Positions 1 through 64,000 of a stretch of DNA of 64,000 bases are shown here, piece by piece (positions within the stretch are counted from its first letter, which is position 1; every line of letters starts with the position of its first letter). The position numbers and the translations under genes were made by a program. This stretch comes from Flavobacteriales bacterium (GTDB lineage: Bacteria > Bacteroidota > Bacteroidia > Flavobacteriales_G > Salibacteraceae): assembly GCA_018660685.1 (NCBI GenBank), contig JABJJW010000011.1, forward strand, positions 124,001-188,000. Reading direction: 5' to 3'. The notes beneath the pieces were generated by a model, which made no database searches, had not been told where the DNA came from, and was given only the letters and a program-made list of their open reading frames with translations.

Positions 1-849
1 TCTCTTTGATTCAATAGGTTGTCCACCTTTGACGAATTGATCCATCCGTTCTACCAAATCATCTTGGATTTGAACCATCGAACTGCGCATCCGCTCTTTC
101 GTAGTCACAAAGATGTTCGCTGGGAAAATTCTAATTTCTTCTAATTCTTCAATGACCTTATGGTTAAATGGGTCAATGGATTCAATCAGTTCGATTTCTT
201 CACCAAAAAAGTGGAAGCGGAATGCGTGATCAGCATAAGCAAGAAACACATCTACCGTGTCACCTTTTACCCTAAAGTTCCCGCGCTTAAAATCTCCTGT
301 TGTTCTTGAGTATAGGGATTCGACAAGCCTGTGAAGGAATTTATTTCGTCCGAACATTTCACCTCTCTTGGCTTGAATTATGTTTTCATGGAAGTCACTT
401 GGATTTCCCATACCATAAATGCAAGAGACAGAACTCACTACAATTACATCTTTTCGACCGCTCAACAGGGCAGAGGTGGTGCTGAGTCGGAGTTTTTCAA
501 TTTCAGCGTTGATGCTAAGATCTTTCTCTATGTAGAGATCTGAAGTCGGTACATATGCCTCTGGCTGATAGTAGTCATAGTAACTCACGAAATACTCTAC
601 ACGATTCTCTGGAAAGAACTGCTTGAATTCTCCATAGAGTTGCGCTGCCAGTGTTTTGTTATGGCTTAGTATGAGTGTCGGTCTTTGGGTCTCATTAATG
701 ATGTTGGCCATGGTAAAAGTCTTACCAGAGCCAGTAACCCCCAAGAGCGTTTGGTGCTGTATGCCATCATTAATTCCCGAGACGAGTTGTGCAATTGCAC
801 CCGGTTGATCTCCTGTTGGCGAGAAATCTGAGTTAAGTTTAAATTCCAA
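1..849 (-). CDS. uvrB: UvrABC excinuclease subunit B, N-terminal part (cut by window edge)
   Basis: UvrB is the helicase-like subunit that verifies DNA damage after loading by UvrA in nucleotide excision repair. The visible 283 codons give the canonical N-terminus MEFKLNSDFSPTGDQP, a Walker A motif GVTGSGKT (residues 37-44), the LSHNKTLAAQL segment and the DNA-wedging hairpin region YYDYYQPEAYVP. The gene continues beyond position 1, so its C-terminal helicase and UvrC-binding parts are not seen. The start must be TTG (849-847): an in-frame TAA lies directly before it and no ATG is near. A good Bacteroidota promoter lies 25 bp upstream. uvrA sits about 1 kb away on the same strand but is separated by two plus-strand genes, so the two are not one operon. 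Confidence 0.97.
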   Translation of the reverse strand, partial: MEFKLNSDFSPTGDQPGAIAQLVSGINDGIQHQTLLGVTGSGKTFTMANIINETQRPTLILSHNKTLAAQLYGEFKQFFPENRVEYFVSYYDYYQPEAYVPTSDLYIEKDLSINAEIEKLRLSTTSALLSGRKDVIVVSSVSCIYGMGNPSDFHENIIQAKRGEMFGRNKFLHRLVESLYSRTTGDFKRGNFRVKGDTVDVFLAYADHAFRFHFFGEEIELIESIDPFNHKVIEELEEIRIFPANIFVTTKERMRSSMVQIQDDLVERMDQFVKGGQPIESKR

Positions 850-873
850 TTAGTCCGTGGCGTTCGTGAGCGG

Positions 874-904
874 CAAACATACGTGTGAGGTTATTCCTTC
901 GCAA
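874..904 (-). promoter_or_regulatory. Promoter of uvrB, Bacteroidota type
   Basis: Read on the minus strand, TTG (904-902) is followed after 20 bp by TATGTTTG (881-874). This matches the Bacteroidota primary-sigma consensus (-33 TTG, -7 TAnnTTTG). Transcription would begin near 868, giving a leader of about 20 nt before the TTG start of uvrB. Of the promoter candidates in the window this one has the best -33/-7 pair. Confidence 0.6.
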
Positions 905-934
905 CCACAATAGAGAAAAGACCATTTTTGTACT

Positions 935-1096
935 ATGTTTTTGAAGAGACTTTTAACCTACTTAAATCCACTGACCATATTTCGCAAGAGTGATCACGAT
1001 TTTAGTTTGAAGGCAATGCACAGTGTGAATCGCATTTCTATCTTTTTATTTCTCTTTTGCCTTATCGTTATGCTAATCCGCTGGCTAGAGCGATAA
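935..1096 (+). CDS. Small membrane protein, DUF6728-like (53 aa)
   Basis: A 53-residue ORF starting MFLKRLLTYLNPLTIF. It has a basic amphipathic N-terminal half, a KAMHSVNRISI segment, and one transmembrane helix (FLFLFCLIVMLIRW, about residues 38-50) at the C-terminus. The length, the 'K-M-H-x-(I/V)-N-(K/R)-I-S-I' core followed by a single helix, and the Bacteroidota context fit the small uncharacterised DUF6728 family; I assign it from memory of the family pattern, so the name is tentative. It lies 35 bp upstream of the beta-barrel gene on the same strand and is probably co-transcribed. No function is known. Confidence 0.6.
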   Translation: MFLKRLLTYLNPLTIFRKSDHDFSLKAMHSVNRISIFLFLFCLIVMLIRWLER

Positions 1097-1131
1097 TCTG
1101 CTTCAAGCGCTTCCAATATCTTCGTGGAGGC

Positions 1132-1899
1132 ATGAGAATTCTCAGACTCATTGGTTTGCTTCTTTTGATTTTGACTGGATGGCAGTTGAAAGCACAAGAC
1201 TTCTCCCTTCCCAAAGGTGAAGGACAACCTGCAAGCCCTGAAATTCACGACTTCGGATTTTTTGGTGCAGGAGCTGGGATTGCTTTTCCGCTGGGGTCAT
1301 TTGGCTCCAAGGATTACTTGAACAATGGCGCAGGTTATGCAGATGAAGGCTACTTCATCAACTTCATCAATTTTCATCATCGCCTTTCGAAACACTATGG
1401 CATCGGAGTAAACTGGACACGCTCCGCCTTTAACCTCGATGAAGATCAATACATATCGCCTTACGATGACTTTTACCAAGAATTGACCTTTTTAGGAATC
1501 AATGATGATCCATGGGTCTTGCACAGCGTAATGGTCAATGGTGTCGTTACGATTCCTCATTCATTTTTGGACCTAGATGTGAGGATTGCACTAGGGCTTG
1601 GTCATGCGGTTCGTCCAAAGCTTACGATCACCGCCTTTGAAACAAGTACTGGGTATTTAGCCATTGATTGGGTTCAGGAACAAAGTGTGATGAACGACTT
1701 TGCCTGGGGATTTGGAACTGACGCACGTTTTCATGTTCTGAAGGATTTGGATTTCTTCATCACCCTGGATTATCTGCGGTTCCACACTACGTTCAACGTG
1801 CAAAATGTTTACAATTTCAGCTCGATTGAGCAAGAGAAGATGAAGCAGACAATAGAGATGATCCAGCTCGGAGTTGGCTTTGGTTACCGCCTTAACTAG
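1132..1899 (+). CDS. Exported outer-membrane beta-barrel-like protein
   Basis: The start at ATG 1132 gives a 255-residue protein with a classical signal peptide (MRILRLIGLLLLILTGWQLKAQ). An upstream in-frame start at 1057 would add 25 non-signal-like residues and overlap the preceding gene. The mature part alternates hydrophobic and polar residues and is rich in Gly and aromatics (FGFFGAGAGIAFPLGSFG; final VGFGYRLN), as in small outer-membrane beta-barrels of the OmpA/porin-like superfamily; a specific family is not recognisable. The 3' end overlaps the 3' end of uvrA by 8 bp (convergent), so no terminator separates them. Confidence 0.75.
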   Translation: MRILRLIGLLLLILTGWQLKAQDFSLPKGEGQPASPEIHDFGFFGAGAGIAFPLGSFGSKDYLNNGAGYADEGYFINFINFHHRLSKHYGIGVNWTRSAFNLDEDQYISPYDDFYQELTFLGINDDPWVLHSVMVNGVVTIPHSFLDLDVRIALGLGHAVRPKLTITAFETSTGYLAIDWVQEQSVMNDFAWGFGTDARFHVLKDLDFFITLDYLRFHTTFNVQNVYNFSSIEQEKMKQTIEMIQLGVGFGYRLN

Positions 1900-4810
1900 A
1901 TGGTGTATGGGCGATTGTCCATTCCAGTTCTTTCTTCAAGAATTGACCGGTATGGCTTTCTTTCACTTTAGCGACTTGTTCTGGAGTTCCTGTTGCGATG
2001 ACCTGCCCGCCATTTTTCCCGCCTTCAGGACCAATATCGATGACATGATCAGCGACTTTAATGATGTCCATGTTGTGTTCAATGATCAGCACCGTGTTTC
2101 CTTGGTCTACCAATCTGTTTAGGACATCGAGAAGAAGCCTAATATCCTCGAAGTGTAGCCCCGTCGTTGGCTCATCCAAAATGTAGAAGGTTTGTCCGGT
2201 ACTCTTTCTAGCAAGCTCAGACGCGAGCTTAACGCGCTGGGCTTCTCCTCCGGAGAGGGTAGTGGAGCTTTGTCCTAGTCGGACGTATCCAAGTCCAACT
2301 TCCTGAAGCGTTTTGATGCGTTTGAATATGTGTGGAATATGTTCAAAGAATTCAACCGCCTGATTAACCGTCATGTCCAGGACATCACTGATGGACTTAG
2401 CCTTATATCGAATATCTAAGGTTTCTCGGTTGTATCGTCTTCCACCACAGGTTTCACATTCCACGTAAACATCCGGGAGGAAGTTCATTTCAATGGTTTT
2501 CACACCTGCTCCTTGGCAAGTCTCGCACCGTCCGCCTTTCACGTTGAACGAAAACCTTCCTGGCTTGTAGCCTCGAATTTTTGCTTCTGGAATCTCGGTA
2601 AAGAGTTGACGGATGTCGGTAAAAATATTGGTGTATGTCGCGGGGTTGGACCTAGGTGTTCTACCAATTGGGGACTGGTCAATTTCGATGACCTTATCGA
2701 CATGTTTCAGTCCTTTGACCGCTTCATACGGAAGCGGACGTTTTGCAGAACCATTGAAGTGCTGAGTTAGGATCGGGTATATCGTTCCATTGATTAGGCT
2801 TGATTTTCCACTACCCGATACGCCTGTGACGCAAATGAATTTTCCGAGTGGGAATTTAACCTGAACTTCTTTGAGATTATGACCGCTTGCGCCAATTAGC
2901 TCGATGTGTTTTCCTGTGCTCTTACGTCGCTTCGAAGGAAGAGTAATTTCCTTGTCGCCAATCAAATAGTCAGAAGTCAAGGAGTGAGCTTCCATGAATG
3001 CCTTTGGAGATCCTTGGGCCACGATTTCACCGCCATGGATTCCTGCGCCCGGCCCGATGTCAATGATGTGGTCTGCTTCGAGCATCATGTCCTTATCATG
3101 CTCTACTACAATCACACTATTTCCAATGTCTCTCAGGTCCTTGAGAGCAGTAATTAGCCTGTGGTTGTCGCGCTGATGAAGTCCAATACTTGGTTCGTCG
3201 AGAATGTAAAGAACACCAACCAGTTGAGACCCTATTTGCGTCGCCAACCTGATTCGCTGTGCTTCACCGCCGCTCAGCGTTTTAGCCGATCTGTTTAAGG
3301 TCAAATACTCGATTCCGACGTCAAGCAGAAACTGAATTCGGCTTCTTATTTCCTTCAACACGTCTTCGGCAATTCGATTCTGCTTTTCGTTCAAGCGAGA
3401 TTCAAGATTCTCAAACCAAGAACCCAATGCGTTGATCTCCATTTCTGCCAATTCAGAAATGTTCTTCTTGTCAATTTTAAAGTAGAGCGACTCCTTCTTT
3501 AATCTAGTTCCGAGGCAAGTTGAACACTCAACCTTATTCATGAAGGCTGAGGCCCATCGCTGATAATTAGTCGAACCGCTGTCCTCAAACTGTTCCATTA
3601 AAATATTCGCAACGCCATCAAACTTGATGTTGTACGATTTGGTGAGACCTAAGCTTTCACTCTTGACTTCTAAATGCTCATTCGTCCCGTAGAGAATAAC
3701 ATCGATGACATCGTCTGAAATTTCGGAGAGGGGAGAAGTAAGCTTGAAATTGTATTTCTCTCCAAGTAATTCTATCTGCTGGAATATCCAGTTACGCTTG
3801 TAATCTCCTAGCGGAGCGAGCCCACCGCGTTTGATCGACTTCGATGGATCTGGGATGATTTTCTTAACATCAATTTCACGCACTTCGCCCAGACCATTGC
3901 ACTTCGGGCATGCACCATAAGGGGAGTTGAAAGAAAACAAATTTGGAGCTGGCTCGTCGTAAGAGATACCGCTCGTAGGACACATCAATGACCGACTGTA
4001 GTAGCGGACTTTATCGTCCTCGTCGAGAAGCATCAACTGGCCTTTTCCTTCTTTCAGTGCAGTGAGAACCGATTGTTTTAATCTCTTTAGTTTGGTATTG
4101 TCGGCGGTCAAGCGATCCACAACCAGTTCAATGTCGTGAACCTTGTAACGATCCACCTGCATGCGGTGCTTAATTTTCTCAAGTGAACCGTCAACACGAA
4201 CTCGTAGAAAGCCTTTTCTGGCTACTTGTTCAAACAACTCGCGATAGTGACCTTTCCTTCCTTTTACCAATGGAGATAGAAGCGTAAGCTCTTTTCCAAG
4301 GTACTCTTCATGGATCAAGTCAACAATCTGCTGATCAGTATACCTGACCATCTTTTCATCGGTGACGTAGCTGAATGCCTCGGAACCTCTAGCAAAAAGG
4401 AGTCTGAGGAAGTCGTAAATCTCCGTGATAGTGCCGACTGTACTTCGTGGATTTTTATTGACAGTTTTTTGTTCGATTGAGATTACCGGGCTAAGACCAT
4501 TGATCTTGTCCACATCTGGCCGTTCTAAGCCACCAATGAATTGACGTGCATAAGAATTGAATGTTTCGATGTAACGACGTTGTCCTTCGGAATAAATGGT
4601 ATCAAATGCCAAGGATGATTTTCCAGAACCACTGAGGCCTGTAATCACAACAAGTTCATTACGAGGAATCTCAACATCAATGTTCTTGAGATTGTGCTCG
4701 CGAGCTCCGAGAATTTCAATTATTTCTTGGTTAATTACCGCTATTGACCTCTTGTTCTTCGTCACCCTCTGTTTTCTGGCGTGCAAAGCTAGCAACTTGC
4801 TCCTTGTCAT
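1892..4810 (-). CDS. uvrA: UvrABC excinuclease subunit A
   Basis: UvrA is the dimeric ABC ATPase that finds helix-distorting lesions and loads UvrB. It has two ATPase modules: Walker [10 protein letters not shown] and GVSGSGKSS, and signatures [11 protein letters not shown] and [11 protein letters not shown]. The C-terminal zinc finger CETC...CETC is complete. The insertion-domain finger reads CPTSG...CPKC and lacks one Cys of the classical CxxC, which I believe is usual in this phylum. The start is uncertain. ATG 4810 overlaps the upstream transglycosylase by 80 bp; GTG 4765 is an alternative; the canonical homologous start ([10 protein letters not shown]) would be an ATT at 4735 overlapping the upstream TAA. 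It is translationally coupled to the lytic transglycosylase gene. Confidence 0.97.
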
Positions 4811-5753
4811 GGACCAATTGTAACGAAAGAGGTTTATTAGGAATCTTGATGATGTATGTCTTTCCAGTTGGGTTGGAAAGACGGTTGTCGCGCAGCCAAG
4901 GATTCAGGTATTTAAGAGCCTTATAATTCACTCCATTTTCAAAGGCAAAAGCAGCAATATCATCAATGGATGATGTGATCTTTAATTCGTCAAAATAGAG
5001 TGGGTGATACAAATCTTGTTCACGAAAGTTGAACCCAAATTCCTGCGGGGAGCTCAATATTGTTTTTGCGGCAAGAATTCTGAAGATGTACCTCGAAGTT
5101 TCTTCGTTGAGGACCAAGTCGTAATAGTTCGTAGCTTTCTGACGTTTGAGCTGCTTCGAAAATCCAGCCATTCCCATGTTATAAGAGGCTGCTGCCATGG
5201 TCCATGTACCGAACCTTTCTTTCGCCTCACGCAGGTAGGCACAAGCCACTTTTGTCGATTTCTCGATGTGATATCGTTCGTCAACCTGACCACCAACTTC
5301 CATCCCACGCTCTCTAGCAGCATCCTTCATCAATTGCCAAAAACCCGTAGCGCCAGCTGGCGACACAATGTTTGTGAGCCCGCTCTCCATGAGGGCGAGG
5401 TACTTAAAGTCTTGCGGCACCCCTTCTTCAGCTAGAATCTTCTCAATGGTCGGAAACCATCGATTGCTCCGCTTGATAAGCAGCAATGTTTGAGACTGCC
5501 AATATGTATTGACCAGCAATTCGCGATCAAATTTTTCCTGGACGTCTATCAATGAAAGCGGAACATCTTCTCCTGCAAAATCCATCTCAGTTGGTGTGCT
5601 CAGCGCGAATATCTTGTAGTAGTCCTGAAACCGCTCTTGCAATTGGGCTTCTTCCTTAGTTTCTTCCGTTGAACCGGTGAATAGGTTCAACATCAACGCC
5701 GCGGTCAGAACAGTAGCAGAGAATAAGGCGAGGGGTTTCCAGTATTTTGTCAT
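4731..5753 (-). CDS. Membrane-anchored lytic murein transglycosylase (MltD/SLT-like)
   Basis: This enzyme cleaves the MurNAc-GlcNAc bond of peptidoglycan with 1,6-anhydro ring formation. The 340-residue product has an N-terminal membrane anchor (residues 8-24) and then an SLT domain. The catalytic Glu is E123 in ALMESGL, followed by the typical [11 protein letters not shown] and [12 protein letters not shown] motifs. The C-terminal part (from about 230) is a short extension ending in a charged tail, with no clear LysM. Its ATG overlaps the stop of the upstream phosphosugar transferase gene as ATGA, and its own end overlaps the uvrA reading frame, so transferase, transglycosylase and uvrA probably form one operon. 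Confidence 0.9.
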
Positions 5754-6841
5754 GTAGTTGGTGTGCTTTTTAAGTGGAAAACTGATTTCGCCTTTGGCCA
5801 GACAGTCGTCCCGTATAATAGAACGAGAATTAGGAACGAATAGATGCCTAAAAAGATGAAATAGGATGAGCGTTGTTCGGGCTGTAAAAGTGAAATGAAC
5901 ACAATAAACGCGGAGGATATAGCGGAAATTAGGGCAATTACAATCGCGACCTTTGAATCACTGAGACCGGCGTAGGACAGGTGGTGTGTCGTGTGATCTT
6001 TACCACCTACAAAAGGACTTTGTCCTCGTTTGATTCGATTGATAGTGACAGTCATAGAATCAGCTATCGGAACGATGAAGGCTGTTGCAACGATGACCAT
6101 TTTAGACCACCAAGTATGTTCAATGATGATGTTCTCATTGTTCCAGAAAAACAAGACACCGATGGAGGCCAATAGAGCTCCGAGCATTTGACTACCTGTA
6201 TCACCCATGAATATTCTCGATGGATGCCAATTGAAAATCAAGAATCCTACAAGTGCAGCTACCGTCCCCCCGCAGATGCAGGTATAAAAAAGGTTCTCAG
6301 GAGCGAGAGGTGCAGTACACGCAGCGGTCAGGATGAATACCGAAACAGTGGCCGTAATTCCATCCATATTGTCCAACATGTTGATGCTATTCATGACGGC
6401 CACAGTCCAAAAGACGGTGAGTAACGCGTCCGCCCAAACGAGTTCGAAAAACTCTATTTGAATTCCGAAAAAGAGCAAGACCATTCCACACATGATTTGT
6501 GCGCCTAATTTGAGCCATGGAATCGTATTAAATGCGTCGTCCGCTAGTCCGGCAAAGAAGCCTAGTGTCACGACAATAAGCACGCCTTGATGTACAGATT
6601 CGTCAATGGAAGACAACTCGGGGTTATTGTAAAACAAGCAGACTAGGTAGGAGACCAGAAAGATGATGTAAAATGATATTCCACCAATGGCTGGCTTGTA
6701 AGAATGACTCCACCTTTCAGACTCTGTAGGAGTCAAATTTTTCATTCCTAGGGTGCGAGTCCAGATTAAGAACAAATAATTTGACAGAGCGCTGACAACG
6801 GTCAAGATCAGAAAGAGGATGACGAGATTTTGGAGTGTCAT
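5750..6841 (-). CDS. WecA/MraY-type undecaprenyl-phosphate sugar-1-phosphate transferase
   Basis: This is a polytopic enzyme that transfers a HexNAc-1-phosphate from a UDP-sugar to undecaprenyl phosphate, the first step of many surface-glycan pathways. The 363-residue product has about ten membrane helices. Family landmarks are GLADDAFNTIPW (Mg2+-binding Asp pair), MNSINMLDNMDG, FMGDTGS and the C-terminal HHLS motif (HTTHHLSYAGLSDSK). The start ATG 6841 is chosen over a TTG three codons upstream. It heads the block downstream of rfbC and is coupled by ATGA to the transglycosylase. With the monotopic transferase at 30353, the window encodes two different initiating-type transferases. Confidence 0.9.
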   Translation of the reverse strand: MTLQNLVILFLILTVVSALSNYLFLIWTRTLGMKNLTPTESERWSHSYKPAIGGISFYIIFLVSYLVCLFYNNPELSSIDESVHQGVLIVVTLGFFAGLADDAFNTIPWLKLGAQIMCGMVLLFFGIQIEFFELVWADALLTVFWTVAVMNSINMLDNMDGITATVSVFILTAACTAPLAPENLFYTCICGGTVAALVGFLIFNWHPSRIFMGDTGSQMLGALLASIGVLFFWNNENIIIEHTWWSKMVIVATAFIVPIADSMTVTINRIKRGQSPFVGGKDHTTHHLSYAGLSDSKVAIVIALISAISSAFIVFISLLQPEQRSSYFIFLGIYSFLILVLLYGTTVWPKAKSVFHLKSTPTT

Positions 6842-6875
6842 GAATGCCAAAATTAGGGAAGGCTAAAAGGGATTG

Positions 6876-6894
6876 AATCCTTCCCAGAAGGATT
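6876..6894 (-). terminator. Short perfect hairpin between rfbC and the WecA-like gene
   Basis: AATCCTTC (6876-6883) and GAAGGATT (6887-6894) form a perfect 8-bp stem with a 3-nt loop in the 68-bp gap. On the minus strand the stem is followed only by CAATCCCTTTT, so it is at best a weak terminator or attenuator. A TAATTTTG box (6855-6848) lies just before the ATG of the next gene. Confidence 0.3.
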
Positions 6895-6909
6895 TGTGAA
6901 CAATCGAGG

Positions 6910-7452
6910 CTAAAAAGGAGACACAAACTCAGCGAGCGGCGGATGGGTCTGATCTTTGTCCGAGACAATAGGGTTGTCGATTGGCCAATTAATTTGAAGT
7001 TCAGGATCGTTCCAAGAAACACCCATTTCTGAATCTCGGTTGTAATAGTTAGAGCATTTGTACTGAACGATGGTTTCATCTTCAAGACAGCAAAAACCAT
7101 GAGCGAATCCTTGAGGTATAAAGAACAAGAGGTTGTTTGATCCGCTTAACTCAATTCCATATGAGTGGCCAAAGGTGTTCGAGTCTTTTCTAACATCGAC
7201 AACGACGTCATAAATTGAACCTCTTACCACCCTGAGTAGCTTGTCTTGACCAAATGGCGGTGCTTGGAGATGCAAGCCTCGAACAGTGCCCTTGTTGCTC
7301 AGGGACTCGTTATCCTGGACAAATTCCAAGTCAAAGCCTCTATCTGTGAGAATTGATTTTCGAAAGCTCTCGAAAAAGTAACCGCGATCGTCTTTGATGA
7401 CCTTCGGCTCGATGATTACTAATCCCTTAAGCGGAGTCTCCTTTATCGTCAT
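6910..7452 (-). CDS. rfbC: dTDP-4-dehydrorhamnose 3,5-epimerase (RmlC)
   Basis: RmlC epimerises dTDP-4-keto-6-deoxy-glucose at C3 and C5 on the way to dTDP-L-rhamnose. The 180-residue protein is full length and carries the catalytic-base histidine in TVRGLHLQ (H61), the VVVDVRKDS strand and the PQGFAHGF cupin motif. rfbA, rfbB and rfbD are not in the window, so rhamnose supply needs genes elsewhere or the enzyme works on a related dTDP-sugar. The start overlaps the 3' end of the tyrosine-kinase gene by 26 bp, showing co-translation within the polysaccharide block. Confidence 0.95.
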   Translation of the reverse strand: MTIKETPLKGLVIIEPKVIKDDRGYFFESFRKSILTDRGFDLEFVQDNESLSNKGTVRGLHLQAPPFGQDKLLRVVRGSIYDVVVDVRKDSNTFGHSYGIELSGSNNLLFFIPQGFAHGFCCLEDETIVQYKCSNYYNRDSEMGVSWNDPELQINWPIDNPIVSDKDQTHPPLAEFVSPF

Positions 7453-9928
7453 TTGCTGATTTAGTTGTCAGCTTACGAAGAAAACCTTTTTTGTCTGGTT
7501 CATCGCTTTCCTCATAGTAACCGCCTGATGAGGTATAGCCATATCCATAGCCGTATCCATACCCATACCCATACCCATACCCATATCCATACCGATACCC
7601 ATAGCTGCGGCCGTAGTTTCCATATTTAGCTCGTTCCAGATTCACACTGTTCAAGACAACCGAAAGATTTTTAATCTTATTCTCTTCGTAAAGACGGTTC
7701 ACGTTGAAGGCAAAGTTCTTCTTTGAGTAGTCACTTCTGAAAATGTAGATTGGATAATCTGCCATTTTTAAACTTGTAACACCATCTGTTACGAGACCAA
7801 CTGGTGGGTTGTCAATGATCACAATGTCATAAGTCTCCTTCAACTTTGTAAGCCCTTTTGATAGCCTTCCGTTGATAATGAGTTCACTTGGATTGGGTGG
7901 TACAGGTCCAGCTGTAATAAAATGAAGGTCCTTTAGTTCACTCTTTCTAACGAGGCTAGTCAAATCATCTTTTCCGCTGAGGTATGTACTCATCCCAAAT
8001 TCATTGGTCGAGTTGAACCCTTTATGGATTCTTGGTTTTCTCATGTCAAGGTCAAGGATGATGACTTTCTTGCCCGAGAACGCTAGGATACCACCAAGGT
8101 TGATGGCCACCAAGGTTTTCCCTTCACCACTAACCGTTGAAGTCACAGCAATGACTTTGGTTTCATCTGTGCTCTCGAAGAATTCCAGATTCGTCCTTAA
8201 GCTTCTGAACGACTCAGCCATGATAGACTTAGGTCGTTTGTCTACAATAAGCTGCGACATTGGAATGTTTTTGTTGTACTTCGGGACGACTCCGAGAATG
8301 CTAATTTTTGGATTGATTAATCGAGACAAATCATGCATACCGGAGATATTGTTGTTCATGAAATAACGAATCAACAAAAGGGCGATTGTAAAAGTCAGGG
8401 CAATGGACATCGCTGAAGCATAGATGATCGTTTTCCGTGGACTTACTGGAGTCGTTGACTTAGATGCACGTTGCAATATGTTGTTATCTGAGATGTAACC
8501 TGCCTCAGAAATGGAGTATTCAGTTTTCTTCTCGAGCAAGAGCGTGTAGTACTTCTCATTGGAATTATACACCCGTTGAAGGCGCGCATACTCGATCTCC
8601 TTTGAAGGGAGGTCCATGAAGTTTTGATCGATCTCTCTAATCTTCCCTTTTGTTGCATCTATGGCGCTCAAAAGCTTCTCCTGTAGTGCAATCAAACTTT
8701 TCAGAATCAGCGTTTTCTGAGATTCAATCTGTTGATCATAGATGAGAATATTCGGATTCTCTCTTGTATCTGTGGATAGTTTATTATTTCGTCTCACCAC
8801 TAGGCGCTGAAGGTCCAGGATTTGTGACTCAACCTTTCGTTCGAAATCTGAACCTGCTAATACTGGAAGTAGATTATTGATGTCGACTCCAGTGTTTTCG
8901 TCGTCAATTGTCTTCTTTAGTCGCTTAAGAAGCTCGGCTTGAACCTCAAGCTTGGAAAGAGAAGTTTCATGCTCTTCTAATCTCTTAATATAGGATTCGG
9001 CAAAGTCCGATTCGGACATACGATTCTCCTTTTTGAAGTCCTTGATCAGCGTTTCACTATCCTTTAGCCGATTGTATACATCCGCGAGTTGTTCGTTGAT
9101 GAACTTCAGCACGAGCTTGGCACTTCCATTTTTATGCTCTTTGTCAAACTCCAAATACTCGAATGCGATTTGATTGCAGATGTTTGCGGCTTTGGCTGGA
9201 TTATGATCGCTTACAGAAATGAGAATCGTTTTGGCTGACGCACTGAGAAGTTGGACAACATAGCTTGGGTATAATGTCTTCAAGTTCTGCATAGGAGAGT
9301 TAAGAACGAAGTACATATCCGTTTCTCCAAACCCAGCACTATTGATTATTGTTTCCATGAAAGCATCCTGAATAACAAGCTCAGCATGCTCTGTGATCAG
9401 CGTGTCTCCAATCGTAAACGCATAAGAAAAAGCCTGTCCACCCACTTCATAGTTCAGACTTCCTTTCTCCCTGGCCTCGAAAACAACGTAAATAGCCTTG
9501 TCATAAAGAGTGGGCTCTTTTACACTAAACTCTACACTATATGGATTGTTTTTAAAGCGTTCGTTTCTAAGCACTTCCCCTTCAAAGTAGTAGCTTATAT
9601 CTAGGGGTAAAGTGTCTAGAACCCTCTTGAAAAATTCTTGAGATCGAAGCACCTCAATATCTTTAGAAATCTCCTCTGACTCATAGATATTCTCAACCTC
9701 AAGAAGCTGATTCGCTCTGTTCTCACTACTTATCTGTAGGATGGTCTTAGACTCGTAAACTGGTTGAGAGTAATGTATGACGGTGTATGCAGAACCGGCC
9801 GCCAAACCTAGTACAAGAAGAATCCAAATCAGCGATTTTCGAATAATGAAAACCATTAACCCGAGATCGAAATCAAACCCTTTCGGATTCTCGACCGCTC
9901 TGAATTCGTCTTTTTCTTCCTGTTCCAT
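7427..9928 (-). CDS. Polysaccharide co-polymerase with BY-type tyrosine autokinase (Wzc-like)
   Basis: This inner-membrane protein controls chain length and export of surface polysaccharide through phosphorylation cycles of a C-terminal tyrosine cluster. The 833 residues comprise an N-terminal Wzz domain with a first membrane helix (about 28-50), a long periplasmic coiled-coil section, a second helix (about 505-530) and a cytoplasmic bacterial tyrosine kinase: Walker A SGEGKT (K604), Walker A' ILDLDMRKP and Walker B VIIDNPP. The C-terminus has a tyrosine-rich tail with nine consecutive Tyr-Gly pairs, then GGYYEES. The gene starts one base inside the stop of the Wza gene (TAATG) and overlaps rfbC at its 3' end. 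Confidence 0.93.
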   Translation of the reverse strand: MEQEEKDEFRAVENPKGFDFDLGLMVFIIRKSLIWILLVLGLAAGSAYTVIHYSQPVYESKTILQISSENRANQLLEVENIYESEEISKDIEVLRSQEFFKRVLDTLPLDISYYFEGEVLRNERFKNNPYSVEFSVKEPTLYDKAIYVVFEAREKGSLNYEVGGQAFSYAFTIGDTLITEHAELVIQDAFMETIINSAGFGETDMYFVLNSPMQNLKTLYPSYVVQLLSASAKTILISVSDHNPAKAANICNQIAFEYLEFDKEHKNGSAKLVLKFINEQLADVYNRLKDSETLIKDFKKENRMSESDFAESYIKRLEEHETSLSKLEVQAELLKRLKKTIDDENTGVDINNLLPVLAGSDFERKVESQILDLQRLVVRRNNKLSTDTRENPNILIYDQQIESQKTLILKSLIALQEKLLSAIDATKGKIREIDQNFMDLPSKEIEYARLQRVYNSNEKYYTLLLEKKTEYSISEAGYISDNNILQRASKSTTPVSPRKTIIYASAMSIALTFTIALLLIRYFMNNNISGMHDLSRLINPKISILGVVPKYNKNIPMSQLIVDKRPKSIMAESFRSLRTNLEFFESTDETKVIAVTSTVSGEGKTLVAINLGGILAFSGKKVIILDLDMRKPRIHKGFNSTNEFGMSTYLSGKDDLTSLVRKSELKDLHFITAGPVPPNPSELIINGRLSKGLTKLKETYDIVIIDNPPVGLVTDGVTSLKMADYPIYIFRSDYSKKNFAFNVNRLYEENKIKNLSVVLNSVNLERAKYGNYGRSYGYRYGYGYGYGYGYGYGYGYGYTSSGGYYEESDEPDKKGFLRKLTTKSANDDKGDSA
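7535..7603 (-). repeat. Hexanucleotide tandem repeat encoding (Tyr-Gly)n in the kinase tail
   Basis: On the minus strand the tract reads as TATGGG/TATGGA-type 6-bp units with minor variants (one CGG replaces a Gly codon; one TACGGC). Nine Tyr-Gly pairs follow Tyr-Arg without interruption. Because the unit is two codons, length changes keep the frame and would alter the number of phosphorylatable tyrosines. Confidence 0.9.
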
Positions 9929-10725
9929 TAAGGAGTCGCGCTGTTCTGAAGTTGAAGAATCAAGAAATAGGTGAGAATACTACTCGAAACCAAACTCAAG
10001 ACCTGAGAGGTCGTCTGAAGAATCTGTCTTCCAGCGAAATAGCTTGGTTCAACGTAGATAATGTCATTCGCCTTCACGTAATACATATTGGCTTCAGCAA
10101 GACCTTGGGTTGTCGATAGATCAAGTTTGTAGATGGTCGGATTGTCAAGGCTTCCTCGCAGAACCTTGATTCTATGGGCTTTTCCTCCTTCAGAAAGTCC
10201 GCCCGCCATGGCAAGCGCTTCAATAATGGTCACATACTCATTTGTGATGTCAATTACCCGGGCGTCACCTCCTTGACCCGGAAATACCACGATACGTCGA
10301 TTTCGAACCTCGAGCACCACGAAGGGATCATTATAGTAGTTACTGTATTTCTCCTCAAGAAATTCTTCTGCTACAACCAAGTTCATACCCGCGATCTTCA
10401 CCCGACCTATAATCGGCAGGTTCACTGAGCTATCAGGTTCAACCAAGTATGTAAAAGTGTTTCTGGCGTTCTGATTCGCTTGAATCCTGTTGGCCTCTCC
10501 AATAGAAGTGAGGTCAATTATCTTAAATCCTTGGTTAGAATACAGCCTAAAGGCAAGAATGTCTCCTGGCTGGATGGTGTGATCCTCGGGCACGGTGTCT
10601 GCGCCCATGGTGTATGGGAAGTTTTTCTTCGCCCGCAACATAACGCTCGGGTTGAATATTCTACAGCTTGACGCTAGAATGCCAATCAATATGATGGCGC
10701 TTAGAAGTGTTGAAAGTTTTCTCAT
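9928..10725 (-). CDS. Wza-type outer-membrane polysaccharide export lipoprotein
   Basis: This protein family forms the outer-membrane channel for capsule or exopolysaccharide export together with the Wzc-like kinase. The product is 265 residues from ATG 10725; the longer frame would start at a TTG and spoil the signal. It has a lipoprotein signal with lipid-attachment C21 (ILASSC), a Poly_export domain starting at HTIQPGDILAFRLYSN, an SLBB-type domain around VVFPGQGGDARVIDI and a C-terminal hydrophobic helix (SLVSSSILTYFLILQL), which fits the membrane-spanning helix of Wza. It overlaps the kinase gene by 1 bp. Confidence 0.92.
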   Translation of the reverse strand: MRKLSTLLSAIILIGILASSCRIFNPSVMLRAKKNFPYTMGADTVPEDHTIQPGDILAFRLYSNQGFKIIDLTSIGEANRIQANQNARNTFTYLVEPDSSVNLPIIGRVKIAGMNLVVAEEFLEEKYSNYYNDPFVVLEVRNRRIVVFPGQGGDARVIDITNEYVTIIEALAMAGGLSEGGKAHRIKVLRGSLDNPTIYKLDLSTTQGLAEANMYYVKANDIIYVEPSYFAGRQILQTTSQVLSLVSSSILTYFLILQLQNSATP

Positions 10726-10767
10726 CTTTTTTGAAAGTACTTTGAAATGCAAAGTAAAGGGTTTTCT

Positions 10768-11985
10768 TTATATGACTACTCCATTTTCTCGCAATAAAGT
10801 GGAGTAGAGGTTTTCCATGTCAGAGACCAGACGGACGTAAGAGTATTTGTCAATTACATGCCTTTTTCCAACTTCACCCATCTCTTGACGCTTTGCATCA
10901 TTGAGTATAAGGGTCTCTAGGTGAGCATCAAATGTGCCTTGATCCTCAACGGAACAGAGTAAAGCGCTTTGATTTTCAATGACGATGTCTTCTATTCCTC
11001 CCACTGTAGTGCTGACCACTGGTTTCGTGGCGCTCTGTGCTTCTATGAGACTCACTGGAGTGCCTTCATTTAAGGAGCATAAGCTAACAATATCCAATCC
11101 CGCCATTACCACATCGATTTCTCTGATCCAGGAAGTGAAGCACAGTGGTGATTCTTGACTAGGGGGCGCTTGTTCCGTATATCCAATTCCTAAAGATTTT
11201 GCCACTCCCAATAAATGCTGTTTGCTTTCTCCATCACCGGTGATGAAAAAGCGAGCCTTCGGGTTTGCGATTGAAATATTGGCTACGGCCTTCAAAAACA
11301 TTTCGTGATTTTTAATAGGAACTAGCCTCCCGATGATACCAACAGCGACGTCGTTCTCATTGAGATTATAGGTGGCTCGGAATTGAGCTCGTTTCTGGCT
11401 TTGATCTTCTTGGAATCGACTGAGGTCAAAGCCTAACGGTACAACTTCAATACGATCCGGAGAAGCTATGCGATGCAATTCACCCAATTCCTTTTTCTGG
11501 ATGTTGCTAATGGCAATGATGCGGGTCGAGTGTTTCGCTAGATATCTTTCAATGACCTTGAAGATGGTGGTCTTGATACGATTGAAATAGGAGTGAAACA
11601 CATGGCCATGGAATGTGTGCAGAATCACTGGGACATCATTCTTTATTGCGGCAAGCCGACCGAGGGTTCCAGACTTCGCCGCATGCGTATGGACGATGTG
11701 TGGTTTAAAGTCTTTGATGATTTGATTTATTTCCTTGTAAGACCTCCAATCGGCTGAAAGGGAAATTGAGCGCTTCATTTCCGATATGGTCTTAGGCTTT
11801 AATCCCAGTGAATCGGTGATGAATTCAGACGAAGCTTCGGACTCATCTTTGATTCCGCCGACCAGCAAAGTTTCAAACCTATCATCAAGATATTTACTCA
11901 GGTAAGCCACATTAAAAGTGGGGCCACCAAGGTTGAATCGGTTGATGATTCTGAGGACTCGAATTTTTTCTTTTGTCGAGCTCAA
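10768..11985 (-). CDS. Glycosyltransferase family 4
   Basis: This is a retaining GT-B glycosyltransferase of 405 residues, presumably adding one sugar in the local polysaccharide pathway. The N-terminal domain opens with VLRIINRFNLGGPTFNVAYL, includes an HTHAAKSGTLGRLAA acceptor-side segment, and the C-terminal domain has GIIGRLVPIKNHE and the nucleotide-binding SLNEGTPVSLIEAQ (E-x7-E type). The start is a TTG (11985) that overlaps the asnB stop as TTGA; a TAA lies a few codons upstream in the same frame, so no earlier start exists. The acceptor and donor cannot be read from sequence. Confidence 0.9.
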   Translation of the reverse strand: MSSTKEKIRVLRIINRFNLGGPTFNVAYLSKYLDDRFETLLVGGIKDESEASSEFITDSLGLKPKTISEMKRSISLSADWRSYKEINQIIKDFKPHIVHTHAAKSGTLGRLAAIKNDVPVILHTFHGHVFHSYFNRIKTTIFKVIERYLAKHSTRIIAISNIQKKELGELHRIASPDRIEVVPLGFDLSRFQEDQSQKRAQFRATYNLNENDVAVGIIGRLVPIKNHEMFLKAVANISIANPKARFFITGDGESKQHLLGVAKSLGIGYTEQAPPSQESPLCFTSWIREIDVVMAGLDIVSLCSLNEGTPVSLIEAQSATKPVVSTTVGGIEDIVIENQSALLCSVEDQGTFDAHLETLILNDAKRQEMGEVGKRHVIDKYSYVRLVSDMENLYSTLLRENGVVI

Positions 11986-13913
11986 TTCATGTATCGTTTA
12001 TACCAGGTTTGAAACATCATAAACGCCCAAGCAGTTGCGGGTTTATCTCCTGGGTTATTTGAATAAATTGAATTCTTTAAATCGTTTATAGCCAGATGAT
12101 TAAATAATCCTTGATCAATAATAAATTCAGATTCGTCGCAAAGACTTAAAAAGGTGCTTTTTAAGGGGCCTTGCAGCCATTCAAGAAGCGGTACCTCAAA
12201 TCCTTTTTTCGGGCGATTCAGGATGGCTGGAGTGAGCATTTCTTCGAAGGCTTCCTTCAAAACTTTCTTCCCTTGGAAATGATTTATTTTAAACATTTCT
12301 GGATATCGAAAAGCTTGTTTGACGACATGTTGATCTAGCAATGGTGTCCTCACTTCAAGTCCATGTGCCATCGACATAGAATCTACTTTGTACAGCATGT
12401 CATTTGGGAGCACCAATAGTGAATCTGACAATAACACATGATTAAAGGATCCTTCCTTGTTGAGGGGTTTCAACATTGACTCTTTTCGTTTCTTGTACTT
12501 GAATCCATCATCGCTGAGGCGTTGGTCTCTTTCAAGCATTTCTTCTTTGAGTAGATAGTTCGCTTGTTCTTCATTGAGGATGCCAGCCCATCGCCAATAG
12601 CGATCTCGTGCATTCATGTGATATCCTTCTGACAATTTCTGCAATTGGCGTATTCTATTGCCAATCATTCCGCTTCTGGAAGCTGGAAGTCTAGACCATA
12701 GCCATTTCAAATTTCCGATCGCATGCTCTCGATACTTGGGGTTTCTGAGCAAGTATTCAGCGCGATGTTTGTTGTATCCGCCAAATAGCTCATCTCCACC
12801 ATCTCCGCTCAAGCCGACTTTCACATGTTTCCGGGTGTATTCTGAGAGTAAGTACAAATTGATGGCAGAAGAATCTGCGAATGGTTCATCCGCATGAGTC
12901 AACACCTTTTCTACTTGCCCGACCAGCTCGTCTCTGCCAACCTCGAAACGGTGATGTTTGATTTTGAGATGTTTTGCGAAGTCAGCCGCTTGTCCCGACT
13001 CATCATAATATGGGTAGTCGGGAAACCCAACACTAAAACTTTCTATATCATCCTTCTCTTGTGAGGCTAAGGCCGTGATGATGCTGGAATCCACACCGCC
13101 GCTGAGAAAGGTGCCGACTGGGACATCCGCCACGAGCCTGCGCCTGACTGAATCGCGTAAAAAACGTTTTAGAACCTTTTTCGATTCCTTGTAGTCGTGC
13201 GCTGTAAGCTGCTTAACGTCTTCCTCGTCGTGAGGAATCTCATACCACATTTCCTTTTGAAATTCGATAGTGCCTGACTTCCAACTGAGCTGAATGTAAT
13301 GTCCAGGCTCGAGTTTTGAATAGCCTTCAAGAATAGTATCCGGTGCTGGGATGTAGTTCAGTTTGAAGTATGTGAACAAGCTGACTTTGTCAATCTTCTT
13401 CTCAAAACCAAGGGCGATGAGCGACCTCAATTCAGATGCGAAAGAGAAGGAAGTTGGAGTCGAGCGAAAAAGAAGGGGTTTGATACCCATTCTGTCTCGA
13501 GCAAGAAATATGCTTTTATCCGATCGGTCCATGATCGCGAATGCGAAACACCCATTCAACTTATTCAGGCATTTGACCCCAAAATGAATGAATGCAACCA
13601 AAAGAACTTCGGTGTCACTCTCCGTGTGAAAATTGAAACCAGCTAATTTGAGCTCTTGCTTGAGCTCTCGATAGTTATAAATCTCCCCGTTAAAGATGAT
13701 GGTATACCGACCACTCATGTCGGTCATCGGTTGATTTGAACGGGCGTCGAGATCGATGATGCTTAATCTGCTGTGTCCGAGTGCAACCGGTTCTTCTATT
13801 GTTTTAGCAAGATGGTCGGGTCCTCGATGCTCTAAAGCATTAAGCGCCTTTTCAAACGATTTAAAGGGTGACTCATCATCGTCCAGTTGAACTAACCCTA
13901 CAATACCACACAT
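11982..13913 (-). CDS. asnB: Asparagine synthase (glutamine-hydrolysing)
   Basis: The 643-residue protein has an N-terminal class II glutaminase domain with the nucleophile Cys2 (MCGIVGLVQ), RGPDH and NGEIYNY motifs, and a C-terminal ATP-pyrophosphatase domain with the PP-loop FLSGGVDSS (around residue 270) and GLSGDGGDELFGGY. Asparagine synthase converts Asp plus Gln to Asn. Paralogues in exopolysaccharide clusters are often thought to amidate sugar acids or other acids. Its position directly upstream of, and translationally coupled to, a GT4 gene in a glycan locus supports such a role here, but true asparagine synthesis is equally possible from sequence alone. Confidence 0.93.
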   Translation of the reverse strand: MCGIVGLVQLDDDESPFKSFEKALNALEHRGPDHLAKTIEEPVALGHSRLSIIDLDARSNQPMTDMSGRYTIIFNGEIYNYRELKQELKLAGFNFHTESDTEVLLVAFIHFGVKCLNKLNGCFAFAIMDRSDKSIFLARDRMGIKPLLFRSTPTSFSFASELRSLIALGFEKKIDKVSLFTYFKLNYIPAPDTILEGYSKLEPGHYIQLSWKSGTIEFQKEMWYEIPHDEEDVKQLTAHDYKESKKVLKRFLRDSVRRRLVADVPVGTFLSGGVDSSIITALASQEKDDIESFSVGFPDYPYYDESGQAADFAKHLKIKHHRFEVGRDELVGQVEKVLTHADEPFADSSAINLYLLSEYTRKHVKVGLSGDGGDELFGGYNKHRAEYLLRNPKYREHAIGNLKWLWSRLPASRSGMIGNRIRQLQKLSEGYHMNARDRYWRWAGILNEEQANYLLKEEMLERDQRLSDDGFKYKKRKESMLKPLNKEGSFNHVLLSDSLLVLPNDMLYKVDSMSMAHGLEVRTPLLDQHVVKQAFRYPEMFKINHFQGKKVLKEAFEEMLTPAILNRPKKGFEVPLLEWLQGPLKSTFLSLCDESEFIIDQGLFNHLAINDLKNSIYSNNPGDKPATAWAFMMFQTWYKRYMN

Positions 13914-13922
13914 AAGCCTAAT

Positions 13923-14546
13923 TTAAAACCAATCCTCAGGCTTTTGCTCTGAGCGTCGACCTATACTGTCTAGGTCTTCTACGGTATCTATGTCATTAAG
14001 GGTTTTAAGAAGATAGTATTTAGCACTCATTTTTTTCAAGTCAAGAAGCGTATCCATTAATAGGTTATCTCCGCTCCATTCTTTGTTTTCAAAAAGGGTA
14101 GGGAGGAATTTTCTCATTCCTAACAGGTAGTATCCACCATCACTTGCAGGACCGATGACCACGTCGTTGTTCTCGAGAACAGCGAATGCCTCTTTTATCA
14201 TATAGGTTTCTAATTCAATGCAATCACTACCAATGATCACAACTCTCTGTTTGCCAAGCGCAAATTGATCAGCGAGGGCACTTTGCATTCTCTCGCCCAA
14301 ACTCTGGCCTTGCTGGAGGTGCTTCTCATATTTCATATTATCCCAGAGGTCGTTGTGGTCAATTCGATCTGAGTAATAAACGAACTTGTCGCAATTGAGC
14401 TGTTTTGTGACACTACGCGTGTACTGGAGAAGTTTGTGGTAGATTATTAAAGCTTGATCATCCCCAACAGATTCTGCTAGCCTAGTTTTCACTTTGCCTT
14501 TGTCGAGATTTCTTACGAAAATGATGAGGCTATCGTTGGCGGTCAC
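13923..14546 (-). CDS. TIGR04282-type glycosyltransferase (arsenosugar biosynthesis family)
   Basis: The 207-residue protein belongs to the small GT-A-like family (DUF2064/TIGR04282) commonly found beside ArsS. Landmarks are the N-terminal IIFVRNLDKGKVKTRLA, the IGSDC metal-site segment and GPASDGGYYLLGM. The start is GTG (14546). It lies 83 bp downstream of arsS on the same strand and only 9 bp upstream of asnB. The expected substrate is an arsenic-containing sugar nucleoside derivative, but biochemical evidence for this family is thin. Confidence 0.85.
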   Translation of the reverse strand: MTANDSLIIFVRNLDKGKVKTRLAESVGDDQALIIYHKLLQYTRSVTKQLNCDKFVYYSDRIDHNDLWDNMKYEKHLQQGQSLGERMQSALADQFALGKQRVVIIGSDCIELETYMIKEAFAVLENNDVVIGPASDGGYYLLGMRKFLPTLFENKEWSGDNLLMDTLLDLKKMSAKYYLLKTLNDIDTVEDLDSIGRRSEQKPEDWF

Positions 14547-14629
14547 AGCAGCAAATTTAATCTTAAGGACGAAGCTGTGAGCTTGAAAGTCAGGGCATTT
14601 CCAAGATATTGTTCACAATTAATGCTCGA

Positions 14630-15685
14630 CTAAATGATGCTCCCTTGACACGAACTGCCAGTTCCCGCCGTGCAACCATAACAATGTTGAGACAAACGAA
14701 TAGTGCGAAATTGCCATTGATTCAGGTCGAAGTTTGCGATGTGGGCGCTTTCCATTCCATTGATCGGCATAACTAACATTTGGTTAAAATCACAATCGTA
14801 TAATCGACCATCCCAATCCACGCTCAGCGTGTTTCGGCACATGAGCCCATCAATCGTTGAAGAGTTAAATGAATTGACAAGCAATTCCATGTAGCGTTCG
14901 TATTTCTTTTCACGGATGAGGGTATCAAGAAACCTTGAGATTGGAAGATTGTTCAGGGACAACAATTCATGAAAATCAATTCCAAAATCAGTTTTCAAAC
15001 GAGACTTATAATCAGACTCAAGTTTCTCTTGAGCAGGAGGGAGGAAGGCTCCTCCAGGATTGTAGACTAAATCTAATCGTAATTCTGGATCGACCCCATA
15101 GCCAATCTTGTTCAACCGTTTCAAAGCGGATATCGAAGCTTGAAATACTCCATCACCCCGTTGTGCGTCGGTGTTCGATTCAGTGTAACATGGCAGCGAG
15201 CAAATCACTCGAACGCCGTACTTTTTAAAAAGATCTGGGAGATCGTTGAATCGAGTATGGCTCTCAATGATGGTTAAATTGGAGCGGATTATGATTTCTT
15301 CAACGTACGGGCGGGCATGCTCAACCAGCCACTTAAAATTTGGATTCAATTCGGGCGCGCCTCCTGTGATGTCTAATGTTCTAAACTGATTTGTTTTGAG
15401 AACCTGCAAACATGCATCCATCGTTTCTCTTGACATGACCTCCGTCCGATCCGGTCCTGCATCTACATGGCAATGAGTGCAACTCTGATTGCAGGTGTAA
15501 CCAACATTCAATTGGAGTGTATCCAGCGTTTTGGGGGTTACATCAAGTTGATGATCGAGAATAGTTTGAGCAAACTTGGGCAGTCGATCATTGCCGAAGA
15601 TGCCATTTTCAAGAAAATCCCTCTGGTTTTTGGCCTTTGAGAATTTGCTGTTCAGTGAAATGAGTGTCTTCGATGCTTGCTTCAT
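14630..15685 (-). CDS. arsS: Arsenosugar biosynthesis radical SAM protein ArsS
   Basis: ArsS is a radical SAM enzyme implicated in making the arsenosugar moiety of oxo-arsenosugars and arsenosugar lipids. The 351-residue protein has the [4Fe-4S]/SAM motif CNQSCTHC (C65, C69, C72), the family string CHVDAGPDRTE, TLDITGGAPELN, and a Cys-rich C-terminal DUF3641-type domain (CRNTLSVDWDGRLYDCDFNQM; CYGCTAGTGSSCQG). ATG 15685 is preferred over GTG 15700 because it gives the usual MKQ-like opening. No ArsM arsenite methyltransferase is in the window, although that product is the usual ArsS substrate. Confidence 0.92.
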   Translation of the reverse strand: MKQASKTLISLNSKFSKAKNQRDFLENGIFGNDRLPKFAQTILDHQLDVTPKTLDTLQLNVGYTCNQSCTHCHVDAGPDRTEVMSRETMDACLQVLKTNQFRTLDITGGAPELNPNFKWLVEHARPYVEEIIIRSNLTIIESHTRFNDLPDLFKKYGVRVICSLPCYTESNTDAQRGDGVFQASISALKRLNKIGYGVDPELRLDLVYNPGGAFLPPAQEKLESDYKSRLKTDFGIDFHELLSLNNLPISRFLDTLIREKKYERYMELLVNSFNSSTIDGLMCRNTLSVDWDGRLYDCDFNQMLVMPINGMESAHIANFDLNQWQFRTIRLSQHCYGCTAGTGSSCQGSII

Positions 15686-15750
15686 ACCGAGTGTGGGCAC
15701 AAGCTTACAAATATTTAGCAGCTCGAGGATGTCGCGTGATATATTCGCAC

Positions 15751-16572
15751 ATGCGCATTATTCTCCTGCTGATTTTTGCAGTCTCAATTCAACTTACTCA
15801 AGCTCAGACTTGTAACTGTGATTCTGTGTTCACCTTCATTTATGCGCAGTGGGATGAGGTCGAGAACATGAGCTACCACAGTCACAAAATTGAACGCCAG
15901 ATGGATGAAACAACGGAGGGTGAGTTTGATTTTATAGTTCAGAGGAAACCATATAAAGTGGCAGGAGTCATGACTGGCAAGGGTCATCGATTGCTGTATG
16001 ATCCTACTCAGAGGAAAGATGAGGCGCTATACATTTCGAAAGGTTTTCCCTACACTAACATGTGGCTTGATATCCATGGTAAGATCTTTAGAGGGATGAA
16101 CCATTATACCATTAGTAATGCCGGCTGTGAGTTCATTTTTGGAATCATTCGAAACGAATACCACCGGATGCCTGATAGGTTCACATGTACCAAGAAGCAA
16201 AAGGGCGCTGAGGAAGTGATCGAAATCTATGCTGAAACTGAAAAGTTTGAATTCAAGAATTACCACGCCGAAAAAGGGGAGAACCTTCTGAGTATTGGAG
16301 AGAAATTTGGCGTGATGTCCTATATCATTCTTGAAAATAATCCATCAGTAGACAACTACACCGATGACTGTGGAGGTATGAATTTGAAGATTCCATCGCA
16401 ATACGGTCACAAAGTTAAATTGACAGTAGATGCAAAACATGGAATGCCGGTAGGTATCGAGGTGCATGATTTAAAAGGAATGGTAGAGGTGTACAGGTAC
16501 ACGAACTATGAATTTGACAAGCAATTGCCGGATAATTATTTCACGGAGGACTATCTTGACTCCTTAGATTGA
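15751..16572 (+). CDS. Exported DUF1571-like protein with a LysM-like segment
   Basis: ATG 15751 gives a 273-residue protein with a signal peptide (MRIILLLIFAVSIQLTQAQ); the 29-residue upstream extension of the frame is not signal-like. The body resembles DUF1571 proteins of Bacteroidota, which look LolA-like: a central MTGKGHRLLYDPTQ strand, GFPYTNMWLDIHGKIFRGMNHYTI, and a C-terminal VDAKHGMPVGIEVHDLKGMVEVYRY. Between these, a segment beginning YHAEKGENLLSIGEKFG and ending near PSVDNYTDD has LysM-like spacing. The role is unknown; a periplasmic lipid- or glycan-handling protein is a guess. The 3' end overlaps the convergent regulator gene by 22 bp. Confidence 0.65.
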   Translation: MRIILLLIFAVSIQLTQAQTCNCDSVFTFIYAQWDEVENMSYHSHKIERQMDETTEGEFDFIVQRKPYKVAGVMTGKGHRLLYDPTQRKDEALYISKGFPYTNMWLDIHGKIFRGMNHYTISNAGCEFIFGIIRNEYHRMPDRFTCTKKQKGAEEVIEIYAETEKFEFKNYHAEKGENLLSIGEKFGVMSYIILENNPSVDNYTDDCGGMNLKIPSQYGHKVKLTVDAKHGMPVGIEVHDLKGMVEVYRYTNYEFDKQLPDNYFTEDYLDSLD

Positions 16573-16925
16573 TCTTTGTTTGGAGATTGGAGTAGTAGAG
16601 CTCTCAAAAATTTAACCTCATCTTCTAATTTTTCAACCCTTATCCGAAGTAAGTCTTCTTTCTCGCTTCGGAGCTTGAGGATGTATTCGTTTGTGAGATT
16701 TAAAACACTCTCCTCAAGAACTGTCTTGCGAGGGTTGAGCACAGTATCCAGTGGAATCTCCAGGATGTTCAAAATTTCTTCCAATCTAGACATGTCCAGC
16801 TTCACTTTTCCCGATTCGAGACGTGCATAGTTGGCTTGACTCATGCCTAGTCGATCGGCCATGAATTGCTGCGACCAATCCTTTGAGATGCGCAACATGC
16901 GGATGTTCCTTGAAAAATCATTCAT
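16551..16925 (-). CDS. XRE-family helix-turn-helix regulator
   Basis: The 124-residue protein has an N-terminal HTH_XRE domain (IRMLRISKDWSQQFMADRLG, then MSQANYARLESGKVKLDM as recognition region) and a C-terminal heptad-rich stretch (LRSEKEDLLRIRVEKLEDEVKFL) likely to form a coiled-coil dimer. No ligand domain is present. Target genes are unknown; the nearest candidates are the sRNA-like locus and the small gene at 17255. On the minus strand TAAGTTTG (16937-16930) sits only 4 bp before the ATG, so if it is the -7 box the mRNA is nearly leaderless. Confidence 0.88.
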   Translation of the reverse strand: MNDFSRNIRMLRISKDWSQQFMADRLGMSQANYARLESGKVKLDMSRLEEILNILEIPLDTVLNPRKTVLEESVLNLTNEYILKLRSEKEDLLRIRVEKLEDEVKFLRALLLQSPNKDQSKESR

Positions 16926-17004
16926 TTTACAAACTTAATGCATAATAGGTATATATTATACATTTAAGTTGTATTTCATACATGCGCACTCACCATATTT
17001 GTCT

Positions 17005-17120
17005 TTATAAATGTGGCTAGGAAACCAAACCGGATGTACTAGTCACATGGTTAGAATCCCCAAAAGCAGCTTCTTTTTCGGCAGGGTCAGAGATTAAACA
17101 AAAAGAAGCTGCTTTTTTTA
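17005..17120 (+). ncRNA. Candidate small RNA ending in an intrinsic terminator
   Basis: A promoter-like CATATTTG (16994-17001) is followed about 110 bp later by an intrinsic terminator that no annotated plus-strand gene needs, since the preceding plus-strand gene ends at 16572 and an antisense gene lies between. This arrangement is what an orphan sRNA gene of roughly 115 nt would look like. The segment GGTTAGAATCCCC inside it recalls a tRNA T-arm but cannot form the five-base-pair stem. No Rfam family is recognised by eye; the 5' end is a guess. Confidence 0.3.
17062..17120 (+). terminator. Intrinsic terminator with 17-bp perfect stem
   Basis: AAAAGCAGCTTCTTTTT (17062-17078) and AAAAAGAAGCTGCTTTT (17101-17117) are perfect inverted copies around a 22-nt loop and run into a T-tract (TTTTTTT) on the plus strand. 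The long loop is unusual for a simple terminator and would also allow an alternative-folding attenuator for the gene at 17255. Confidence 0.6.
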
Positions 17121-17254
17121 TGCCCATTTTTCCAGAAAATCAGATGGATTGTGAATAACTTGTTAGAATATAACATTCCATCGTTGAGAAGTCTTTTCAA
17201 AGAGCTTTCGTAGTTTAAAAGAAGTTTTTACGTTCGAGTCTTGAAAGAACGACC

Positions 17255-17665
17255 ATGAATCTAGTTAAGAAACGACAGGATCTTATTGACAACATTGAGA
17301 CAATTGAGGGCTATCTTACAGGTAAAAGTAAGAAGGACAAAGACTGGACGTTGGATAGGATTGTGAATGCTGAAAAGCTTGTGATATATAAGGTGAACGG
17401 CAATAACCATTTCGCTCCATACGACTTTTTGGCGTTGAAGAGCAACAGTATAGCCGAACACGATGAAGGGATTGCGGAATTTGAACCGAAGAAGGTTCGC
17501 GGTATTGTAACCTCCATTGTAGGAAACTCTTTCATCAATGAAACGACGGAAGATAGGTATACTGAGTACCTAAAAAGATTGAGTAAAAAACCGCCTAAAA
17601 TCGCTCGAGTGTTTTGGAGGATCAAAGATGAACGCGGTAAAAATTACAACCTGAAGAGGGAGTAG
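17255..17665 (+). CDS. Hypothetical protein, 136 aa
   Basis: I do not recognise a family with confidence. The product is soluble, basic and lysine-rich, with an N-terminal predicted helix (KKRQDLIDNIETIEGYLTG) and a central segment HFAPYDFLALKSNSIAEHD. That segment faintly recalls the 'F-(A/Y)-P-S-x-F-x-(G/A)-(Y/F)-K-x-N-(S/T)' module seen before HNH-nuclease domains in some restriction-type proteins. No nuclease motif follows, so a DNA-related role is only a hint. It stands alone, between the sRNA-like locus and its own terminator, consistent with a single-gene unit. Confidence 0.6.
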   Translation: MNLVKKRQDLIDNIETIEGYLTGKSKKDKDWTLDRIVNAEKLVIYKVNGNNHFAPYDFLALKSNSIAEHDEGIAEFEPKKVRGIVTSIVGNSFINETTEDRYTEYLKRLSKKPPKIARVFWRIKDERGKNYNLKRE

Positions 17666-17687
17666 CTATTTTAAAAACGACATAGTG

Positions 17688-17726
17688 AGCCCTGGTTCCG
17701 ATTGCTATCAGAACTGGGCTTTTTTT
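17688..17726 (+). terminator. Intrinsic terminator after the 136-aa gene
   Basis: AGCCCTGGTTC (17688-17698) pairs with GAACTGGGCT (17711-17720) with a small bulge, followed by a T-tract (17720-17726). It ends the plus-strand gene; the convergent gene ends inside the T-tract (stop at 17725-17727). Confidence 0.7.
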
Positions 17727-18147
17727 ATGGCTTTCTCGCACATTCTTTATTGAACAGATAAACCGAGGTAGCGACTTTTCGTCGACCGGTGGAGATGGTA
17801 GGAATACTCAAGCCCATTAGCACCAGGCCTCCGCCAGGAGTCGGGTAGCTAATTTCTTCCTTTCCATTGAGCAAATAATTGCCCGCGCCGACGATGGTGA
17901 AAACAGCGCCGATTGCCAGCATGGTAGTTCCGAGCTTCTCATAATTTCTGCCGCTATCATAGTGCCCCAATGATCGAGGACAATCTTTCATTAATATTCG
18001 AATTCTCGTCGGCCCAATCCGCATTGGTCCTTGGTAAACTTCGTAAGTGTACTTATCAGATTTAAGCGACAAGGAATCGGGAATGATTTGGGCCATAGAA
18101 GCATCAACTGCACACATCGTCAGGACCAGGATGATCATCCATTTCAT
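17725..18147 (-). CDS. Exported/membrane hypothetical protein, 140 aa
   Basis: Using ATG 18147 the protein begins with a signal peptide (MKWMIILVLTMCAVDASMAQ); the longer frame from 18198 adds 17 non-signal residues. The mature part has two hydrophobic stretches (TTMLAIGAVFTIVGAGNYLL and GGGLVLMGLSIPTISTG) and ends in VATSVYLFNKECARKP. This 'two helices then R-K-x-A-x-x-x-Y-x-x-N' layout is common in small uncharacterised Bacteroidota envelope proteins. No function can be assigned. It has no same-strand neighbour and is followed by the shared terminator. Confidence 0.65.
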   Translation of the reverse strand: MKWMIILVLTMCAVDASMAQIIPDSLSLKSDKYTYEVYQGPMRIGPTRIRILMKDCPRSLGHYDSGRNYEKLGTTMLAIGAVFTIVGAGNYLLNGKEEISYPTPGGGLVLMGLSIPTISTGRRKVATSVYLFNKECARKP

Positions 18148-18241
18148 AGAGGAAAGATACTTACTGTTTGATAAATCAATGATGGTTTCGTAGACCATAA
18201 ATATTTCGTCAACAACATCTATAAAATCAATTTATTGCCTG

Positions 18242-18249
18242 TACTTTTG
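18242..18249 (+). promoter_or_regulatory. -7 box of the marC promoter
   Basis: TACTTTTG fits the Bacteroidota -7 consensus TAnnTTTG and is followed by C, as often seen. No good -33 TTG stands at the ideal distance. It would give a leader of roughly 30 nt before the marC ATG at 18285. Confidence 0.45.
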
Positions 18250-18284
18250 CAGTCAGAAAAACAGGCTTTTAAAACTGAATGTAA

Positions 18285-18851
18285 ATGTTTGATTTTAAAG
18301 AAATTAGCACAGCCACGATGGTCCTCTTTGCGGTCATTGATATCATAGGTTCAATTCCTATAATTATTCAGCTCCGTCAAAAGGCTGGACACATCCAATC
18401 TGAGAAGGCAAGTTTTGTCTCTTTGATCATTCTGATTCTCTTTCTATTTCTGGGTGAAGAAATTTTAGCCTTGATTGGAATCGATATTAATTCATTCGCA
18501 ATTGCGGGTTCTTTTGTACTGTTCTTTCTGTCTCTCGAGTTAATTCTTGGAATCAAGCTATATAAGGACGACATGCCAACAAGCACTTCCGTGGTGCCCT
18601 TGGCATTTCCATTGATAGCTGGGGCAGGAACCATGACTTCTCTAATTTCATTGAGAGCAGAATATGAAGTACAGAACATTGTGGTTGCAGTGTTCATCAA
18701 CGTTCTCCTTGTGTACCTAGTTCTTAAAACTACAGCGAAGATTGAGAAGTTTCTTGGTGCAACAGGGATTGCTATTATTCGGAAAGTCTTTGGAATAATT
18801 CTGCTAGCCATAGCAGTGAAGCTGTTTAGAACCAACATTGGAGTTCTTTAA
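18285..18851 (+). CDS. MarC family integral membrane protein
   Basis: The 188-residue protein has six predicted membrane helices and family hallmarks: a first helix with FAVIDIIGSIPIII, the central PLAFPLIAGAGTMTSLISL, and a last helix AIIRKVFGIILLAIAVKLF. MarC-family proteins are widespread but their substrate is not established; the old link to multiple antibiotic resistance has not held up. The gene is monocistronic, with its own promoter-like box upstream and wlbA-like gene 88 bp downstream. Confidence 0.9.
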   Translation: MFDFKEISTATMVLFAVIDIIGSIPIIIQLRQKAGHIQSEKASFVSLIILILFLFLGEEILALIGIDINSFAIAGSFVLFFLSLELILGIKLYKDDMPTSTSVVPLAFPLIAGAGTMTSLISLRAEYEVQNIVVAVFINVLLVYLVLKTTAKIEKFLGATGIAIIRKVFGIILLAIAVKLFRTNIGVL

Positions 18852-18938
18852 GGAATACAAAGGAGGTATTGACGTTGTAGAGCGTCATTAAATACACTAG
18901 GGCGTAGAACCATATCTTCGCAATCTCAAATTTAGAAC

Positions 18939-19967
18939 ATGTCAAAAAGCACATTTGCAGTCATAGGATTCGGGCACATTGGTAAGAAGCACGCCATTAT
19001 GGTTAGTGGAAATGATGATAGCGATCTGGTCGCAATTATTGACACTGATGAGGCAAAGCAGAAGAAAGCTCGCGATACCTACTCAGGTGTTCAGGTTTTT
19101 GGTTCACTCGAAGATTTTCTCACCTCTGACGTTGAAGCAGATGTGGTGAATATCTGCACACCAAATGGCTATCACGCTTCCCAAGCGATAAAGGCCTTGG
19201 ATAATCGCTCCCATGTTGTGCTAGAGAAGCCAATGGGCTTGACTCGACAAGAATGTGAAGAGGTGATCTTTAAGTCGCTACAAGTTTCAAAGCACGTATT
19301 CTGCGTGAAGCAAAACAGATATAGTCCATCTTCTAAGTGGATGAAGTCACTGATGGAAGAAAATAAACTTGGACGAATCAATATGGTTCAGCTCAGTTGC
19401 TACTGGAACCGGGATAGTCGATACTATAAGGCTGGTGGGTGGAAAGGAACTAGAAACCTTGATGGAGGAATTCTCTTCACACAGTTCAGTCACTTCATCG
19501 ACATCATGTATTGGTTGTTTGGAGACATTCAGAACATCGTAGCGATGAGTACCAACTTCAATCACAAGGGCTCTACAGAGTTCGATGATTCAGGACTCGT
19601 TCAGTTTGAATTTGTCAACGGAGGGTTTGGCTCTGTCAATTACAGCACAGCTATCTATGGCCAAAACTTTGAAAGCAGCATTGTCGTTGTTGGAGAGAAG
19701 GGGACACTTAAGGTCAGTGGTCAATACATGGACAAGGTTGAGTACTGTCACATTGAAGACTACGAAATGCCTCAACTACCTCCTCCAAACCCGCCAAATG
19801 ACTATGGCGATTACAAAGGAAGCGCTGCGAATCATCATTACGTCATTCAGAACGTAATAGATGTTCTTACGGGAAAATCTCAGATTTCAACGAATGCCTT
19901 GGAAGGAATGAAGGTTGTTGAAATGATCGAGCGGATCCACAATAAGCAACGTCAGATGCTTCATTGA
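18939..19967 (+). CDS. Gfo/Idh/MocA oxidoreductase, WlbA/WbpB-like
   Basis: The 342-residue protein has an N-terminal Rossmann domain (AVIGFGHIGKKHA), the catalytic-lysine motif EKPMGL and a C-terminal beta-sheet domain. The KQNRYSP and GGWKGTRNLDGGILFTQFSHFIDI motifs resemble WlbA/WbpB, which oxidise C3 of UDP-GlcNAc-uronate for 3-amino sugar synthesis. The DegT aminotransferase at 29154 could be its WbpE-like partner, though about 9 kb away. The 3' end overlaps the convergent membrane-protein gene by 7 bp. Sugar specificity is inference. Confidence 0.85.
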   Translation: MSKSTFAVIGFGHIGKKHAIMVSGNDDSDLVAIIDTDEAKQKKARDTYSGVQVFGSLEDFLTSDVEADVVNICTPNGYHASQAIKALDNRSHVVLEKPMGLTRQECEEVIFKSLQVSKHVFCVKQNRYSPSSKWMKSLMEENKLGRINMVQLSCYWNRDSRYYKAGGWKGTRNLDGGILFTQFSHFIDIMYWLFGDIQNIVAMSTNFNHKGSTEFDDSGLVQFEFVNGGFGSVNYSTAIYGQNFESSIVVVGEKGTLKVSGQYMDKVEYCHIEDYEMPQLPPPNPPNDYGDYKGSAANHHYVIQNVIDVLTGKSQISTNALEGMKVVEMIERIHNKQRQMLH

Positions 19968-21847
19968 CGCTTTTGGTAAAGGGCGAACACGCCATTGTCG
20001 AATATTAGGCCGTAAGGTCCATTTGGATCATCTAGTAAAGAAGTGTAAAAAGCCAAGTAATCCTTATCCGCCGGCGGTGTTACCTCTGTTGTTTGTGGCC
20101 AGTTCGCGTCTCTGACATTTACCTTAGAAGAGAGTATCAATTCAGGAGCTTCGTCACTCTTTAAAAACACTTCTTTTTCATTCTCACTCTTTTTGGTCAT
20201 CCGCCAATAGATCTTAACTCCTGGGCTTAATCCAAGAGTATAGTGGAACATCGGGATAGTGTTAAGGCATAGAAGAGTTCCTTTTAGATCTTCCTTTTTC
20301 GCAAACCCGGCTAGCTCGTCTGTGGTCTTTACACGCGAGGCAGTACTGTGAATTCCCAACAAAGCAGATGAGCTAAATGTTGATGTCAATTCTGATCTCA
20401 TGCCGTCACGGTAAATCGTGTGGTTCTTGTAGTTGAATGCTAAAATGAATAATGCAAGGGCGATTATTGTGCTGGTTGCTCTTCCAATAGTTGGTATCCT
20501 TTCGGAAGTGAACATTGAGCATAAGCCAAAAGCCAGTGGTAACACAATGGCGCCTGAAGTAACCATGTTTCGGATTCCGGTATTGGAACCGACAAAAGAG
20601 ACCAAGCATAATATCACGGCTGAGATTAGAAGTGGTATTTCTTCCTTCTTCCTAGAACTCGCGAATGCAATGATTGCGACAGTAAGAGTTATGCCGATGT
20701 AGAAATAGTAGTAATAGTCATTGCTCATCCATCGATGCCAAATCACCAGGGTTATCAAAAATGAGAGACCCCAAAGCCAGTAATTTCTACCAACCGTAGT
20801 CAATCCAATGAGAAGGATGCTAATGGCTATTGGCCAAGTTCTATCTAGAAGATAGCCAAGGTTCTTGCTGTATAACCTAGAAAGAGTATCAGGGTCATGT
20901 TTATGTACTTCGAGATTGTTGGATAGTACTTCTCCTTGGATATATGGTTCCACCACAAAATCAGTGATTTGATCAGTATAATGTGCAAAGTTTCCAGAAG
21001 CGGCCAAGTACACCATAAAGCCTGATAGAATCATCACCAATCCAGCGACAAAAAACATCCCTCCTCGAATCGATTTCTTATAAAGAATGTATCCAAGGCC
21101 CACAGGAACCAAGATGATAAGGGTCAATTTGCTGATCGCAGCGAACCCAATCAGAACTCCCGAAATGAACCAATGCTTTTTAGTGGCGCTATCTTTTAGC
21201 AAGAAGAATATTGTGGCCAAGATCAAAAGCACTGAAAAGTTGTTGTAATTGATTGTCTGAACAACATAAACAAGTGCAATCCCAGATGCGGCCACACTCA
21301 TGAGGAAGCTAATTCTATTCGGAAAATAAATTTTAAGCAGTTTAAACGAGACAGCTCCGACTCCAGCTTGTACCAATGCGAAACCGAGCCTTGACCATAA
21401 AATGTTAGGCGTTGGGAAGAGGTGAAGCCAGAGATAATTTATAAGCGATGAACCGAACTTAAAATTGACCAACGAGGAATTTGTAGGACCAAATAAGTAG
21501 TAGGAGACACTCAACCTCCTTCCTTCATCTGTTACGTCAAAACCGAGAGGTATCCAAAACAGACAGAGGAGTATCACGCACGCAAAAACCAATTTCCAGT
21601 CGGGTTGAGAGCTCGGATTGAGGATGATTGTACTAATTGTTCCAATGAACATTCCTGCTACAACAGATTGAAACCCGAACAGCCCAAATAGGATTTCATT
21701 ACTGGAGAAACTCAACCAGATGAATGTTAGAACACCACTGACTAAACCAAACAATAGATGAAGAGGTGCTTTAGATTTAAGAATGCGCTCCACGACCCAT
21801 TCAATTGGCCTGTTCATTTGAGAATTGATCTGATTCCAGTTTGTCAT
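19961..21847 (-). CDS. GT-C type membrane glycosyltransferase-like protein
   Basis: The 628-residue protein has around a dozen predicted membrane helices in the first 460 residues and a C-terminal soluble domain. The extracytoplasmic loop after the third or fourth hydrophobic region holds an acidic motif (DVTDEGRR, near residue 107), as expected for GT-C enzymes of the GT39/ArnT superfamily that use lipid-linked sugars. The family is divergent, so substrate and even activity are open. ATG 21847 is used; M11 (21817) is an alternative that would lengthen the leader behind the TACATTTG box. It faces the polysaccharide operon across a shared promoter region. Confidence 0.7.
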   Translation of the reverse strand: MTNWNQINSQMNRPIEWVVERILKSKAPLHLLFGLVSGVLTFIWLSFSSNEILFGLFGFQSVVAGMFIGTISTIILNPSSQPDWKLVFACVILLCLFWIPLGFDVTDEGRRLSVSYYLFGPTNSSLVNFKFGSSLINYLWLHLFPTPNILWSRLGFALVQAGVGAVSFKLLKIYFPNRISFLMSVAASGIALVYVVQTINYNNFSVLLILATIFFLLKDSATKKHWFISGVLIGFAAISKLTLIILVPVGLGYILYKKSIRGGMFFVAGLVMILSGFMVYLAASGNFAHYTDQITDFVVEPYIQGEVLSNNLEVHKHDPDTLSRLYSKNLGYLLDRTWPIAISILLIGLTTVGRNYWLWGLSFLITLVIWHRWMSNDYYYYFYIGITLTVAIIAFASSRKKEEIPLLISAVILCLVSFVGSNTGIRNMVTSGAIVLPLAFGLCSMFTSERIPTIGRATSTIIALALFILAFNYKNHTIYRDGMRSELTSTFSSSALLGIHSTASRVKTTDELAGFAKKEDLKGTLLCLNTIPMFHYTLGLSPGVKIYWRMTKKSENEKEVFLKSDEAPELILSSKVNVRDANWPQTTEVTPPADKDYLAFYTSLLDDPNGPYGLIFDNGVFALYQKRQ

Positions 21848-21858
21848 TCGGAGTTCTT

Positions 21859-21925
21859 CAAATGTAAGTTGAGGATAACATACATCATGGCTCGGAATTT
21901 AAAGCCGAGCATAGTGGTATTTTTG
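21859..21925. promoter_or_regulatory. Divergent promoter region with an inverted repeat
   Basis: Two -7 boxes face away from each other: CAAATGTA (21859-21866; TACATTTG on the minus strand) for the GT-C gene and TATTTTTG (21918-21925) for the plus-strand polysaccharide operon. Between them GCTCGG (21890-21895) and CCGAGC (21905-21910) form an inverted repeat with 9-bp spacer, placed where an operator could act on both promoters. No -33 TTG is at ideal spacing. Confidence 0.4.
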
Positions 21926-21944
21926 CCGCTAAATCACCGAGTTT

Positions 21945-23522
21945 TTGAAGATTAAGATGTTCGTCTTCAATAACTGCGCGAATGATGCGCGGGTACTGAA
22001 GGAAGCCAAAACACTTACTGAAGCGGGCCACATTGTTGAAATTGTAGCCTTGTTGGACAAGAAAACTGTCCCTGACGAAGAAAAGGAAGGGTTCAGTATT
22101 CATCGTCTTGCGCTAAACCCTGTCCATCTCCAATTGATCAGATTCTTTGGAAACCCTCTCAAATTCGCATTGGCCTATTTGAAAGGCTCTAATAGTGAGA
22201 CTGAGATCACCGCTCCCAAGAAGAGAGGAAGAGGATTATTTGGTTCTGTGGTTATGCGAATGCGAATTTGGAATAGAAAGTTGCGGAAGAAAATTATAGC
22301 GAATCGACAGGCGCAATTTGAACATCCATCGCTTATGCATGCGGATAATCGAAAGCTGGTGCTTTCTGCGGTATTCAGTTCACCAGCCATCCTTTCTCAA
22401 GTATTATTTTTCGCTGTAGCCTATCTCGTGTTTAGATCCTATCGACTTGGTAGGTGGGTCGTCATCAAATCGTACCGATATATCAAAATTGGAATTCAGC
22501 GTTCTGCCAAGTTCTTGATTCAGAAACCATTGAAATGGCTTCTTCTTCCCTGGCACAAATACTTCACCTATCATGACTTCTACCGAAAAGCAATGTCGTG
22601 GTCTACGCTTCATCCTGCGGATGTCTATCACTGCCATGACTTGAATACTTTGAAAATTGGGATTGAGTTGAAACGAAGGCAAAAGGCCTTACTGGTCTAT
22701 GATTCTCACGAATTGTACCTGCATAAAAACAGAATTTTTAAGCCAGGTAGAATTAAGCAGATGATTCTGGAAAGAATTGAACGTAAAGGGATGAATTTGG
22801 CTGATACAGTCATCACCGTTGGTGCTTGCATAGCTGAATGGATGGCAGAAAAATACAAAGTGACCACACCAACTGTCATCCTAAATGCTCCGAAATTCAA
22901 AGAGGCAAATGAAGGTGTGAAAGATGGTGTCTCATTGAGATCAGCACTCAATATTCCTCAAGAGAAATTTCTACTAATTTATTCTGGTGGAATAACCTTT
23001 AATCGTGGGTTAGAGAATGTGATAAAAGCAGTGAGCCAGATCGATGACATATTCTTTGTAATGCTTGGATATGGCAACGATGACTACTTGGCTTCGCTTC
23101 GAAAACTGATCATAGACGAGGAAGCTCAGGACAAGATTTCCTTTTATGGCCCAGTGCCCCATGCGGAAGTAGCGAGTTATCTGGCGTCCGCTGACTGCGG
23201 AATAGCACCAATCATGAATATATGCTTGAGCTACTATTTCTGCGCTCCAAACAAACTCTTTGAATTCGTTCAAGCTAGGCTTCCAGTTCTGGCAAGCAAT
23301 TTCCCGGAAATGCAGAAAGTGATTGATGACAACGATATTGGATTGACTTTTGACCCTGCGAATGTGCAGAGCATCATTGATTCGATCATGTCCATGAAGA
23401 CGAATGACGAGAAACGAGAATACTATCGGGGTAATACACATTCAGCAGCAATGAACTATAATTGGCGCGTCGAAGAAGAAAAGTTGAAGGCGATTTACAA
23501 TCGATTGATCGAAGCCGCATGA
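21945..23522 (+). CDS. Glycosyltransferase family 4 with a hydrophobic insertion
   Basis: The 525-residue GT-B protein opens with MFVFNNCANDARVLKEAKTL and ends with a typical GT4 C-terminal half (IYSGGITFNRGLENVIKAV, APNKLFEFVQARLPVLASN). Between the first strands and YHCHDLNTLKIG lies an insertion of about 150 residues with basic and hydrophobic stretches (ILSQVLFFAVAYLVFRSY; FLIQKPLKWLLLPWHKYF), probably for membrane association. The start is TTG 21945 or ATG 21957; a TAA lies five codons upstream of the TTG. It heads the plus-strand polysaccharide operon, and its stop overlaps the permease ATG as ATGA. Confidence 0.88.
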   Translation: MKIKMFVFNNCANDARVLKEAKTLTEAGHIVEIVALLDKKTVPDEEKEGFSIHRLALNPVHLQLIRFFGNPLKFALAYLKGSNSETEITAPKKRGRGLFGSVVMRMRIWNRKLRKKIIANRQAQFEHPSLMHADNRKLVLSAVFSSPAILSQVLFFAVAYLVFRSYRLGRWVVIKSYRYIKIGIQRSAKFLIQKPLKWLLLPWHKYFTYHDFYRKAMSWSTLHPADVYHCHDLNTLKIGIELKRRQKALLVYDSHELYLHKNRIFKPGRIKQMILERIERKGMNLADTVITVGACIAEWMAEKYKVTTPTVILNAPKFKEANEGVKDGVSLRSALNIPQEKFLLIYSGGITFNRGLENVIKAVSQIDDIFFVMLGYGNDDYLASLRKLIIDEEAQDKISFYGPVPHAEVASYLASADCGIAPIMNICLSYYFCAPNKLFEFVQARLPVLASNFPEMQKVIDDNDIGLTFDPANVQSIIDSIMSMKTNDEKREYYRGNTHSAAMNYNWRVEEEKLKAIYNRLIEAA

Positions 23523-24283
23523 GTTTCTTAACCAGTTCATATAAAGCGATCCTCAAGTATCTGGTCTGGGGTGAAGTAAAGATTAAGTACAAGAATCGGG
23601 TGCTTGGAGCAGCCTGGGCTGTGCTGGACCCATTGATGTTGATGCTCATTTACCTCGTTCTTATCAAATTCATATTCCAAAGAGGTGGACCCAATTATGC
23701 CGTTGAGCTATTGACCGGATTGATTACCTATCGCTGGTTCTCGACATCTGTCGTCACTGCATCACGGTCATTGCTCTCCAATGGGAAGCTGCTCCAGACG
23801 GTCAAATTCCCATATTCTGTGCTCCCGTTGTCGAGAGTAATAATTAATGGAGTCGACTTCCTTATAGGCTTGGTCATTCTCTTTGTGTTTATTACGTTTT
23901 ATCAGGTGTCGCCTACACTTCAATGGGCGTGGCTACCAGTCTTGATTCTGATTGAATTCCAGTTCATCCTCGCTTGTGCACTTATTGTTTCCATTGTTGG
24001 GATTTACTTTCGAGATTTATTGAACATTCTGACTTTCGGCGTCCGAATATTACTCTACTTAAGCCCGATTCTATATGGACTTGATCAGCTACCTGAGCGA
24101 TTCCATACGGCCTACATGGCATTGAGCCCGTTATCTGGATTAATCATCTCGTTTAAAAATGTGCTTATCCACGGAACTTGGCCTAGCGAATATCTGTTCG
24201 TCTTTATAGCCTTGAGTTTGGTGCTTTGGTCGATCGCTATTTACCTGTATAAAACCAGAAAAAACATTTCCAAAGACTTATAG
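23519..24283 (+). CDS. Polysaccharide ABC exporter permease (Wzm-like)
   Basis: This is the membrane subunit of an ABC-2 type exporter for O-antigen or teichoic-acid-like polymers. The 254-residue protein begins MSFLTSSYKAILKYLVWGEVKIKYKNRVLGAAWAV-style (amphipathic N-terminus then first helix) and has six helices, with the typical FRDLLNILTFGVRILLYLSPILY near the fifth. ATG 23519 overlaps the preceding stop; an extended in-frame start at 23462 would lie inside the upstream gene and is rejected. The ATPase follows after 1 bp. Confidence 0.93.
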   Translation: MSFLTSSYKAILKYLVWGEVKIKYKNRVLGAAWAVLDPLMLMLIYLVLIKFIFQRGGPNYAVELLTGLITYRWFSTSVVTASRSLLSNGKLLQTVKFPYSVLPLSRVIINGVDFLIGLVILFVFITFYQVSPTLQWAWLPVLILIEFQFILACALIVSIVGIYFRDLLNILTFGVRILLYLSPILYGLDQLPERFHTAYMALSPLSGLIISFKNVLIHGTWPSEYLFVFIALSLVLWSIAIYLYKTRKNISKDL

Positions 24284-24284
24284 G

Positions 24285-25019
24285 ATGACAGCAATTGAAG
24301 CCATAGATCTTGGGATACAGTTCAAACTCAGTCGTTTTAAAAACACGAGAGTAAAAGAGGTGTTGAGTAAAGTGATTACGCCGCAAAAAGTGGTGTCACA
24401 AAAGCAACACTTCTGGGCTCTTCGAAATCTTAATTTCAAGGTAGAGCAAGGTGAAGTACTTGGTGTGATTGGCTCGAATGGCTCTGGTAAATCTACCTTG
24501 TTGCGAGCGATAGGAGGGATTTACGAACCTGATGAAGGAAGTATAAACGTAAATGGATCAGCCTCGGCGCTTCTTTCGCTTGGTACTGGATTTAAAGATG
24601 AGTTGAGTGGTTGGGAAAATATCTTTCTCAATGCCACTATACTGGGGTTCACCCAAGATGAGATCAATGGGAACGTCCAGGATATTGTGGAATTCACAGA
24701 ATTGGGGAGATTCATCAATGAGCCGGTTAAAACCTATAGTTCTGGAATGAAGGCTCGGCTCGGCTTTGGAATTGCTGTTCATCTCCGACGCGAAATAATG
24801 CTCGTTGATGAAATTCTTGGAGTAGGCGACTTTAAATTTAGAAGAAAGAGTAAGGAGAAGATTCAGGATCTTATCAACGATGACCGCACAGTAGTATTGG
24901 TCAGCCACAGCATGGAGTCTATTGAAAACTACACAACCAAATGTCTTTGGATAAACAAAGGCCAGCAGATGAAATTTGGAGAGACTAAAGAGGTAATTGA
25001 AGCCTATCTCAAATCGTGA
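24285..25019 (+). CDS. Polysaccharide ABC exporter ATPase (Wzt-like, short form)
   Basis: The 244-residue nucleotide-binding subunit has Walker A GSNGSGKST (K69), the signature YSSGMKARLGF, Walker B IMLVDEILGVGD and the switch histidine SHSMES. The insertion GSASALLSLGTGFKDELSG after Walker A is characteristic of the Wzt/TagH group. It ends right after the ATPase fold and lacks the C-terminal carbohydrate-binding domain of Wzt proteins that recognise a terminal cap. It pairs with the permease just upstream; its TGA overlaps the GTG start of the next gene. Confidence 0.94.
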   Translation: MTAIEAIDLGIQFKLSRFKNTRVKEVLSKVITPQKVVSQKQHFWALRNLNFKVEQGEVLGVIGSNGSGKSTLLRAIGGIYEPDEGSINVNGSASALLSLGTGFKDELSGWENIFLNATILGFTQDEINGNVQDIVEFTELGRFINEPVKTYSSGMKARLGFGIAVHLRREIMLVDEILGVGDFKFRRKSKEKIQDLINDDRTVVLVSHSMESIENYTTKCLWINKGQQMKFGETKEVIEAYLKS

Positions 25020-26119
25020 AACCTCGCATTTGCCATATCAGCACGGCACACAGTCCTGATGACATCCGAATATTTAAAAAAGAGTGTAATTCTCTTGCTG
25101 AAGCGGGATATGATGTACATCTCATCGCACCTCCAAAAACAGAAGTAAAGTCTGAACATATTTCGGTTCATTATCTCTCTAAAGATCGGCTGAGATTCAA
25201 TCGAATGTGGTCGGGGGTTAATGAAGTGGTTCAGTTAGTTGATACGATAAAACCATCCGTGGTTCACTTGCATGACCCAGAGTTGCTCCGCATCGTATCT
25301 AAGTTTAAATCTCGAGGCATTAAGGTCGTCTATGATGCTCATGAAGATCTTCCTCAGCAAGTGTCGACTAAGTCTTACATACCCCGTTTTTTGCGTCCTG
25401 TGGTCGGTGTTTCTGTCAATTCCTATATGAAAAGGCAGCTTAAGAAATGCTCGGCAATCGTGGCGGCTACACCACATATTGCAAGTCAGCTCAGTGGCAT
25501 TGGACCGATCGTACACACAGTTTGTAATTATCCAATCATTAACCAAACACCTGATGTAAATCGACCTTGGAATAGAACCGTATGCTACATCGGAAGTATT
25601 ACAGAGTCTCGCGGGATCATTCAAATGCTCGATTCAATATCATACATGGATGATGTAGAATTTGATTTGGTAGGGCCATTCGGAAGTAATTCGCTTGAAG
25701 AACGATGCAGGCAACATCCGAATTGGGAAAAAGTGAGATTTCATGGTCCGTTATACGGTACAGAAGCTTCGAACATTATGAAGGGCGCTTCAATTGGCCT
25801 GGTGCTGTTACAACCCTTTCCTAGCTACGAGAAAGCACTTCCAGTTAAGATGTTTGAATATATGAATCATTCATTGCCTGTGCTAGCAAGTGATTTCGAT
25901 CTGTGGAGCTCCATTTTGAAGAATGCAAATGCCGGTGTTTGTGTTGACTCCTCAAGTCCAGTAGAGATCGGAAGATTTGTCAATCGTTTGCTTTCGGATC
26001 AGGAAGAATTAGAGCGAATGGGGATGGCGGGAAGTGCAGCGGTGATGGAGACCTACAACTGGAAGAGCGAAGTCAATGCGTTGCTTAAGCTCTATCAAGA
26101 TTTGAACTTAGCTCGCTGA
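25016..26119 (+). CDS. Glycosyltransferase family 4
   Basis: The 367-residue GT-B enzyme starts at GTG 25016, overlapping the ATPase stop as GTGA, and opens with the family string ICHISTAHSPDDIRIFKKECNSL. The DAHEDLPQQV segment in the N-terminal domain and a C-terminal half with CYIGSITESRGI and KMFEYMNHSLPVLASDF support GT4 with NDP-sugar donors. It belongs to the tight polysaccharide operon. Linkage and sugar cannot be predicted. Confidence 0.9.
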   Translation: MKPRICHISTAHSPDDIRIFKKECNSLAEAGYDVHLIAPPKTEVKSEHISVHYLSKDRLRFNRMWSGVNEVVQLVDTIKPSVVHLHDPELLRIVSKFKSRGIKVVYDAHEDLPQQVSTKSYIPRFLRPVVGVSVNSYMKRQLKKCSAIVAATPHIASQLSGIGPIVHTVCNYPIINQTPDVNRPWNRTVCYIGSITESRGIIQMLDSISYMDDVEFDLVGPFGSNSLEERCRQHPNWEKVRFHGPLYGTEASNIMKGASIGLVLLQPFPSYEKALPVKMFEYMNHSLPVLASDFDLWSSILKNANAGVCVDSSSPVEIGRFVNRLLSDQEELERMGMAGSAAVMETYNWKSEVNALLKLYQDLNLAR

Positions 26120-26215
26120 TTTCGCCACAATCAAAAGCCTGATCTTTATAACAAATAACACAGGCGCAATTTTGGCTGACTATGAGAGTTACTATTGTCC
26201 TTACCATCACCCTGC

Positions 26216-27454
26216 ATGAGCTTGTTTGATCAGCATAGAATCTTCCTTTACCAAAACTATCTGCTCTACGCAATTGCCTTCTTGCTTCCGGTTACGCCCA
26301 AAATCGTTCCTCTTCTCATTGTAGTTTTTGGGCTCTTGTCTTTCTACGCAATCTTTAAAAAGTACAGCCGTGCACACCTAAGCGAAGTTTCAATTTTATT
26401 GGCTCTGCTGTTTCTATTGCATGTGGTCGGCATGTTCTACACCTCGAATACGAATAGGGGCTTGTTTGACCTCGAGGTCAAATTGAGTTTGATTGTCTTT
26501 CCGCTGGTTTTTATAGGCTTCAAGTTTGTGAATACGACCAATTTCAAAACTACGCTGCGGATGTTTCTTTTTGGGTCGGTAGCGGCCGCGGTGATTTGCT
26601 TAGGTCAAAGCAGTTATGAGTACTTCATCAATGACATGCCGTATTACTACTTTCTGACGTCAAGATTTTCAGTCATTATTCATCAGAGCTACTTTGCGAT
26701 GTACCTAATTTTCTCCATGCTGATTTTGGCTTATTTGGCTTGGGATCAATTAAAAGAAAATGGATGGAAGAATAGAATATTGAATCTCTTGTTGATGCTC
26801 TTTCTGTCCTTATGCGTCATACTTACGGGCTCCAAAACGGGCTTCATTATCTGGGTCATTGTTGTATTTGGAATGGTCGCATTTCTTGTAAAGGAAATGA
26901 CACATAAGTGGATTCCAATTCTTGGGCTTATGGTTCTAACCAGCCTCGTAGGAGTAATTTTTAGGGAAGCTCCATTGCTCCAATCAAGGATTGTAAATGT
27001 TCTTCAAATTACCCAGAATGAAGAGGTGAATCCATTAGCCACTGAAAGTACAGAAGTGAGATATCTAGTTTATTCGAGTGCTTGGGATATTATCAATTCT
27101 CAGCCATGGTATGGTATGGGAACTGGAGATTTTCAAGATGAGCTTGATAAGATCTATGAAGAGAGAGGCTACAAGTTTGCGCATGCACGACATCTAAACA
27201 CACATAATCAGTTTCTACAATCTTGGATTGCCCTAGGGATTCCTGGTATTACACTCATCCTTGGAATTTTTATTGTGATGTTTCAGCAAGCGCTCAAAAA
27301 CAGAGATTGGTTGTATGTGGGCTTCACAACTATTTTCCTCGTAATTAGCCTGACTGAGAGTAGCCTGTACATGCAGGCAGGAGTAGTCTATTTTAGCTTT
27401 TTCGCCGTGCTCTTTGCGCGAAAATCTCAGTCCAATCCAGAGCCCGAAGCGTGA
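26216..27454 (+). CDS. O-antigen polymerase/ligase family protein (Wzy/WaaL-like)
   Basis: The 412-residue polytopic protein has about eleven hydrophobic segments and a large periplasmic loop near residues 265-330 containing the family-typical WYGMGTGDFQDEL and ARHLNTHNQFLQSWIALGIPG (Wzy_C-type H-N-x-(F/Y)-L). Such proteins polymerise or ligate lipid-linked glycans in the periplasm. ATG 26216 is used rather than a TTG seven codons upstream. A 96-bp gap precedes it, the largest inside this operon. Polymerase versus ligase cannot be separated from sequence. Confidence 0.88.
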   Translation: MSLFDQHRIFLYQNYLLYAIAFLLPVTPKIVPLLIVVFGLLSFYAIFKKYSRAHLSEVSILLALLFLLHVVGMFYTSNTNRGLFDLEVKLSLIVFPLVFIGFKFVNTTNFKTTLRMFLFGSVAAAVICLGQSSYEYFINDMPYYYFLTSRFSVIIHQSYFAMYLIFSMLILAYLAWDQLKENGWKNRILNLLLMLFLSLCVILTGSKTGFIIWVIVVFGMVAFLVKEMTHKWIPILGLMVLTSLVGVIFREAPLLQSRIVNVLQITQNEEVNPLATESTEVRYLVYSSAWDIINSQPWYGMGTGDFQDELDKIYEERGYKFAHARHLNTHNQFLQSWIALGIPGITLILGIFIVMFQQALKNRDWLYVGFTTIFLVISLTESSLYMQAGVVYFSFFAVLFARKSQSNPEPEA

Positions 27455-28503
27455 TGGAGAACGAAGGTGCAGTCTCGGTGGTGATTCCTTGTTTTAATGA
27501 AGAAGCTTATATAGGGCCTTGTGTAGAGTCTGTGATAGTTTCTGGACGAAAGAGTAACAAGAAGTTCAAAGTTATCGTTGTCGATGGCCAAAGTGATGAC
27601 AGGACGCCTCAGTTGCTCGAACAACTTCAGGTAAATTATACAGAGCTAATCGTGTTGGAAAACCCTGATCGGGTAACGCCAATTTCCTTGAACATTGGAA
27701 TTAAGTATGCTAACTCGGGCGTCGTAATAATTCTCGGAGCTCACTCAAAAGTGAACGAGAATTTCATTTCGATGAATCTGGAAGTATTGAATGAAAACCC
27801 AACAGCCGATTGCGTGGGCGGTGTGATTAAGAACACTTTCGATGGTAAATCAGGTGAGCTGTTTGAAAAAGCATTGACCTCAAGTTTTGGGGTGGGGAAT
27901 GCTCGATTTAGAACTGGTGGGGAAGCTGGATTTGTAGATACTGTGGCCTTTGGTGCTTACCGAAAAAGAGTCTTCGAGTCGATTGGTTATTTTGATGAAA
28001 GATTGGCAAGAAATCAGGATGATGAATTTAATTTCCGCTTGTTGAAAGCAGGGATGAAAATCTTTTTTGATCCAAGAATACAATCGAACTATTTCATCAG
28101 AACAGAGTTAAAAAAACTAGGCCGCCAGTACCATCAGTACGGCTATTGGAAAGTTTATGTGAATGTTCTGCATCGGCAGGTTACCACTTGGAGACAACTT
28201 GCTCCGGTGTTGTTGGTGACTTCAATTCTAGCCTATCCTGTATTGGTTAGTCTGGCAATTATTTATGATTCTACATGGTTTTCGTGGCCATCTGTGGTAA
28301 TAGCCGTGGAAATGACCTTGTATTTCCTCCTGCTACTCATAGTTTCAGGGAGGCACGCAAACTCTCTTTGGAAGACGAATAAGATGATGCAAATCTTTTG
28401 GGCACTCCATTGGAACTATGGTTTGGGATATCTGTATGGCCTAGTTGACTTCTTAATCTTGAGGAAAAAACCCAGTTCTGCCAATGCGCACAACACACGA
28501 TGA
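27454..28503 (+). CDS. Glycosyltransferase family 2 with membrane C-terminus
   Basis: The 349-residue protein has an N-terminal GT-A domain: SVVIPCFNEEAYIGPCV, the nucleotide-binding VVDGQSDDRT, and AHSKVNENFI in place of the usual D-x-D region; QDDEFNFRLLKAG gives the catalytic (E/Q)DxE-like motif. Two or three C-terminal hydrophobic segments (about 250-300) suggest membrane attachment. This layout is shared with succinoglycan-type (ExoA-like) transferases. ATG 27454 is the last base of the preceding stop (TGATG). Its stop overlaps the methyltransferase start. Confidence 0.9.
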   Translation: MENEGAVSVVIPCFNEEAYIGPCVESVIVSGRKSNKKFKVIVVDGQSDDRTPQLLEQLQVNYTELIVLENPDRVTPISLNIGIKYANSGVVIILGAHSKVNENFISMNLEVLNENPTADCVGGVIKNTFDGKSGELFEKALTSSFGVGNARFRTGGEAGFVDTVAFGAYRKRVFESIGYFDERLARNQDDEFNFRLLKAGMKIFFDPRIQSNYFIRTELKKLGRQYHQYGYWKVYVNVLHRQVTTWRQLAPVLLVTSILAYPVLVSLAIIYDSTWFSWPSVVIAVEMTLYFLLLLIVSGRHANSLWKTNKMMQIFWALHWNYGLGYLYGLVDFLILRKKPSSANAHNTR

Positions 28504-29138
28504 GCGATGCTTTGGGAAGATACGCTGCATTAGATAGATACACGCTGGGTGTGGTAGAAGAGCGCGAGCAATACTACACGCGATTACTGGCGAAAAGTGC
28601 CCTAAGCATGGGTGATTGTCGTTTTTTGGAAATTGGGGCGGGCCATGGTTTCAACGTTCACTACTTCTTAGAAAAAGGAGTAAAGGAGGAGAATTGCACA
28701 CTTATTGAGCCTGATTCTGACCGTTTTGAATCTTTAAAAAAGACTTTCCCTAAGGCGGTTATTGAAGAAGCACGGTTTGGTGATTCTCGGGTCGAAGGCG
28801 GTTTCGATGTGATCTTAATCTCCTTAGTGCTATCCAGTATCCTCGATCACGAAATTCAGGAGCAAGTCCTATCTCGGGCACTAACAATGCTAGAACCGCA
28901 AGGACACCTCATCATCTACGAATTCAGATATGACAATCCGAAAAACAAGAATGTTAAAGGAGTTTCACCCAATTTAATCAAGCGGGTGCTCAAAGGGGGG
29001 CATAAGTTTCAACAATGGAGTGTAAGCTTGGCTCCGCCAATAGGAAGGAGGGTCGGGAAGGCTTACAAACCGATCAATTATTTGTTTCCATTCTTAAGAA
29101 CTCATTTCATCATGGATGTTTCAAATGATAATTCCTGA
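28500..29138 (+). CDS. SAM-dependent methyltransferase (class I)
   Basis: The 212-residue protein carries the SAM-binding motif I FLEIGAGHGFNVHYFL, an acidic residue at the end of strand 2 (TLIEPDSDR) and VILISLVLSSILDHE as motif post-II/III region, then IIYEFRYDNPKNKNVKG. It is a Methyltransf_11/25-like enzyme embedded between glycan genes, so methylation of a sugar or a lipid-linked intermediate is likely. The ATG overlaps the GT2 stop (ATGA). Confidence 0.88.
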   Translation: MSDALGRYAALDRYTLGVVEEREQYYTRLLAKSALSMGDCRFLEIGAGHGFNVHYFLEKGVKEENCTLIEPDSDRFESLKKTFPKAVIEEARFGDSRVEGGFDVILISLVLSSILDHEIQEQVLSRALTMLEPQGHLIIYEFRYDNPKNKNVKGVSPNLIKRVLKGGHKFQQWSVSLAPPIGRRVGKAYKPINYLFPFLRTHFIMDVSNDNS

Positions 29139-29153
29139 ACTTTACAGCCTACT

Positions 29154-30356
29154 ATGATTCCATTTTCCCCTCCACGTATAGATCAAGCAAGTATTGATGC
29201 GGTATCTGAAGTCCTTCGGTCAGGTTGGATTACAACTGGTCCAAAAACTAAGGAGTTTGAACGACAGCTAGCAGCTTACACGGGGGCGGGTAGAGTATTC
29301 TGTTGCAACTCCAACACAAATGGAATGGAGCTTTTCTTAAGATGGCTTGGCATCGGTCCAGGAGATGAAGTCATTGTTCCAGCCTATACGTATTGCGCGA
29401 CGGCCAACGTCGTTATGCATTTGGGAGCTACTCCTGTCATGGTGGACGTTTTGGATGATTTTACAATCGACCCTCAGGGAGTAGCTGCAGCCGTTACAGG
29501 GCAAACGAAAGCAATAATCCCCGTTGATTTGGCCGGGCTTCCAGTCCATTACGATCAACTCTGGGAAATTATCCAGGACAAGAAATCACTGTACAGTCCA
29601 AATTCAGAATCTCAAAATCAATTTGGTAGAATAGCTCTGGTCTCGGATTCTGCTCACTCGATTGGTGCTAGATACAAAGACGAAATCTTGGGGTCCCAAG
29701 CGGACGCGATGGTGTTCAGTTTCCATGCAGTAAAGAACCTTACGACCGCTGAAGGCGGAGGTATATGCTTCAACCTAGGTGATGAGTTTAATTTGGAAGA
29801 AGTTTATACATGGCTCAATACCCGAAGTCTGCACGGACAGAGCAAGGATGCCCTTGCTAAAACAGCGGCCGGAAATTGGGAATATGATGTCGTTGAAGCA
29901 GGGTGGAAGTGCAACATGACAGACTTGCAAGCGGCACTGGGTTTGGTTGAGTTGCATCGGTACCATGATGAAACGTTACCTAAGAGAAAGGCAATAGCTC
30001 TTGCTTATCAAGACGCTTTTTCTGTCAACCCTCACGTTAGAGAACCATTGTTGGCCGATTCTGAACGAGAATCGAGTTATCATATATATCCAATAAGAAT
30101 AGCGTGTGAGGACAGGGCCAAACGAGATGAGGTCATTAAAAGGATAATGGCTCGAGACGTGTCCGTAAACGTGCATTATAAACCCTTGCCTCTTTTGAGT
30201 GCCTATTCAAGTTCATACTCGATTGAAGATTATCCGAAAACGAAATTGATTTGGCAACAAGAAATTTCCCTACCGATCTATTATGATCTAAGCGATTCTG
30301 ACCTCGAAAGAGTGATAGAAGCGGTAGAGCTTTCAGTTGACGAAGTGCTGACATGA
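29154..30356 (+). CDS. DegT/DnrJ/EryC1/StrS family sugar aminotransferase
   Basis: This PLP enzyme transfers an amino group from glutamate to a keto-sugar nucleotide. The 400-residue protein has the Schiff-base lysine K194 in SFHAVKNLTTAEGG and the PLP-contacting SDSAHSIGA (D165, H168). The N-terminal PFSPPRIDQASIDAVSEVL is family standard. Possible products include 3- or 4-amino sugars: pairing with the WlbA-like oxidoreductase at 18939 would give a 3-amino uronate, while pairing with the downstream transferase would suggest a PglE-like 4-amino sugar for PglC-type initiation. The choice is not decidable here. Confidence 0.92.
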   Translation: MIPFSPPRIDQASIDAVSEVLRSGWITTGPKTKEFERQLAAYTGAGRVFCCNSNTNGMELFLRWLGIGPGDEVIVPAYTYCATANVVMHLGATPVMVDVLDDFTIDPQGVAAAVTGQTKAIIPVDLAGLPVHYDQLWEIIQDKKSLYSPNSESQNQFGRIALVSDSAHSIGARYKDEILGSQADAMVFSFHAVKNLTTAEGGGICFNLGDEFNLEEVYTWLNTRSLHGQSKDALAKTAAGNWEYDVVEAGWKCNMTDLQAALGLVELHRYHDETLPKRKAIALAYQDAFSVNPHVREPLLADSERESSYHIYPIRIACEDRAKRDEVIKRIMARDVSVNVHYKPLPLLSAYSSSYSIEDYPKTKLIWQQEISLPIYYDLSDSDLERVIEAVELSVDEVLT

Positions 30357-30940
30357 TACGAGCTTTCGACTTCTTCATTTCCGTCTTATTGTTGGTGATA
30401 TTCTCTCCAGTTTTACTCCTTTTATCACTCTGGATTATGCTGGATTCCAAGGGAGGAATCCTCTTTAAACAAGATAGAATTGGTGCGAATTCAAGTAAGT
30501 TTAAAATATTGAAATTCAGAACAATGAGACTTAATTCTGAAAGTAAAGGATTACTTACGGTTGGAAGTGATGAGCGAATCACAGATGCAGGTAAATTCCT
30601 TCGAAAATATAAGCTCGATGAGCTTCCTCAATTATACAATGTATTGGTCGGTGAAATGAGCATGGTTGGGCCTCGACCTGAAGTAGAAAAATACGTTGAC
30701 CTATACTCTGACGATCAACGCAAAATTCTCATGGTGAAACCTGGAATTACAGATCGGGCCTCACTCGAATATTTTGAAGAATCTGACATTTTAGGGAAAA
30801 GTGCGGATCCGGAAAGTACTTACATCCAAGAAATCATGCCAAGGAAGATTGTTTTGAATATGCCATACGTGTTGAGTCCAACGATCGGAAGTTATTTTAA
30901 AACCTTGGGTCAAACAATGATTAAGATCCTTTCGAGATAA
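30353..30940 (+). CDS. Sugar transferase, monotopic phosphoglycosyl transferase (PglC/WcaJ-type)
   Basis: The 195-residue protein has one N-terminal re-entrant hydrophobic helix (FISVLLLVIFSPVLLLLSLWI) and the catalytic domain with FKQDRIGANSSKFKILKFRTM, RKYKLDELPQLYNVL (Asp-Glu catalytic dyad) and GEMSMVGPRPE. It is the minimal size of the family, like PglC, and transfers a sugar phosphate from UDP-sugar to undecaprenyl phosphate. It is the last gene of the operon; its 3' end overlaps the DNA glycosylase gene by 20 bp. Confidence 0.93.
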   Translation: MIRAFDFFISVLLLVIFSPVLLLLSLWIMLDSKGGILFKQDRIGANSSKFKILKFRTMRLNSESKGLLTVGSDERITDAGKFLRKYKLDELPQLYNVLVGEMSMVGPRPEVEKYVDLYSDDQRKILMVKPGITDRASLEYFEESDILGKSADPESTYIQEIMPRKIVLNMPYVLSPTIGSYFKTLGQTMIKILSR

Positions 30941-31490
30941 ACCGCCAAGGCAGAAGGGAGTCACTTCCCGCATATTCAATGCCCACTCTTTTTGTGACTT
31001 CAATATTTGGCGTAATGCCGTAATCTTCAACCCAAATTGTTGCTCCACAAAGATCTTCTCCATAGTGAGATCGATCAATCCCCATCGCTGTGGATAGTGT
31101 TCCAGGTCCGCTGCTCAGTCTCTTGTGATTATTTTGGAATCCCCGTCGGCCCATCATAAACTCGATCCCTTCATGAGGCTTTAGTCCTCTAATAAGGACA
31201 GCATCGGCTAGTCCTTCCTCATTTGTGACAACGTTAAACATATTGTGAATCCCGTAACACAAGTACACATATGAAATTCCAGGTGGTCCATACATCACTT
31301 CGGTTCGTTTTGAGCGAAGTCCACCAAACGAATGACTGGCCTTGTCAATTCGGCCGTTATAAGCTTCAGTCTCGACGATGACTCCCTTACATAATTGACC
31401 CGATATGTAAGTACAAAGGGTCTTCCCAATGAGATCCCGTGCGATGGCTACAACATCATCATGTTGATAGTAATCGCGGTTGAGTTTCAT
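30921..31490 (-). CDS. DNA-3-methyladenine glycosylase (AAG/MPG family)
   Basis: This base-excision-repair enzyme removes alkylated purines, hypoxanthine and related bases. The 189-residue protein has the catalytic Glu motif VIVETEAYNG, SFGGLRSKRTEVMYGPPGISYVY and RLSSGPGTLSTAMGI, all hallmark AAG strings, and typical bacterial length. Its start overlaps the stop of the upstream lipoprotein gene by one base (TAATG), so the two are co-transcribed. Confidence 0.95.
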   Translation of the reverse strand: MKLNRDYYQHDDVVAIARDLIGKTLCTYISGQLCKGVIVETEAYNGRIDKASHSFGGLRSKRTEVMYGPPGISYVYLCYGIHNMFNVVTNEEGLADAVLIRGLKPHEGIEFMMGRRGFQNNHKRLSSGPGTLSTAMGIDRSHYGEDLCGATIWVEDYGITPNIEVTKRVGIEYAGSDSLLPWRFISKGS

Positions 31491-32080
31491 TATTCTTCGA
31501 AATAGATAGCGAAGGCGTGCAGTTGTTTGTGCATTGTTTCAAGTGCTGCTGTTCGCATTTCTGGCTGGCCAGATTCAATGTGCATGACCATTTCATCAAT
31601 TTTTAATAAAAATTCCTGTAAGTGCACATCGGCTGGCGGTTCAACCGTAGATACATCAAACACCCGATGCTGCCTCTCACGAACCCCCAATGCAAATTCC
31701 ATGAATTGTTGTTCGGTCGGACTTTCATCTAGTATGAAAATATCCACGTATTTGTCAATCTCATCAACAGCTTCAATTACTTCCACATTTACTTTCCATT
31801 TCTTGCCGTCTTCTTTGACGATTTTGGCCATTTCCAGTACAGGTTTTGGCTCGTCAGCAGGGTTAGGGTATCCCGGAGGAGGAGGAGGAAGTTCCTCTCT
31901 TTGTTCAGGTGGCGCCTGAAATTCAGGTTTGGGCTCTTGATGAGGTTGGGCGTGTGGATCATTTTGTTCCGCAACTCCTGAAGTCTGAGGTACGTTAATT
32001 TTGTTTGAGTCGTGCTGACTGCTGCAGGCTTGAATCCAGAGCCCGAAAACGACTGTAAAAGCTATTATATAATTCTTCAT
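31490..32080 (-). CDS. Proline-rich lipoprotein of unknown function
   Basis: The 196-residue protein starts at ATG 32080 with a lipoprotein signal (MKNYIIAFTVVFGLWIQAC, C19). A low-complexity linker rich in Pro, Gln and Glu (residues about 25-75, including LPPPPPGYP) is followed by an acidic alpha/beta or helical domain ending in MRTAALETMHKQLHAFAIYFEE. I do not recognise the domain. It is translationally coupled to the DNA glycosylase gene, a pairing whose meaning is unclear. Confidence 0.75.
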   Translation of the reverse strand: MKNYIIAFTVVFGLWIQACSSQHDSNKINVPQTSGVAEQNDPHAQPHQEPKPEFQAPPEQREELPPPPPGYPNPADEPKPVLEMAKIVKEDGKKWKVNVEVIEAVDEIDKYVDIFILDESPTEQQFMEFALGVRERQHRVFDVSTVEPPADVHLQEFLLKIDEMVMHIESGQPEMRTAALETMHKQLHAFAIYFEE

Positions 32081-32174
32081 GTTCACTAATCAAATGCGAA
32101 ACTAATGCTCAGAAATTAGACCTCGGTGAAGAACTTGATCGGTCTTGAATCATTCAATTTTCTTATTTCGCAAC

Positions 32175-33593
32175 ATGCTCAAAGGAATCCCACTTCATTG
32201 GAAAGTCATTATCGGAATTATTCTAGGTGCTGTTTATGCTTGGATGAGCATTCTGTTTGATTGGAACGAATTCACCATTTTCTACATCAAGCCTCTTGGG
32301 GATATCTTCATTAACATCCTGAAACTCATCGCGGTACCGATGGTTTTATTCTCCATAATTCTCGGAGTGACCTCATTAAAAGATGTCAATAAGCTGGGCA
32401 AGATGGGATTGAAAACCCTACTTCTTTACGTGGCAACAACGATGATTGCGGTGACTATTGGGTTGACCTTGGTAAATATTATTGAGCCAGGAGTTTCGCA
32501 AGATGACTCTATTCGAGTTAGAAATAGGATAGGTTATGAACTATGGCGCGACGCCAATGATGTGGTCAAGCTAGATGAAAACTGCTATGGATGCGATCCT
32601 GAAAATGCTCAGTACGTCTCTGACCTTCAATCCAAAGAGGAAAAACCGAACGATTGGGTCCAAGATAAAATGGCTAAAGCAGAACAAGAAAAGCGGAATC
32701 AGCGCGAGTTTGGTCCACTAAAACCTCTAGTTGACATTGTGCCAACCAACATCTTTCGAGCCCTTTCTGATATGTCGATGCTCCAGATAATATTCTTCGC
32801 AATATTCTTCGGCGTGGTACTGCTTTTAATTGATCCCGAAAAAGCCAAGCCTGTGATTAGCTTGGTCGATGGTCTAAACGAAGTGTTTGTACGGATGATT
32901 TGGGTGGTGATGAAGGCGATGCCATTTTTTGTGTTTGCTCTGATGGCCGGGCAAATCGTGAAGGCAGCGGGATCCGATCCAGACCGGTTTTTTGAACTAC
33001 TCGATTTTTTACTGCGATATTCAATTGTAGTGGTGATAGGCTTACTTTTTATGATGTTTATATTCTATCCGACCGTTGTTCGGCTCTTTGTCAAACAACT
33101 GACTTTTCGCAAGTTTTTAGGAGGGATTCGGGATGCACAAATCACCGCCTTCTCAACGAGTTCTTCTGTTGCCACCTTACCTGTAACGATGGACTGCGTT
33201 CATAATAATTTGGGCGTAAGTGAACGAACTTCGAGCTTCGTTCTCCCGATAGGAGCGACCGTGAACATGGATGGCACGAGCTTGTATCAAGCGGTTGCGG
33301 TTGTTGCGTTGGCACAATTCCACATGGTCGACTTGAGTCTTGCACAACAGCTTACCATCATTGTGACGGCCACTTTAGCGTCCATTGGGGCAGCGGCAGT
33401 TCCAAGCGCTGGCCTTGTACTCATGATCATTGTGTTGGAGTCTGTTGGATTAAATCCCGCTTGGATTGCTTTGATCTTTCCTGTTGATCGAATTCTTGAC
33501 ATGTGTCGTACCGCTGTAAACGTTACAGGGGATGCGACTGTGTCCAGCATAGTAGCGAATTCCGAAGGCGAAATGTCTACTTCGACCCCTTGA
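32175..33593 (+). CDS. Dicarboxylate/amino acid:cation symporter (DAACS family)
   Basis: The 472-residue protein is a GltP/DctA-type secondary transporter for glutamate, aspartate or C4-dicarboxylates, driven by Na+ or H+. It shows the HP1 serine motif TAFSTSSSVATLP, the TM7 motif VNMDGTSLYQAV and the HP2/TM8 segment GAAAVPSAGLVLM, then ALIFPVDRILDMCRTAVNVTGD. A loop of about 70 residues after TM3 (NCYGCDPENAQ to REFGPLKPL) is longer than in E. coli GltP. ATG 32175 is chosen over a TTG at 32145. Confidence 0.93.
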   Translation: MLKGIPLHWKVIIGIILGAVYAWMSILFDWNEFTIFYIKPLGDIFINILKLIAVPMVLFSIILGVTSLKDVNKLGKMGLKTLLLYVATTMIAVTIGLTLVNIIEPGVSQDDSIRVRNRIGYELWRDANDVVKLDENCYGCDPENAQYVSDLQSKEEKPNDWVQDKMAKAEQEKRNQREFGPLKPLVDIVPTNIFRALSDMSMLQIIFFAIFFGVVLLLIDPEKAKPVISLVDGLNEVFVRMIWVVMKAMPFFVFALMAGQIVKAAGSDPDRFFELLDFLLRYSIVVVIGLLFMMFIFYPTVVRLFVKQLTFRKFLGGIRDAQITAFSTSSSVATLPVTMDCVHNNLGVSERTSSFVLPIGATVNMDGTSLYQAVAVVALAQFHMVDLSLAQQLTIIVTATLASIGAAAVPSAGLVLMIIVLESVGLNPAWIALIFPVDRILDMCRTAVNVTGDATVSSIVANSEGEMSTSTP

Positions 33594-33603
33594 TGTTTAT
33601 AGC

Positions 33604-34512
33604 ATGAAGAAGGTATTAGCTTCTTATTGGTTCCCTTCATTACTCGGTGTTTTACCAACAGTGTTTTGGGCTCCGAGTGAATTAAGCTTTATGCTAATCT
33701 TTTGCTTTAGCCCTTTGCTCATATGGCTTTATAGAAAGGAAAAACTGCGCGAGATATTCATTGGAACCTATTTGTTTTTCCTGGTGTTTGATCTGATCAG
33801 TTTACGATGGCTTTGGCAGGTTGAGTTTTCAGTGAAAGGGTGGGTTATAGCCATCATCGCGCTAATACTATTACCGGCGTTGCAATCAATTCCAATCTTC
33901 CTCGGGATGGCTCTCTCGAAACGCCTTAACCTCATCTATGTTCTTGGATCCATTCCAGTGATCGCCGTTATGTTTGACTTTATAAATGCAGGAGTTTTTC
34001 TTGGATTTCCTTGGTTGAACCCTGTGCTCGCTTTGGGTTCATCACTTCTAAAACCCATGGGGGCGCAGTACGTCGGAATATTGGGATTGACATTCTTCCT
34101 TTACTTATCCAATGTTGGGGCGGCCCTCATTTACATCCAAGCTAACAACCTTCAGAGAGGAGCAGGAATAGCTTTGATTGTAATCAGTATTCTCGTCACG
34201 TACTACCCAGTGATGACGAACGCCGAGGACGGTGAACGGGTAAAGGTTATGGCGGCCTTCCCTGAGTTCAATCCATACAATTGGTCGGAGACAGAGCTGT
34301 ATGAACACAGCCGACATGTGCTTGAGGCAATAGAGATGGCAAAAAAGAATGATGTTCAGCTTGTGATTTTTCCAGAAGGATATCTGAGAGATTTTGGAAG
34401 CCGTTCTCTGTATGCCAATGTTTCCATTTGGTTGTTGGTAAAAGGATTGTTGACAGAGATAACGGATCATCAAACGTCAGCGTTACCATTCCTTGGAACG
34501 CGAGTAGTTTAG
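33604..34512 (+). pseudogene. lnt: Truncated apolipoprotein N-acyltransferase fused to foreign sequence
   Basis: Lnt adds the third acyl chain to lipoproteins; intact enzymes run to roughly 500 residues. The N-terminal membrane domain is recognisable (FINAGVFLGFPWLNPVLALG; GAQYVGILGLTFFLYLSN) and the nitrilase domain begins with VMAAFPEFNPYNWSE and the catalytic Glu in LVIFPEGYL. About 15-40 codons later homology ends. The DNA from about 34430, read in another frame, encodes the tail of a T9SS cargo protein. The catalytic Lys and Cys are missing, so the 302-codon frame should be inactive. Either a deletion joined two genes or the assembly is chimeric at 34380-34440. Confidence 0.8.
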
Positions 34513-35252
34513 TTACCGCTCTTGCAAGTTTGAGATTGGCAAGATGGGACGGCGCTCAATGGTCCGATGAAGGAAACGGCGGCACAACAGGAAATACAAC
34601 AGCTGGAACACTCACTTCGAATGGAACCGTAACTTCATTTAGTCCCTTTACTCTTGGTGCTCTTGGTGGTGGAAACCCACTTCCAGTTACGTGGTTAAAG
34701 TTCGATGCTAAATTGGAAGGAGAAGAAACTAATCTTGAATGGGCAACCGGTTCTGAAATTAATTGCGAAGGGTTTTACGTAGAACGCGCGTCGTTCACGG
34801 GAGAGTACGAGGAGATCGGTTACGTCAATTCTGATGCTATTGGTGGGTATTCTAACGCCAATCTATTTTACAGCTTCGTGGATCGACATCCTGCCCAAGG
34901 GAACAACTATTACCGAATAAAACAAGTAGACTTCAATGGAGACTAAGACTACAGCGAAATTCAAGTTCTTAGTTTCAATAAAAACACACGTCTAGGCTGG
35001 TATATTAATTTAACGCTCAATCATCAGAGTAACGAGTTCACAATTGGAACTCAAGACCTGTCTGGTCAGCTGGATGTTTCAATCTTCAATGTGTCAGGGC
35101 AAATGCTGTATCACGGAGAAACGGTTATCTCAGGTGGCTATGGTCAATTCTACTTTTCCAAGCCAGCATCCGGGATTTATTTGATCAACATCGTTGATAT
35201 AAATAATCCAACCAACAAATACGTGAAGCGCGTGTATTTAAGCACGCATTAA
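34428..35252 (+). pseudogene. 3' remnant of a T9SS-secreted protein gene, with internal stop
   Basis: This frame has no proper start. It encodes a fragment typical of T9SS cargo in Bacteroidota: GKRIVDRDNGSSNVSVTIPW, LRLARWDGAQWSDEGNGGTT, FSPFTLGALGGGNPLPVTW, GFYVERA and YYRIKQVDFNGD. It is cut by TAA (34944-34946) and then continues in the same frame as DYSEIQVLSFN through a C-terminal sorting domain (DVSIFNVSGQMLY; SGIYLINIVD; KYVKRVYLSTH) to a TAA at 35250-35252. The stop falls inside the usual D-F-(N/D)-G-(D/x)-x-(D/x)-Y-S-E motif, so it is a nonsense mutation. Both the missing 5' part and the stop mark decay. Confidence 0.85.
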
Positions 35253-35282
35253 TTTCATCTTTACATCTTATTCAATTTCTCC

Positions 35283-35294
35283 AAGCGAACGCTT
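35283..35294. promoter_or_regulatory. Inverted repeat before the MFS gene
   Basis: AAGCG-AA-CGCTT (with flanking C and G, CAAGCG/CGCTTG) is a near-perfect palindrome ending 11 bp before the MFS start codon. It could be a repressor operator; no regulator gene lies next to it. Confidence 0.25.
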
Positions 35295-35305
35295 GAATGT
35301 GATGC

Positions 35306-36565
35306 ATGAAGTCTGAACGAACGATTTTATATCTCTTCGCGGCTACTCAGTTTACCCATGTAATGGACTTCATGATCATAATGCCTTTGGGCGAAATGCT
35401 GATGAAAGAACTGTCTATCGGTTCGGAGAAATTCGCCCTTCTGGTAGCATCATACACCCTTACAGCCGGGTTTTCAGGGTTAATCAGTGCGTTCTTCATA
35501 GATAATTTTGATCGGAAGAAATACTTCCAATTCGCATATCTAGGATTCGCGATAGGGACATTGATGTGCGGACTCGCATATGATTACAACACGCTGATCG
35601 CAGCACGAATTCTGACTGGAGTTTTCGGCGGAGTCTTGAGCAGTACCGTACTTACCATCGTAAGTGATGTAATCTCGCCCCAAAAGAGGGCATGGGGGAT
35701 TGGAATCGTCATGACGGCATTCTCTTTGGCTTCGGCGATCGGATTACCGATTGGTTTAACCGCTGCGTTTACTTTCGGCTGGCAATGGCCTTTTAAAGTA
35801 CTTGCTATTATTAGCTTCCTACTGCTTATTGCTGTTCAATTTGTACTGCCACCTGTGCGAGAGCATTTAGAAAAAGGGGTGAACAACAGCAAAAAGACCT
35901 TAGAGTTCATTAAGAACATTCCAAATAATCAGAATCAGTGGCAAGCACTCACATTTACGATGCTTCTCATTTTTGGCCAGTTTACGGTCATTCCATTCAT
36001 CACTCCATACCTGGTGGAGAACGTCGGATTTGAACGACAGGAGATCACATTAGTATACTTAGTTGGGGGCCTCGTTACCATCTTCAGCAATCCTAGAATA
36101 GGAAAGTGGGCAGATAGATCAGATCGATATCGAGTCTTTACGATCATGGCATTCTTTTCAATCATTCCATTGGTCGTACTTACAAACCTACCACCGGTGC
36201 CCGTTTGGGCAGCCTTGATCGTAAGTGGGGCTTTATTCTTTGGAATAGGAGGTAGGATGGTTCCTTCGACCACAATTGTAACTACTGTAATCCGGCCTGA
36301 AAATCGAGGGTCGTTTATGAGCTTGAATACGTCGGTTCAAAACTTAACGGCAGGCGTCTCAAGTTTAATCGCGGGTTATCTTGTCACCATTCCTGAAGGA
36401 ACCCATCACGTTGAGGGTTTCTGGAGAGTGGGAGCGCTAGCTGCGGTATTTACGTTGATTGCTATCTGGATGATGAAGAGCGTTAAAAAACATACGATTG
36501 TAATGCAAGATTCCATTGTAATTAATGATGAACCTGATGGGAAATCCACTGTGGAAAAAGCTTGA
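35306..36565 (+). CDS. MFS transporter, drug-efflux type (AraJ/Bcr-like)
   Basis: The 419-residue protein has twelve predicted membrane helices. Motif A-like DNFDRKKYFQFAYLGFAIGT lies between helices 2 and 3, followed by RILTGVFGGVLSSTVLTIVSDVI, and the central loop lies near residue 195. This pattern fits the proton-driven efflux MFS group. ATG 35306 follows a small inverted repeat. The gene follows the T9SS remnant and is not obviously part of an operon; the substrate is unknown. Confidence 0.9.
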   Translation: MKSERTILYLFAATQFTHVMDFMIIMPLGEMLMKELSIGSEKFALLVASYTLTAGFSGLISAFFIDNFDRKKYFQFAYLGFAIGTLMCGLAYDYNTLIAARILTGVFGGVLSSTVLTIVSDVISPQKRAWGIGIVMTAFSLASAIGLPIGLTAAFTFGWQWPFKVLAIISFLLLIAVQFVLPPVREHLEKGVNNSKKTLEFIKNIPNNQNQWQALTFTMLLIFGQFTVIPFITPYLVENVGFERQEITLVYLVGGLVTIFSNPRIGKWADRSDRYRVFTIMAFFSIIPLVVLTNLPPVPVWAALIVSGALFFGIGGRMVPSTTIVTTVIRPENRGSFMSLNTSVQNLTAGVSSLIAGYLVTIPEGTHHVEGFWRVGALAAVFTLIAIWMMKSVKKHTIVMQDSIVINDEPDGKSTVEKA

Positions 36566-36906
36566 TATCAAAGAAGGTTATCGCTGAATGTTTATTAATG
36601 CGCCTAGAGACTTCTTTCTACTAATCGCCGATTTGATCATAGCATTCACAAATTACCACCAAGAATTTAAAGAGATGGTGCGGGAGGTGAAGGACCAAAT
36701 CCATCCTATATCTTCCATTTGGTTCTGTTGGTTTAAGAAGGCACCAGGGATATCCTCCCAACTCAGCGATGGGATAATTCGGTCCGAAGTCCTCAAAACC
36801 CAGCTGTTCGATACCAATGTCTGTTCAATTGATGATCGTTGGTCTGGACTGAAGTTTATGAGACGAAAAGAGCTCCGATAGCTGTGTCAATGCATATCTT
36901 CCGATC
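36566..36906. other. 341-bp stretch with no convincing gene
   Basis: A plus-strand frame of 97 codons (36588-36881) and a minus-strand open stretch (about 36640-36850, reading IGIEQLGFEDFGPNYPIAEL) both look weakly protein-like but neither has a recognisable family, a ribosome-binding context or a complete start. The minus-strand stretch begins directly after an in-frame TGA. A decayed gene is the simplest explanation. Confidence 0.4.
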
Positions 36907-37806
36907 ATGATTGCGTCTGAAGTTCTTCTCATTCGACCACAAAGGTTTTATAGCAATCCTCAAACGCAATCCTCAAACTCATTTCAGCAGACAGGTAATG
37001 AGGAGTTGTCAATTCGTGCAAAACATGAGTTTGAAGGTGTTCTACAAAAGTTGAGCGGAGAAGGAATCAATCATGTTGTCTTTGATGCCAATAACCCCGA
37101 TACCCCAGATGCGTGCTTCCCAAATAATTGGTTAGTTACCTTACCTGACAAGCGCATTCTGAGCTTCTCTATGCTTGCTGAGAGCAGACGGGCGGAGAGG
37201 AATGAATCCATCATTGACTCCCTCATGAAGATGAGAAATTATGAGGAGCACATTCCTCTAACCTCAGGAGAGCAAAGGAATCCGCTGGAGATTCTCGAAG
37301 GAACCGGCAGTTTGATCTTGGATCACAAGATGAAGACTGGATATGCTGCGCTGAGTCCAAGAACGCACCCAAATGCGATTAAGGAATTTGAAGAATTTAC
37401 AGGGTATTCCATCCATGTATTCCGATCATCCGGTCCAGCAGGAGAATTGATATATCACACGAATGTTATGATGGCTCTAGGAGAAAGGTTTGTGGCCATT
37501 GGGTTGGATACAGTTGACAGTCAGGATCAATTTAAACTAAGAGAGAAACTGGAGAGTGAAGGTCATGATATAATTGATCTCACTCTTGATCAAGTCTACT
37601 CGAATTTCGCTGGAAATATGCTACAACTTAGAGATCAGCGAGATCGACCTGTCATGTTATTGTCCTCAAAAGCAGAGCATTCATTATCAAATAGTCAGCG
37701 GCACCAACTACTCAGATACAACGACCGATTGATTTCATTTGACATAGATGCGATTGAAACAATGGGAGGGGGCAGTATTCGATGCATGCTGGCAGAGCTG
37801 TTTTAG
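36907..37806 (+). CDS. ctlX: Citrulline utilisation hydrolase CtlX (arginine deiminase fold)
   Basis: CtlX-type proteins of the guanidino-group-modifying superfamily hydrolyse citrulline to ornithine. The 299-residue protein shows PDACFPNNWLVTLPD, the acidic motif EGTGSLILDH, the histidine motif YHTNVMMALGE and the nucleophilic cysteine near the C-terminus (GGGSIRCMLAELF, C293). Length is normal. No ornithine- or arginine-pathway gene adjoins it. Its 3' end overlaps the MATE gene by 4 bp. Confidence 0.9.
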   Translation: MIASEVLLIRPQRFYSNPQTQSSNSFQQTGNEELSIRAKHEFEGVLQKLSGEGINHVVFDANNPDTPDACFPNNWLVTLPDKRILSFSMLAESRRAERNESIIDSLMKMRNYEEHIPLTSGEQRNPLEILEGTGSLILDHKMKTGYAALSPRTHPNAIKEFEEFTGYSIHVFRSSGPAGELIYHTNVMMALGERFVAIGLDTVDSQDQFKLREKLESEGHDIIDLTLDQVYSNFAGNMLQLRDQRDRPVMLLSSKAEHSLSNSQRHQLLRYNDRLISFDIDAIETMGGGSIRCMLAELF

Positions 37807-39206
37807 ACTTTAACTAATTTCCATTTGCCTCTCTTAAATAGAACCATGGCTATAACAGCGTAAATCGAATGACAGACTGCAATCGAAATGAAGACGCCAT
37901 CGCTTTCTAATCCGAGTGACATGGCAAGCCACCAAGCCAGCGGAATTTGAATGATCCAGAATACAACCAAGCTGATCCACATAGGTGTTCGCGTATCACC
38001 GGCTCCATTAAACGCCTGACCTACGACCATGCCATATGAAAAGAAAACGTATCCAAAGCATATGATTTGAAGCGCGGACTTTCCAATTTCTTGAACGGCC
38101 GCAACGTCAGTAAATATCGACAAGATCGGCTCAGCGAAAACGAAGAAGACTATTGATACAACCAGGAGAAAACCTCCATTATACATGGCGGTTCTCCAAA
38201 CAGATGTTTCCGCTCGATCAGGCTGTTTAGCCCCAAGATTCTGCCCCACAAGTGTGGCTGCTGCATTAGCCATACCCCAACTTGGAAGCAACGTGAAGAC
38301 AATTATTCGAAAAGCAATTGTATACCCAGCTAATGCATCAGCGCCAAATTCAGAAACAACCCGAACTAAGAATATCCAGCTGGCGGATTCAATTAGGAAT
38401 TGTGCAATTCCTCCCGAAGAAACCTTGATCAACTCCTTCATTGTCTTCCATCTCAGTACGATGTTGTGCCAGGCAATGTGAATAATCGATTTACCATTGA
38501 ATAAGTGATAGAGTTGATAGATCACGCCAATTGAACAACCAGTCGTAGTAGCAATTGCGGCGCCAGCCACGCCGAATTCTGGGATTGAGCCTAATCCAAA
38601 AATCAAGATTGGATCGAGAATGATGTTTATGCCGTTGGCCAGCCAAAGAGAGCGCATTGCAATTGCAGCATTTCCAGCTCCTCGGAAGATGCCATTGATG
38701 AGGAATAAGAGCAAAATACTGAGGTTCCCTCCATACATGATTTGGGTGTACCCAATTCCTTCCTCAATCAATTCAGGTTCACCGCCCATAAGCTTGAGAA
38801 TATCGCCGGCAAAGATTAGCCCGACGGTTCCAAGGACAATGCCAATCGTAACGCTAAGAATTAGGGCCTGAAATGCCGCGCTTGAAGCGCGTTTTGGGTC
38901 CTTTTCACCAATCCGTCGCGCAACAATTGCTGTTGCTGCCATGCTTAGGCCAACAGCGATGGAATAGATGATCATGAGCACAGATTCAGTAAGTCCTACC
39001 GTGGCCACTGCATTCACGCTCACCTTCGACACGAAGTAAACATCCACGACTGCAAAAAGTGACTCCATGAGCATTTCGGCGATCATGGGAACAGAGAGTA
39101 GGAATATTGCTCTGTTTATGCTACCAGTTGTGAATTCTGATTAGCCACCCTTTAGGGCAACGATAGTCATCTTGAAGAGCTTTTTAATTCGGCTTGACAG
39201 GCTCAT
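37803..39206 (-). pseudogene. MATE family efflux transporter with a premature TAA near the N-terminus
   Basis: The long open part (37803-39086, 427 codons) is a clear MATE transporter: GGNLSILLLFLINGIFRGAGN, WGMANAAATLVGQNLGA and GDTRTPMWISL. It starts at an ATG in the middle of transmembrane helix 1. The missing N-terminus is present upstream in the same frame: ATG 39206 encodes MSLSSRIKKLFKMTIVALKGG, then TAA (39143-39141), then SEFTTGSINRAIFLLSVPM running into the long ORF. Homologues typically read K-G-x-E-x-(D/E)-(F/Y)-T-x-G-S-I there, so GAA to TAA is the likely change. Without reinitiation the gene is dead; translation from 39086 would lack half of helix 1. Confidence 0.8.
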
Positions 39207-39247
39207 TGTAGGTTGTGAAAAAAAAGATGGGCGAAACTACGATAAGA

Positions 39248-39994
39248 CTAATGGATCATTCCCTCATTTAGGAGCTTTTCGAAGAATGGACGAATTCGCT
39301 CTTTTACGGCTGGAATATCGGTGAGGTTGAATTGAGATTCCATAACTGGAACGAGGTCGCGTAACTTGCTCGGCTCTAATCTCATTGATTCGATGAGCCA
39401 AGCAAAGAAGGGACTCACATTCATAAACTTGACCTTGAATGTGCCGGGCTGCCTGAATATGATGCAGAAATAAGAGCCAACATCGGTTCTTGAAATAAAA
39501 CGAGCATTCTTCATATGGAGCGGGTAGGAGAGAGCCATGATCTCCATCTCAGGATTGAGACGCCAAGGATCTTCCCAAAAGTCACCGGATCGCTCAATGG
39601 GAAATGTCAGATCAGCCATCATGTAGTATTCAACCTCTTTCCACTCAAAAATCATCAATTCGAGAAGCCATGGATACTTCTCGCATAACGAAGAATGTGT
39701 TGACTCGGTAAAATCGATGAGTTCAAATGGCATTCGCCATACCTGAGGGTTTTGGCATCGATGATCTCGAAAGAAGTTGAAGCAGAGCTCATCCCATTCT
39801 TTTGTGGAGAGCAAATTTTTAGAAAGAGGATATGAACTGCCCAGGGCGTCTTGCACAACACTGAAGACAAGTCTTCTATAATTTTTTAACCTACCATCTG
39901 TAGTTCCAATAAGCTCTGGTTCAACATTGGAGCGGCAGAAATCAGCTAGCTTCTGTTGCTGTGATAATGTTTCAGGCTTCAGCATGGTGCTCAT
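39248..39994 (-). CDS. DUF2063 partner protein of the MNIO enzyme (HvfC-like)
   Basis: The 248-residue protein has the DUF2063 N-terminal domain (QQQKLADFCRSNVEP, then LKNYRRLVFSVVQDALGSSYPL) and a C-terminal domain with ELMIFEWKEVEYYM. These proteins bind the precursor peptide and present it to the DUF692 oxygenase; they are essential partners in HvfABC-type pathways. It overlaps the DUF692 gene by 23 bp (M4 at 39985 is an alternative start) and is the last gene of the operon. No terminator is evident before the MATE gene start region 41 bp away. Confidence 0.88.
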   Translation of the reverse strand: MSTMLKPETLSQQQKLADFCRSNVEPELIGTTDGRLKNYRRLVFSVVQDALGSSYPLSKNLLSTKEWDELCFNFFRDHRCQNPQVWRMPFELIDFTESTHSSLCEKYPWLLELMIFEWKEVEYYMMADLTFPIERSGDFWEDPWRLNPEMEIMALSYPLHMKNARFISRTDVGSYFCIIFRQPGTFKVKFMNVSPFFAWLIESMRLEPSKLRDLVPVMESQFNLTDIPAVKERIRPFFEKLLNEGMIH

Positions 39995-40811
39995 GTTTCC
40001 AGGCTCTTTTGCTGATTGATTTTAGTCTTTCAAGTTCGGTTTGGAGCTCTCCCATTTCTGGTATGTTGAAATCTCTTTCTAAGAGAATTGGAACTTGATG
40101 GTCGAGTTTGCCGATGGCAAACTCAAAAAGATCGTAAACCGGATCTATAATTGGTTGACCATGTGTGTCTATGATCAAATCATCGCTGATTTTTTCATGA
40201 CCGGCCATATGAATGTACCGCACTCGAGAAAGATCGAGTTGTTCTATGAATTCTTTGGGGTTGTATCCATGGTTGAATCCATTCACATAAATATTATTAA
40301 TGTCAAAAAGAAGTTCACAATCGCTTTCACTTTGGATCGCATTGATGAATTGAACCTCTGTCATTTCTGCAGCGACCGGCGTGTAGTAGGAGACAATTTC
40401 AATCACAAGCTTATGTCCTAGAAAATCTTGCACCTCCTTGATCCTCTGGCTAATATGCTTAACTGCGTCCTCTCTAAATGGAATTGGAAGTAAGTCATAG
40501 AGATGGGCATTGTCGCATTTGCTGTAGCTCAAATGTTCAGAATAGATTGGAACATTCCATTCTTCAATGAATGATTTGATTTTTCCTAAAAACTTCCAGT
40601 CAATTGGATCTGGACTTCCGATGGACAATGACAGACCATGTAGAAGAATCGGATATTGTTCAGCAACCTTGTCCAGTTGCTTCTTCCAATAACCGCCCAC
40701 ATCAATCCAATTCTCTGGCGCTAATTCCACAAAATCTGGCTTGATGACGGACTGGTCAAAAAAGGCAGAACCGAAGTCCTTGCGAAACCCTATGCCTACA
40801 CCATCATTCAT
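39972..40811 (-). CDS. DUF692 multinuclear iron-dependent oxidase (MNIO, HvfB/BufB-like)
   Basis: MNIO enzymes use an iron cluster and O2 to convert peptidyl Cys; in HvfB-type enzymes the product is an oxazolone/thioamide copper ligand. The 279-residue TIM-barrel protein shows the metal-site strings HGLSLSIG, YSEHLSY, VIEIVSYYTP, LFDINNIYVNGFNH, RYIHMAGHE, DTHGQPI and LLERDFN. Gene order precursor, DUF692, DUF2063 matches known MNIO operons. It lies 53 bp downstream of the precursor gene, behind a strong hairpin that may limit its expression relative to the precursor. Confidence 0.92.
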   Translation of the reverse strand: MNDGVGIGFRKDFGSAFFDQSVIKPDFVELAPENWIDVGGYWKKQLDKVAEQYPILLHGLSLSIGSPDPIDWKFLGKIKSFIEEWNVPIYSEHLSYSKCDNAHLYDLLPIPFREDAVKHISQRIKEVQDFLGHKLVIEIVSYYTPVAAEMTEVQFINAIQSESDCELLFDINNIYVNGFNHGYNPKEFIEQLDLSRVRYIHMAGHEKISDDLIIDTHGQPIIDPVYDLFEFAIGKLDHQVPILLERDFNIPEMGELQTELERLKSISKRAWKHEHHAEA

Positions 40812-40824
40812 AACTGGAAATAAA

Positions 40825-40849
40825 AAGCCCGAAGTTCTGCTTCGGGCTT
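40825..40849 (-). terminator. Intrinsic terminator-like hairpin between precursor and enzyme genes
   Basis: AAGCCCGAAG (40825-40834) and CTTCGGGCTT (40840-40849) form a perfect 10-bp stem with a 5-nt loop. On the minus strand the stem is followed by TTTATTT. It lies 15 bp after the precursor stop and 13 bp before the DUF692 start. A partially read-through terminator here would give much precursor and little enzyme. Confidence 0.75.
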
Positions 40850-40864
40850 CAATTATTTGATCAT

Positions 40865-41281
40865 TTACTCAGTGCCACCGCACTTTCCTTCGCCGCACTT
40901 GTGCTCAGTGGACTTGGATTCATCTTTCGTTTCTTCAGAGGCTTTAGCATCTGTAGAAGTCTGAGCTTCTTCCTTATGCTCTCCGCACTTTCCTTCGCCG
41001 CATTTGTGCTCTGCGGATTTAGAGTCAACCGCAGCATCTGTTGATGTTGATGACTCCGCTTTCTTTTCCTCGCCGCACTTTCCTTCGCCACACTTGGCTT
41101 CGCCAATCTTAAATCCAGTATTTGATGCATCAAGAAGGTCGCTTCGCAATTCAGCGCCGGAACCTAAATCGTCAAAATCAAACATTGTGTTGGCATTTAC
41201 TGCTCCAACGCTAAGAATTGACCCTGAGATCAATGTACCTGTGATTACGGCGCCCAAGGCGCTCTTCTTCTTACTTTCCAT
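40865..41281 (-). CDS. HvfA-type secreted RiPP precursor with three KCGEGKCG modules
   Basis: The 138-residue protein has a basic N-terminus and signal peptide (residues 1-31, KKSALGAVITGTLISGSILS), an acidic leader-like segment (FDFDDLGSGAELRSDLLDA) and three copies of KCGEGKCG at 63-70, 93-100 and 128-135, joined by Ser/Thr/Lys/Glu-rich linkers. All six cysteines (64, 69, 94, 99, 129, 134) lie in these modules. EGKCG is the site modified by MNIO enzymes in HvfA, giving copper-binding oxazolone/thioamide groups; the extra KCG five residues earlier doubles the number of candidate sites. It follows the anti-sigma gene by 32 bp. Function as an envelope copper buffer is inferred from the family. 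Confidence 0.88.
   Translation of the reverse strand: MESKKKSALGAVITGTLISGSILSVGAVNANTMFDFDDLGSGAELRSDLLDASNTGFKIGEAKCGEGKCGEEKKAESSTSTDAAVDSKSAEHKCGEGKCGEHKEEAQTSTDAKASEETKDESKSTEHKCGEGKCGGTE
40880..41095 (-). repeat. Three imperfect DNA repeats encoding the KCGEGKCG modules
   Basis: The strand-opposite core CACTTTCCTTCGCCGCA-like sequence recurs around 40870-40900, 40985-41010 and 41075-41095 with few changes. Spacing between module starts is 30 and 35 codons, consistent with past internal duplication including linker sequence. Confidence 0.65.
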
Positions 41282-41313
41282 AGTTGTTATTTAAGGATGA
41301 TTTGAGTTTATTA

Positions 41314-41547
41314 TTATCCCATCTCTGGGTTTACTTTTTCTTTTAGATCACCTTTTTCTTCTTGGGTGAACTTTTCGTCGAGATCTATTTGCTTGAGAGT
41401 TCTATTGATCCAATCAATTTGCTTCTTAAATCTCCGGCAGTTTTTGCACCAGACCATATGATACATGAGCTTGAAAGTCTCCATTGTGGAGAGCTTTTTT
41501 TCGCCCATTTTCTCACCTAATATTCCAGCTTCTTTGCAACAAATCAT
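41314..41547 (-). CDS. Small soluble zinc-type anti-sigma factor
   Basis: The 77-residue protein starts at ATG 41547, overlapping the sigma-factor stop as ATGA (a TTG at 41556 is also possible). It has an H-x3-C-x2-C motif (H30, C34, C37 in MYHMVWCKNCRRF), the signature of ZAS anti-sigma domains, plus an early CC pair (C3, C4). There is no membrane helix, so it must sense inside the cytoplasm; thiol chemistry or metal exchange (Cu or Zn) at the ZAS site is the obvious possibility. Being coupled to the sigma gene and upstream of the precursor, it is expected to gate the operon. Confidence 0.8.
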   Translation of the reverse strand: MICCKEAGILGEKMGEKKLSTMETFKLMYHMVWCKNCRRFKKQIDWINRTLKQIDLDEKFTQEEKGDLKEKVNPEMG

Positions 41548-42107
41548 GTCATCCAATTCTTTTCAAGACATTCTCTCAATTTGAGTTTTGCTCTGTGAAC
41601 TAAAACCCAGTAGTTGGAAGAGGATATATTAAGTTCCTTACATATCATCTCAGAATCCTCACCATCAATGTACTTCATTGTAAACACGGCATTCTGCACC
41701 TCATTGAGTCTATTTTTACACTCATTGAGTACATGCATAAATTCGGCACTTCTCACCATTTTGTCTGTCGTCCACTCGTTCGGAGCGCCATTTTTTGACC
41801 AGTGACCAGTAGAATTAAAGAAGTCATCGCTGTCCTCGTCATCGTCTGCTTCTTTGAGTTGAGACTCAAGTACTTCTTTCTTCTTTTTGTAATGGTCGAG
41901 TATGCGGCTTTTCAATATTAGAAACAGCCAATTCATTTCCGAAATTTCTCCTCGGTATTGTTCTTTAGTTCTGATGGCGGTTAGAAATGTTTCTTGAACT
42001 AAATCCTTCGCTATTTCTCGCTCTTTTATCCTGATCAGCGCATAGTTCAGCAATAGGTCACTGAATACGTCTATCCACTGTTCGGGATGAAGCTGATGTT
42101 TGGCCAT
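41544..42107 (-). CDS. ECF sigma factor (TIGR02943-like)
   Basis: The 187-residue protein has sigma region 2 (AKDLVQETFLTAIRTKEQYRG, MNWLFLILKSRILDHYKKKK) and region 4 (FTMKYIDGEDSEMICKELNISSSNYWVLVHRAKLKLRECLE). The linker with GHWSKNGAPNEW and the C-terminal NW match the group usually paired with small H-C-C anti-sigma proteins. It heads the precursor/MNIO operon and presumably transcribes it. No conserved ECF promoter can be pinned down in the 59-bp upstream gap, which contains the terminator of the upstream gene. Confidence 0.88.
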   Translation of the reverse strand: MAKHQLHPEQWIDVFSDLLLNYALIRIKEREIAKDLVQETFLTAIRTKEQYRGEISEMNWLFLILKSRILDHYKKKKEVLESQLKEADDDEDSDDFFNSTGHWSKNGAPNEWTTDKMVRSAEFMHVLNECKNRLNEVQNAVFTMKYIDGEDSEMICKELNISSSNYWVLVHRAKLKLRECLEKNWMT

Positions 42108-42122
42108 GCATTCAAAAGAATG

Positions 42123-42151
42123 AAAAAAGGCGGAAGAAACTCCCGCCTTTT
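42123..42151 (-). terminator. Terminator of the 107-aa exported protein gene
   Basis: AAAAGGCGG (42125-42133) pairs with CCGCCTTTT (42143-42151) around a 9-nt loop; on the minus strand the stem runs into TTTTTTC. It separates the small gene upstream from the sigma-factor gene. Confidence 0.65.
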
Positions 42152-42166
42152 GCCATATATCTAGAA

Positions 42167-42490
42167 TTATTTCGATTCTTTTTTTCTTGCCATCATCATT
42201 TTGTCGGACTTACTCCTTGGTTTCATGCCAGGATTATAACCAGTGTGTTCGCGATCGCGCGAATTGACCTTTTCATGAGTCGAGCCTTTTTCGCCTTCGG
42301 GGATCTTTGTGGGTTTCGCATTAGAAGAAGATGGATCGACTTTAGCGTTGGCCTTCTTATCCTCACTTGAGCCCGGTGCTTTCTTGCTTACCAATGGGAT
42401 GTCCTTTTTGTTACCTTCTTGACTCTGGGCCAATGCAACCGATCCGCTGATCAGAAGTATGGCTAATGCTGAAACTATTCTCTTTTTCAT
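42167..42490 (-). CDS. Small exported Lys/Met-rich protein
   Basis: ATG 42490 gives 107 residues with a clean signal peptide (MKKRIVSALAILLISGSVALAQ); the longer frame from 42529 is rejected. The mature part is highly charged, probably disordered, with many Lys and Ser and a C-terminal cluster DKMMMARKKESK preceded by GYNPGMKPRSK. It contains no Cys. It sits just upstream of the sigma/anti-sigma/precursor operon, on the same strand, with its own terminator. The Met cluster could bind Cu(I), but that is speculation; it may be unrelated to the operon. Confidence 0.65.
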   Translation of the reverse strand: MKKRIVSALAILLISGSVALAQSQEGNKKDIPLVSKKAPGSSEDKKANAKVDPSSSNAKPTKIPEGEKGSTHEKVNSRDREHTGYNPGMKPRSKSDKMMMARKKESK

Positions 42491-42559
42491 GGTTGTCGTT
42501 TTGAGCAGATAATGCAGGGATACTGCCACAAATAAGTGTGTTAACAGAATTTTTGATTC

Positions 42560-43267
42560 CTAGAGCTTCAGGTAAAATGGTTTTAAGAGTTCTGTGGAAC
42601 GCCCTGAATAGACAGACGGTGAAGAGTACAATACCAATTCTTCGAAATGAAGCCTGGCTTTTCTGCGTGAAAACACCACCAATACCCGATTAGCCTTCTT
42701 ATTCAATGAAGGCCGAATTGAGAGCTGTTTGATTGACCCAAAACCCAGCTCATCGGCTAGTCCCTCAACTTCTCCTAGTCGTTCGTGTGGGAGTACTAAG
42801 CTAAGCGAACCGTTCAATGAAAGAAGCTCTGAACTTCTTTTTAAAAGATTGGACAGGCTTAATTTAATTTCATGACGCGCTTGATTCAGTCTCTCTTCTT
42901 GGTTTTGAGTTGAGCCTGCAAAAAATGGAGGATTACAAACGATATGATCAAACCTTGTATTGAACGGATATAAATTGAAATCGCCATGCAGTGCATTCAG
43001 CTGGGAACTCCACTTGGAGGCTTCGAAATTTTCAGCGCACTGTTCATAGCTCTCATAATCCAGCTCTATTCCTGTTATACTAGCTGAAGGATTTCGTTGG
43101 GCACACATCAAGGAGATGACACCTGTTCCTGCGCCGACCTCAAGAATCGATTGATCCTCAAGGATTGGACACCATGCTCCAAGCAGTGCCGCGTCGGTTC
43201 CAAATTTGAATGCGACCCGATTTTGATTGATCTTGAATTCTTTAAATTGAAACCAAGTGTTCGACAT
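42560..43267 (-). CDS. tRNA1(Val) adenine(37)-N6-methyltransferase (TrmN6/YfiC family)
   Basis: This SAM-dependent enzyme methylates A37 of tRNA-Val. The 235-residue protein has the N-terminal FKFGTDAALLGAW, the SAM motif ILEVGAGTGVISLMCAQR and the adenine N6-methylation motif NPPFF (IVCNPPFFAGS). Length and motif order match TrmN6. It starts one base inside the stop of the purine nucleoside phosphorylase gene, so the two are coupled. Confidence 0.92.
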   Translation of the reverse strand: MSNTWFQFKEFKINQNRVAFKFGTDAALLGAWCPILEDQSILEVGAGTGVISLMCAQRNPSASITGIELDYESYEQCAENFEASKWSSQLNALHGDFNLYPFNTRFDHIVCNPPFFAGSTQNQEERLNQARHEIKLSLSNLLKRSSELLSLNGSLSLVLPHERLGEVEGLADELGFGSIKQLSIRPSLNKKANRVLVVFSRRKARLHFEELVLYSSPSVYSGRSTELLKPFYLKL

Positions 43268-44085
43268 CAGCTAGCGGCTATCAAGTGAGTGATTATTTCT
43301 GCGAGTTTGGAATCTGCTTTGGTTGCGGTTGAGATGATGTCAGGAATGTTGATTGGCTTGAGGTCTGAAGGGTCACACACATCTGTTAAGACAACAAGGC
43401 CTGTACAGGTCATCCCAACATGTTTAGCCGCTATAACCTCTGGAATGATACTCATTCCGACGGCATCTGCTCCGATCGTTCGAAGAAAACGATACTCTGC
43501 CGGCGACTCAAGCATTGGCCCAGTTACGGCGGCGTAAACTCCCTCTCTGACTATGAACCCAAGCTGAGCCGATAACCGTCGACACATTGCATTTGTACTT
43601 CGGCTATAAGCCTCACTCATATCAGGAAAGCGAGTGCCAATGCGCTCATCGTTGGGTCCAATAAGAGGGTTCGTCGGTAACAGGTTAATGTGATCGCTCA
43701 AAAGCATAATATCACCTTTCATCCAGTCCAAATTCATGCAACCTGCTGCTCCACTTGTTATCAACTGCTTCGCTCCTAAAGAGTGCAAAACGCGAATTGG
43801 AAAAGCTATATCTCCCATTGAATGGCCTTCATAGAAGTGAGACCTTCCTTGGAGAACTGCGCAGCGCTTTCCAGCAATCTGCGCGAGAATTAAATTTCCA
43901 GCGTGAAACGAGACCGTGCTATGAGGAAAACCTGCGATTTGGTCATAGGGAAGTTGATGAAGGATGTCTACTTGTTCAATTGTCCTACCGAGCCCACTTC
44001 CTAGAATGATGATGATGTCGATTTTTCCAAATCCTTTCTCACCAAGGAGATCAGCTGTGTGTCGAATATCATCCCAAGATTTCAT
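43267..44085 (-). CDS. Purine-nucleoside phosphorylase (trimeric type)
   Basis: This enzyme cleaves inosine and guanosine with phosphate to base and ribose-1-phosphate in purine salvage. The 272-residue protein shows IIILGSGLGRTIEQVD (phosphate site), FYEGHSMGDIAFPIRVL, ITSGAAGCMN and the base-binding GPMLESPAEYRFLR and EVIAAKHVGM, as in the PNP-I/MTAP trimeric family. A TAAGTTTG box lies 4 bp before the ATG on the minus strand. It is the first gene of the two-gene unit with trmN6. Confidence 0.93.
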   Translation of the reverse strand: MKSWDDIRHTADLLGEKGFGKIDIIIILGSGLGRTIEQVDILHQLPYDQIAGFPHSTVSFHAGNLILAQIAGKRCAVLQGRSHFYEGHSMGDIAFPIRVLHSLGAKQLITSGAAGCMNLDWMKGDIMLLSDHINLLPTNPLIGPNDERIGTRFPDMSEAYSRSTNAMCRRLSAQLGFIVREGVYAAVTGPMLESPAEYRFLRTIGADAVGMSIIPEVIAAKHVGMTCTGLVVLTDVCDPSDLKPINIPDIISTATKADSKLAEIITHLIAAS

Positions 44086-44129
44086 CTAGCAAACTTACCT
44101 GATCATGTTCTACTGGTTATCATTGTTAG

Positions 44130-44846
44130 GTGAAGCGCATTCACTTGATATCAGGACCCAGAAACATCAGCACTGCGATGATGTATGCGTTTGCTCAAAG
44201 GCAGAGCTGCACTGTAGTAGATGAACCTTTTTACGCCCATTACCTGAAACGAACTGGGGTCGATCACCCAGGCCGAGAAAAGACAATTGCATCCATGTCT
44301 ACCGATCCAAATTTGGTGATCAAGAATGTGATTTTAGGAGACTATCTAACTGAAGAGGTCTATATTAAAAATATGGGGCATCACCTTCTTGATGTGGACT
44401 TCGATTTTCTATCAGGGTTGACCAACATGTTTCTTGTTCGAGATCCTAAAAGAATAATCGCCTCTTTTACCAAAGTGATTCCAGATATCACCATCATGGA
44501 TATTGGGTTGAAACATCAATTTGAAGTCTGGAAGTATTTGGTTGAAGAGTTAGGGCAGAATCCTGTGGTTGTGGATACAGGAAATGTGCTTAAGAACCCT
44601 CAGTCGATGATTCAAAAGCTGTGCATTGCGCTCACCATTCCGTTTGAGCAATCCATGCTGACTTGGGAACCGGGCCCGAGGAATGAGGATGGCGTTTGGG
44701 CTGAATACTGGTACGGAAGCCTTCATGAAAGTGATGGATTAAAACAAAAGACCGAAGAAGAGGTGGAACTCGATTCGCGGTACGATGGTTTGTTGGAAGA
44801 AGCCCAGTACTATTATGATCATTTAAAGAAATTTGAAATCATTTGA
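44130..44846 (+). CDS. Sulfotransferase-like P-loop protein
   Basis: The 238-residue protein begins with a PAPS/phosphate-binding-like loop (HLISGPRNISTAMMYAFAQR) and DEPFYAHYLKRTG, as in sulfotransferase-family proteins common in Bacteroidota and Alphaproteobacteria; the middle has VRDPKRIIASFTKV, resembling the 3'-phosphate-binding R-x-P-x-R-x-x-x-S region. The start is GTG 44130. It lies 1 bp upstream of a class IV aminotransferase gene, a recurrent pairing (also seen as a fusion in some bacteria, from memory). Substrate unknown. Confidence 0.8.
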   Translation: MKRIHLISGPRNISTAMMYAFAQRQSCTVVDEPFYAHYLKRTGVDHPGREKTIASMSTDPNLVIKNVILGDYLTEEVYIKNMGHHLLDVDFDFLSGLTNMFLVRDPKRIIASFTKVIPDITIMDIGLKHQFEVWKYLVEELGQNPVVVDTGNVLKNPQSMIQKLCIALTIPFEQSMLTWEPGPRNEDGVWAEYWYGSLHESDGLKQKTEEEVELDSRYDGLLEEAQYYYDHLKKFEII

Positions 44847-44847
44847 T

Positions 44848-45747
44848 ATGTTACAACATTACAATCCCAAGAATGCGGATCTACAGGTTTATGTGAAAGA
44901 CCGGCTCATCCATCGAGATGAGGGCGGGGTTTCTGTGTTCGATTCGGTTGTTCAAGGTGGCGATGCTGTTTGGGAAGGGTTGAGACTATACAAAGAAGGA
45001 ATTCTGCACCTCTCCTCTCATCTACAACGGATGCGAGAATCTGCAAAGGCATTGTCCTTTGAGAACGTTCCGTCCGACAATGATGTCAAAGCAGCCATAA
45101 AAATGACTTTGGAGGCAAATGGAATGAAAGACGAAACTCATTTGAGGTTGACGCTGACAAGGGGAGAGAAGGTTACCAGCGGAATGGATCCAAGACTAAA
45201 TCAAAACGGTTGTACACTGATTGTCCTCGCTGAATGGAAGGCGCTCGTGTATGACAACGACACTGGAATCAAGGTGATTACATCAACTCAGCGCCGCAAC
45301 GGACCGCAATTCCTAGATTCCAAAATCCATCATAATAATTTACTGAACAACATCATAGCGAAGATTCAAGCCAATCAAGCCAATGCGAATGCTGCCATCA
45401 TGCTCGATGATCATGGTTTTATTTCGGAATTAAATGACACCAATGTCTTCATGCTGAAAGACGGGGATCTTGTTACTCCTCATGCCGATGCGTGCTTGCC
45501 TGGAATTTCAAGAGAAATGGTAATGAAGGAGGCCGAAGGGAGAGGTATCAAAGTGGCTGAAAAGAATATTTCACTTTCGGAGTTTTACAATGCTGACTTC
45601 GCGTTCGGCACGGGCACCATGGGACAGCTGACTCCAATTTTAGAGGCAGATGGAAGAACTATTGGCAATGCGGAAGGACGCCTGTTGTTTGACAAAATCA
45701 ATGACTCCTTTGTTCAAGCCATTCCTCAGAATTGCGAACTACTTTAA
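44848..45747 (+). CDS. PLP-dependent class IV aminotransferase (IlvE/DAAT-like)
   Basis: The 299-residue fold-type IV enzyme has DSVVQGGDAVWEGLRLYKEG, the PLP lysine in LDSKIHHNNLL, the E-L-N-D-T-N segment (ELNDTNVFMLKDG, PLP N1 glutamate) and GTMGQLTPI as the phosphate-binding loop. The family includes branched-chain aminotransferase, D-amino-acid aminotransferase and ADC lyase; the exact reaction is not decidable. ATG 44848 follows the sulfotransferase-like stop by one base. The 3' end overlaps the SDR gene by 4 bp. Confidence 0.9.
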   Translation: MLQHYNPKNADLQVYVKDRLIHRDEGGVSVFDSVVQGGDAVWEGLRLYKEGILHLSSHLQRMRESAKALSFENVPSDNDVKAAIKMTLEANGMKDETHLRLTLTRGEKVTSGMDPRLNQNGCTLIVLAEWKALVYDNDTGIKVITSTQRRNGPQFLDSKIHHNNLLNNIIAKIQANQANANAAIMLDDHGFISELNDTNVFMLKDGDLVTPHADACLPGISREMVMKEAEGRGIKVAEKNISLSEFYNADFAFGTGTMGQLTPILEADGRTIGNAEGRLLFDKINDSFVQAIPQNCELL

Positions 45748-46499
45748 GTTCTCTTTACGTAATAGCTGTTCGCCTGAGCTAGGCTTGTGACCACCATGTC
45801 ATTAATGCAAAGGTTTGGTGGAAGATTGGCAGCATAGTAAGTGAGTTCGGCGATATCCTCAGCACTCATCGGCTCGAATCCATTGTACACCGACTTAGCA
45901 CGCTCTTTGTCGCCATGAAATCGAACTTCGCTAAACTCAGTATCAGCCGCGCCAGGTGATATTTGAGTCACTTTTACTCCGGTTCCTAAAAGATCGATTC
46001 TCATCGATTTGGAAATGGCGTCTACCGCGTGTTTGGATGCACAATACACGTTACCGTTTTCGTAGACTTCCTTTCCTGCTGTGGAACCAATGTTGATGAC
46101 ATGGCCACTGCCTTGGCTAATCATGGTTGGAAGGACCGCCCTTGATACATACAACAACCCCTTAACGTTTGTATCGATCATTTTATCCCAATCCTCTAAG
46201 TCTCCATTTTGAATGTGAGATAATCCAGAAGCGAGCCCTGCATTATTGACTAAAATGTTAGGAGATTTGTCGGGCGGAATAGAGTTAATCGCTGCTGTAA
46301 CCTGTTCTTTCTCTCGCACATCAAAGGGCAGAACATGGACATCGACACCATGATCAGATTCCAATTTACGTTTCAGGACCTCGAGCCGCTCGATACGCCT
46401 TCCGGTAATGATTAAATCGTGCTGATTGGCGGCAAATTTTTCAGCAATAGCTTTTCCAAAACCAGCCGTAGCGCCTGTGATCAGAATTCTCTTCTTCAT
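45744..46499 (-). CDS. Short-chain dehydrogenase/reductase (YdfG-like)
   Basis: The 251-residue SDR has the NADP-binding GATAGFGKAIAEKF, the NNAGLAS motif, catalytic Ser in INIGSTAG and the YCASKHAV pair (Tyr and Lys). The basic residues in ITGRRIERL suggest NADP(H). The C-terminal FEPMSAEDIAELTYYAANLP is typical of the serine/3-hydroxy acid dehydrogenase group (YdfG). No partner gene reveals the substrate. Confidence 0.93.
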   Translation of the reverse strand: MKKRILITGATAGFGKAIAEKFAANQHDLIITGRRIERLEVLKRKLESDHGVDVHVLPFDVREKEQVTAAINSIPPDKSPNILVNNAGLASGLSHIQNGDLEDWDKMIDTNVKGLLYVSRAVLPTMISQGSGHVINIGSTAGKEVYENGNVYCASKHAVDAISKSMRIDLLGTGVKVTQISPGAADTEFSEVRFHGDKERAKSVYNGFEPMSAEDIAELTYYAANLPPNLCINDMVVTSLAQANSYYVKRT

Positions 46500-46530
46500 C
46501 CTCCAAATCTAAGGAGCAGAAGAGAGAATG

Positions 46531-47220
46531 TTAGGAATTTAGTTCGAGGAGTCGTCTCATGTTCCGATGAAACGCATTGATGAGTCTGTTATGGAAGAAC
46601 GGATAGATTACCCGGTCTCTAAAAGGAGACTCACTGTGAACGATGGACATATGGGTAAGCACAGTTTGTCCGTTGCTATTCTCTATTAATTTAATGACTT
46701 GTTTGCCATCGTTGATTCCACCGCGCACATAATTGAATTCAATGGTTTTTTCATCTTCATCCAACCGAGTAATTTCTAATGAAGTGACCAGGTTATACAT
46801 CCCTTGCAGCATCCGGAGGTTGAGATAGATAACTTGTCCAAGACGAGCAGAACCAGCGCTATCGGAAGGATAGACCAGTCGATCCTCATTTCGCAAATAC
46901 ATCAGTCCAATCTTGCTCTTCTTGGTATTCCAAGTTGAAGTTGGGTCAGAATCCTTGTACATGCTCCAAACCACAGAGAGCGGTTGCTCAATTGTATATG
47001 ACCTAGAATAGACTTGGTAAGTCCCAAAATCCTCAACATTCTTACAGCTTGGTTCAAGCTCGTTGAAATGTTCAATGGTCTGAGCAATAGCCTGACGCTC
47101 GATATAAGGTTTTACTTTCTTGAAAGGAATTTGGTGGTAGTCTACATCATTGAAAGCCAACTGCGCTAAACTCAGTGAAGGCAGGGTCAATAAAAGAAAT
47201 ATGAATATGCTTCGATTCAA
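46531..47220 (-). CDS. Exported protein, SRPBCC/START-like
   Basis: With a TTG start at 47220, 18 bp after the upstream stop, the 229-residue product has a normal signal peptide (NRSIFIFLLLTLPSLSLAQ). The ATG at 47289 would add 23 residues and overlap the GNAT gene by 52 bp. The mature part has YSRSYTIEQPLSVVWSMYKDSDP, the START-like 'first strand plus helix' pattern, and a later strand pair (KTIEFNYVRGG; QTVLTHMSIVH). A lipid- or hydrophobic-ligand-binding role is an inference from fold resemblance only. Confidence 0.65.
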   Translation of the reverse strand: MNRSIFIFLLLTLPSLSLAQLAFNDVDYHQIPFKKVKPYIERQAIAQTIEHFNELEPSCKNVEDFGTYQVYSRSYTIEQPLSVVWSMYKDSDPTSTWNTKKSKIGLMYLRNEDRLVYPSDSAGSARLGQVIYLNLRMLQGMYNLVTSLEITRLDEDEKTIEFNYVRGGINDGKQVIKLIENSNGQTVLTHMSIVHSESPFRDRVIYPFFHNRLINAFHRNMRRLLELNS

Positions 47221-47237
47221 GAGCCCACAAAGAAAAC

Positions 47238-47789
47238 TTAAATATGAACGCGTGATTTTCGAAAATCTCCCCTGTCGATTCGATAGCAAAAGGCGTCCTC
47301 CAAATCAGACTTGACTTCCTTCCAAAACACCATTCCTATCTTTTCCAGAACCCTGATGGAGGCGATGTTATCCTTCATGGCTCTGCCAATGAGATAGTCG
47401 ACTTTGAAGTTGTCGAATCCGTATTCGACCGAAGCTTGTGCCGCTTCAGTGGCGAAACCCTCGTTCCAAAACGATTGCTTTATCCTGAACCCAAGATCAA
47501 TTTCACCATTCGCATGCAGCTTCAAACCGCACCACCCAATGAACTCATATGAACTAGAGAGCTTTAATCCCCATCGTCCCATTTGGGTCTTTTCATAAGC
47601 GTCGTAGTTGGCTAAAAAGTCTCGTGCGTCATCAAAAGAATTGAAAGCAGGTTCCCCTGTATATTTCATGACTTCCGGATCATTATTCAATTCATAAACC
47701 CCCTGAGTATCCTTGGTAGTGAGCTCAAATGCATACAATCTGGCCGTTCGGAAGATTATTTTATTGGATTTTGAAGAAGATGATTCCAT
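47238..47789 (-). CDS. GNAT family N-acetyltransferase (RimJ/RimL-like)
   Basis: The 183-residue protein starts TARLYAFELTTKDTQGVYEL (standard opening of the RimJ/RimL/SpeG group), followed by GLKLHANGEIDLGFRIKQSFWNEGFATEAAQA with the acetyl-CoA pyrophosphate-binding loop (x-x-G-F-A-x-E-A), and IASIRVLEKIGMVFWKEV. Substrate is unknown. It is probably co-transcribed with the downstream exported protein. Confidence 0.9.
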   Translation of the reverse strand: MESSSSKSNKIIFRTARLYAFELTTKDTQGVYELNNDPEVMKYTGEPAFNSFDDARDFLANYDAYEKTQMGRWGLKLSSSYEFIGWCGLKLHANGEIDLGFRIKQSFWNEGFATEAAQASVEYGFDNFKVDYLIGRAMKDNIASIRVLEKIGMVFWKEVKSDLEDAFCYRIDRGDFRKSRVHI

Positions 47790-47827
47790 GCCTCGCTACA
47801 TTTAACGGATTCAAATAAACGCAAGAA

Positions 47828-48484
47828 ATGAACATCGGAATAATTGGCTCTGGAGAAGTAGGGCAGACTTTAGCAAAGGGTTTTTTGAAGTATGGATATC
47901 CGGTGATGATTGGATCAAGATCGCCTTCCAAACTTGAAGATTGGTCAAAGAGGAAAGGAATGGGTGCGGCTATCGGGACTTTTGATCAGGCGAGTGAATT
48001 TGGAGAACTATTGGTTCTAGCTGTCAAAGGGCAAGTTGCCAAAGAAGTTCTAGAAGAGCTTAAATCAGAACGAATTCAAGATAAAATTGTCATTGACGTT
48101 ACCAATCCAATTGACGAAACGAAGACGCCAGATAATGGTGTGCTTCATTTTACCACTTCGCTCGAATCTTCTTTTATGGAAGAAGTTCAAAACGGCTTTC
48201 CTAGCGTCCGATTTGTAAAAGCATTTAACAGCGTTAGTTCTGCGTACATGGTCGACCCACCTTTTGAGTCAAAGCCAACTATGTTCATATGTGGGAATGA
48301 TAACACAGCAAAGGAAGTGGTCGTTGGTATTCTTGAGAAATTTGGGTGGGAAGCTGAAGATATGGGCGGTGTGGAATCGGCTCGGGCCATTGAGCCGTTG
48401 AGTATGCTTCTCTGCATACCAGGAATCTTGCGCAATGACTGGAGTCATGCATATAAGCTACTTAGACCTTCTTCAAAGCCTTGA
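47828..48484 (+). CDS. NADP/F420-type oxidoreductase, coenzyme-binding fold
   Basis: The 218-residue protein has an N-terminal Rossmann motif (IGIIGSGEVGQTLAKGF), the NADP-selecting MIGSRSPSK, LAVKGQVAKEVL and DVTNPID, and C-terminal FVKAFNSVSS and GVESARAIEPLSML. This is the F420-dependent NADP reductase-like family (NAD-binding F420); most bacterial members act on other substrates. The 3' end overlaps bcp by 23 bp. Confidence 0.85.
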   Translation: MNIGIIGSGEVGQTLAKGFLKYGYPVMIGSRSPSKLEDWSKRKGMGAAIGTFDQASEFGELLVLAVKGQVAKEVLEELKSERIQDKIVIDVTNPIDETKTPDNGVLHFTTSLESSFMEEVQNGFPSVRFVKAFNSVSSAYMVDPPFESKPTMFICGNDNTAKEVVVGILEKFGWEAEDMGGVESARAIEPLSMLLCIPGILRNDWSHAYKLLRPSSKP

Positions 48485-48914
48485 CGGCTTTTAGACCTTC
48501 TGCAATATGCTTATTCGGTTGCAATTGATTTGCAAAATGATGGGTGAGCGTTCCACGAGAGTCAAAAATGAATGTTTCCCTCGATGGTACTATTCCGAAC
48601 AACGAGGACTTGACGCTGAATAATTCTTTAATTTCTCCTTTGTCATATATGAGAGTGTACGGCAATAGATAGCGTTCGGCAAATTGCTTGTGAGTTTCGG
48701 GATTGTCAGCACTAATGCCAATGACACGTGCCCCCATAGAAGTGAATTCTTCGATGTTATCACGAAACGAACATGCTTCCCTTACGCAACCAGGAGTATT
48801 GTCTTTTGGATAAAAGAAGATCACGCTCGGTGAATCGAGCAATTCATTGGAATGGAATTCATTCCAATCTTGGTCGTAAGCTTTAAAATCGGGTAATTGG
48901 TCGCCTGGATTCAT
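48462..48914 (-). CDS. bcp: Peroxiredoxin, Bcp/PrxQ type thiol peroxidase
   Basis: The 150-residue protein reduces peroxides through the peroxidatic C43 in NTPGCVREACSF, with C48 five residues later as the likely resolving cysteine, the usual Bcp arrangement. The preceding FFYPKDN and later IGISADNPETHKQF motifs fit. It is predicted soluble and cytoplasmic. It stands alone between a convergent and a co-directional neighbour. Confidence 0.94.
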   Translation of the reverse strand: MNPGDQLPDFKAYDQDWNEFHSNELLDSPSVIFFYPKDNTPGCVREACSFRDNIEEFTSMGARVIGISADNPETHKQFAERYLLPYTLIYDKGEIKELFSVKSSLFGIVPSRETFIFDSRGTLTHHFANQLQPNKHIAEGLKAVKALKKV

Positions 48915-48944
48915 GACAACCTGATTCTTTTAGTTGGTGGAGAA

Positions 48945-49355
48945 CTAACGTTTAAAACCCATCAGCATGACTGCACAGCCACTGGCTCCGGCGATTGGGT
49001 CAAGCTCTGCTTCAATAATCACATCCAAAGTGGACTTTACCATGAAGTCCCAGTATGGAGCATTCTTGAATTCAGAATTTCGGAAAATCAAGTTTCGCTC
49101 TTTGTCAAAAACACGGAAAACTAAATTCCCATCTTGGGTTCCTGTGCAAGCAGCAAGTCTGTATAGACTCCCACCATACAAAGTGGCGTTGAATTCAGCA
49201 ACCTGATCAGTTAGAAGGAGAGCTCTATAATGTTGGCCGTCAGAGAGAAAGTCATCCGTAATGTGACTCTGGCATACATCAGCCGTAATATCACATTGGG
49301 CTGAAGCTCCAACGAAGGAAAGCAATGCGAAAGTTATGATGAGTAGCTGTTTCAT
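48945..49355 (-). CDS. Small exported protein of unknown function
   Basis: The 136-residue protein has a signal peptide (MKQLLIITFALLSFVGASAQ). The mature part holds four cysteines (CDITADVC near the N-terminus, AACTG, and GASGCAVML near the C-terminus) and a likely beta-rich fold (NLVFRVFDKERNLIFRN). I do not recognise a named family. Its start overlaps the stop of the lipoprotein gene (ATGA), so it is the third gene of the SSS-symporter operon. Confidence 0.75.
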   Translation of the reverse strand: MKQLLIITFALLSFVGASAQCDITADVCQSHITDDFLSDGQHYRALLLTDQVAEFNATLYGGSLYRLAACTGTQDGNLVFRVFDKERNLIFRNSEFKNAPYWDFMVKSTLDVIIEAELDPIAGASGCAVMLMGFKR

Positions 49356-50272
49356 GATTCTGATGATCCGATTATAGAATTCCTGATATCGTCAATTTTC
49401 GCTGTGATCTCAGCGAGAACTTCTGGACTTACCTCTACTGAACTTTGACTCTTGATAACAGTCATGTGTTCTTCTGGGTTTGTTTGTGGTTCAACCCATG
49501 TATAGCTATCACCAACGTTTTCAAAAATGACTTCTAACTCTTTCAATTGCGTTACAATATTATCGAGTGCGCCATCGACATTCTGTTGTTCAATCAGCCC
49601 AACCATATTGCCAAGAGTGTTCTTTTGTTCTCCTACACGATTACGTAGTTTCTCATCGTCGAGCTCTTGTGTTAAGACAGTAGAGAAGTATAATGACTCA
49701 ACCCAGCCTCCATAAAGAATGAGCGCACTAATGTCTTCACTTTCGTTTTCCTTTAAGTATTCATCACTCATGCGATTCAATTCTGAAACGAAAATGAGCA
49801 GGGAGTCTCGATTTTGTAGGTTGCCCTCGAATCGGCCCATCAAACCCGTATAAACGGCTGGGGATATTCCTAAATCAGTTCCTAGACGCTTACATGTGGC
49901 GAGTAATGTGAAGGTACTTTGGCTATGTCCATAGATTAGGCTATAACCTAGATCTGCACCATAAATTCCCAGATTCATAGCCTGAGATTGTTTCGTGCTG
50001 TAACCGGAGGCGTCTGTATTCCGGTTTAGAATTGCCTCGTTAAAGTGACCACCAACCTCTTCAATCAAAAACGCGGTTTCTAATGGAGATGGAAGGTTGA
50101 ACAGTTTATCACCAACCTTTAATATAGAGGCGTTCGGTGCGTTTCCAGCTTTTGGTTTGCTCGCTGACGAGTGATCTGTGTCCGATGATGTGGTTTGTTC
50201 GCCACCACAAGAACTGAGACACAGGGCAGCTCCAATGCTAAGTGTGAGAACTAGTAACTGAGTAGGTTTCAT
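49352..50272 (-). CDS. Lipoprotein of unknown function
   Basis: The 306-residue protein has a lipoprotein signal with C22 (ALCLSSCGGE), a Ser/Thr-rich linker, then a mostly helical domain (LNLGIYGADLGYSLIYGHSQST is split by short loops; ISALILYGGWVESLYFSTVLTQ; LRNRVGEQKNTLGNMVGLIEQQ). It resembles helical exported proteins conserved in Bacteroidota without known function. It overlaps both neighbours as ATGA, showing tight coupling with the upstream SSS symporter and the downstream 136-aa protein. Confidence 0.75.
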   Translation of the reverse strand: MKPTQLLVLTLSIGAALCLSSCGGEQTTSSDTDHSSASKPKAGNAPNASILKVGDKLFNLPSPLETAFLIEEVGGHFNEAILNRNTDASGYSTKQSQAMNLGIYGADLGYSLIYGHSQSTFTLLATCKRLGTDLGISPAVYTGLMGRFEGNLQNRDSLLIFVSELNRMSDEYLKENESEDISALILYGGWVESLYFSTVLTQELDDEKLRNRVGEQKNTLGNMVGLIEQQNVDGALDNIVTQLKELEVIFENVGDSYTWVEPQTNPEEHMTVIKSQSSVEVSPEVLAEITAKIDDIRNSIIGSSES

Positions 50273-52179
50273 GCAGATTCAGAATTACCTTCGAATATAT
50301 TGGTTTTTTTGAGAAAGAATCGAAGTCCAAAAGTTGATAAAATGGACAAGACAAAATATACCAGTGCATCTTCATATTTTGCCAGTATCAGACTACCAAT
50401 CAAGAAGAGGAAGGAGATGATGAAGACCACCATTGAGAGCCAATTGAAAGCTAGCCATTTAAGCTGTTTATTCCGTTCTTTTACTTGGGTAAAATGTGAG
50501 GGCCAAACACCCATTGGTTGCACACGCTCCTCGAACAACCGCAGTTTTTCTTCATCGGTGGGAGATGTGATGTAGGTGACTAGGATCCAGCAAATTGTGG
50601 TGAATCCTACTGTAACATAAAAGGAACCATAGTTGTCCACAAAATGAGGTCCGAGGGTGTCATTTAAATAGAAATAGCAAAATGAGTAAGCAATGAGAGG
50701 CGCTATGGTAGCCGTGATTTCACTCCATGCGTTGATTCTCCACCAATACCATCTCAAAATGAGAACAAGACCAAGTCCCGCTCCACACTGCATGACAAAT
50801 GCCCAAACTCCCGAGATACTTGTGACCAGTGGAGTTACCATCCCCCCAAGTATCATGATGCCAACGGAGGCCAATCGACTTATCAAGACCAAGTTTTTTT
50901 GAGAGTTGACTTTGGAAAGCGGCATGATTAGATCGTTCACCACGTAGCTCGCGCCCCAATTCACCTGGGTAGAAATTGTACTTAAGTAAGCAGCAATAAA
51001 TGCCACCAATAAGAGTCCAACGAGGCCTTTTGGTAGAAAGTCTTTCATAGCAAACACAAAGCCGAGTCTGGGCTCAAAATGATAACGGACCTGTTTTTCT
51101 GCTTCTGTATCCCGGTACTGTGGGTAGTGAGCGATGAATTCTTCTGCTGAAGAAACAGTAATCTGTTCTTCAGTCATCGATTCAGTCGTCAGTAAAGTTT
51201 TTAACTCATCTGTTGGTGTGTATAGGGCTATAGCACAAAGGCCAACGACAATCCATGGCCAAGGTCGTATGCAGTAATGACCGATTTGAAAGAGCAATGT
51301 AGCCCAGACAGAGTCTTTTTCGCTTCGGGTGCTCATCATTCGTTGAGCGACATAGCCACCGCCGCCTGGCTCCGATCCAGGATACCAACTCGACCACCAT
51401 TGAATGGCAACGAATGCGAAAAAGGCTCCGAGCGTTAATCCGAACCCTTGGAGGTAGTCGGTGACATTTGAAGAATCTCCTCCGATCCTTGGTACAAAAT
51501 CAAAAGCCCTCTGAGGCAAGCGTTCTTGCAATCCTGCGACACCACCAATCTTATCGTCGTTTACTACCAATATTGCTAGGATGATGCAGCCGGTCATTGC
51601 CAGAATAAACTGGACCGTATCCGTCACTGCAACTCCTTTCAGACCAGAAAGAGCCGCATAGACAACCGCTAGGACCATTAGTCCCATAGTTATCCAAAAT
51701 GCAATGTTTTTATCAACGTCAAAGAACACTTCAATCAAAGACATCATCGCAAGGTTTACCCAGGCAATGATGACAGCGTTAATGAAAAGACCGAGATATG
51801 TAGCCTTGAATAATCTTAAGAATTTGGCCGGGTTTCCATGGTAGCGCAGTTCAATGAACTCGAGCTCGGTCAATATGTTCGCTCTGCGCCAGAGCATAGC
51901 AAAGAAGAATGTGGTGAGAGCTCCTCCGAATATAAAGGACCACCAGAGCCAATTTTTTGCAATGCCACCTTGAGAGACAAGCTCAGAAACAGCCAATGGA
52001 GTGTCTGCGGCGAATGTGGTCGCCACCATGGATATTCCAGCAATGTACCATGGCAAATTTCTGCCCCCCAAGAAGAAATCACTCAGGCTTTTACCAGCAT
52101 CTTTTCGATAATACAAGCCAATGGCAAGCGAGAGGATGAGGAATGAAATGATAATAATCCAGTCTACGAGGGCAAGCAT
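50269..52179 (-). CDS. Sodium:solute symporter family protein
   Basis: The 636-residue protein has about thirteen to fourteen membrane helices and SSS hallmarks: FFLGGRNLPWYIAGISMVAT with AADTPLAVSE (substrate/Na+ region), TDTVQFILAMTGC and AAYLSTISTQVNWGASY. ATG 52179 is used; the longer frame from 52245 adds a hydrophobic 22-residue extension. The loop with TTESMTEEQITVSSAEEF is extracytoplasmic. Substrate (sugar, amino acid or organic acid) is not decidable. It leads a three-gene operon and shares a divergent upstream region with priA. Confidence 0.9.
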   Translation of the reverse strand: MLALVDWIIIISFLILSLAIGLYYRKDAGKSLSDFFLGGRNLPWYIAGISMVATTFAADTPLAVSELVSQGGIAKNWLWWSFIFGGALTTFFFAMLWRRANILTELEFIELRYHGNPAKFLRLFKATYLGLFINAVIIAWVNLAMMSLIEVFFDVDKNIAFWITMGLMVLAVVYAALSGLKGVAVTDTVQFILAMTGCIILAILVVNDDKIGGVAGLQERLPQRAFDFVPRIGGDSSNVTDYLQGFGLTLGAFFAFVAIQWWSSWYPGSEPGGGGYVAQRMMSTRSEKDSVWATLLFQIGHYCIRPWPWIVVGLCAIALYTPTDELKTLLTTESMTEEQITVSSAEEFIAHYPQYRDTEAEKQVRYHFEPRLGFVFAMKDFLPKGLVGLLLVAFIAAYLSTISTQVNWGASYVVNDLIMPLSKVNSQKNLVLISRLASVGIMILGGMVTPLVTSISGVWAFVMQCGAGLGLVLILRWYWWRINAWSEITATIAPLIAYSFCYFYLNDTLGPHFVDNYGSFYVTVGFTTICWILVTYITSPTDEEKLRLFEERVQPMGVWPSHFTQVKERNKQLKWLAFNWLSMVVFIISFLFLIGSLILAKYEDALVYFVLSILSTFGLRFFLKKTNIFEGNSESA

Positions 52180-52281
52180 AGAATACAAGATTAGTATATG
52201 GATCAGGCCTGTTAGCAGGAAAGTTAGGTGAGTTTTCCACAGCACGGTGCCCGAAGATGAAGGCGACTTACATTCGCAATT

Positions 52282-54732
52282 GTGAGGGATGCAGAGTATA
52301 TAGAGGTGATTTTACCCTTGGCCTTAAAAGGACCATTTACATATCGAGTTCCCATCGAAATGAGAGACGAGGTGGTGGCCGGAAAGCGAGTCGTTGTTCC
52401 ATTTGGTAAGAAACGACATTACGCCGGAATTATCCTTGGTCTTGTGAATGAGCTTAGGCTTGGGGCAAAGGTTAAAGACATTCTATATGTTCTTGATGAT
52501 GAAACAGTCTTAACAGAATCTCAACTACGACTTTGGTCATGGATGGCAGACTATTACATGAGTGGTTTGGGCCCAGTAATGAACTTTTCACTTCCAGGAG
52601 CACTCAAATTAAGTTCGCATACCATTGTGAGGTTGAATCCTGCTTTTGAAACCTATGAAGAGTTTAGTTCTGAAGAGCAAATGATAATTGCTCAGCTCAA
52701 TTCAAACGAAAAATTAGATGTTCATAGATTAGAAAGCCTCGATGCGAAAGCCAAGATTCATCGCGCAATAAACTCCTTGCTGAAAAAGGGTGTCGTGTTG
52801 GTCTCTGAAGAAATGAAGGGCGCTGCAAAGCCAAAAAAAACAGCGTATCTAAGATTGACCGGATCATATCATTCTGACTCGTCCATTTCCGAAATGTTGG
52901 AAAAGCTCCAGCGAGCACCAAAGCAATTCGAACTGATGATGCGTTTTTTCGAAAACGCCGATGCCGAAGATGCTGCTGCTATGGTGGTGAGCAAGAAGCA
53001 ATTTTTGGAACGCTCAGGATTAACCACATCAATTTTAAATAGCCTGATCCAAAAAGGAGTTCTTGAAGAGTTTGAAGAGCTGGATCAATTTGACCCGTCG
53101 GTGGATCGATTGACTACAGAACTCAATTCTGAGCAGGTTAGGGCAATTCAAGAGATTGAAAGCGCCTGGATTGAAAAAGACACGGTCCTTCTACATGGTG
53201 TAACCGGCTCTGGAAAAACCCATGTTTATACTGCGATTGCGAATAGAATATTGGATCGAGGAGAACAAGTACTGTATCTCGTTCCAGAAATCGCGCTTAC
53301 CACACAACTGGTCAGACGCATTGAAAAACTTCTTGGCCACGAAGTGCTGATTTACCATTCAAGACAGACAGATCGAGAACGATTGACCATTTGGATGAGG
53401 CTTCTTAAAAGTACAGAGCCATGCATTGTTATCGGGGCACGTTCATCCGTTTTTCTTCCATTTAATCATCTCGGATTAATCATCGTTGATGAAGAGCATG
53501 ATGGCTCATACAAGCAACATGAAGGGAGTCCAAATTACAACGCGCGGGACATGGCTATATGGTTGGCCAACGACTTAAACTCTAAAGTGATTCTCGGATC
53601 AGCTACGCCTTCGCTAGAGAGTTTTTATAATACCAAAAAAGGAAAGTTTGCCTTAGTGCAACTGATGAATCGGTACCTCGATACAGAATTACCGAAGATT
53701 GAGTTGATTGACATGACAAAGAGCAAAAGGACGGAAGAGTCTTTGGACTATAGTCAGCAATTGATCGCTGAAATAAAGATGGCTTTATCACTTCGAAAAC
53801 AAATTATTCTTTTCAAGAACCGTCGAGGTTATGCTCCTTTTCAGCTCTGTGAAAGTTGTGGATGGACAGCTGATTGTATCAATTGTGATGTGAACTTGAC
53901 CTATCATAAGCATTTCTCTAAATTGCTCTGTCATTACTGTGGTTACAGCATTCCACAACCACCCGCGTGTCCTAACTGTGCCTCTTCAAAATTGAGTATT
54001 AGAGGATTAGGGACTGAAAAAATTGAAGATGACCTCGAGGTGTTCTTCCCAGATGCGCGAATTGCCAGAATGGATCTCGACACCACAAGAAAGAAGCATT
54101 CGTTTGACAGCCTAATAACAAGTTTCGAAAGCGGATCCATCGACATTCTCGTCGGAACTCAGATGGTTACAAAAGGCCTCGACTTTGAAAATGTGTCCCT
54201 TGTGGGAGTTATGAATGCCGATGCTCTTTGGAATAGACCCGACTTTAGGGCATTCGAGAGGGCGTTTCAGTTACTAACCCAGGTGTCGGGCAGAGCTGGG
54301 CGAAAAAGCAGTAGAGGTAAAGTGCTTATTCAGACTTACAACCCGGATCATCCAGTGCTGGAGCGTGTTGTTAATCACGATTATCGTGGGATGTATGAGC
54401 ATCAGGTTTCTGAAAGACAAATGTTTGACTATCCGCCATTTTCGCGCATCGTGAAGCTCACGCTCATGCACAATGATGCGCGATTCAATCGCGCGGGAGC
54501 AGAGCATCTCAAAAACCTACTCAAAGCTGGATTAGGAAAACGAGTGTTGGGGCCAGAAGAACCTCCCATTGCGCGAATTCGCGGGAAGTACATCAGACAA
54601 ATTTTCATCAAGCTGGAAAGTTCTATATCACTCTCGAAGTCGAAGAAATTTATTCAATCATGTCTGGATAAAATGGACGGGCACGAGGAGTATCGAAAGA
54701 TTCGCATTCAATTGGATGTAGATCCAAATTGA
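52282..54732 (+). CDS. priA: Primosomal protein N' (PriA helicase)
   Basis: PriA restarts collapsed replication forks by remodelling them and loading the replicative helicase. The 816-residue protein has the N-terminal 3'-DNA-binding domain (FTYRVPIEMRDEVVAGKRVVV), Walker A GVTGSGKTHVY (K312), the DEEH motif, and zinc-binding cysteines in CESCGWTADCINC, CHYC and CPNC, followed by GTQMVTKGLDFENV and QVSGRAGR. The start is GTG 52282; an in-frame TGA lies eight codons upstream and no ATG is available. Confidence 0.96.
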   Translation: MRDAEYIEVILPLALKGPFTYRVPIEMRDEVVAGKRVVVPFGKKRHYAGIILGLVNELRLGAKVKDILYVLDDETVLTESQLRLWSWMADYYMSGLGPVMNFSLPGALKLSSHTIVRLNPAFETYEEFSSEEQMIIAQLNSNEKLDVHRLESLDAKAKIHRAINSLLKKGVVLVSEEMKGAAKPKKTAYLRLTGSYHSDSSISEMLEKLQRAPKQFELMMRFFENADAEDAAAMVVSKKQFLERSGLTTSILNSLIQKGVLEEFEELDQFDPSVDRLTTELNSEQVRAIQEIESAWIEKDTVLLHGVTGSGKTHVYTAIANRILDRGEQVLYLVPEIALTTQLVRRIEKLLGHEVLIYHSRQTDRERLTIWMRLLKSTEPCIVIGARSSVFLPFNHLGLIIVDEEHDGSYKQHEGSPNYNARDMAIWLANDLNSKVILGSATPSLESFYNTKKGKFALVQLMNRYLDTELPKIELIDMTKSKRTEESLDYSQQLIAEIKMALSLRKQIILFKNRRGYAPFQLCESCGWTADCINCDVNLTYHKHFSKLLCHYCGYSIPQPPACPNCASSKLSIRGLGTEKIEDDLEVFFPDARIARMDLDTTRKKHSFDSLITSFESGSIDILVGTQMVTKGLDFENVSLVGVMNADALWNRPDFRAFERAFQLLTQVSGRAGRKSSRGKVLIQTYNPDHPVLERVVNHDYRGMYEHQVSERQMFDYPPFSRIVKLTLMHNDARFNRAGAEHLKNLLKAGLGKRVLGPEEPPIARIRGKYIRQIFIKLESSISLSKSKKFIQSCLDKMDGHEEYRKIRIQLDVDPN

Positions 54733-54827
54733 CCTTTGAGCTGGTATCTCCGAACAATCTCGTTCCACCATAAGTCAGATTAAGGAAAATTGTTCAAGCC
54801 GAAGAAGTAGGGTAATGGCCGAGGAGG

Positions 54828-55529
54828 CTATGAATTCTCCGAACCTTCAAAAAATGCCCAAAGTTTATCGTCAGGGCATGGAGCGGTAAGGTCGAGAGGC
54901 GTCTGTTTTACAGGATGCTCAAATTTCAATCTCCTAGCATGGAGTGAAATGCTACCATCTGGATTACTTCTAGCCGCTCCATATTTAAGATCTCCTTTAA
55001 TGATGCATCCCATATTAGCCAATTGAGCCCTGATTTGATGATGCCGCCCAGTGTGGAGATCTATCTCAAGAAGGTGATAGCGGTCTGAGCCTTTCAAGTA
55101 GGTGTAACTCAAGCGCGCCTCTTTATGGCCTCCTTTCTCAACGTCAGAAACGAAAGATTTGTTCTTACTCTCATTTTTGATCAAGTAACCGACTAACTCA
55201 GCTTGAGACGCAGCTGGTTTGTTTTCCGTGATTGCCCAATACGTCTTATCAATCGTCTTTCGCCTGAACATATCGCTTAGTCGACTCAACGCTTTACTTG
55301 TCTTCGCGAAAATGATGGCACCTCCAACAGGGCGGTCGAGTCTGTGTGGGACACCTAGGAATACATTTCCAGGTTTATTATTTCGTTTTTTGATAAACGT
55401 TTTGAGAGACTCCGAGAGTGGAACATCTCCAGTCTTGTCTCCTTGAACGAGTTCGCCCGGGAGCTTGTTGACAATTATAAGATGGTTATCCTCGAAGAGA
55501 ATACGATCGGCTAGTGGAATGGTTTTCAA
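54828..55529 (-). CDS. RluA-family 23S rRNA/tRNA pseudouridine synthase
   Basis: The 233-residue protein isomerises uridine in structured RNA. It carries the catalytic Asp in GVPHRLDRPVGG (D65), LIIVNKLPGELVQGD, and the C-terminal DLHTGRHHQIRAQLA motif. There is no S4 domain, so it belongs to the short RluA/RluC-like group. The start is a TTG that directly follows the in-frame TAA of panB (TAATTG), so translation is probably coupled. Target position in RNA is unknown. Confidence 0.9.
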   Translation of the reverse strand: MKTIPLADRILFEDNHLIIVNKLPGELVQGDKTGDVPLSESLKTFIKKRNNKPGNVFLGVPHRLDRPVGGAIIFAKTSKALSRLSDMFRRKTIDKTYWAITENKPAASQAELVGYLIKNESKNKSFVSDVEKGGHKEARLSYTYLKGSDRYHLLEIDLHTGRHHQIRAQLANMGCIIKGDLKYGAARSNPDGSISLHARRLKFEHPVKQTPLDLTAPCPDDKLWAFFEGSENS

Positions 55530-56369
55530 TTAGTACTGTTCCTTTTCGTTTGGGAAGTCGCCAGTTTTTACGTCTTCAATGTAATTGCCGATAGCACCAG
55601 TTACTACTTCATGTAAATCTGCATATCGTCTCAGGAATCGAGGTGAAAACTCCTTGTTAATCCCAAGCATGTCATGAAGAACGAGAACCTGACCATCGAC
55701 ACCACCACCAGCTCCAATTCCGATGACGGGAATTGAAACGGCTTTCGCCACTTCCTCAGCAAGAACTGCAGGAATTTTTTCGAGGACCAAGGCAAACACA
55801 CCCGTTTCTTCTAAAATCTTGGCGTCCTCAATTAATCTAGCCGATTCTTCTTCCTCGCGGGCTCTGACAGCGTAGGTTCCGAACTTGTAGATGCTCTGAG
55901 GGGTGAGTCCAAGATGACCCATGACCGGTATGCCTGCCATGAGTATGCGATCAACGGAATCTTTGACCTCTCTGCCGCCTTCAAGTTTAACAGCATGGGC
56001 TCCGGCTTCTTTCATTATTCGAATGGAAGATGATAGTGCTTTTTTTGAATTTCCTTGGTAGCTTCCGAACGGAAGATCCACCACCACGAGGGCTCGGTCG
56101 ATTGCGCGAATGACCGATGCAGCGTGATATATCATCTGGTCGAGGGTGATGGGTAAAGTAGTTTCATGACCAGCCATGACGTTCGAGGCGGAATCACCAA
56201 CTAGAATCACGTCAACTCCGGCGAAATCAACAAGCTGTGCAAGGCTGAAATCATATGCCGTAAGCATGCTTATTTTTTCGCCATTTTGCTTCATCTGAAG
56301 CAAGACGTTTGTGGTGACCTTTTTAGCTGTTGAACCGATTGGAGAGAGCTTTTGCGTTACTGTACTCAT
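55530..56369 (-). CDS. panB: 3-methyl-2-oxobutanoate hydroxymethyltransferase
   Basis: PanB makes ketopantoate from 2-ketoisovalerate and methylene-tetrahydrofolate, the first step of pantothenate synthesis. The 279-residue TIM-barrel protein shows [38 protein letters not shown] (Mg2+-binding Asp), VVDLPFGSY (second Asp), AVKLEGG (third acidic ligand), [10 protein letters not shown] and [13 protein letters not shown]. Length is normal. panC and panD are not nearby. It is co-transcribed with the RluA-type gene. Confidence 0.96.
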
Positions 56370-56439
56370 ATTATATAACCGTTAGTGGATTAAAACCGAC
56401 CGAATGTCAATTCTTGTCTTATCGCGTCTTAATGGAGTG

Positions 56440-56447
56440 TACTTTTG
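56440..56447 (+). promoter_or_regulatory. -7 box before the DUF4249 gene
   Basis: TACTTTTG matches TAnnTTTG. A TTG (56414-56416) lies 23 bp upstream, slightly longer than ideal. The leader to ATG 56469 would be about 17 nt. Confidence 0.4.
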
Positions 56448-56468
56448 AGCGCTTCAACACAAACGTAC

Positions 56469-57698
56469 ATGAATTTTATGTCTCGCGTATCTTCGATTTT
56501 GTTGTTATTTCTGGGAGCTGTCACCATGTTTAGCGGTTGTGAAACTGACATTGACATTATAGCACCTAAGAGGGATATGACGATAATTTATGGATTGTTG
56601 GAGGCCAACAAGGATCGTCAGTTTATTAGAATCAACAAGGCGTTCGTTGGAGAGGAGTCTGCGACAGTATTAGCAGGTATTTCTGGCGTGAATGAATACA
56701 CTGAAAATGAGCTTAGCGCTCGTATTGTGGAAATCAACCCAAGTGGCGCAGAGACTGGTAAAGTCTGGCAATTGAAATCCATGTATCTTGATACGAAGGA
56801 TACAGGGATTTTTGCGAGTGATAGCAACAAAGTCTACTACTTTGATACCCCATTAGAAGGATCTGGTGTTAATCCGCTAAACCCTGAGAAGTATTACCAA
56901 CTCATCTGTGTTGTGGATATCGACGGTGAGGATGTGAAAACTGTGACGGCTACTACAGCCGTTCTTGGAAACACCGCATCAAGTGGAGGTTTGGCAGCAA
57001 TCACTTTGTTGAAGCCAAATCTCGTTGGAGCAAGTTCAGATCCAACACAGGCAGATAGAGCGGAAGTCGACTTCCTTGGTGCTGGAGACTATAGAACATC
57101 TCAAGAAGTCACATGGAGCAAAGCCAAAGGCGGCGTTGCGTACAACTCTTATTATCGTTTCTATTACAAAGACGTGGATACAATTTCTGGAGCGGTGCGA
57201 AAAGACAGCATGATTTTCACCGTTGGTTCTCGACGAGTGGATAATCCCGATAATCCAGGTTCTGTATCATTCGTCATGAGCCCAAAAGAATTTTTTATTG
57301 CTATCGACAGAGATGTTCCGGACTATGATTTCGGCAATGAGTCATTCAAAAGAATTGCGAGTGATACACTCCAATATTTTCTGGAGGTGGCTGACAACAA
57401 TCTAGCAACGTATATGGAGGTGAATCAGCCTAAGACGGAAATCATCCAAGAGCAGCCAGAATATACCAATGTTGAAAATGGCATAGGGCTTTTTGCAAGC
57501 CGATACATCACTTCGACCCGTACTTCTAAGCAAGATGCATTCAAAAGCGGTAGAGTCTTTAAAGGTCAAACTTTAGAAGAACTACTCTATTCGAATCAAG
57601 TTGTTTCAAGTGGCGATGATGATGAGAAGTATTACACTGTGAACAAAGGATTCACTCGTCCAGGACGGTGCAACGACGCACTTCAGACATGTAAGTAA
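56469..57698 (+). CDS. DUF4249 family lipoprotein
   Basis: The 409-residue protein has a lipoprotein signal (VSSILLLFLGAVTMFSGC, C24) followed by ETDIDIIAPKRDMTIIYGLL, the typical DUF4249 opening, and ARIVEINP, then a beta-rich domain and a C-terminal PGRCNDALQTC, whose two Cys may form a disulphide. DUF4249 proteins usually sit beside a TonB-dependent receptor and are thought to be surface-exposed partners of it; no receptor gene is present here. ATG 56469 is preferred over a TTG at 56445. Confidence 0.85.
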   Translation: MNFMSRVSSILLLFLGAVTMFSGCETDIDIIAPKRDMTIIYGLLEANKDRQFIRINKAFVGEESATVLAGISGVNEYTENELSARIVEINPSGAETGKVWQLKSMYLDTKDTGIFASDSNKVYYFDTPLEGSGVNPLNPEKYYQLICVVDIDGEDVKTVTATTAVLGNTASSGGLAAITLLKPNLVGASSDPTQADRAEVDFLGAGDYRTSQEVTWSKAKGGVAYNSYYRFYYKDVDTISGAVRKDSMIFTVGSRRVDNPDNPGSVSFVMSPKEFFIAIDRDVPDYDFGNESFKRIASDTLQYFLEVADNNLATYMEVNQPKTEIIQEQPEYTNVENGIGLFASRYITSTRTSKQDAFKSGRVFKGQTLEELLYSNQVVSSGDDDEKYYTVNKGFTRPGRCNDALQTCK

Positions 57699-57706
57699 TG
57701 TCATGT

Positions 57707-57723
57707 TGTCACTTTCGGTGACA
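57707..57723. promoter_or_regulatory. Inverted repeat after DUF4249, before dnaK
   Basis: TGTCAC-N5-GTGACA is a perfect 6-bp inverted repeat 8 bp after the DUF4249 stop and about 110 bp before dnaK. No T-tract follows, so it is more operator-like than terminator-like. It does not match the CIRCE (HrcA) consensus. Confidence 0.25.
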
Positions 57724-57833
57724 GCCTATCCCTTCTAGTTTTTATGAAATTCTGACAAAGCTGCATTCATTGCTAGCTGGATTTCCCATGGCATATGGTT
57801 TGACTAAAGAGAGCCAAATGAAAATTAGAACAC

Positions 57834-59732
57834 ATGGGTAAGATCATAGGTATCGACTTGGGAACCACGAACAGCTGTGTTGCCGTAATGGAAGGTAGCG
57901 AACCAGTGGTAATCCCGAATAGTGAAGGCAAAAGAACCACGCCTTCAGTAGTAGGATTTACAGAAGGAGGGGAAAGAAAGGTTGGAGATCCTGCAAAGCG
58001 ACAATCGATCACCAACCCTACTAAAACAGTATATAGTATTAAGCGTTTCATGGGCCACAGCTTTAAAGAGGTGAGCACAGAGGTAAAGCGTGTTCCTTAT
58101 GAAGTAGTAAAAGGAGAAAACGACACACCAAGAGTAAAAATTGACGATCGTCTGTATTCTCCACAAGAGATTTCAGCAATGGTTCTTCAAAAAATGAAGA
58201 AGACTGCAGAAGACTATCTCGGATCTGAGGTGTCAGAAGCTGTAATTACAGTTCCTGCTTACTTCAATGACTCACAGAGACAAGCTACGAAGGAGGCTGG
58301 AGAGGTTGCAGGGTTAAAGGTTAGAAGAATCATTAACGAACCTACAGCTGCAGCATTAGCATACGGTCTTGACAAGAAAGGACAAGACATGAAGATTGTG
58401 GTCTTTGACTGCGGAGGAGGAACACACGATGTTTCTATCTTGGAATTGGGCGAAGGTGTTTTCGAAGTGAAGGCTACAGATGGAGACACTCACCTTGGAG
58501 GTGATGATTTCGACCAAGTAATCATTGATTGGTTGGTTGCAGAATTCAAAAGTGACGAAGGCGCTGATTTGAGCAAAGATCCAATGGCTCTTCAACGATT
58601 GAAGGAAGGAGCAGAAAAAGCAAAAATTGAATTATCAAGTTCTACGTCTACAGAAATCAACTTGCCATACATTATGCCAGTTGATGGAGTGCCGAAGCAC
58701 CTTGTTAGAACACTTTCGCGTGCGAAATTCGAACAGCTTTCAGATTCATTGATTCAAAGAACGATTGAGCCTTGCAAGACTGCGTTGAAAAACTCAGGTC
58801 TTTCTCATGGAGAAATTGACGAAGTAATACTCGTTGGAGGATCTACTAGAATTCCTGCGATTCAGGATGCCGTGAAGAAATTCTTCGGTAAAGAACCTAG
58901 CAAGGGAGTTAATCCTGACGAGGTAGTGGCTATTGGAGCTGCGATCCAGGGTGGAGTTTTGAGTGGTGACGTGAAAGACGTTCTACTTCTTGATGTGACT
59001 CCACTTTCTTTAGGAATTGAGACCATGGGTGGTGTGTTTACTAGACTCATTGAATCAAATACCACCATACCAACGAAGAAGTCAGAGACATTCTCGACGG
59101 CAGCTGATAATCAACCGACGGTTGAGATTCACGTGTTGCAAGGAGAACGCCCAATGGCGAAAGACAACCGAACAATTGGTCGATTCCACCTTGATGGTAT
59201 TCCACCATCACCTCGAGGAGTTCCACAAATTGAAGTGACGTTTGACATTGATGCGAACGGTATTCTGAATGTTGGAGCTAAGGATAAAGCTACCGGTAAG
59301 GAGCAAACTATTCGAATTGAAGCGTCCTCAGGACTGAGTGATGAGGAAATCGAAAAAATGAAGAAAGAAGCGGAAGCGAATGCTGAAGCGGATAAGAATG
59401 CGAAGGAAACAGTTGATAAGTTGAATGCAGCTGACAACATGATTTTCCAAACTGAAAAGCAACTAACTGAATTTGGGGACAAGCTTCCTGAAGACAAGAA
59501 GAAGCCTATCGATGAGGCATTGGTAGAATTAAGGGCGGCTCACGAGAGTAAAGAGCTCGAAGCCATCGACGCAGCAATGGAGAAACTGAATACAGTTTTC
59601 CAAGCGGCTTCACAGGAAATGTACCAAGCATCTGAAGAGGCTGGTGCAAATGGCCAGGAGGCACCGACTGAAGGAGGTAATGAAGAGGTCACCGACGTCG
59701 ATTTCGAAGAAGTTGAAGAAGAGGAGAAGTAG
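57834..59732 (+). CDS. dnaK: Molecular chaperone DnaK (Hsp70)
   Basis: DnaK binds exposed hydrophobic peptide segments in an ATP cycle with DnaJ and GrpE. The 632-residue protein has the N-terminal ATPase domain ([59 protein letters not shown]), the linker [13 protein letters not shown], the substrate-binding domain and an acidic C-terminus ending EEVEEEEK. One deviation is FDCGGGTHD where most DnaK proteins read D-L-G-G-G-T-F/C-D. dnaJ and grpE are not adjacent. It is followed by a good intrinsic terminator. Confidence 0.98.
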
Positions 59733-59753
59733 TGATTCTTAAAAATTGATTGG

Positions 59754-59784
59754 AAAGGGGCTGATTTATCGGCCCCTTTTTTTG
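59754..59784 (+). terminator. Intrinsic terminator of dnaK
   Basis: AAAGGGGC (59754-59761) pairs with GCCCCTTT (59772-59779) around a 10-nt loop and runs into a T-tract to 59784. Confidence 0.85.
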
Positions 59785-59830
59785 TTTCATACAGTCAGTT
59801 GAAAGGAATGCACGTTTATTTGCATTCGCA

Positions 59831-62068
59831 ATGAATACGCGCGTCGCACGCATCGGTCTTTTAATCATTGGTCTAATCACAATTGGAGCGGCGCTGAGCC
59901 TACTAAATCTTCGATTTGATTATGAGTTTGAGAACTTCTTTCCAAGTGAAGATCAGTCGCTGGATTTCTACTACGAGTACAAAGACAAGTTCTCGACTGA
60001 CGTCGATTTCGTTCTCGTAGCACTCAAAAACGACAAAGGCGTTTTCGAGGAGGATTTCCTTCAGTCAGCTCATGCCATGCGAGATGAGTTGATCACCGTA
60101 AAAAAGGTGGAGCGAATTATCTCGCCATTTGATGCTCAAGATTTTGTTCTAGGGCCATTTGGGCCTATTGCCATCCCTCTTCTTCACCCAAATGAATCTG
60201 AACGCTACAGGCAAGACAGCATCCGGATATATTCAAATCAAAAGCACGTTGGAAGCCTCTTTTCCAACGACGCAAAAAGCATTTCTATCCTCATAGAAAT
60301 TGAGCCGAACTTATCGAAGATTCAAACTGACACAATCTACAATGATTTGAAAGTGATTTTCGACCGGTATCAATTTGACGAGATGCACTTGGCTGGAAAA
60401 GTGATAGGGCAGGCTTATTACATAGATCAGATTAAATCTGAGTTTTCCTTCTTTTTCCTTCTTGGTGTCTTGCTCATCGTCAGTGTTTTAGCATTAGTTT
60501 ATCGTTCTGTTTGGGGGGTTGTCGTCCCGTTACTAATTGTCTTATTGGCTGTTGTTTGGCTTTTAGGGTTTATGGGGTTGGCTGGGAAGCCGATTGATAT
60601 CATGACAACGCTTTTACCTCTGGTGATTTTCGTTGTTGGAATAAGCGATGTCATTCATGTATTGAGCCGCTACTTCGAGGAGATTCGGAACGGTCACCCA
60701 AAGATGAAGGCGATTAAAATTGCTTATCGGCAGGTGGGTATTGCCACCTTTCTCACTTCAGTTACAACAGCTATTGGTTTTCTCACATTGGTTACCTCCA
60801 ATATAGATCCAGTAAAAGAGCTAGGTCTCTATGCAGCATCCGGAGTTTTTATGGCGTTCATTCTAGCGTTTAGCCTTCTTCCAGCGATATTGGTGCTGAG
60901 GCCGGTTCCACGATTGGCCTTTCGTGAGCTTTCATCCCTGTTTTGGAACAAGCTCGTTCAAAGATTATTTCTTGTGTCTATGCGTAATAGACGTGCAGTC
61001 ATTTTCACATCTGTTTTGGTCGCTGTTGGTTCTATCTATGGAATTTCTCAGGTCTCCATTGATAATTATCTAATGGAAGACATGGGAAAGGACGATCCTC
61101 ATCGTCACAGTTTCGAATATTTTGAAAACAATTTTGCCGGTGTCCGCCCTTTTGAAATGATGATTGAAGCTGTCGATTCAAGCGCCACGATCTTTTCATG
61201 GGAGTCCGTACAAGAGATGCTTCGAATGGAGTCATACCTCAAAAAGGAATACGAAGTCGGGTTTTTACTTTCGCCACTTACAATTCTTAGAACTACGAAT
61301 CAGGCATTGAACGGAGGAGTGGATCAAGCATACAAAGTGCCTGAGAGCCCGGATGAGCTAGAAAGGACAATGAACATCGTCAGACGCTTTGAGAAGAGAC
61401 CTGAGTTCGCTGTGCTTGTTGCAGAAAAGGGGAGACAAGGGCGATTCAGTGGTAAGCTGGTTGATGTTGGAGGTCAACGAATTGCCGAAAAGAACCTCGA
61501 ACTTGATAATTACTTCAATGAGATGCCACTCAATGATATTCGCTACCAGCAAACTGGAATGGCTCTTCTCATTGATTCCAACAACAAAACCTTGAGTCTG
61601 AATATGATGAGTGGGTTGATCATTGCCATTCTTGTGGTCGCGGTTATTGTTCTAATCATGTTCAGGTCTTGGCGCATAGCGCTGATATCATTGGTTCCGA
61701 ACATACTTCCGCTAATGGTAATTGGTGGCGTAATGGGACTCACTGGGATTGATCTCAAAGTCTCTACTTCCATCATTTTTGGAATAGCGTTTGGAATTTC
61801 TGTTGATGATTCAATTCATTACCTGAGTAAATACCGAATGGAATTGAAGAAAGGCCGAAAGCCTCTCTGGGCTCTTCGCAGAACCAGCCTGTCCACTGGC
61901 AAGGCAATTATCCTAACTAGTCTGATTCTGTGCTCTGGATTTTTAGCCTTGGCAACTTCTGATTTTACGAGTACATTCTACGTTGGGGTTTTGATCAGCG
62001 TGACTCTTTTGGTGGCAGTGCTTACCGACCTTCTCTTACTGCCTATATTGCTGTTGAAAAAGCCTTAG
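59831..62068 (+). CDS. RND-superfamily permease (MMPL/SSD-type)
   Basis: The 745-residue protein has two similar halves, each with one helix, a large periplasmic domain and a bundle of helices. The helix-4-like motifs are VVGISDVIHVLSRYFEE in the first half and FGISVDDSIHYLSKYR in the second, with the conserved acidic residues of proton-driven RND proteins. The N-terminal RFDYEFENFFP region is typical of the 'patched/MMPL-like' RND group in Bacteroidota rather than AcrB (which is about 1,050 residues). No membrane-fusion or outer-membrane partner is adjacent. Likely cargo is a lipid or hydrophobic compound, by family analogy. Confidence 0.88.
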   Translation: MNTRVARIGLLIIGLITIGAALSLLNLRFDYEFENFFPSEDQSLDFYYEYKDKFSTDVDFVLVALKNDKGVFEEDFLQSAHAMRDELITVKKVERIISPFDAQDFVLGPFGPIAIPLLHPNESERYRQDSIRIYSNQKHVGSLFSNDAKSISILIEIEPNLSKIQTDTIYNDLKVIFDRYQFDEMHLAGKVIGQAYYIDQIKSEFSFFFLLGVLLIVSVLALVYRSVWGVVVPLLIVLLAVVWLLGFMGLAGKPIDIMTTLLPLVIFVVGISDVIHVLSRYFEEIRNGHPKMKAIKIAYRQVGIATFLTSVTTAIGFLTLVTSNIDPVKELGLYAASGVFMAFILAFSLLPAILVLRPVPRLAFRELSSLFWNKLVQRLFLVSMRNRRAVIFTSVLVAVGSIYGISQVSIDNYLMEDMGKDDPHRHSFEYFENNFAGVRPFEMMIEAVDSSATIFSWESVQEMLRMESYLKKEYEVGFLLSPLTILRTTNQALNGGVDQAYKVPESPDELERTMNIVRRFEKRPEFAVLVAEKGRQGRFSGKLVDVGGQRIAEKNLELDNYFNEMPLNDIRYQQTGMALLIDSNNKTLSLNMMSGLIIAILVVAVIVLIMFRSWRIALISLVPNILPLMVIGGVMGLTGIDLKVSTSIIFGIAFGISVDDSIHYLSKYRMELKKGRKPLWALRRTSLSTGKAIILTSLILCSGFLALATSDFTSTFYVGVLISVTLLVAVLTDLLLLPILLLKKP

Positions 62069-62113
62069 AATGTGTGGTTAGGTAGTTATTAACACGGAAC
62101 CCTGATAAAATGA

Positions 62114-62145
62114 ATTGGAAATAAATTCGAAGACTTATTACATTG
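62114..62145 (+). promoter_or_regulatory. Promoter-like pair before the 152-aa lipoprotein gene
   Basis: TTG followed after 21 bp by TACATTGC resembles the -33/-7 arrangement of this phylum with a -7 box one T shorter than consensus. The leader to ATG 62170 would be about 20 nt. Confidence 0.3.
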
Positions 62146-62169
62146 CACTCGGAAACACTTTCTAAAACC

Positions 62170-62628
62170 ATGAACATGAAAAAAACAATTCTACTATCGC
62201 TAGCGTTTGGAGCACTGCTTGTCAGTAGCTGTACTTCAGTTAATCGATCCATGCGTGAGCCAATGACAACTGTTAGACTTGAGAGAGCCGATTTTGATCT
62301 TTCTTCACAGGTAACTGCTTCTGCACAAGCTACTTACATTTTCGGGCTGGACTTTTCAAGACTTTTCAAAAAAGAATCTGGAGGAGTTGACAAGGATGAG
62401 ATTAGCATGTCAATCGATTATGGATCTAGCTTTAGTATCCCAGTTATCGGAAACTTTGTTGTTGATCCAACTGCTAGCTATGCGCTTTTTAACTTAATGA
62501 GTGAGAACGAAGGTTACGATGTTGTCTTTTACCCTCAGTACAATACAAGAACAGTAATGCCAATTGGTATCCCAATTTTCAAAACGACCACTGTAGAAGT
62601 AACTGCTCGCCTTGGTAAGTTCAAGTAA
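62170..62628 (+). CDS. Small lipoprotein of unknown function
   Basis: The 152-residue protein has a lipoprotein signal (KKTILLSLAFGALLVSSC, C21). The mature domain (MTTVRLERADFDLSSQVTAS; FGLDFSRLF; FYPQYNTRTVMPIGIPIF; TVEVTARLGKFK) is beta-rich and ends in a strand, like other short envelope lipoproteins conserved in Bacteroidota. I cannot name the family with confidence. It is a single-gene unit between its own promoter-like pair and a good terminator. ATG 62170 or 62176 may be the start. Confidence 0.75.
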   Translation: MNMKKTILLSLAFGALLVSSCTSVNRSMREPMTTVRLERADFDLSSQVTASAQATYIFGLDFSRLFKKESGGVDKDEISMSIDYGSSFSIPVIGNFVVDPTASYALFNLMSENEGYDVVFYPQYNTRTVMPIGIPIFKTTTVEVTARLGKFK

Positions 62629-62652
62629 TTACGACTTACAATATTGATATTC

Positions 62653-62685
62653 AATCCCTTCCGCTGTTCGGAGGGGATTTTTTTT
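62653..62685 (+). terminator. Intrinsic terminator
   Basis: AATCCCTTCCG (62653-62663) pairs with CGGAGGGGATT (62669-62679, one G-U pair) around CTGTT and is followed by eight T. Confidence 0.85.
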
Positions 62686-62717
62686 GCAAATGATCGTAAA
62701 TTGTTGGGGGAGCACCT

Positions 62718-62747
62718 TGTAAAATCAGGTCTAAGCATTAAATTGCG
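62718..62747 (+). promoter_or_regulatory. Promoter-like pair before the TM2-like gene
   Basis: TTG, then 19 bp, then TAAATTGC: the same slightly shortened -7 form as before the preceding gene. The leader to ATG 62775 would be about 25 nt and would include the 16-bp palindrome. Confidence 0.3.
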
Positions 62748-62753
62748 GACACA

Positions 62754-62769
62754 TAATTAAATTTAATTA
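62754..62769. promoter_or_regulatory. Perfect 16-bp AT palindrome before the TM2-like gene
   Basis: TAATTAAATTTAATTA is a perfect palindrome ending 5 bp before the start codon. It could be an operator or simply an unstructured AT-rich translation-initiation region as is common in this phylum. Confidence 0.35.
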
Positions 62770-62774
62770 CAACT

Positions 62775-63170
62775 ATGAAAAGACTATTCCTATCGTGCCT
62801 TTTGGCATTGGGTGTTCTCGGAGGATTCGCTAACAGCTATAAGCTGGACGAAGCGGCTATCGAGAATGCGTTCGCTGCATCTGAGGATATTACTTGGACT
62901 GCTCAAGACCTAAACATCAATTCAAGCGCTGCAAGCTTTGCTGATCAATCTACGGGAGGATTTCTTTTGAGATCATTTTTCTGCGGATTCATTGCATTGC
63001 ACAGAAGTTATATGGGAACTGGCGGTAAGACTCTATGGTATTACTACCTATGTATCCCTGTGCTTGGCGGAGTCGCCAACTTAGTTGACTTCTGCGGTGT
63101 TCTTTTCAAAGGAGATGAATTCATGGCGAAGTATAAGGACAATCCTAAATTCTTGGTTTGGACTGACTAA
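62775..63170 (+). CDS. Exported TM2-domain-like membrane protein
   Basis: The 131-residue protein has a signal peptide (MKRLFLSCLLALGVLGGFANS), a short acidic/Ser-rich extracytoplasmic stretch, and two hydrophobic segments: GGFLLRSFFCGFIALHRSYMG and TLWYYYLCIPVLGGVANLVDFCG. The arrangement 'G-x-x-x-x-H-R-x-Y-x-G' between two helices followed by a polar turn and D-F matches TM2-like proteins of Bacteroidota. Function is unknown. It lies between two terminators, so it is monocistronic. Confidence 0.8.
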   Translation: MKRLFLSCLLALGVLGGFANSYKLDEAAIENAFAASEDITWTAQDLNINSSAASFADQSTGGFLLRSFFCGFIALHRSYMGTGGKTLWYYYLCIPVLGGVANLVDFCGVLFKGDEFMAKYKDNPKFLVWTD

Positions 63171-63190
63171 ATAGGTCACACCGAATATTG

Positions 63191-63235
63191 AATGCTCCGC
63201 ATTCCGATAGCCATCGGAAGTGGGGCATTTTTTTT
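63191..63235 (+). terminator. Intrinsic terminator, long stem
   Basis: AATGCTCCGCATTCCGAT (63191-63208) pairs with ATCGGAAGTGGGGCATT (63213-63229) with minor mismatches around AGCC, followed by a T-tract. The convergent gene stops 2 bp after the T-tract, and A-runs at the other foot make it usable from both sides. Confidence 0.85.
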
Positions 63236-63236
63236 A

Positions 63237-64000
63237 TCATAATGCCAAGATGAATTCCTCGAGCTGCTGATTGTATCGATTTTGAGTCCGATAATTCTTT
63301 CTCTCAGCAAGAAACTTAGCACGCTTTTGGCCTGCTATATAAAACCTCTGAAACACGCTGTACCCCAAGGCAATACCCGTTACGTAGTATTTCGCAATGG
63401 CAATGCCGTACACTGCAATTCCAACTCCACTTAACACCAAAATCGCACTCAATGCCGCATCGAAAATGTGCCCAGAGTAAAGTTGACCTGATCCAGGGAT
63501 GATGCTCGAAAAGATAAATGCGCGTTGTGGCTTTTTAAGTTTTGGATGATTGTCAGCGTGGTACTCTAATCCGTTGGCATCTTGAAGACTATCCTTGTTC
63601 GCTTCAATTGCATGTTCAATGTACAAAGCGACCTTTTGTTCTGCCTCGCTCCATTTTCTCATTTCATTCAATGTCAAGGCATGGAGTAGCGAAGCTTTGA
63701 CTTGGTACTCTAGAGGTAAAAATTGATCAACTTGAAATAGATGAGTTTGAGCTTGCTCAAAGTTCTCATTGATAAAAGAGTTCAGAGCTGCATGATAACG
63801 AGCCTCATATTGAAGAGAATCGCTGAGGCCAAAGAACTGGATACGCTGTGTCGTTAACATGGCCTTCTCTTTTGAACCCAATTGAATGTAACAATCCGAT
63901 TTTCGGAGAAATGCCGCAGTCCGCGTGCTATTGTCTACCCCGTTAAAAACGACACGCTCGTACTCAATGGCTGCCCATTCGTATTGCTCGGCAGTCCAAA
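63237..64000 (-). CDS. TPR-like membrane protein, DUF5683-like, cut by window edge
   Basis: The frame is open to the right edge (last full codon begins at 63998), so the N-terminus is missing. The visible 253 codons start with TPR-like helical repeats (AEQYEWAAIEYERVVFNG; AAFLRKSDCYIQLGSKEKA; EARYHAALNSFINENFEQA) and end with a membrane part: RAFIFSSIIPGSGQLYSGHI, then two hydrophobic helices and a basic tail. The 'S-x-x-I-P-G-x-G-Q-x-Y' motif before a membrane pair is typical of DUF5683-like proteins of Bacteroidota. A role in the envelope is likely but undefined. Confidence 0.8.
   Translation of the reverse strand, partial: WTAEQYEWAAIEYERVVFNGVDNSTRTAAFLRKSDCYIQLGSKEKAMLTTQRIQFFGLSDSLQYEARYHAALNSFINENFEQAQTHLFQVDQFLPLEYQVKASLLHALTLNEMRKWSEAEQKVALYIEHAIEANKDSLQDANGLEYHADNHPKLKKPQRAFIFSSIIPGSGQLYSGHIFDAALSAILVLSGVGIAVYGIAIAKYYVTGIALGYSVFQRFYIAGQKRAKFLAERKNYRTQNRYNQQLEEFILAL

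Follow-up and report, generated by a model that had tools for sequence, protein, structure and literature searches.

Within the analyzed 64 000-nt stretch of Flavobacteriales DNA (the window) we found five co-directional genes on the minus strand, which encode, in this order, an ECF sigma factor (41544..42107, 187 aa), a soluble zinc-type (ZAS) anti-sigma factor (41314..41547, 77 aa), a captophorin/HvfA-like precursor (40865..41281, 138 aa), a DUF692/MNIO enzyme of the HvfB family (39972..40811) and an HvfC/PME1-like DUF2063 partner (39248..39994). A preliminary description of the locus had already proposed this gene order, which is supported by Pfam and NCBIfam matches, and had correctly recognized the locus, in a bacteroidote, as an HvfABC-type MNIO operon linked to an ECF sigma and a soluble anti-sigma of the zinc type. 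We compared the locus with a set of 80 loci from Bacteroidota and Ignavibacteriota. The sigma gene lies upstream and is co-directional in about 62 of the 80, and the zinc-type motif is present in 52 of 53 related anti-sigma factors, from which we infer that the five-gene arrangement is not due to chance. The sigma factor carries the Pfam domains Sigma70_r2 and r4_2 and resembles TIGR02943 (NmSigE/HiRpoE2-like) with 154 bits, below the cut-off of 162.2, which one relative (L007) passes with 170.6 bits. The ATG of the anti-sigma gene and the sigma stop codon overlap in an ATGA; numbered from the mechanical start, a TTG at 41556, the protein reads C7-X25-H33-X3-C37-X2-C40. This agrees with the ZAS pattern C-X23-26-H-X3-C-X2-C, in a protein with neither a hydrophobic segment nor a membrane helix whose gene directly follows that of an ECF sigma factor. 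Against NF052368 it scores 44.5 bits (cut-off 50), with four relatives reaching 53-58 bits, and a search of solved structures returned only chance thioredoxin-like matches for it. An intrinsic terminator of the preceding gene (42125..42151, minus strand, 12-bp stem and T run) is located just before the sigma start, followed by TTCTTTTG (42113..42120, minus strand), a weak candidate for a Bacteroidota-type -7 element for basal sigma transcription, which resembles TAnnTTTG with one mismatch. TAnnTTTG is enriched upstream of the relatives' sigma genes (11 of 63, compared to 2.9 in shuffled sequences), while an ECF promoter was found upstream of the sigma gene in only 1 of 63 loci. A weak housekeeping promoter would yield sigma and anti-sigma together.

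The precursor shows a signal peptide, predicted by reading the sequence, the motif LGSGAELRSDLL and three copies of KCGEGKCG with six cysteines in total; an LGSG-type motif occurs in 75 of 78 precursors. It matches NF050137 ('KCGExKCG_twice') with 44.8 bits (cut-off 19.5) and stays below the cut-off of the HvfA equivalog NF050188 (38.3 versus 95). For the DUF692 enzyme we obtained matches to PF05114 (1.4e-94) and to the HvfB family NF003818 (371 bits, above the cut-off of 360), and the closest solved structure is 3bww (E 2.3e-77). The DUF2063 protein matches PF09836 (1.4e-14) and NGO1945_C, has a solved relative in 3dee (3.9e-05) and remains below the equivalog NF050145 (119 versus 142 bits). 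The precursor and the DUF2063 protein are members of the HvfA and HvfC families and not strict NCBIfam orthologues; judged by its sequence, the operon is an EGKCG-type captophorin gene set (HvfA/oxazolin-like, 5-thiooxazole). By analogy with the family, the DUF692/DUF2063 pair would turn the cysteines of the secreted precursor into copper-binding 5-thiooxazoles; the oxazolone/thioamide product named earlier has been superseded by this assignment (PMC12668002, PMC13419390). In the gap between precursor and enzyme we observed a terminator-like hairpin (40824..40850, minus strand, 11-bp stem and T run), and a similar one is present in 50 of 79 precursor-MNIO gaps compared to 6.6 in shuffles. Such a partial terminator 3' of the precursor gene may keep the precursor level above that of the enzymes.

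Both the peptide and its regulators have close counterparts in known systems. The H. influenzae hvfABCX (oxazolin) operon shares the HvfB/HvfC partners and the three double EGKCG modules: its HvfA contains three AEGKCGEGKCG motifs, of which all six cysteines are converted (PMC13419390, PMC7907618). It likewise depends on an ECF sigma factor with a small cytosolic ZAS anti-sigma, RpoE2/HrsE (PMC7907618, PMC13419390). The inducer published for H. influenzae is HOCl/oxidative stress. RpoE2/HrsE is unlinked to hvf there, whereas sigma and anti-sigma are linked to the peptide genes in the window, and the window precursor falls short of the HvfA equivalog. The same ZAS wiring is found for SigE/MseR of N. 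meningitidis (PMC2893595, PMC3240639), where the operon NMB2140-2145 (gonophorin genes in N. gonorrhoeae) also unites precursor, MNIO, DUF2063, ECF sigma and cytosolic anti-sigma (PMC2893595; gonococcal locus L128). There, however, sigma and anti-sigma come last and DoxX is present, while in the window sigma comes first and the operon has no DoxX. The Caulobacter sigF-nrsF bufferin genes are another ECF-controlled MNIO/DUF2063 RiPP system related to metal stress, with a DUF2282 precursor and NrsF instead of a ZAS anti-sigma (PMC3511200, PMC12452194). The preliminary description had suggested a possibly new chelator with two modifications per module and a possibly new regulatory design sensing the cytoplasm. 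The six cysteines in three KCGEGKCG modules and the soluble ZAS anti-sigma do exist, but the double-cysteine module is a family signature (NF050137) already fully modified in HvfA (PMC13419390), and this gene set is known to be controlled by HrsE and MseR, both of them ZAS anti-sigmas of the cytosol (PMC7907618, PMC2893595). Moreover, pairing varies freely among the relatives' precursors, which contain 0-4 KCGxxKCG pairs and 3-9 cysteines. As a claim of novelty this reading is refuted by the cited papers, and we give it next to no credence. In the mechanism we propose, the cytosolic zinc-type anti-sigma would hold the ECF sigma and release it probably on thiol oxidation or metal stress.

Next, we considered the promoters. 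In most of the 80 compared loci TGTMAGG-N15-CGWCT precedes the precursor gene. The strict match TGTMAG-N16-CGWCT was found at this place in 34 of 78 loci with constant spacing (shuffled mean 0.025), and the promoter score is above 99% of the null in 55 of 66 sigma-containing loci. This intergenic promoter is the same as the SigE consensus of Neisseria, GTMAGBWTT-N12-13-CGTCTAAH (PMC2893595), and in the captophorin operon of the gonococcus TGTCAG-N16-CGTCTAA lies upstream of the precursor gene. Sigma residue 168 follows the -35 sequence without exception: V or I pairs with TGTAAG in 37 of 37 cases, and all 17 cases of Q have TGTCAG, although the switch is confined to a single clade and thus counts as one event.

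A second copy of the promoter with the same spacing, which the preliminary description missed, is located within the sigma gene itself, in the codons for the region-4.2 helix-turn-helix. In the window it spans codons 156-165 (41613..41642, minus strand), with the -35 box TGTAAGG at 41642-41636, the -10 box CTTCCAAC at 41620-41613 and a predicted start near 41607. A PWM match in the sigma gene was initially regarded as a coding artefact, a view that was overturned by tests of synonymous constraint against a null of per-locus codon usage. Codons 156, 163, 164 and 157 rank 1-4 of 176 columns; in a non-redundant set of 21 genes with <55% identity codons 156, 163 and 157 rank 1-3, and in the nine-member window clade alone codons 157, 156 and 163 rank 1, 2 and 4. 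Codons 158-162, in the spacer, show no constraint, which suits a promoter made of two boxes. Since p-values and z-scores were calculated without phylogeny, the ranking of columns against each other served as the main control, and in the MNIO gene a few columns reach z 7.5. Outside the window clade, 41 of 43 K157 genes have G as the third base of codon 163 (8.6 expected), whether the codon encodes S, T, A or P. Base 2 of the embedded -10 box varies together with that of the intergenic one (p 0.0012), and so does base 3 (p 6e-5; both values phylogeny-blind). The two copies differ after TGTMAGG, where the intergenic -35 favours WTT and the embedded site reads AAC/AAT. The embedded site recurs in a set of 25 sigma genes whose fetched flanks contain no MNIO/captophorin genes; in some non-captophorin relatives its -35 is degraded (TGTAATG) or absent, and a search of the gonococcal sigma gene found no such site. 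Neisseria also differs from the window in having its promoter upstream of the whole operon, with positive autoregulation. In the titles and abstracts surveyed we recognized no description of an intragenic ECF-sigma promoter feeding its anti-sigma. The rpoE gene of E. coli is said to hold a sigmaE promoter for rseA.

One could argue that this is an ordinary captophorin operon transcribed solely from a housekeeping promoter upstream of sigma, and that conservation of the protein together with codon bias yields the promoter-like codons as a by-product. The conserved C-K-E and S-S-N residues, the enrichment of TAnnTTTG before sigma genes and the departure of the window -10 from consensus would fit this, but the constraint sits at synonymous third positions, ranks first of 176 columns under a null that includes per-locus codon usage, keeps the third base of codon 163 while the amino acid changes, and is accompanied by co-variation with the intergenic copy. 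We therefore regard this explanation as unlikely.

In the window and its clade, searches by regular expression, PWM and variable spacing found no ECF promoter before the precursor. The clade forms one branch (support 100/99), flanked on either side by relatives that carry the promoter. It retains the embedded -35, while the changed -10 that its members share reads CTTC, but CCGTCC in one member (L001); in the window only the -35 fits the GTMAG..CGTCT target, and the CTTC box lies off the proven consensus. Within the window's genome TGTMAGG-N15-CGWCT has zero matches, and the embedded site is the sole match to TGTAAGG-N15-CTTCNAA. The region-2.4 residues S67 and R68 (N67S/K68R) are fixed in the sigma factors of the clade, whose -10 appears to have shifted from CGTC to CTTC together with region 2.4; that CTTC functions as a -10 appears plausible by extrapolation. 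As the intergenic copy is lost in this clade, sigma-dependent transcription of anti-sigma, precursor and enzymes would probably start at the embedded promoter alone. A different possibility is that the embedded site binds sigma-RNA polymerase unproductively and acts by pausing or blocking polymerase or by titrating sigma; intragenic sites of other sigma factors have been discussed as binding holoenzyme yet being mostly inactive, or as pausing (PMC10771440). However, both boxes and their exact spacing are preserved, the site lies just upstream of the anti-sigma gene, and no other promoter copy is left in the operon of the window clade. We consider such a role improbable, slightly more so than the by-product explanation.

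Taken together, the sequence comparisons make it probable that the locus is a captophorin operon whose sigma gene contains a promoter driven by the factor it encodes; this promoter would supply the anti-sigma gene and, in the clade of the window, the entire operon. Free sigma would fire the promoter in its own gene; as the transcript begins before the anti-sigma gene, active sigma would raise the anti-sigma and not sigma, making the loop one of negative feedback. The second copy, before the precursor, would drive the peptide genes in most relatives. With somewhat more reserve, we favour the broader view that a widespread ECF sigma family of Bacteroidota and Ignavibacteriota encodes its target promoter in its own helix-turn-helix codons, with specificity and promoter changing together; that this promoter drives the anti-sigma as negative feedback; and that in the window clade it is, with a shifted -10, the sole sigma-dependent promoter of the copper-peptide operon.

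Our findings extend captophorin operons with a sigma/anti-sigma switch, known from Proteobacteria, to Bacteroidota and Ignavibacteriota, where the same promoter recurs. The predicted circuit, in which active sigma raises its inhibitor and not itself, would be the opposite of the positive autoregulation in Neisseria. If the view is correct, the DNA-reading helix of a regulator and its target site are the same nucleotides, and such a dual-coded site would limit how the sigma factor changes its specificity and offer a testable model of sigma-promoter co-evolution.

All five genes lie on the minus strand in the order stated by the preliminary description, and profile searches identified a sigma factor with two sigma-70 regions (41544-42107), a precursor matched by the NCBIfam model NF050137 'KCGExKCG_twice' (40865-41281), an HvfB-family MNIO (DUF692; 39972-40811; nearest solved structure 3bww) and a DUF2063 partner (39248-39994; nearest solved structure 3dee). 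For the anti-sigma gene (41314-41547) the most likely start codon is the ATG at 41547, which overlaps the stop of the sigma gene. Upstream of the sigma gene, 42167-42490 (minus strand) encodes a small secreted Lys-rich protein with no family match in Pfam or NCBIfam, and a strong terminator ends this gene and adjoins the sigma start. The double-Cys module and the regulatory wiring had been put forward as possibly new, and both proved to have precedents. H. influenzae HvfA has three AEGKCGEGKCG motifs with six Cys, every one modified and now assigned as 5-thiooxazoles (PMC13419390, PMC12668002), and repeats with two EGKCG each are described in PMC12452194. In the same species the sigma factor RpoE2 and HrsE, a 67-residue cytosolic zinc-type (ZAS) anti-sigma factor, control a DoxX/DUF692-type/DUF2063 operon triggered by HOCl stress (PMC7907618). 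N. meningitidis has a single autoregulated operon that comprises SigE, its ZAS inhibitor MseR, DoxX and three 'hypothetical' genes (PMC2893595, PMC3240639). From the fetched gonococcal locus we found these three genes to be precursor, MNIO and DUF2063.

Scanning 84,980 species genomes yielded 80 related loci, nearly all in Bacteroidota or Ignavibacteriota, with a co-directional sigma gene upstream in about 62. One locus (L069) lies on a contig labelled Beijerinckiaceae, yet is Chitinophaga-like; the contig is likely mis-binned or transferred. The motif C-X25-H-X3-C-X2-C is kept in 52 of 53 anti-sigma factors; at the sequence level the gene set and the ZAS motif are clear. The number of Cys per precursor ranges from 3 to 9 and that of double modules from 0 to 4; an LGSG-x-E-x-R motif follows the signal peptide in nearly all of them. 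The conserved motif past the signal peptide (precursor residues 38-50, LGSGAELRSDLL; in 75 of 78 precursors) may be where the DUF2063 partner docks. In the window, as in many relatives (50 of 79 loci versus 6.6 in shuffles), the precursor-MNIO gap contains a terminator-like hairpin, which would hold precursor transcripts above enzyme transcripts.

Between anti-sigma and precursor gene the relatives carry a conserved predicted promoter, TGTMAGG-N15-CGWCT, with a single fixed spacing, which is the Neisseria SigE consensus. Strict matches were found in 34 of 78 loci compared to 0.025 in shuffles, and a weight matrix detected it in 55 of 66 sigma-containing loci; the strictest pattern is present in three of six genomes searched, in one copy per genome. 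The fourth -35 base tracks sigma residue 168 (V/I with A, 37; Q with C, 17) with zero exceptions, a correlation that counts as one event only, since all Q168 fall in one clade. We also observed eight related sigma/ZAS pairs with no captophorin (EGKCG-type copper-binding peptide) genes in the fetched flanks (L139, L143, L144, L145, L147, L148, L150 and L159), where a TGTAAGG..CGTC/CGAC promoter lies downstream of the anti-sigma gene, so that the sigma family appears to control other genes too.

A second copy with exactly the same box spacing is embedded in the sigma gene itself (in the window at 41613-41642, minus strand); in its pattern across loci TGT AAG GAN forms codons 156-158 and NCG TCT AAC codons 163-165. 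The reading of this site as a coding artefact was overturned when third-base uniformity was tested, with the codon usage of the individual locus as the reference. In this test codons 156, 163, 164 and 157 take the top four ranks among 176 degenerate columns. Lys 157 is encoded by AAG in 52 of 52 genes (expected 15.8), and the third base of codon 163 is G in 41 of 43 genes outside the window clade (expected 8.6), whether the residue is S, T, A or P. Columns of the MNIO gene reached a z of 7.5 at most. In a reduced set of 21 genes below 55% identity, codons 156, 163 and 157 rank 1, 2 and 3, and codon 163 ranks 1 and codon 156 ranks 3 of 174 in another sample, drawn from the phylum's genomes by their sigma genes (25 of these, without MNIO in the fetched flanks). 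The embedded -10 co-varies with the intergenic -10 at bases 2 and 3; these constraint and co-variation statistics ignore phylogeny, the main control being the ranking of columns against each other. Codons between the boxes are unconstrained, as suits a promoter made of two boxes; neither an overlapping gene nor a hairpin would fit this. The constraint on the embedded site is evident from the sequence; its novelty means that we did not find such a promoter in the openly licensed papers searched. Sigma Cys 130, 156 and 180 each reach a conservation of 95% or more among 67 relatives, and the C156 codon lies within the embedded promoter.

Together with eight relatives, the window makes up a single branch (support 100/99) with an anti-sigma to precursor gap of 20-35 bases in the members measured and no TGTMAGG-N15-CGWCT-type promoter in this gap or upstream of sigma. 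In all nine members the top matrix match lies inside the sigma gene, where other loci also show a strong match, and within this clade by itself codons 157, 156 and 163 rank 1, 2 and 4. The embedded -35 is intact in all nine and the -10 reads CTTC in eight; in the window's genome (2.58 Mb) the embedded site is the single match to TGTAAGG-N15-CTTCNAA. Sigma residues 67/68 (region 2) are S/R in this clade instead of the usual N/K. In two further loci, which carry F67, both promoter copies show CTACT, so residue 67 may recognise base 2 of the -10.

Within the window's family, sigma and anti-sigma genes stand upstream in two genera, one of them that of the window. Eleven other genomes (L100-L110, L113-L123) carry precursor-MNIO-DUF2063 without sigma/anti-sigma nearby and with housekeeping-like upstream elements, and their MNIOs are placed elsewhere in the MNIO tree. 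This presence/absence pattern, together with the different tree positions, suggests separate histories for the two kinds of cluster.

We infer that the embedded site would be a productive sigma-dependent promoter. Transcription from it into the anti-sigma gene would provide negative feedback, and thiol oxidation or metal would release sigma from its anti-sigma factor. In the window the embedded promoter would drive the whole peptide operon, whose product would be a copper-binding thiooxazole peptide.
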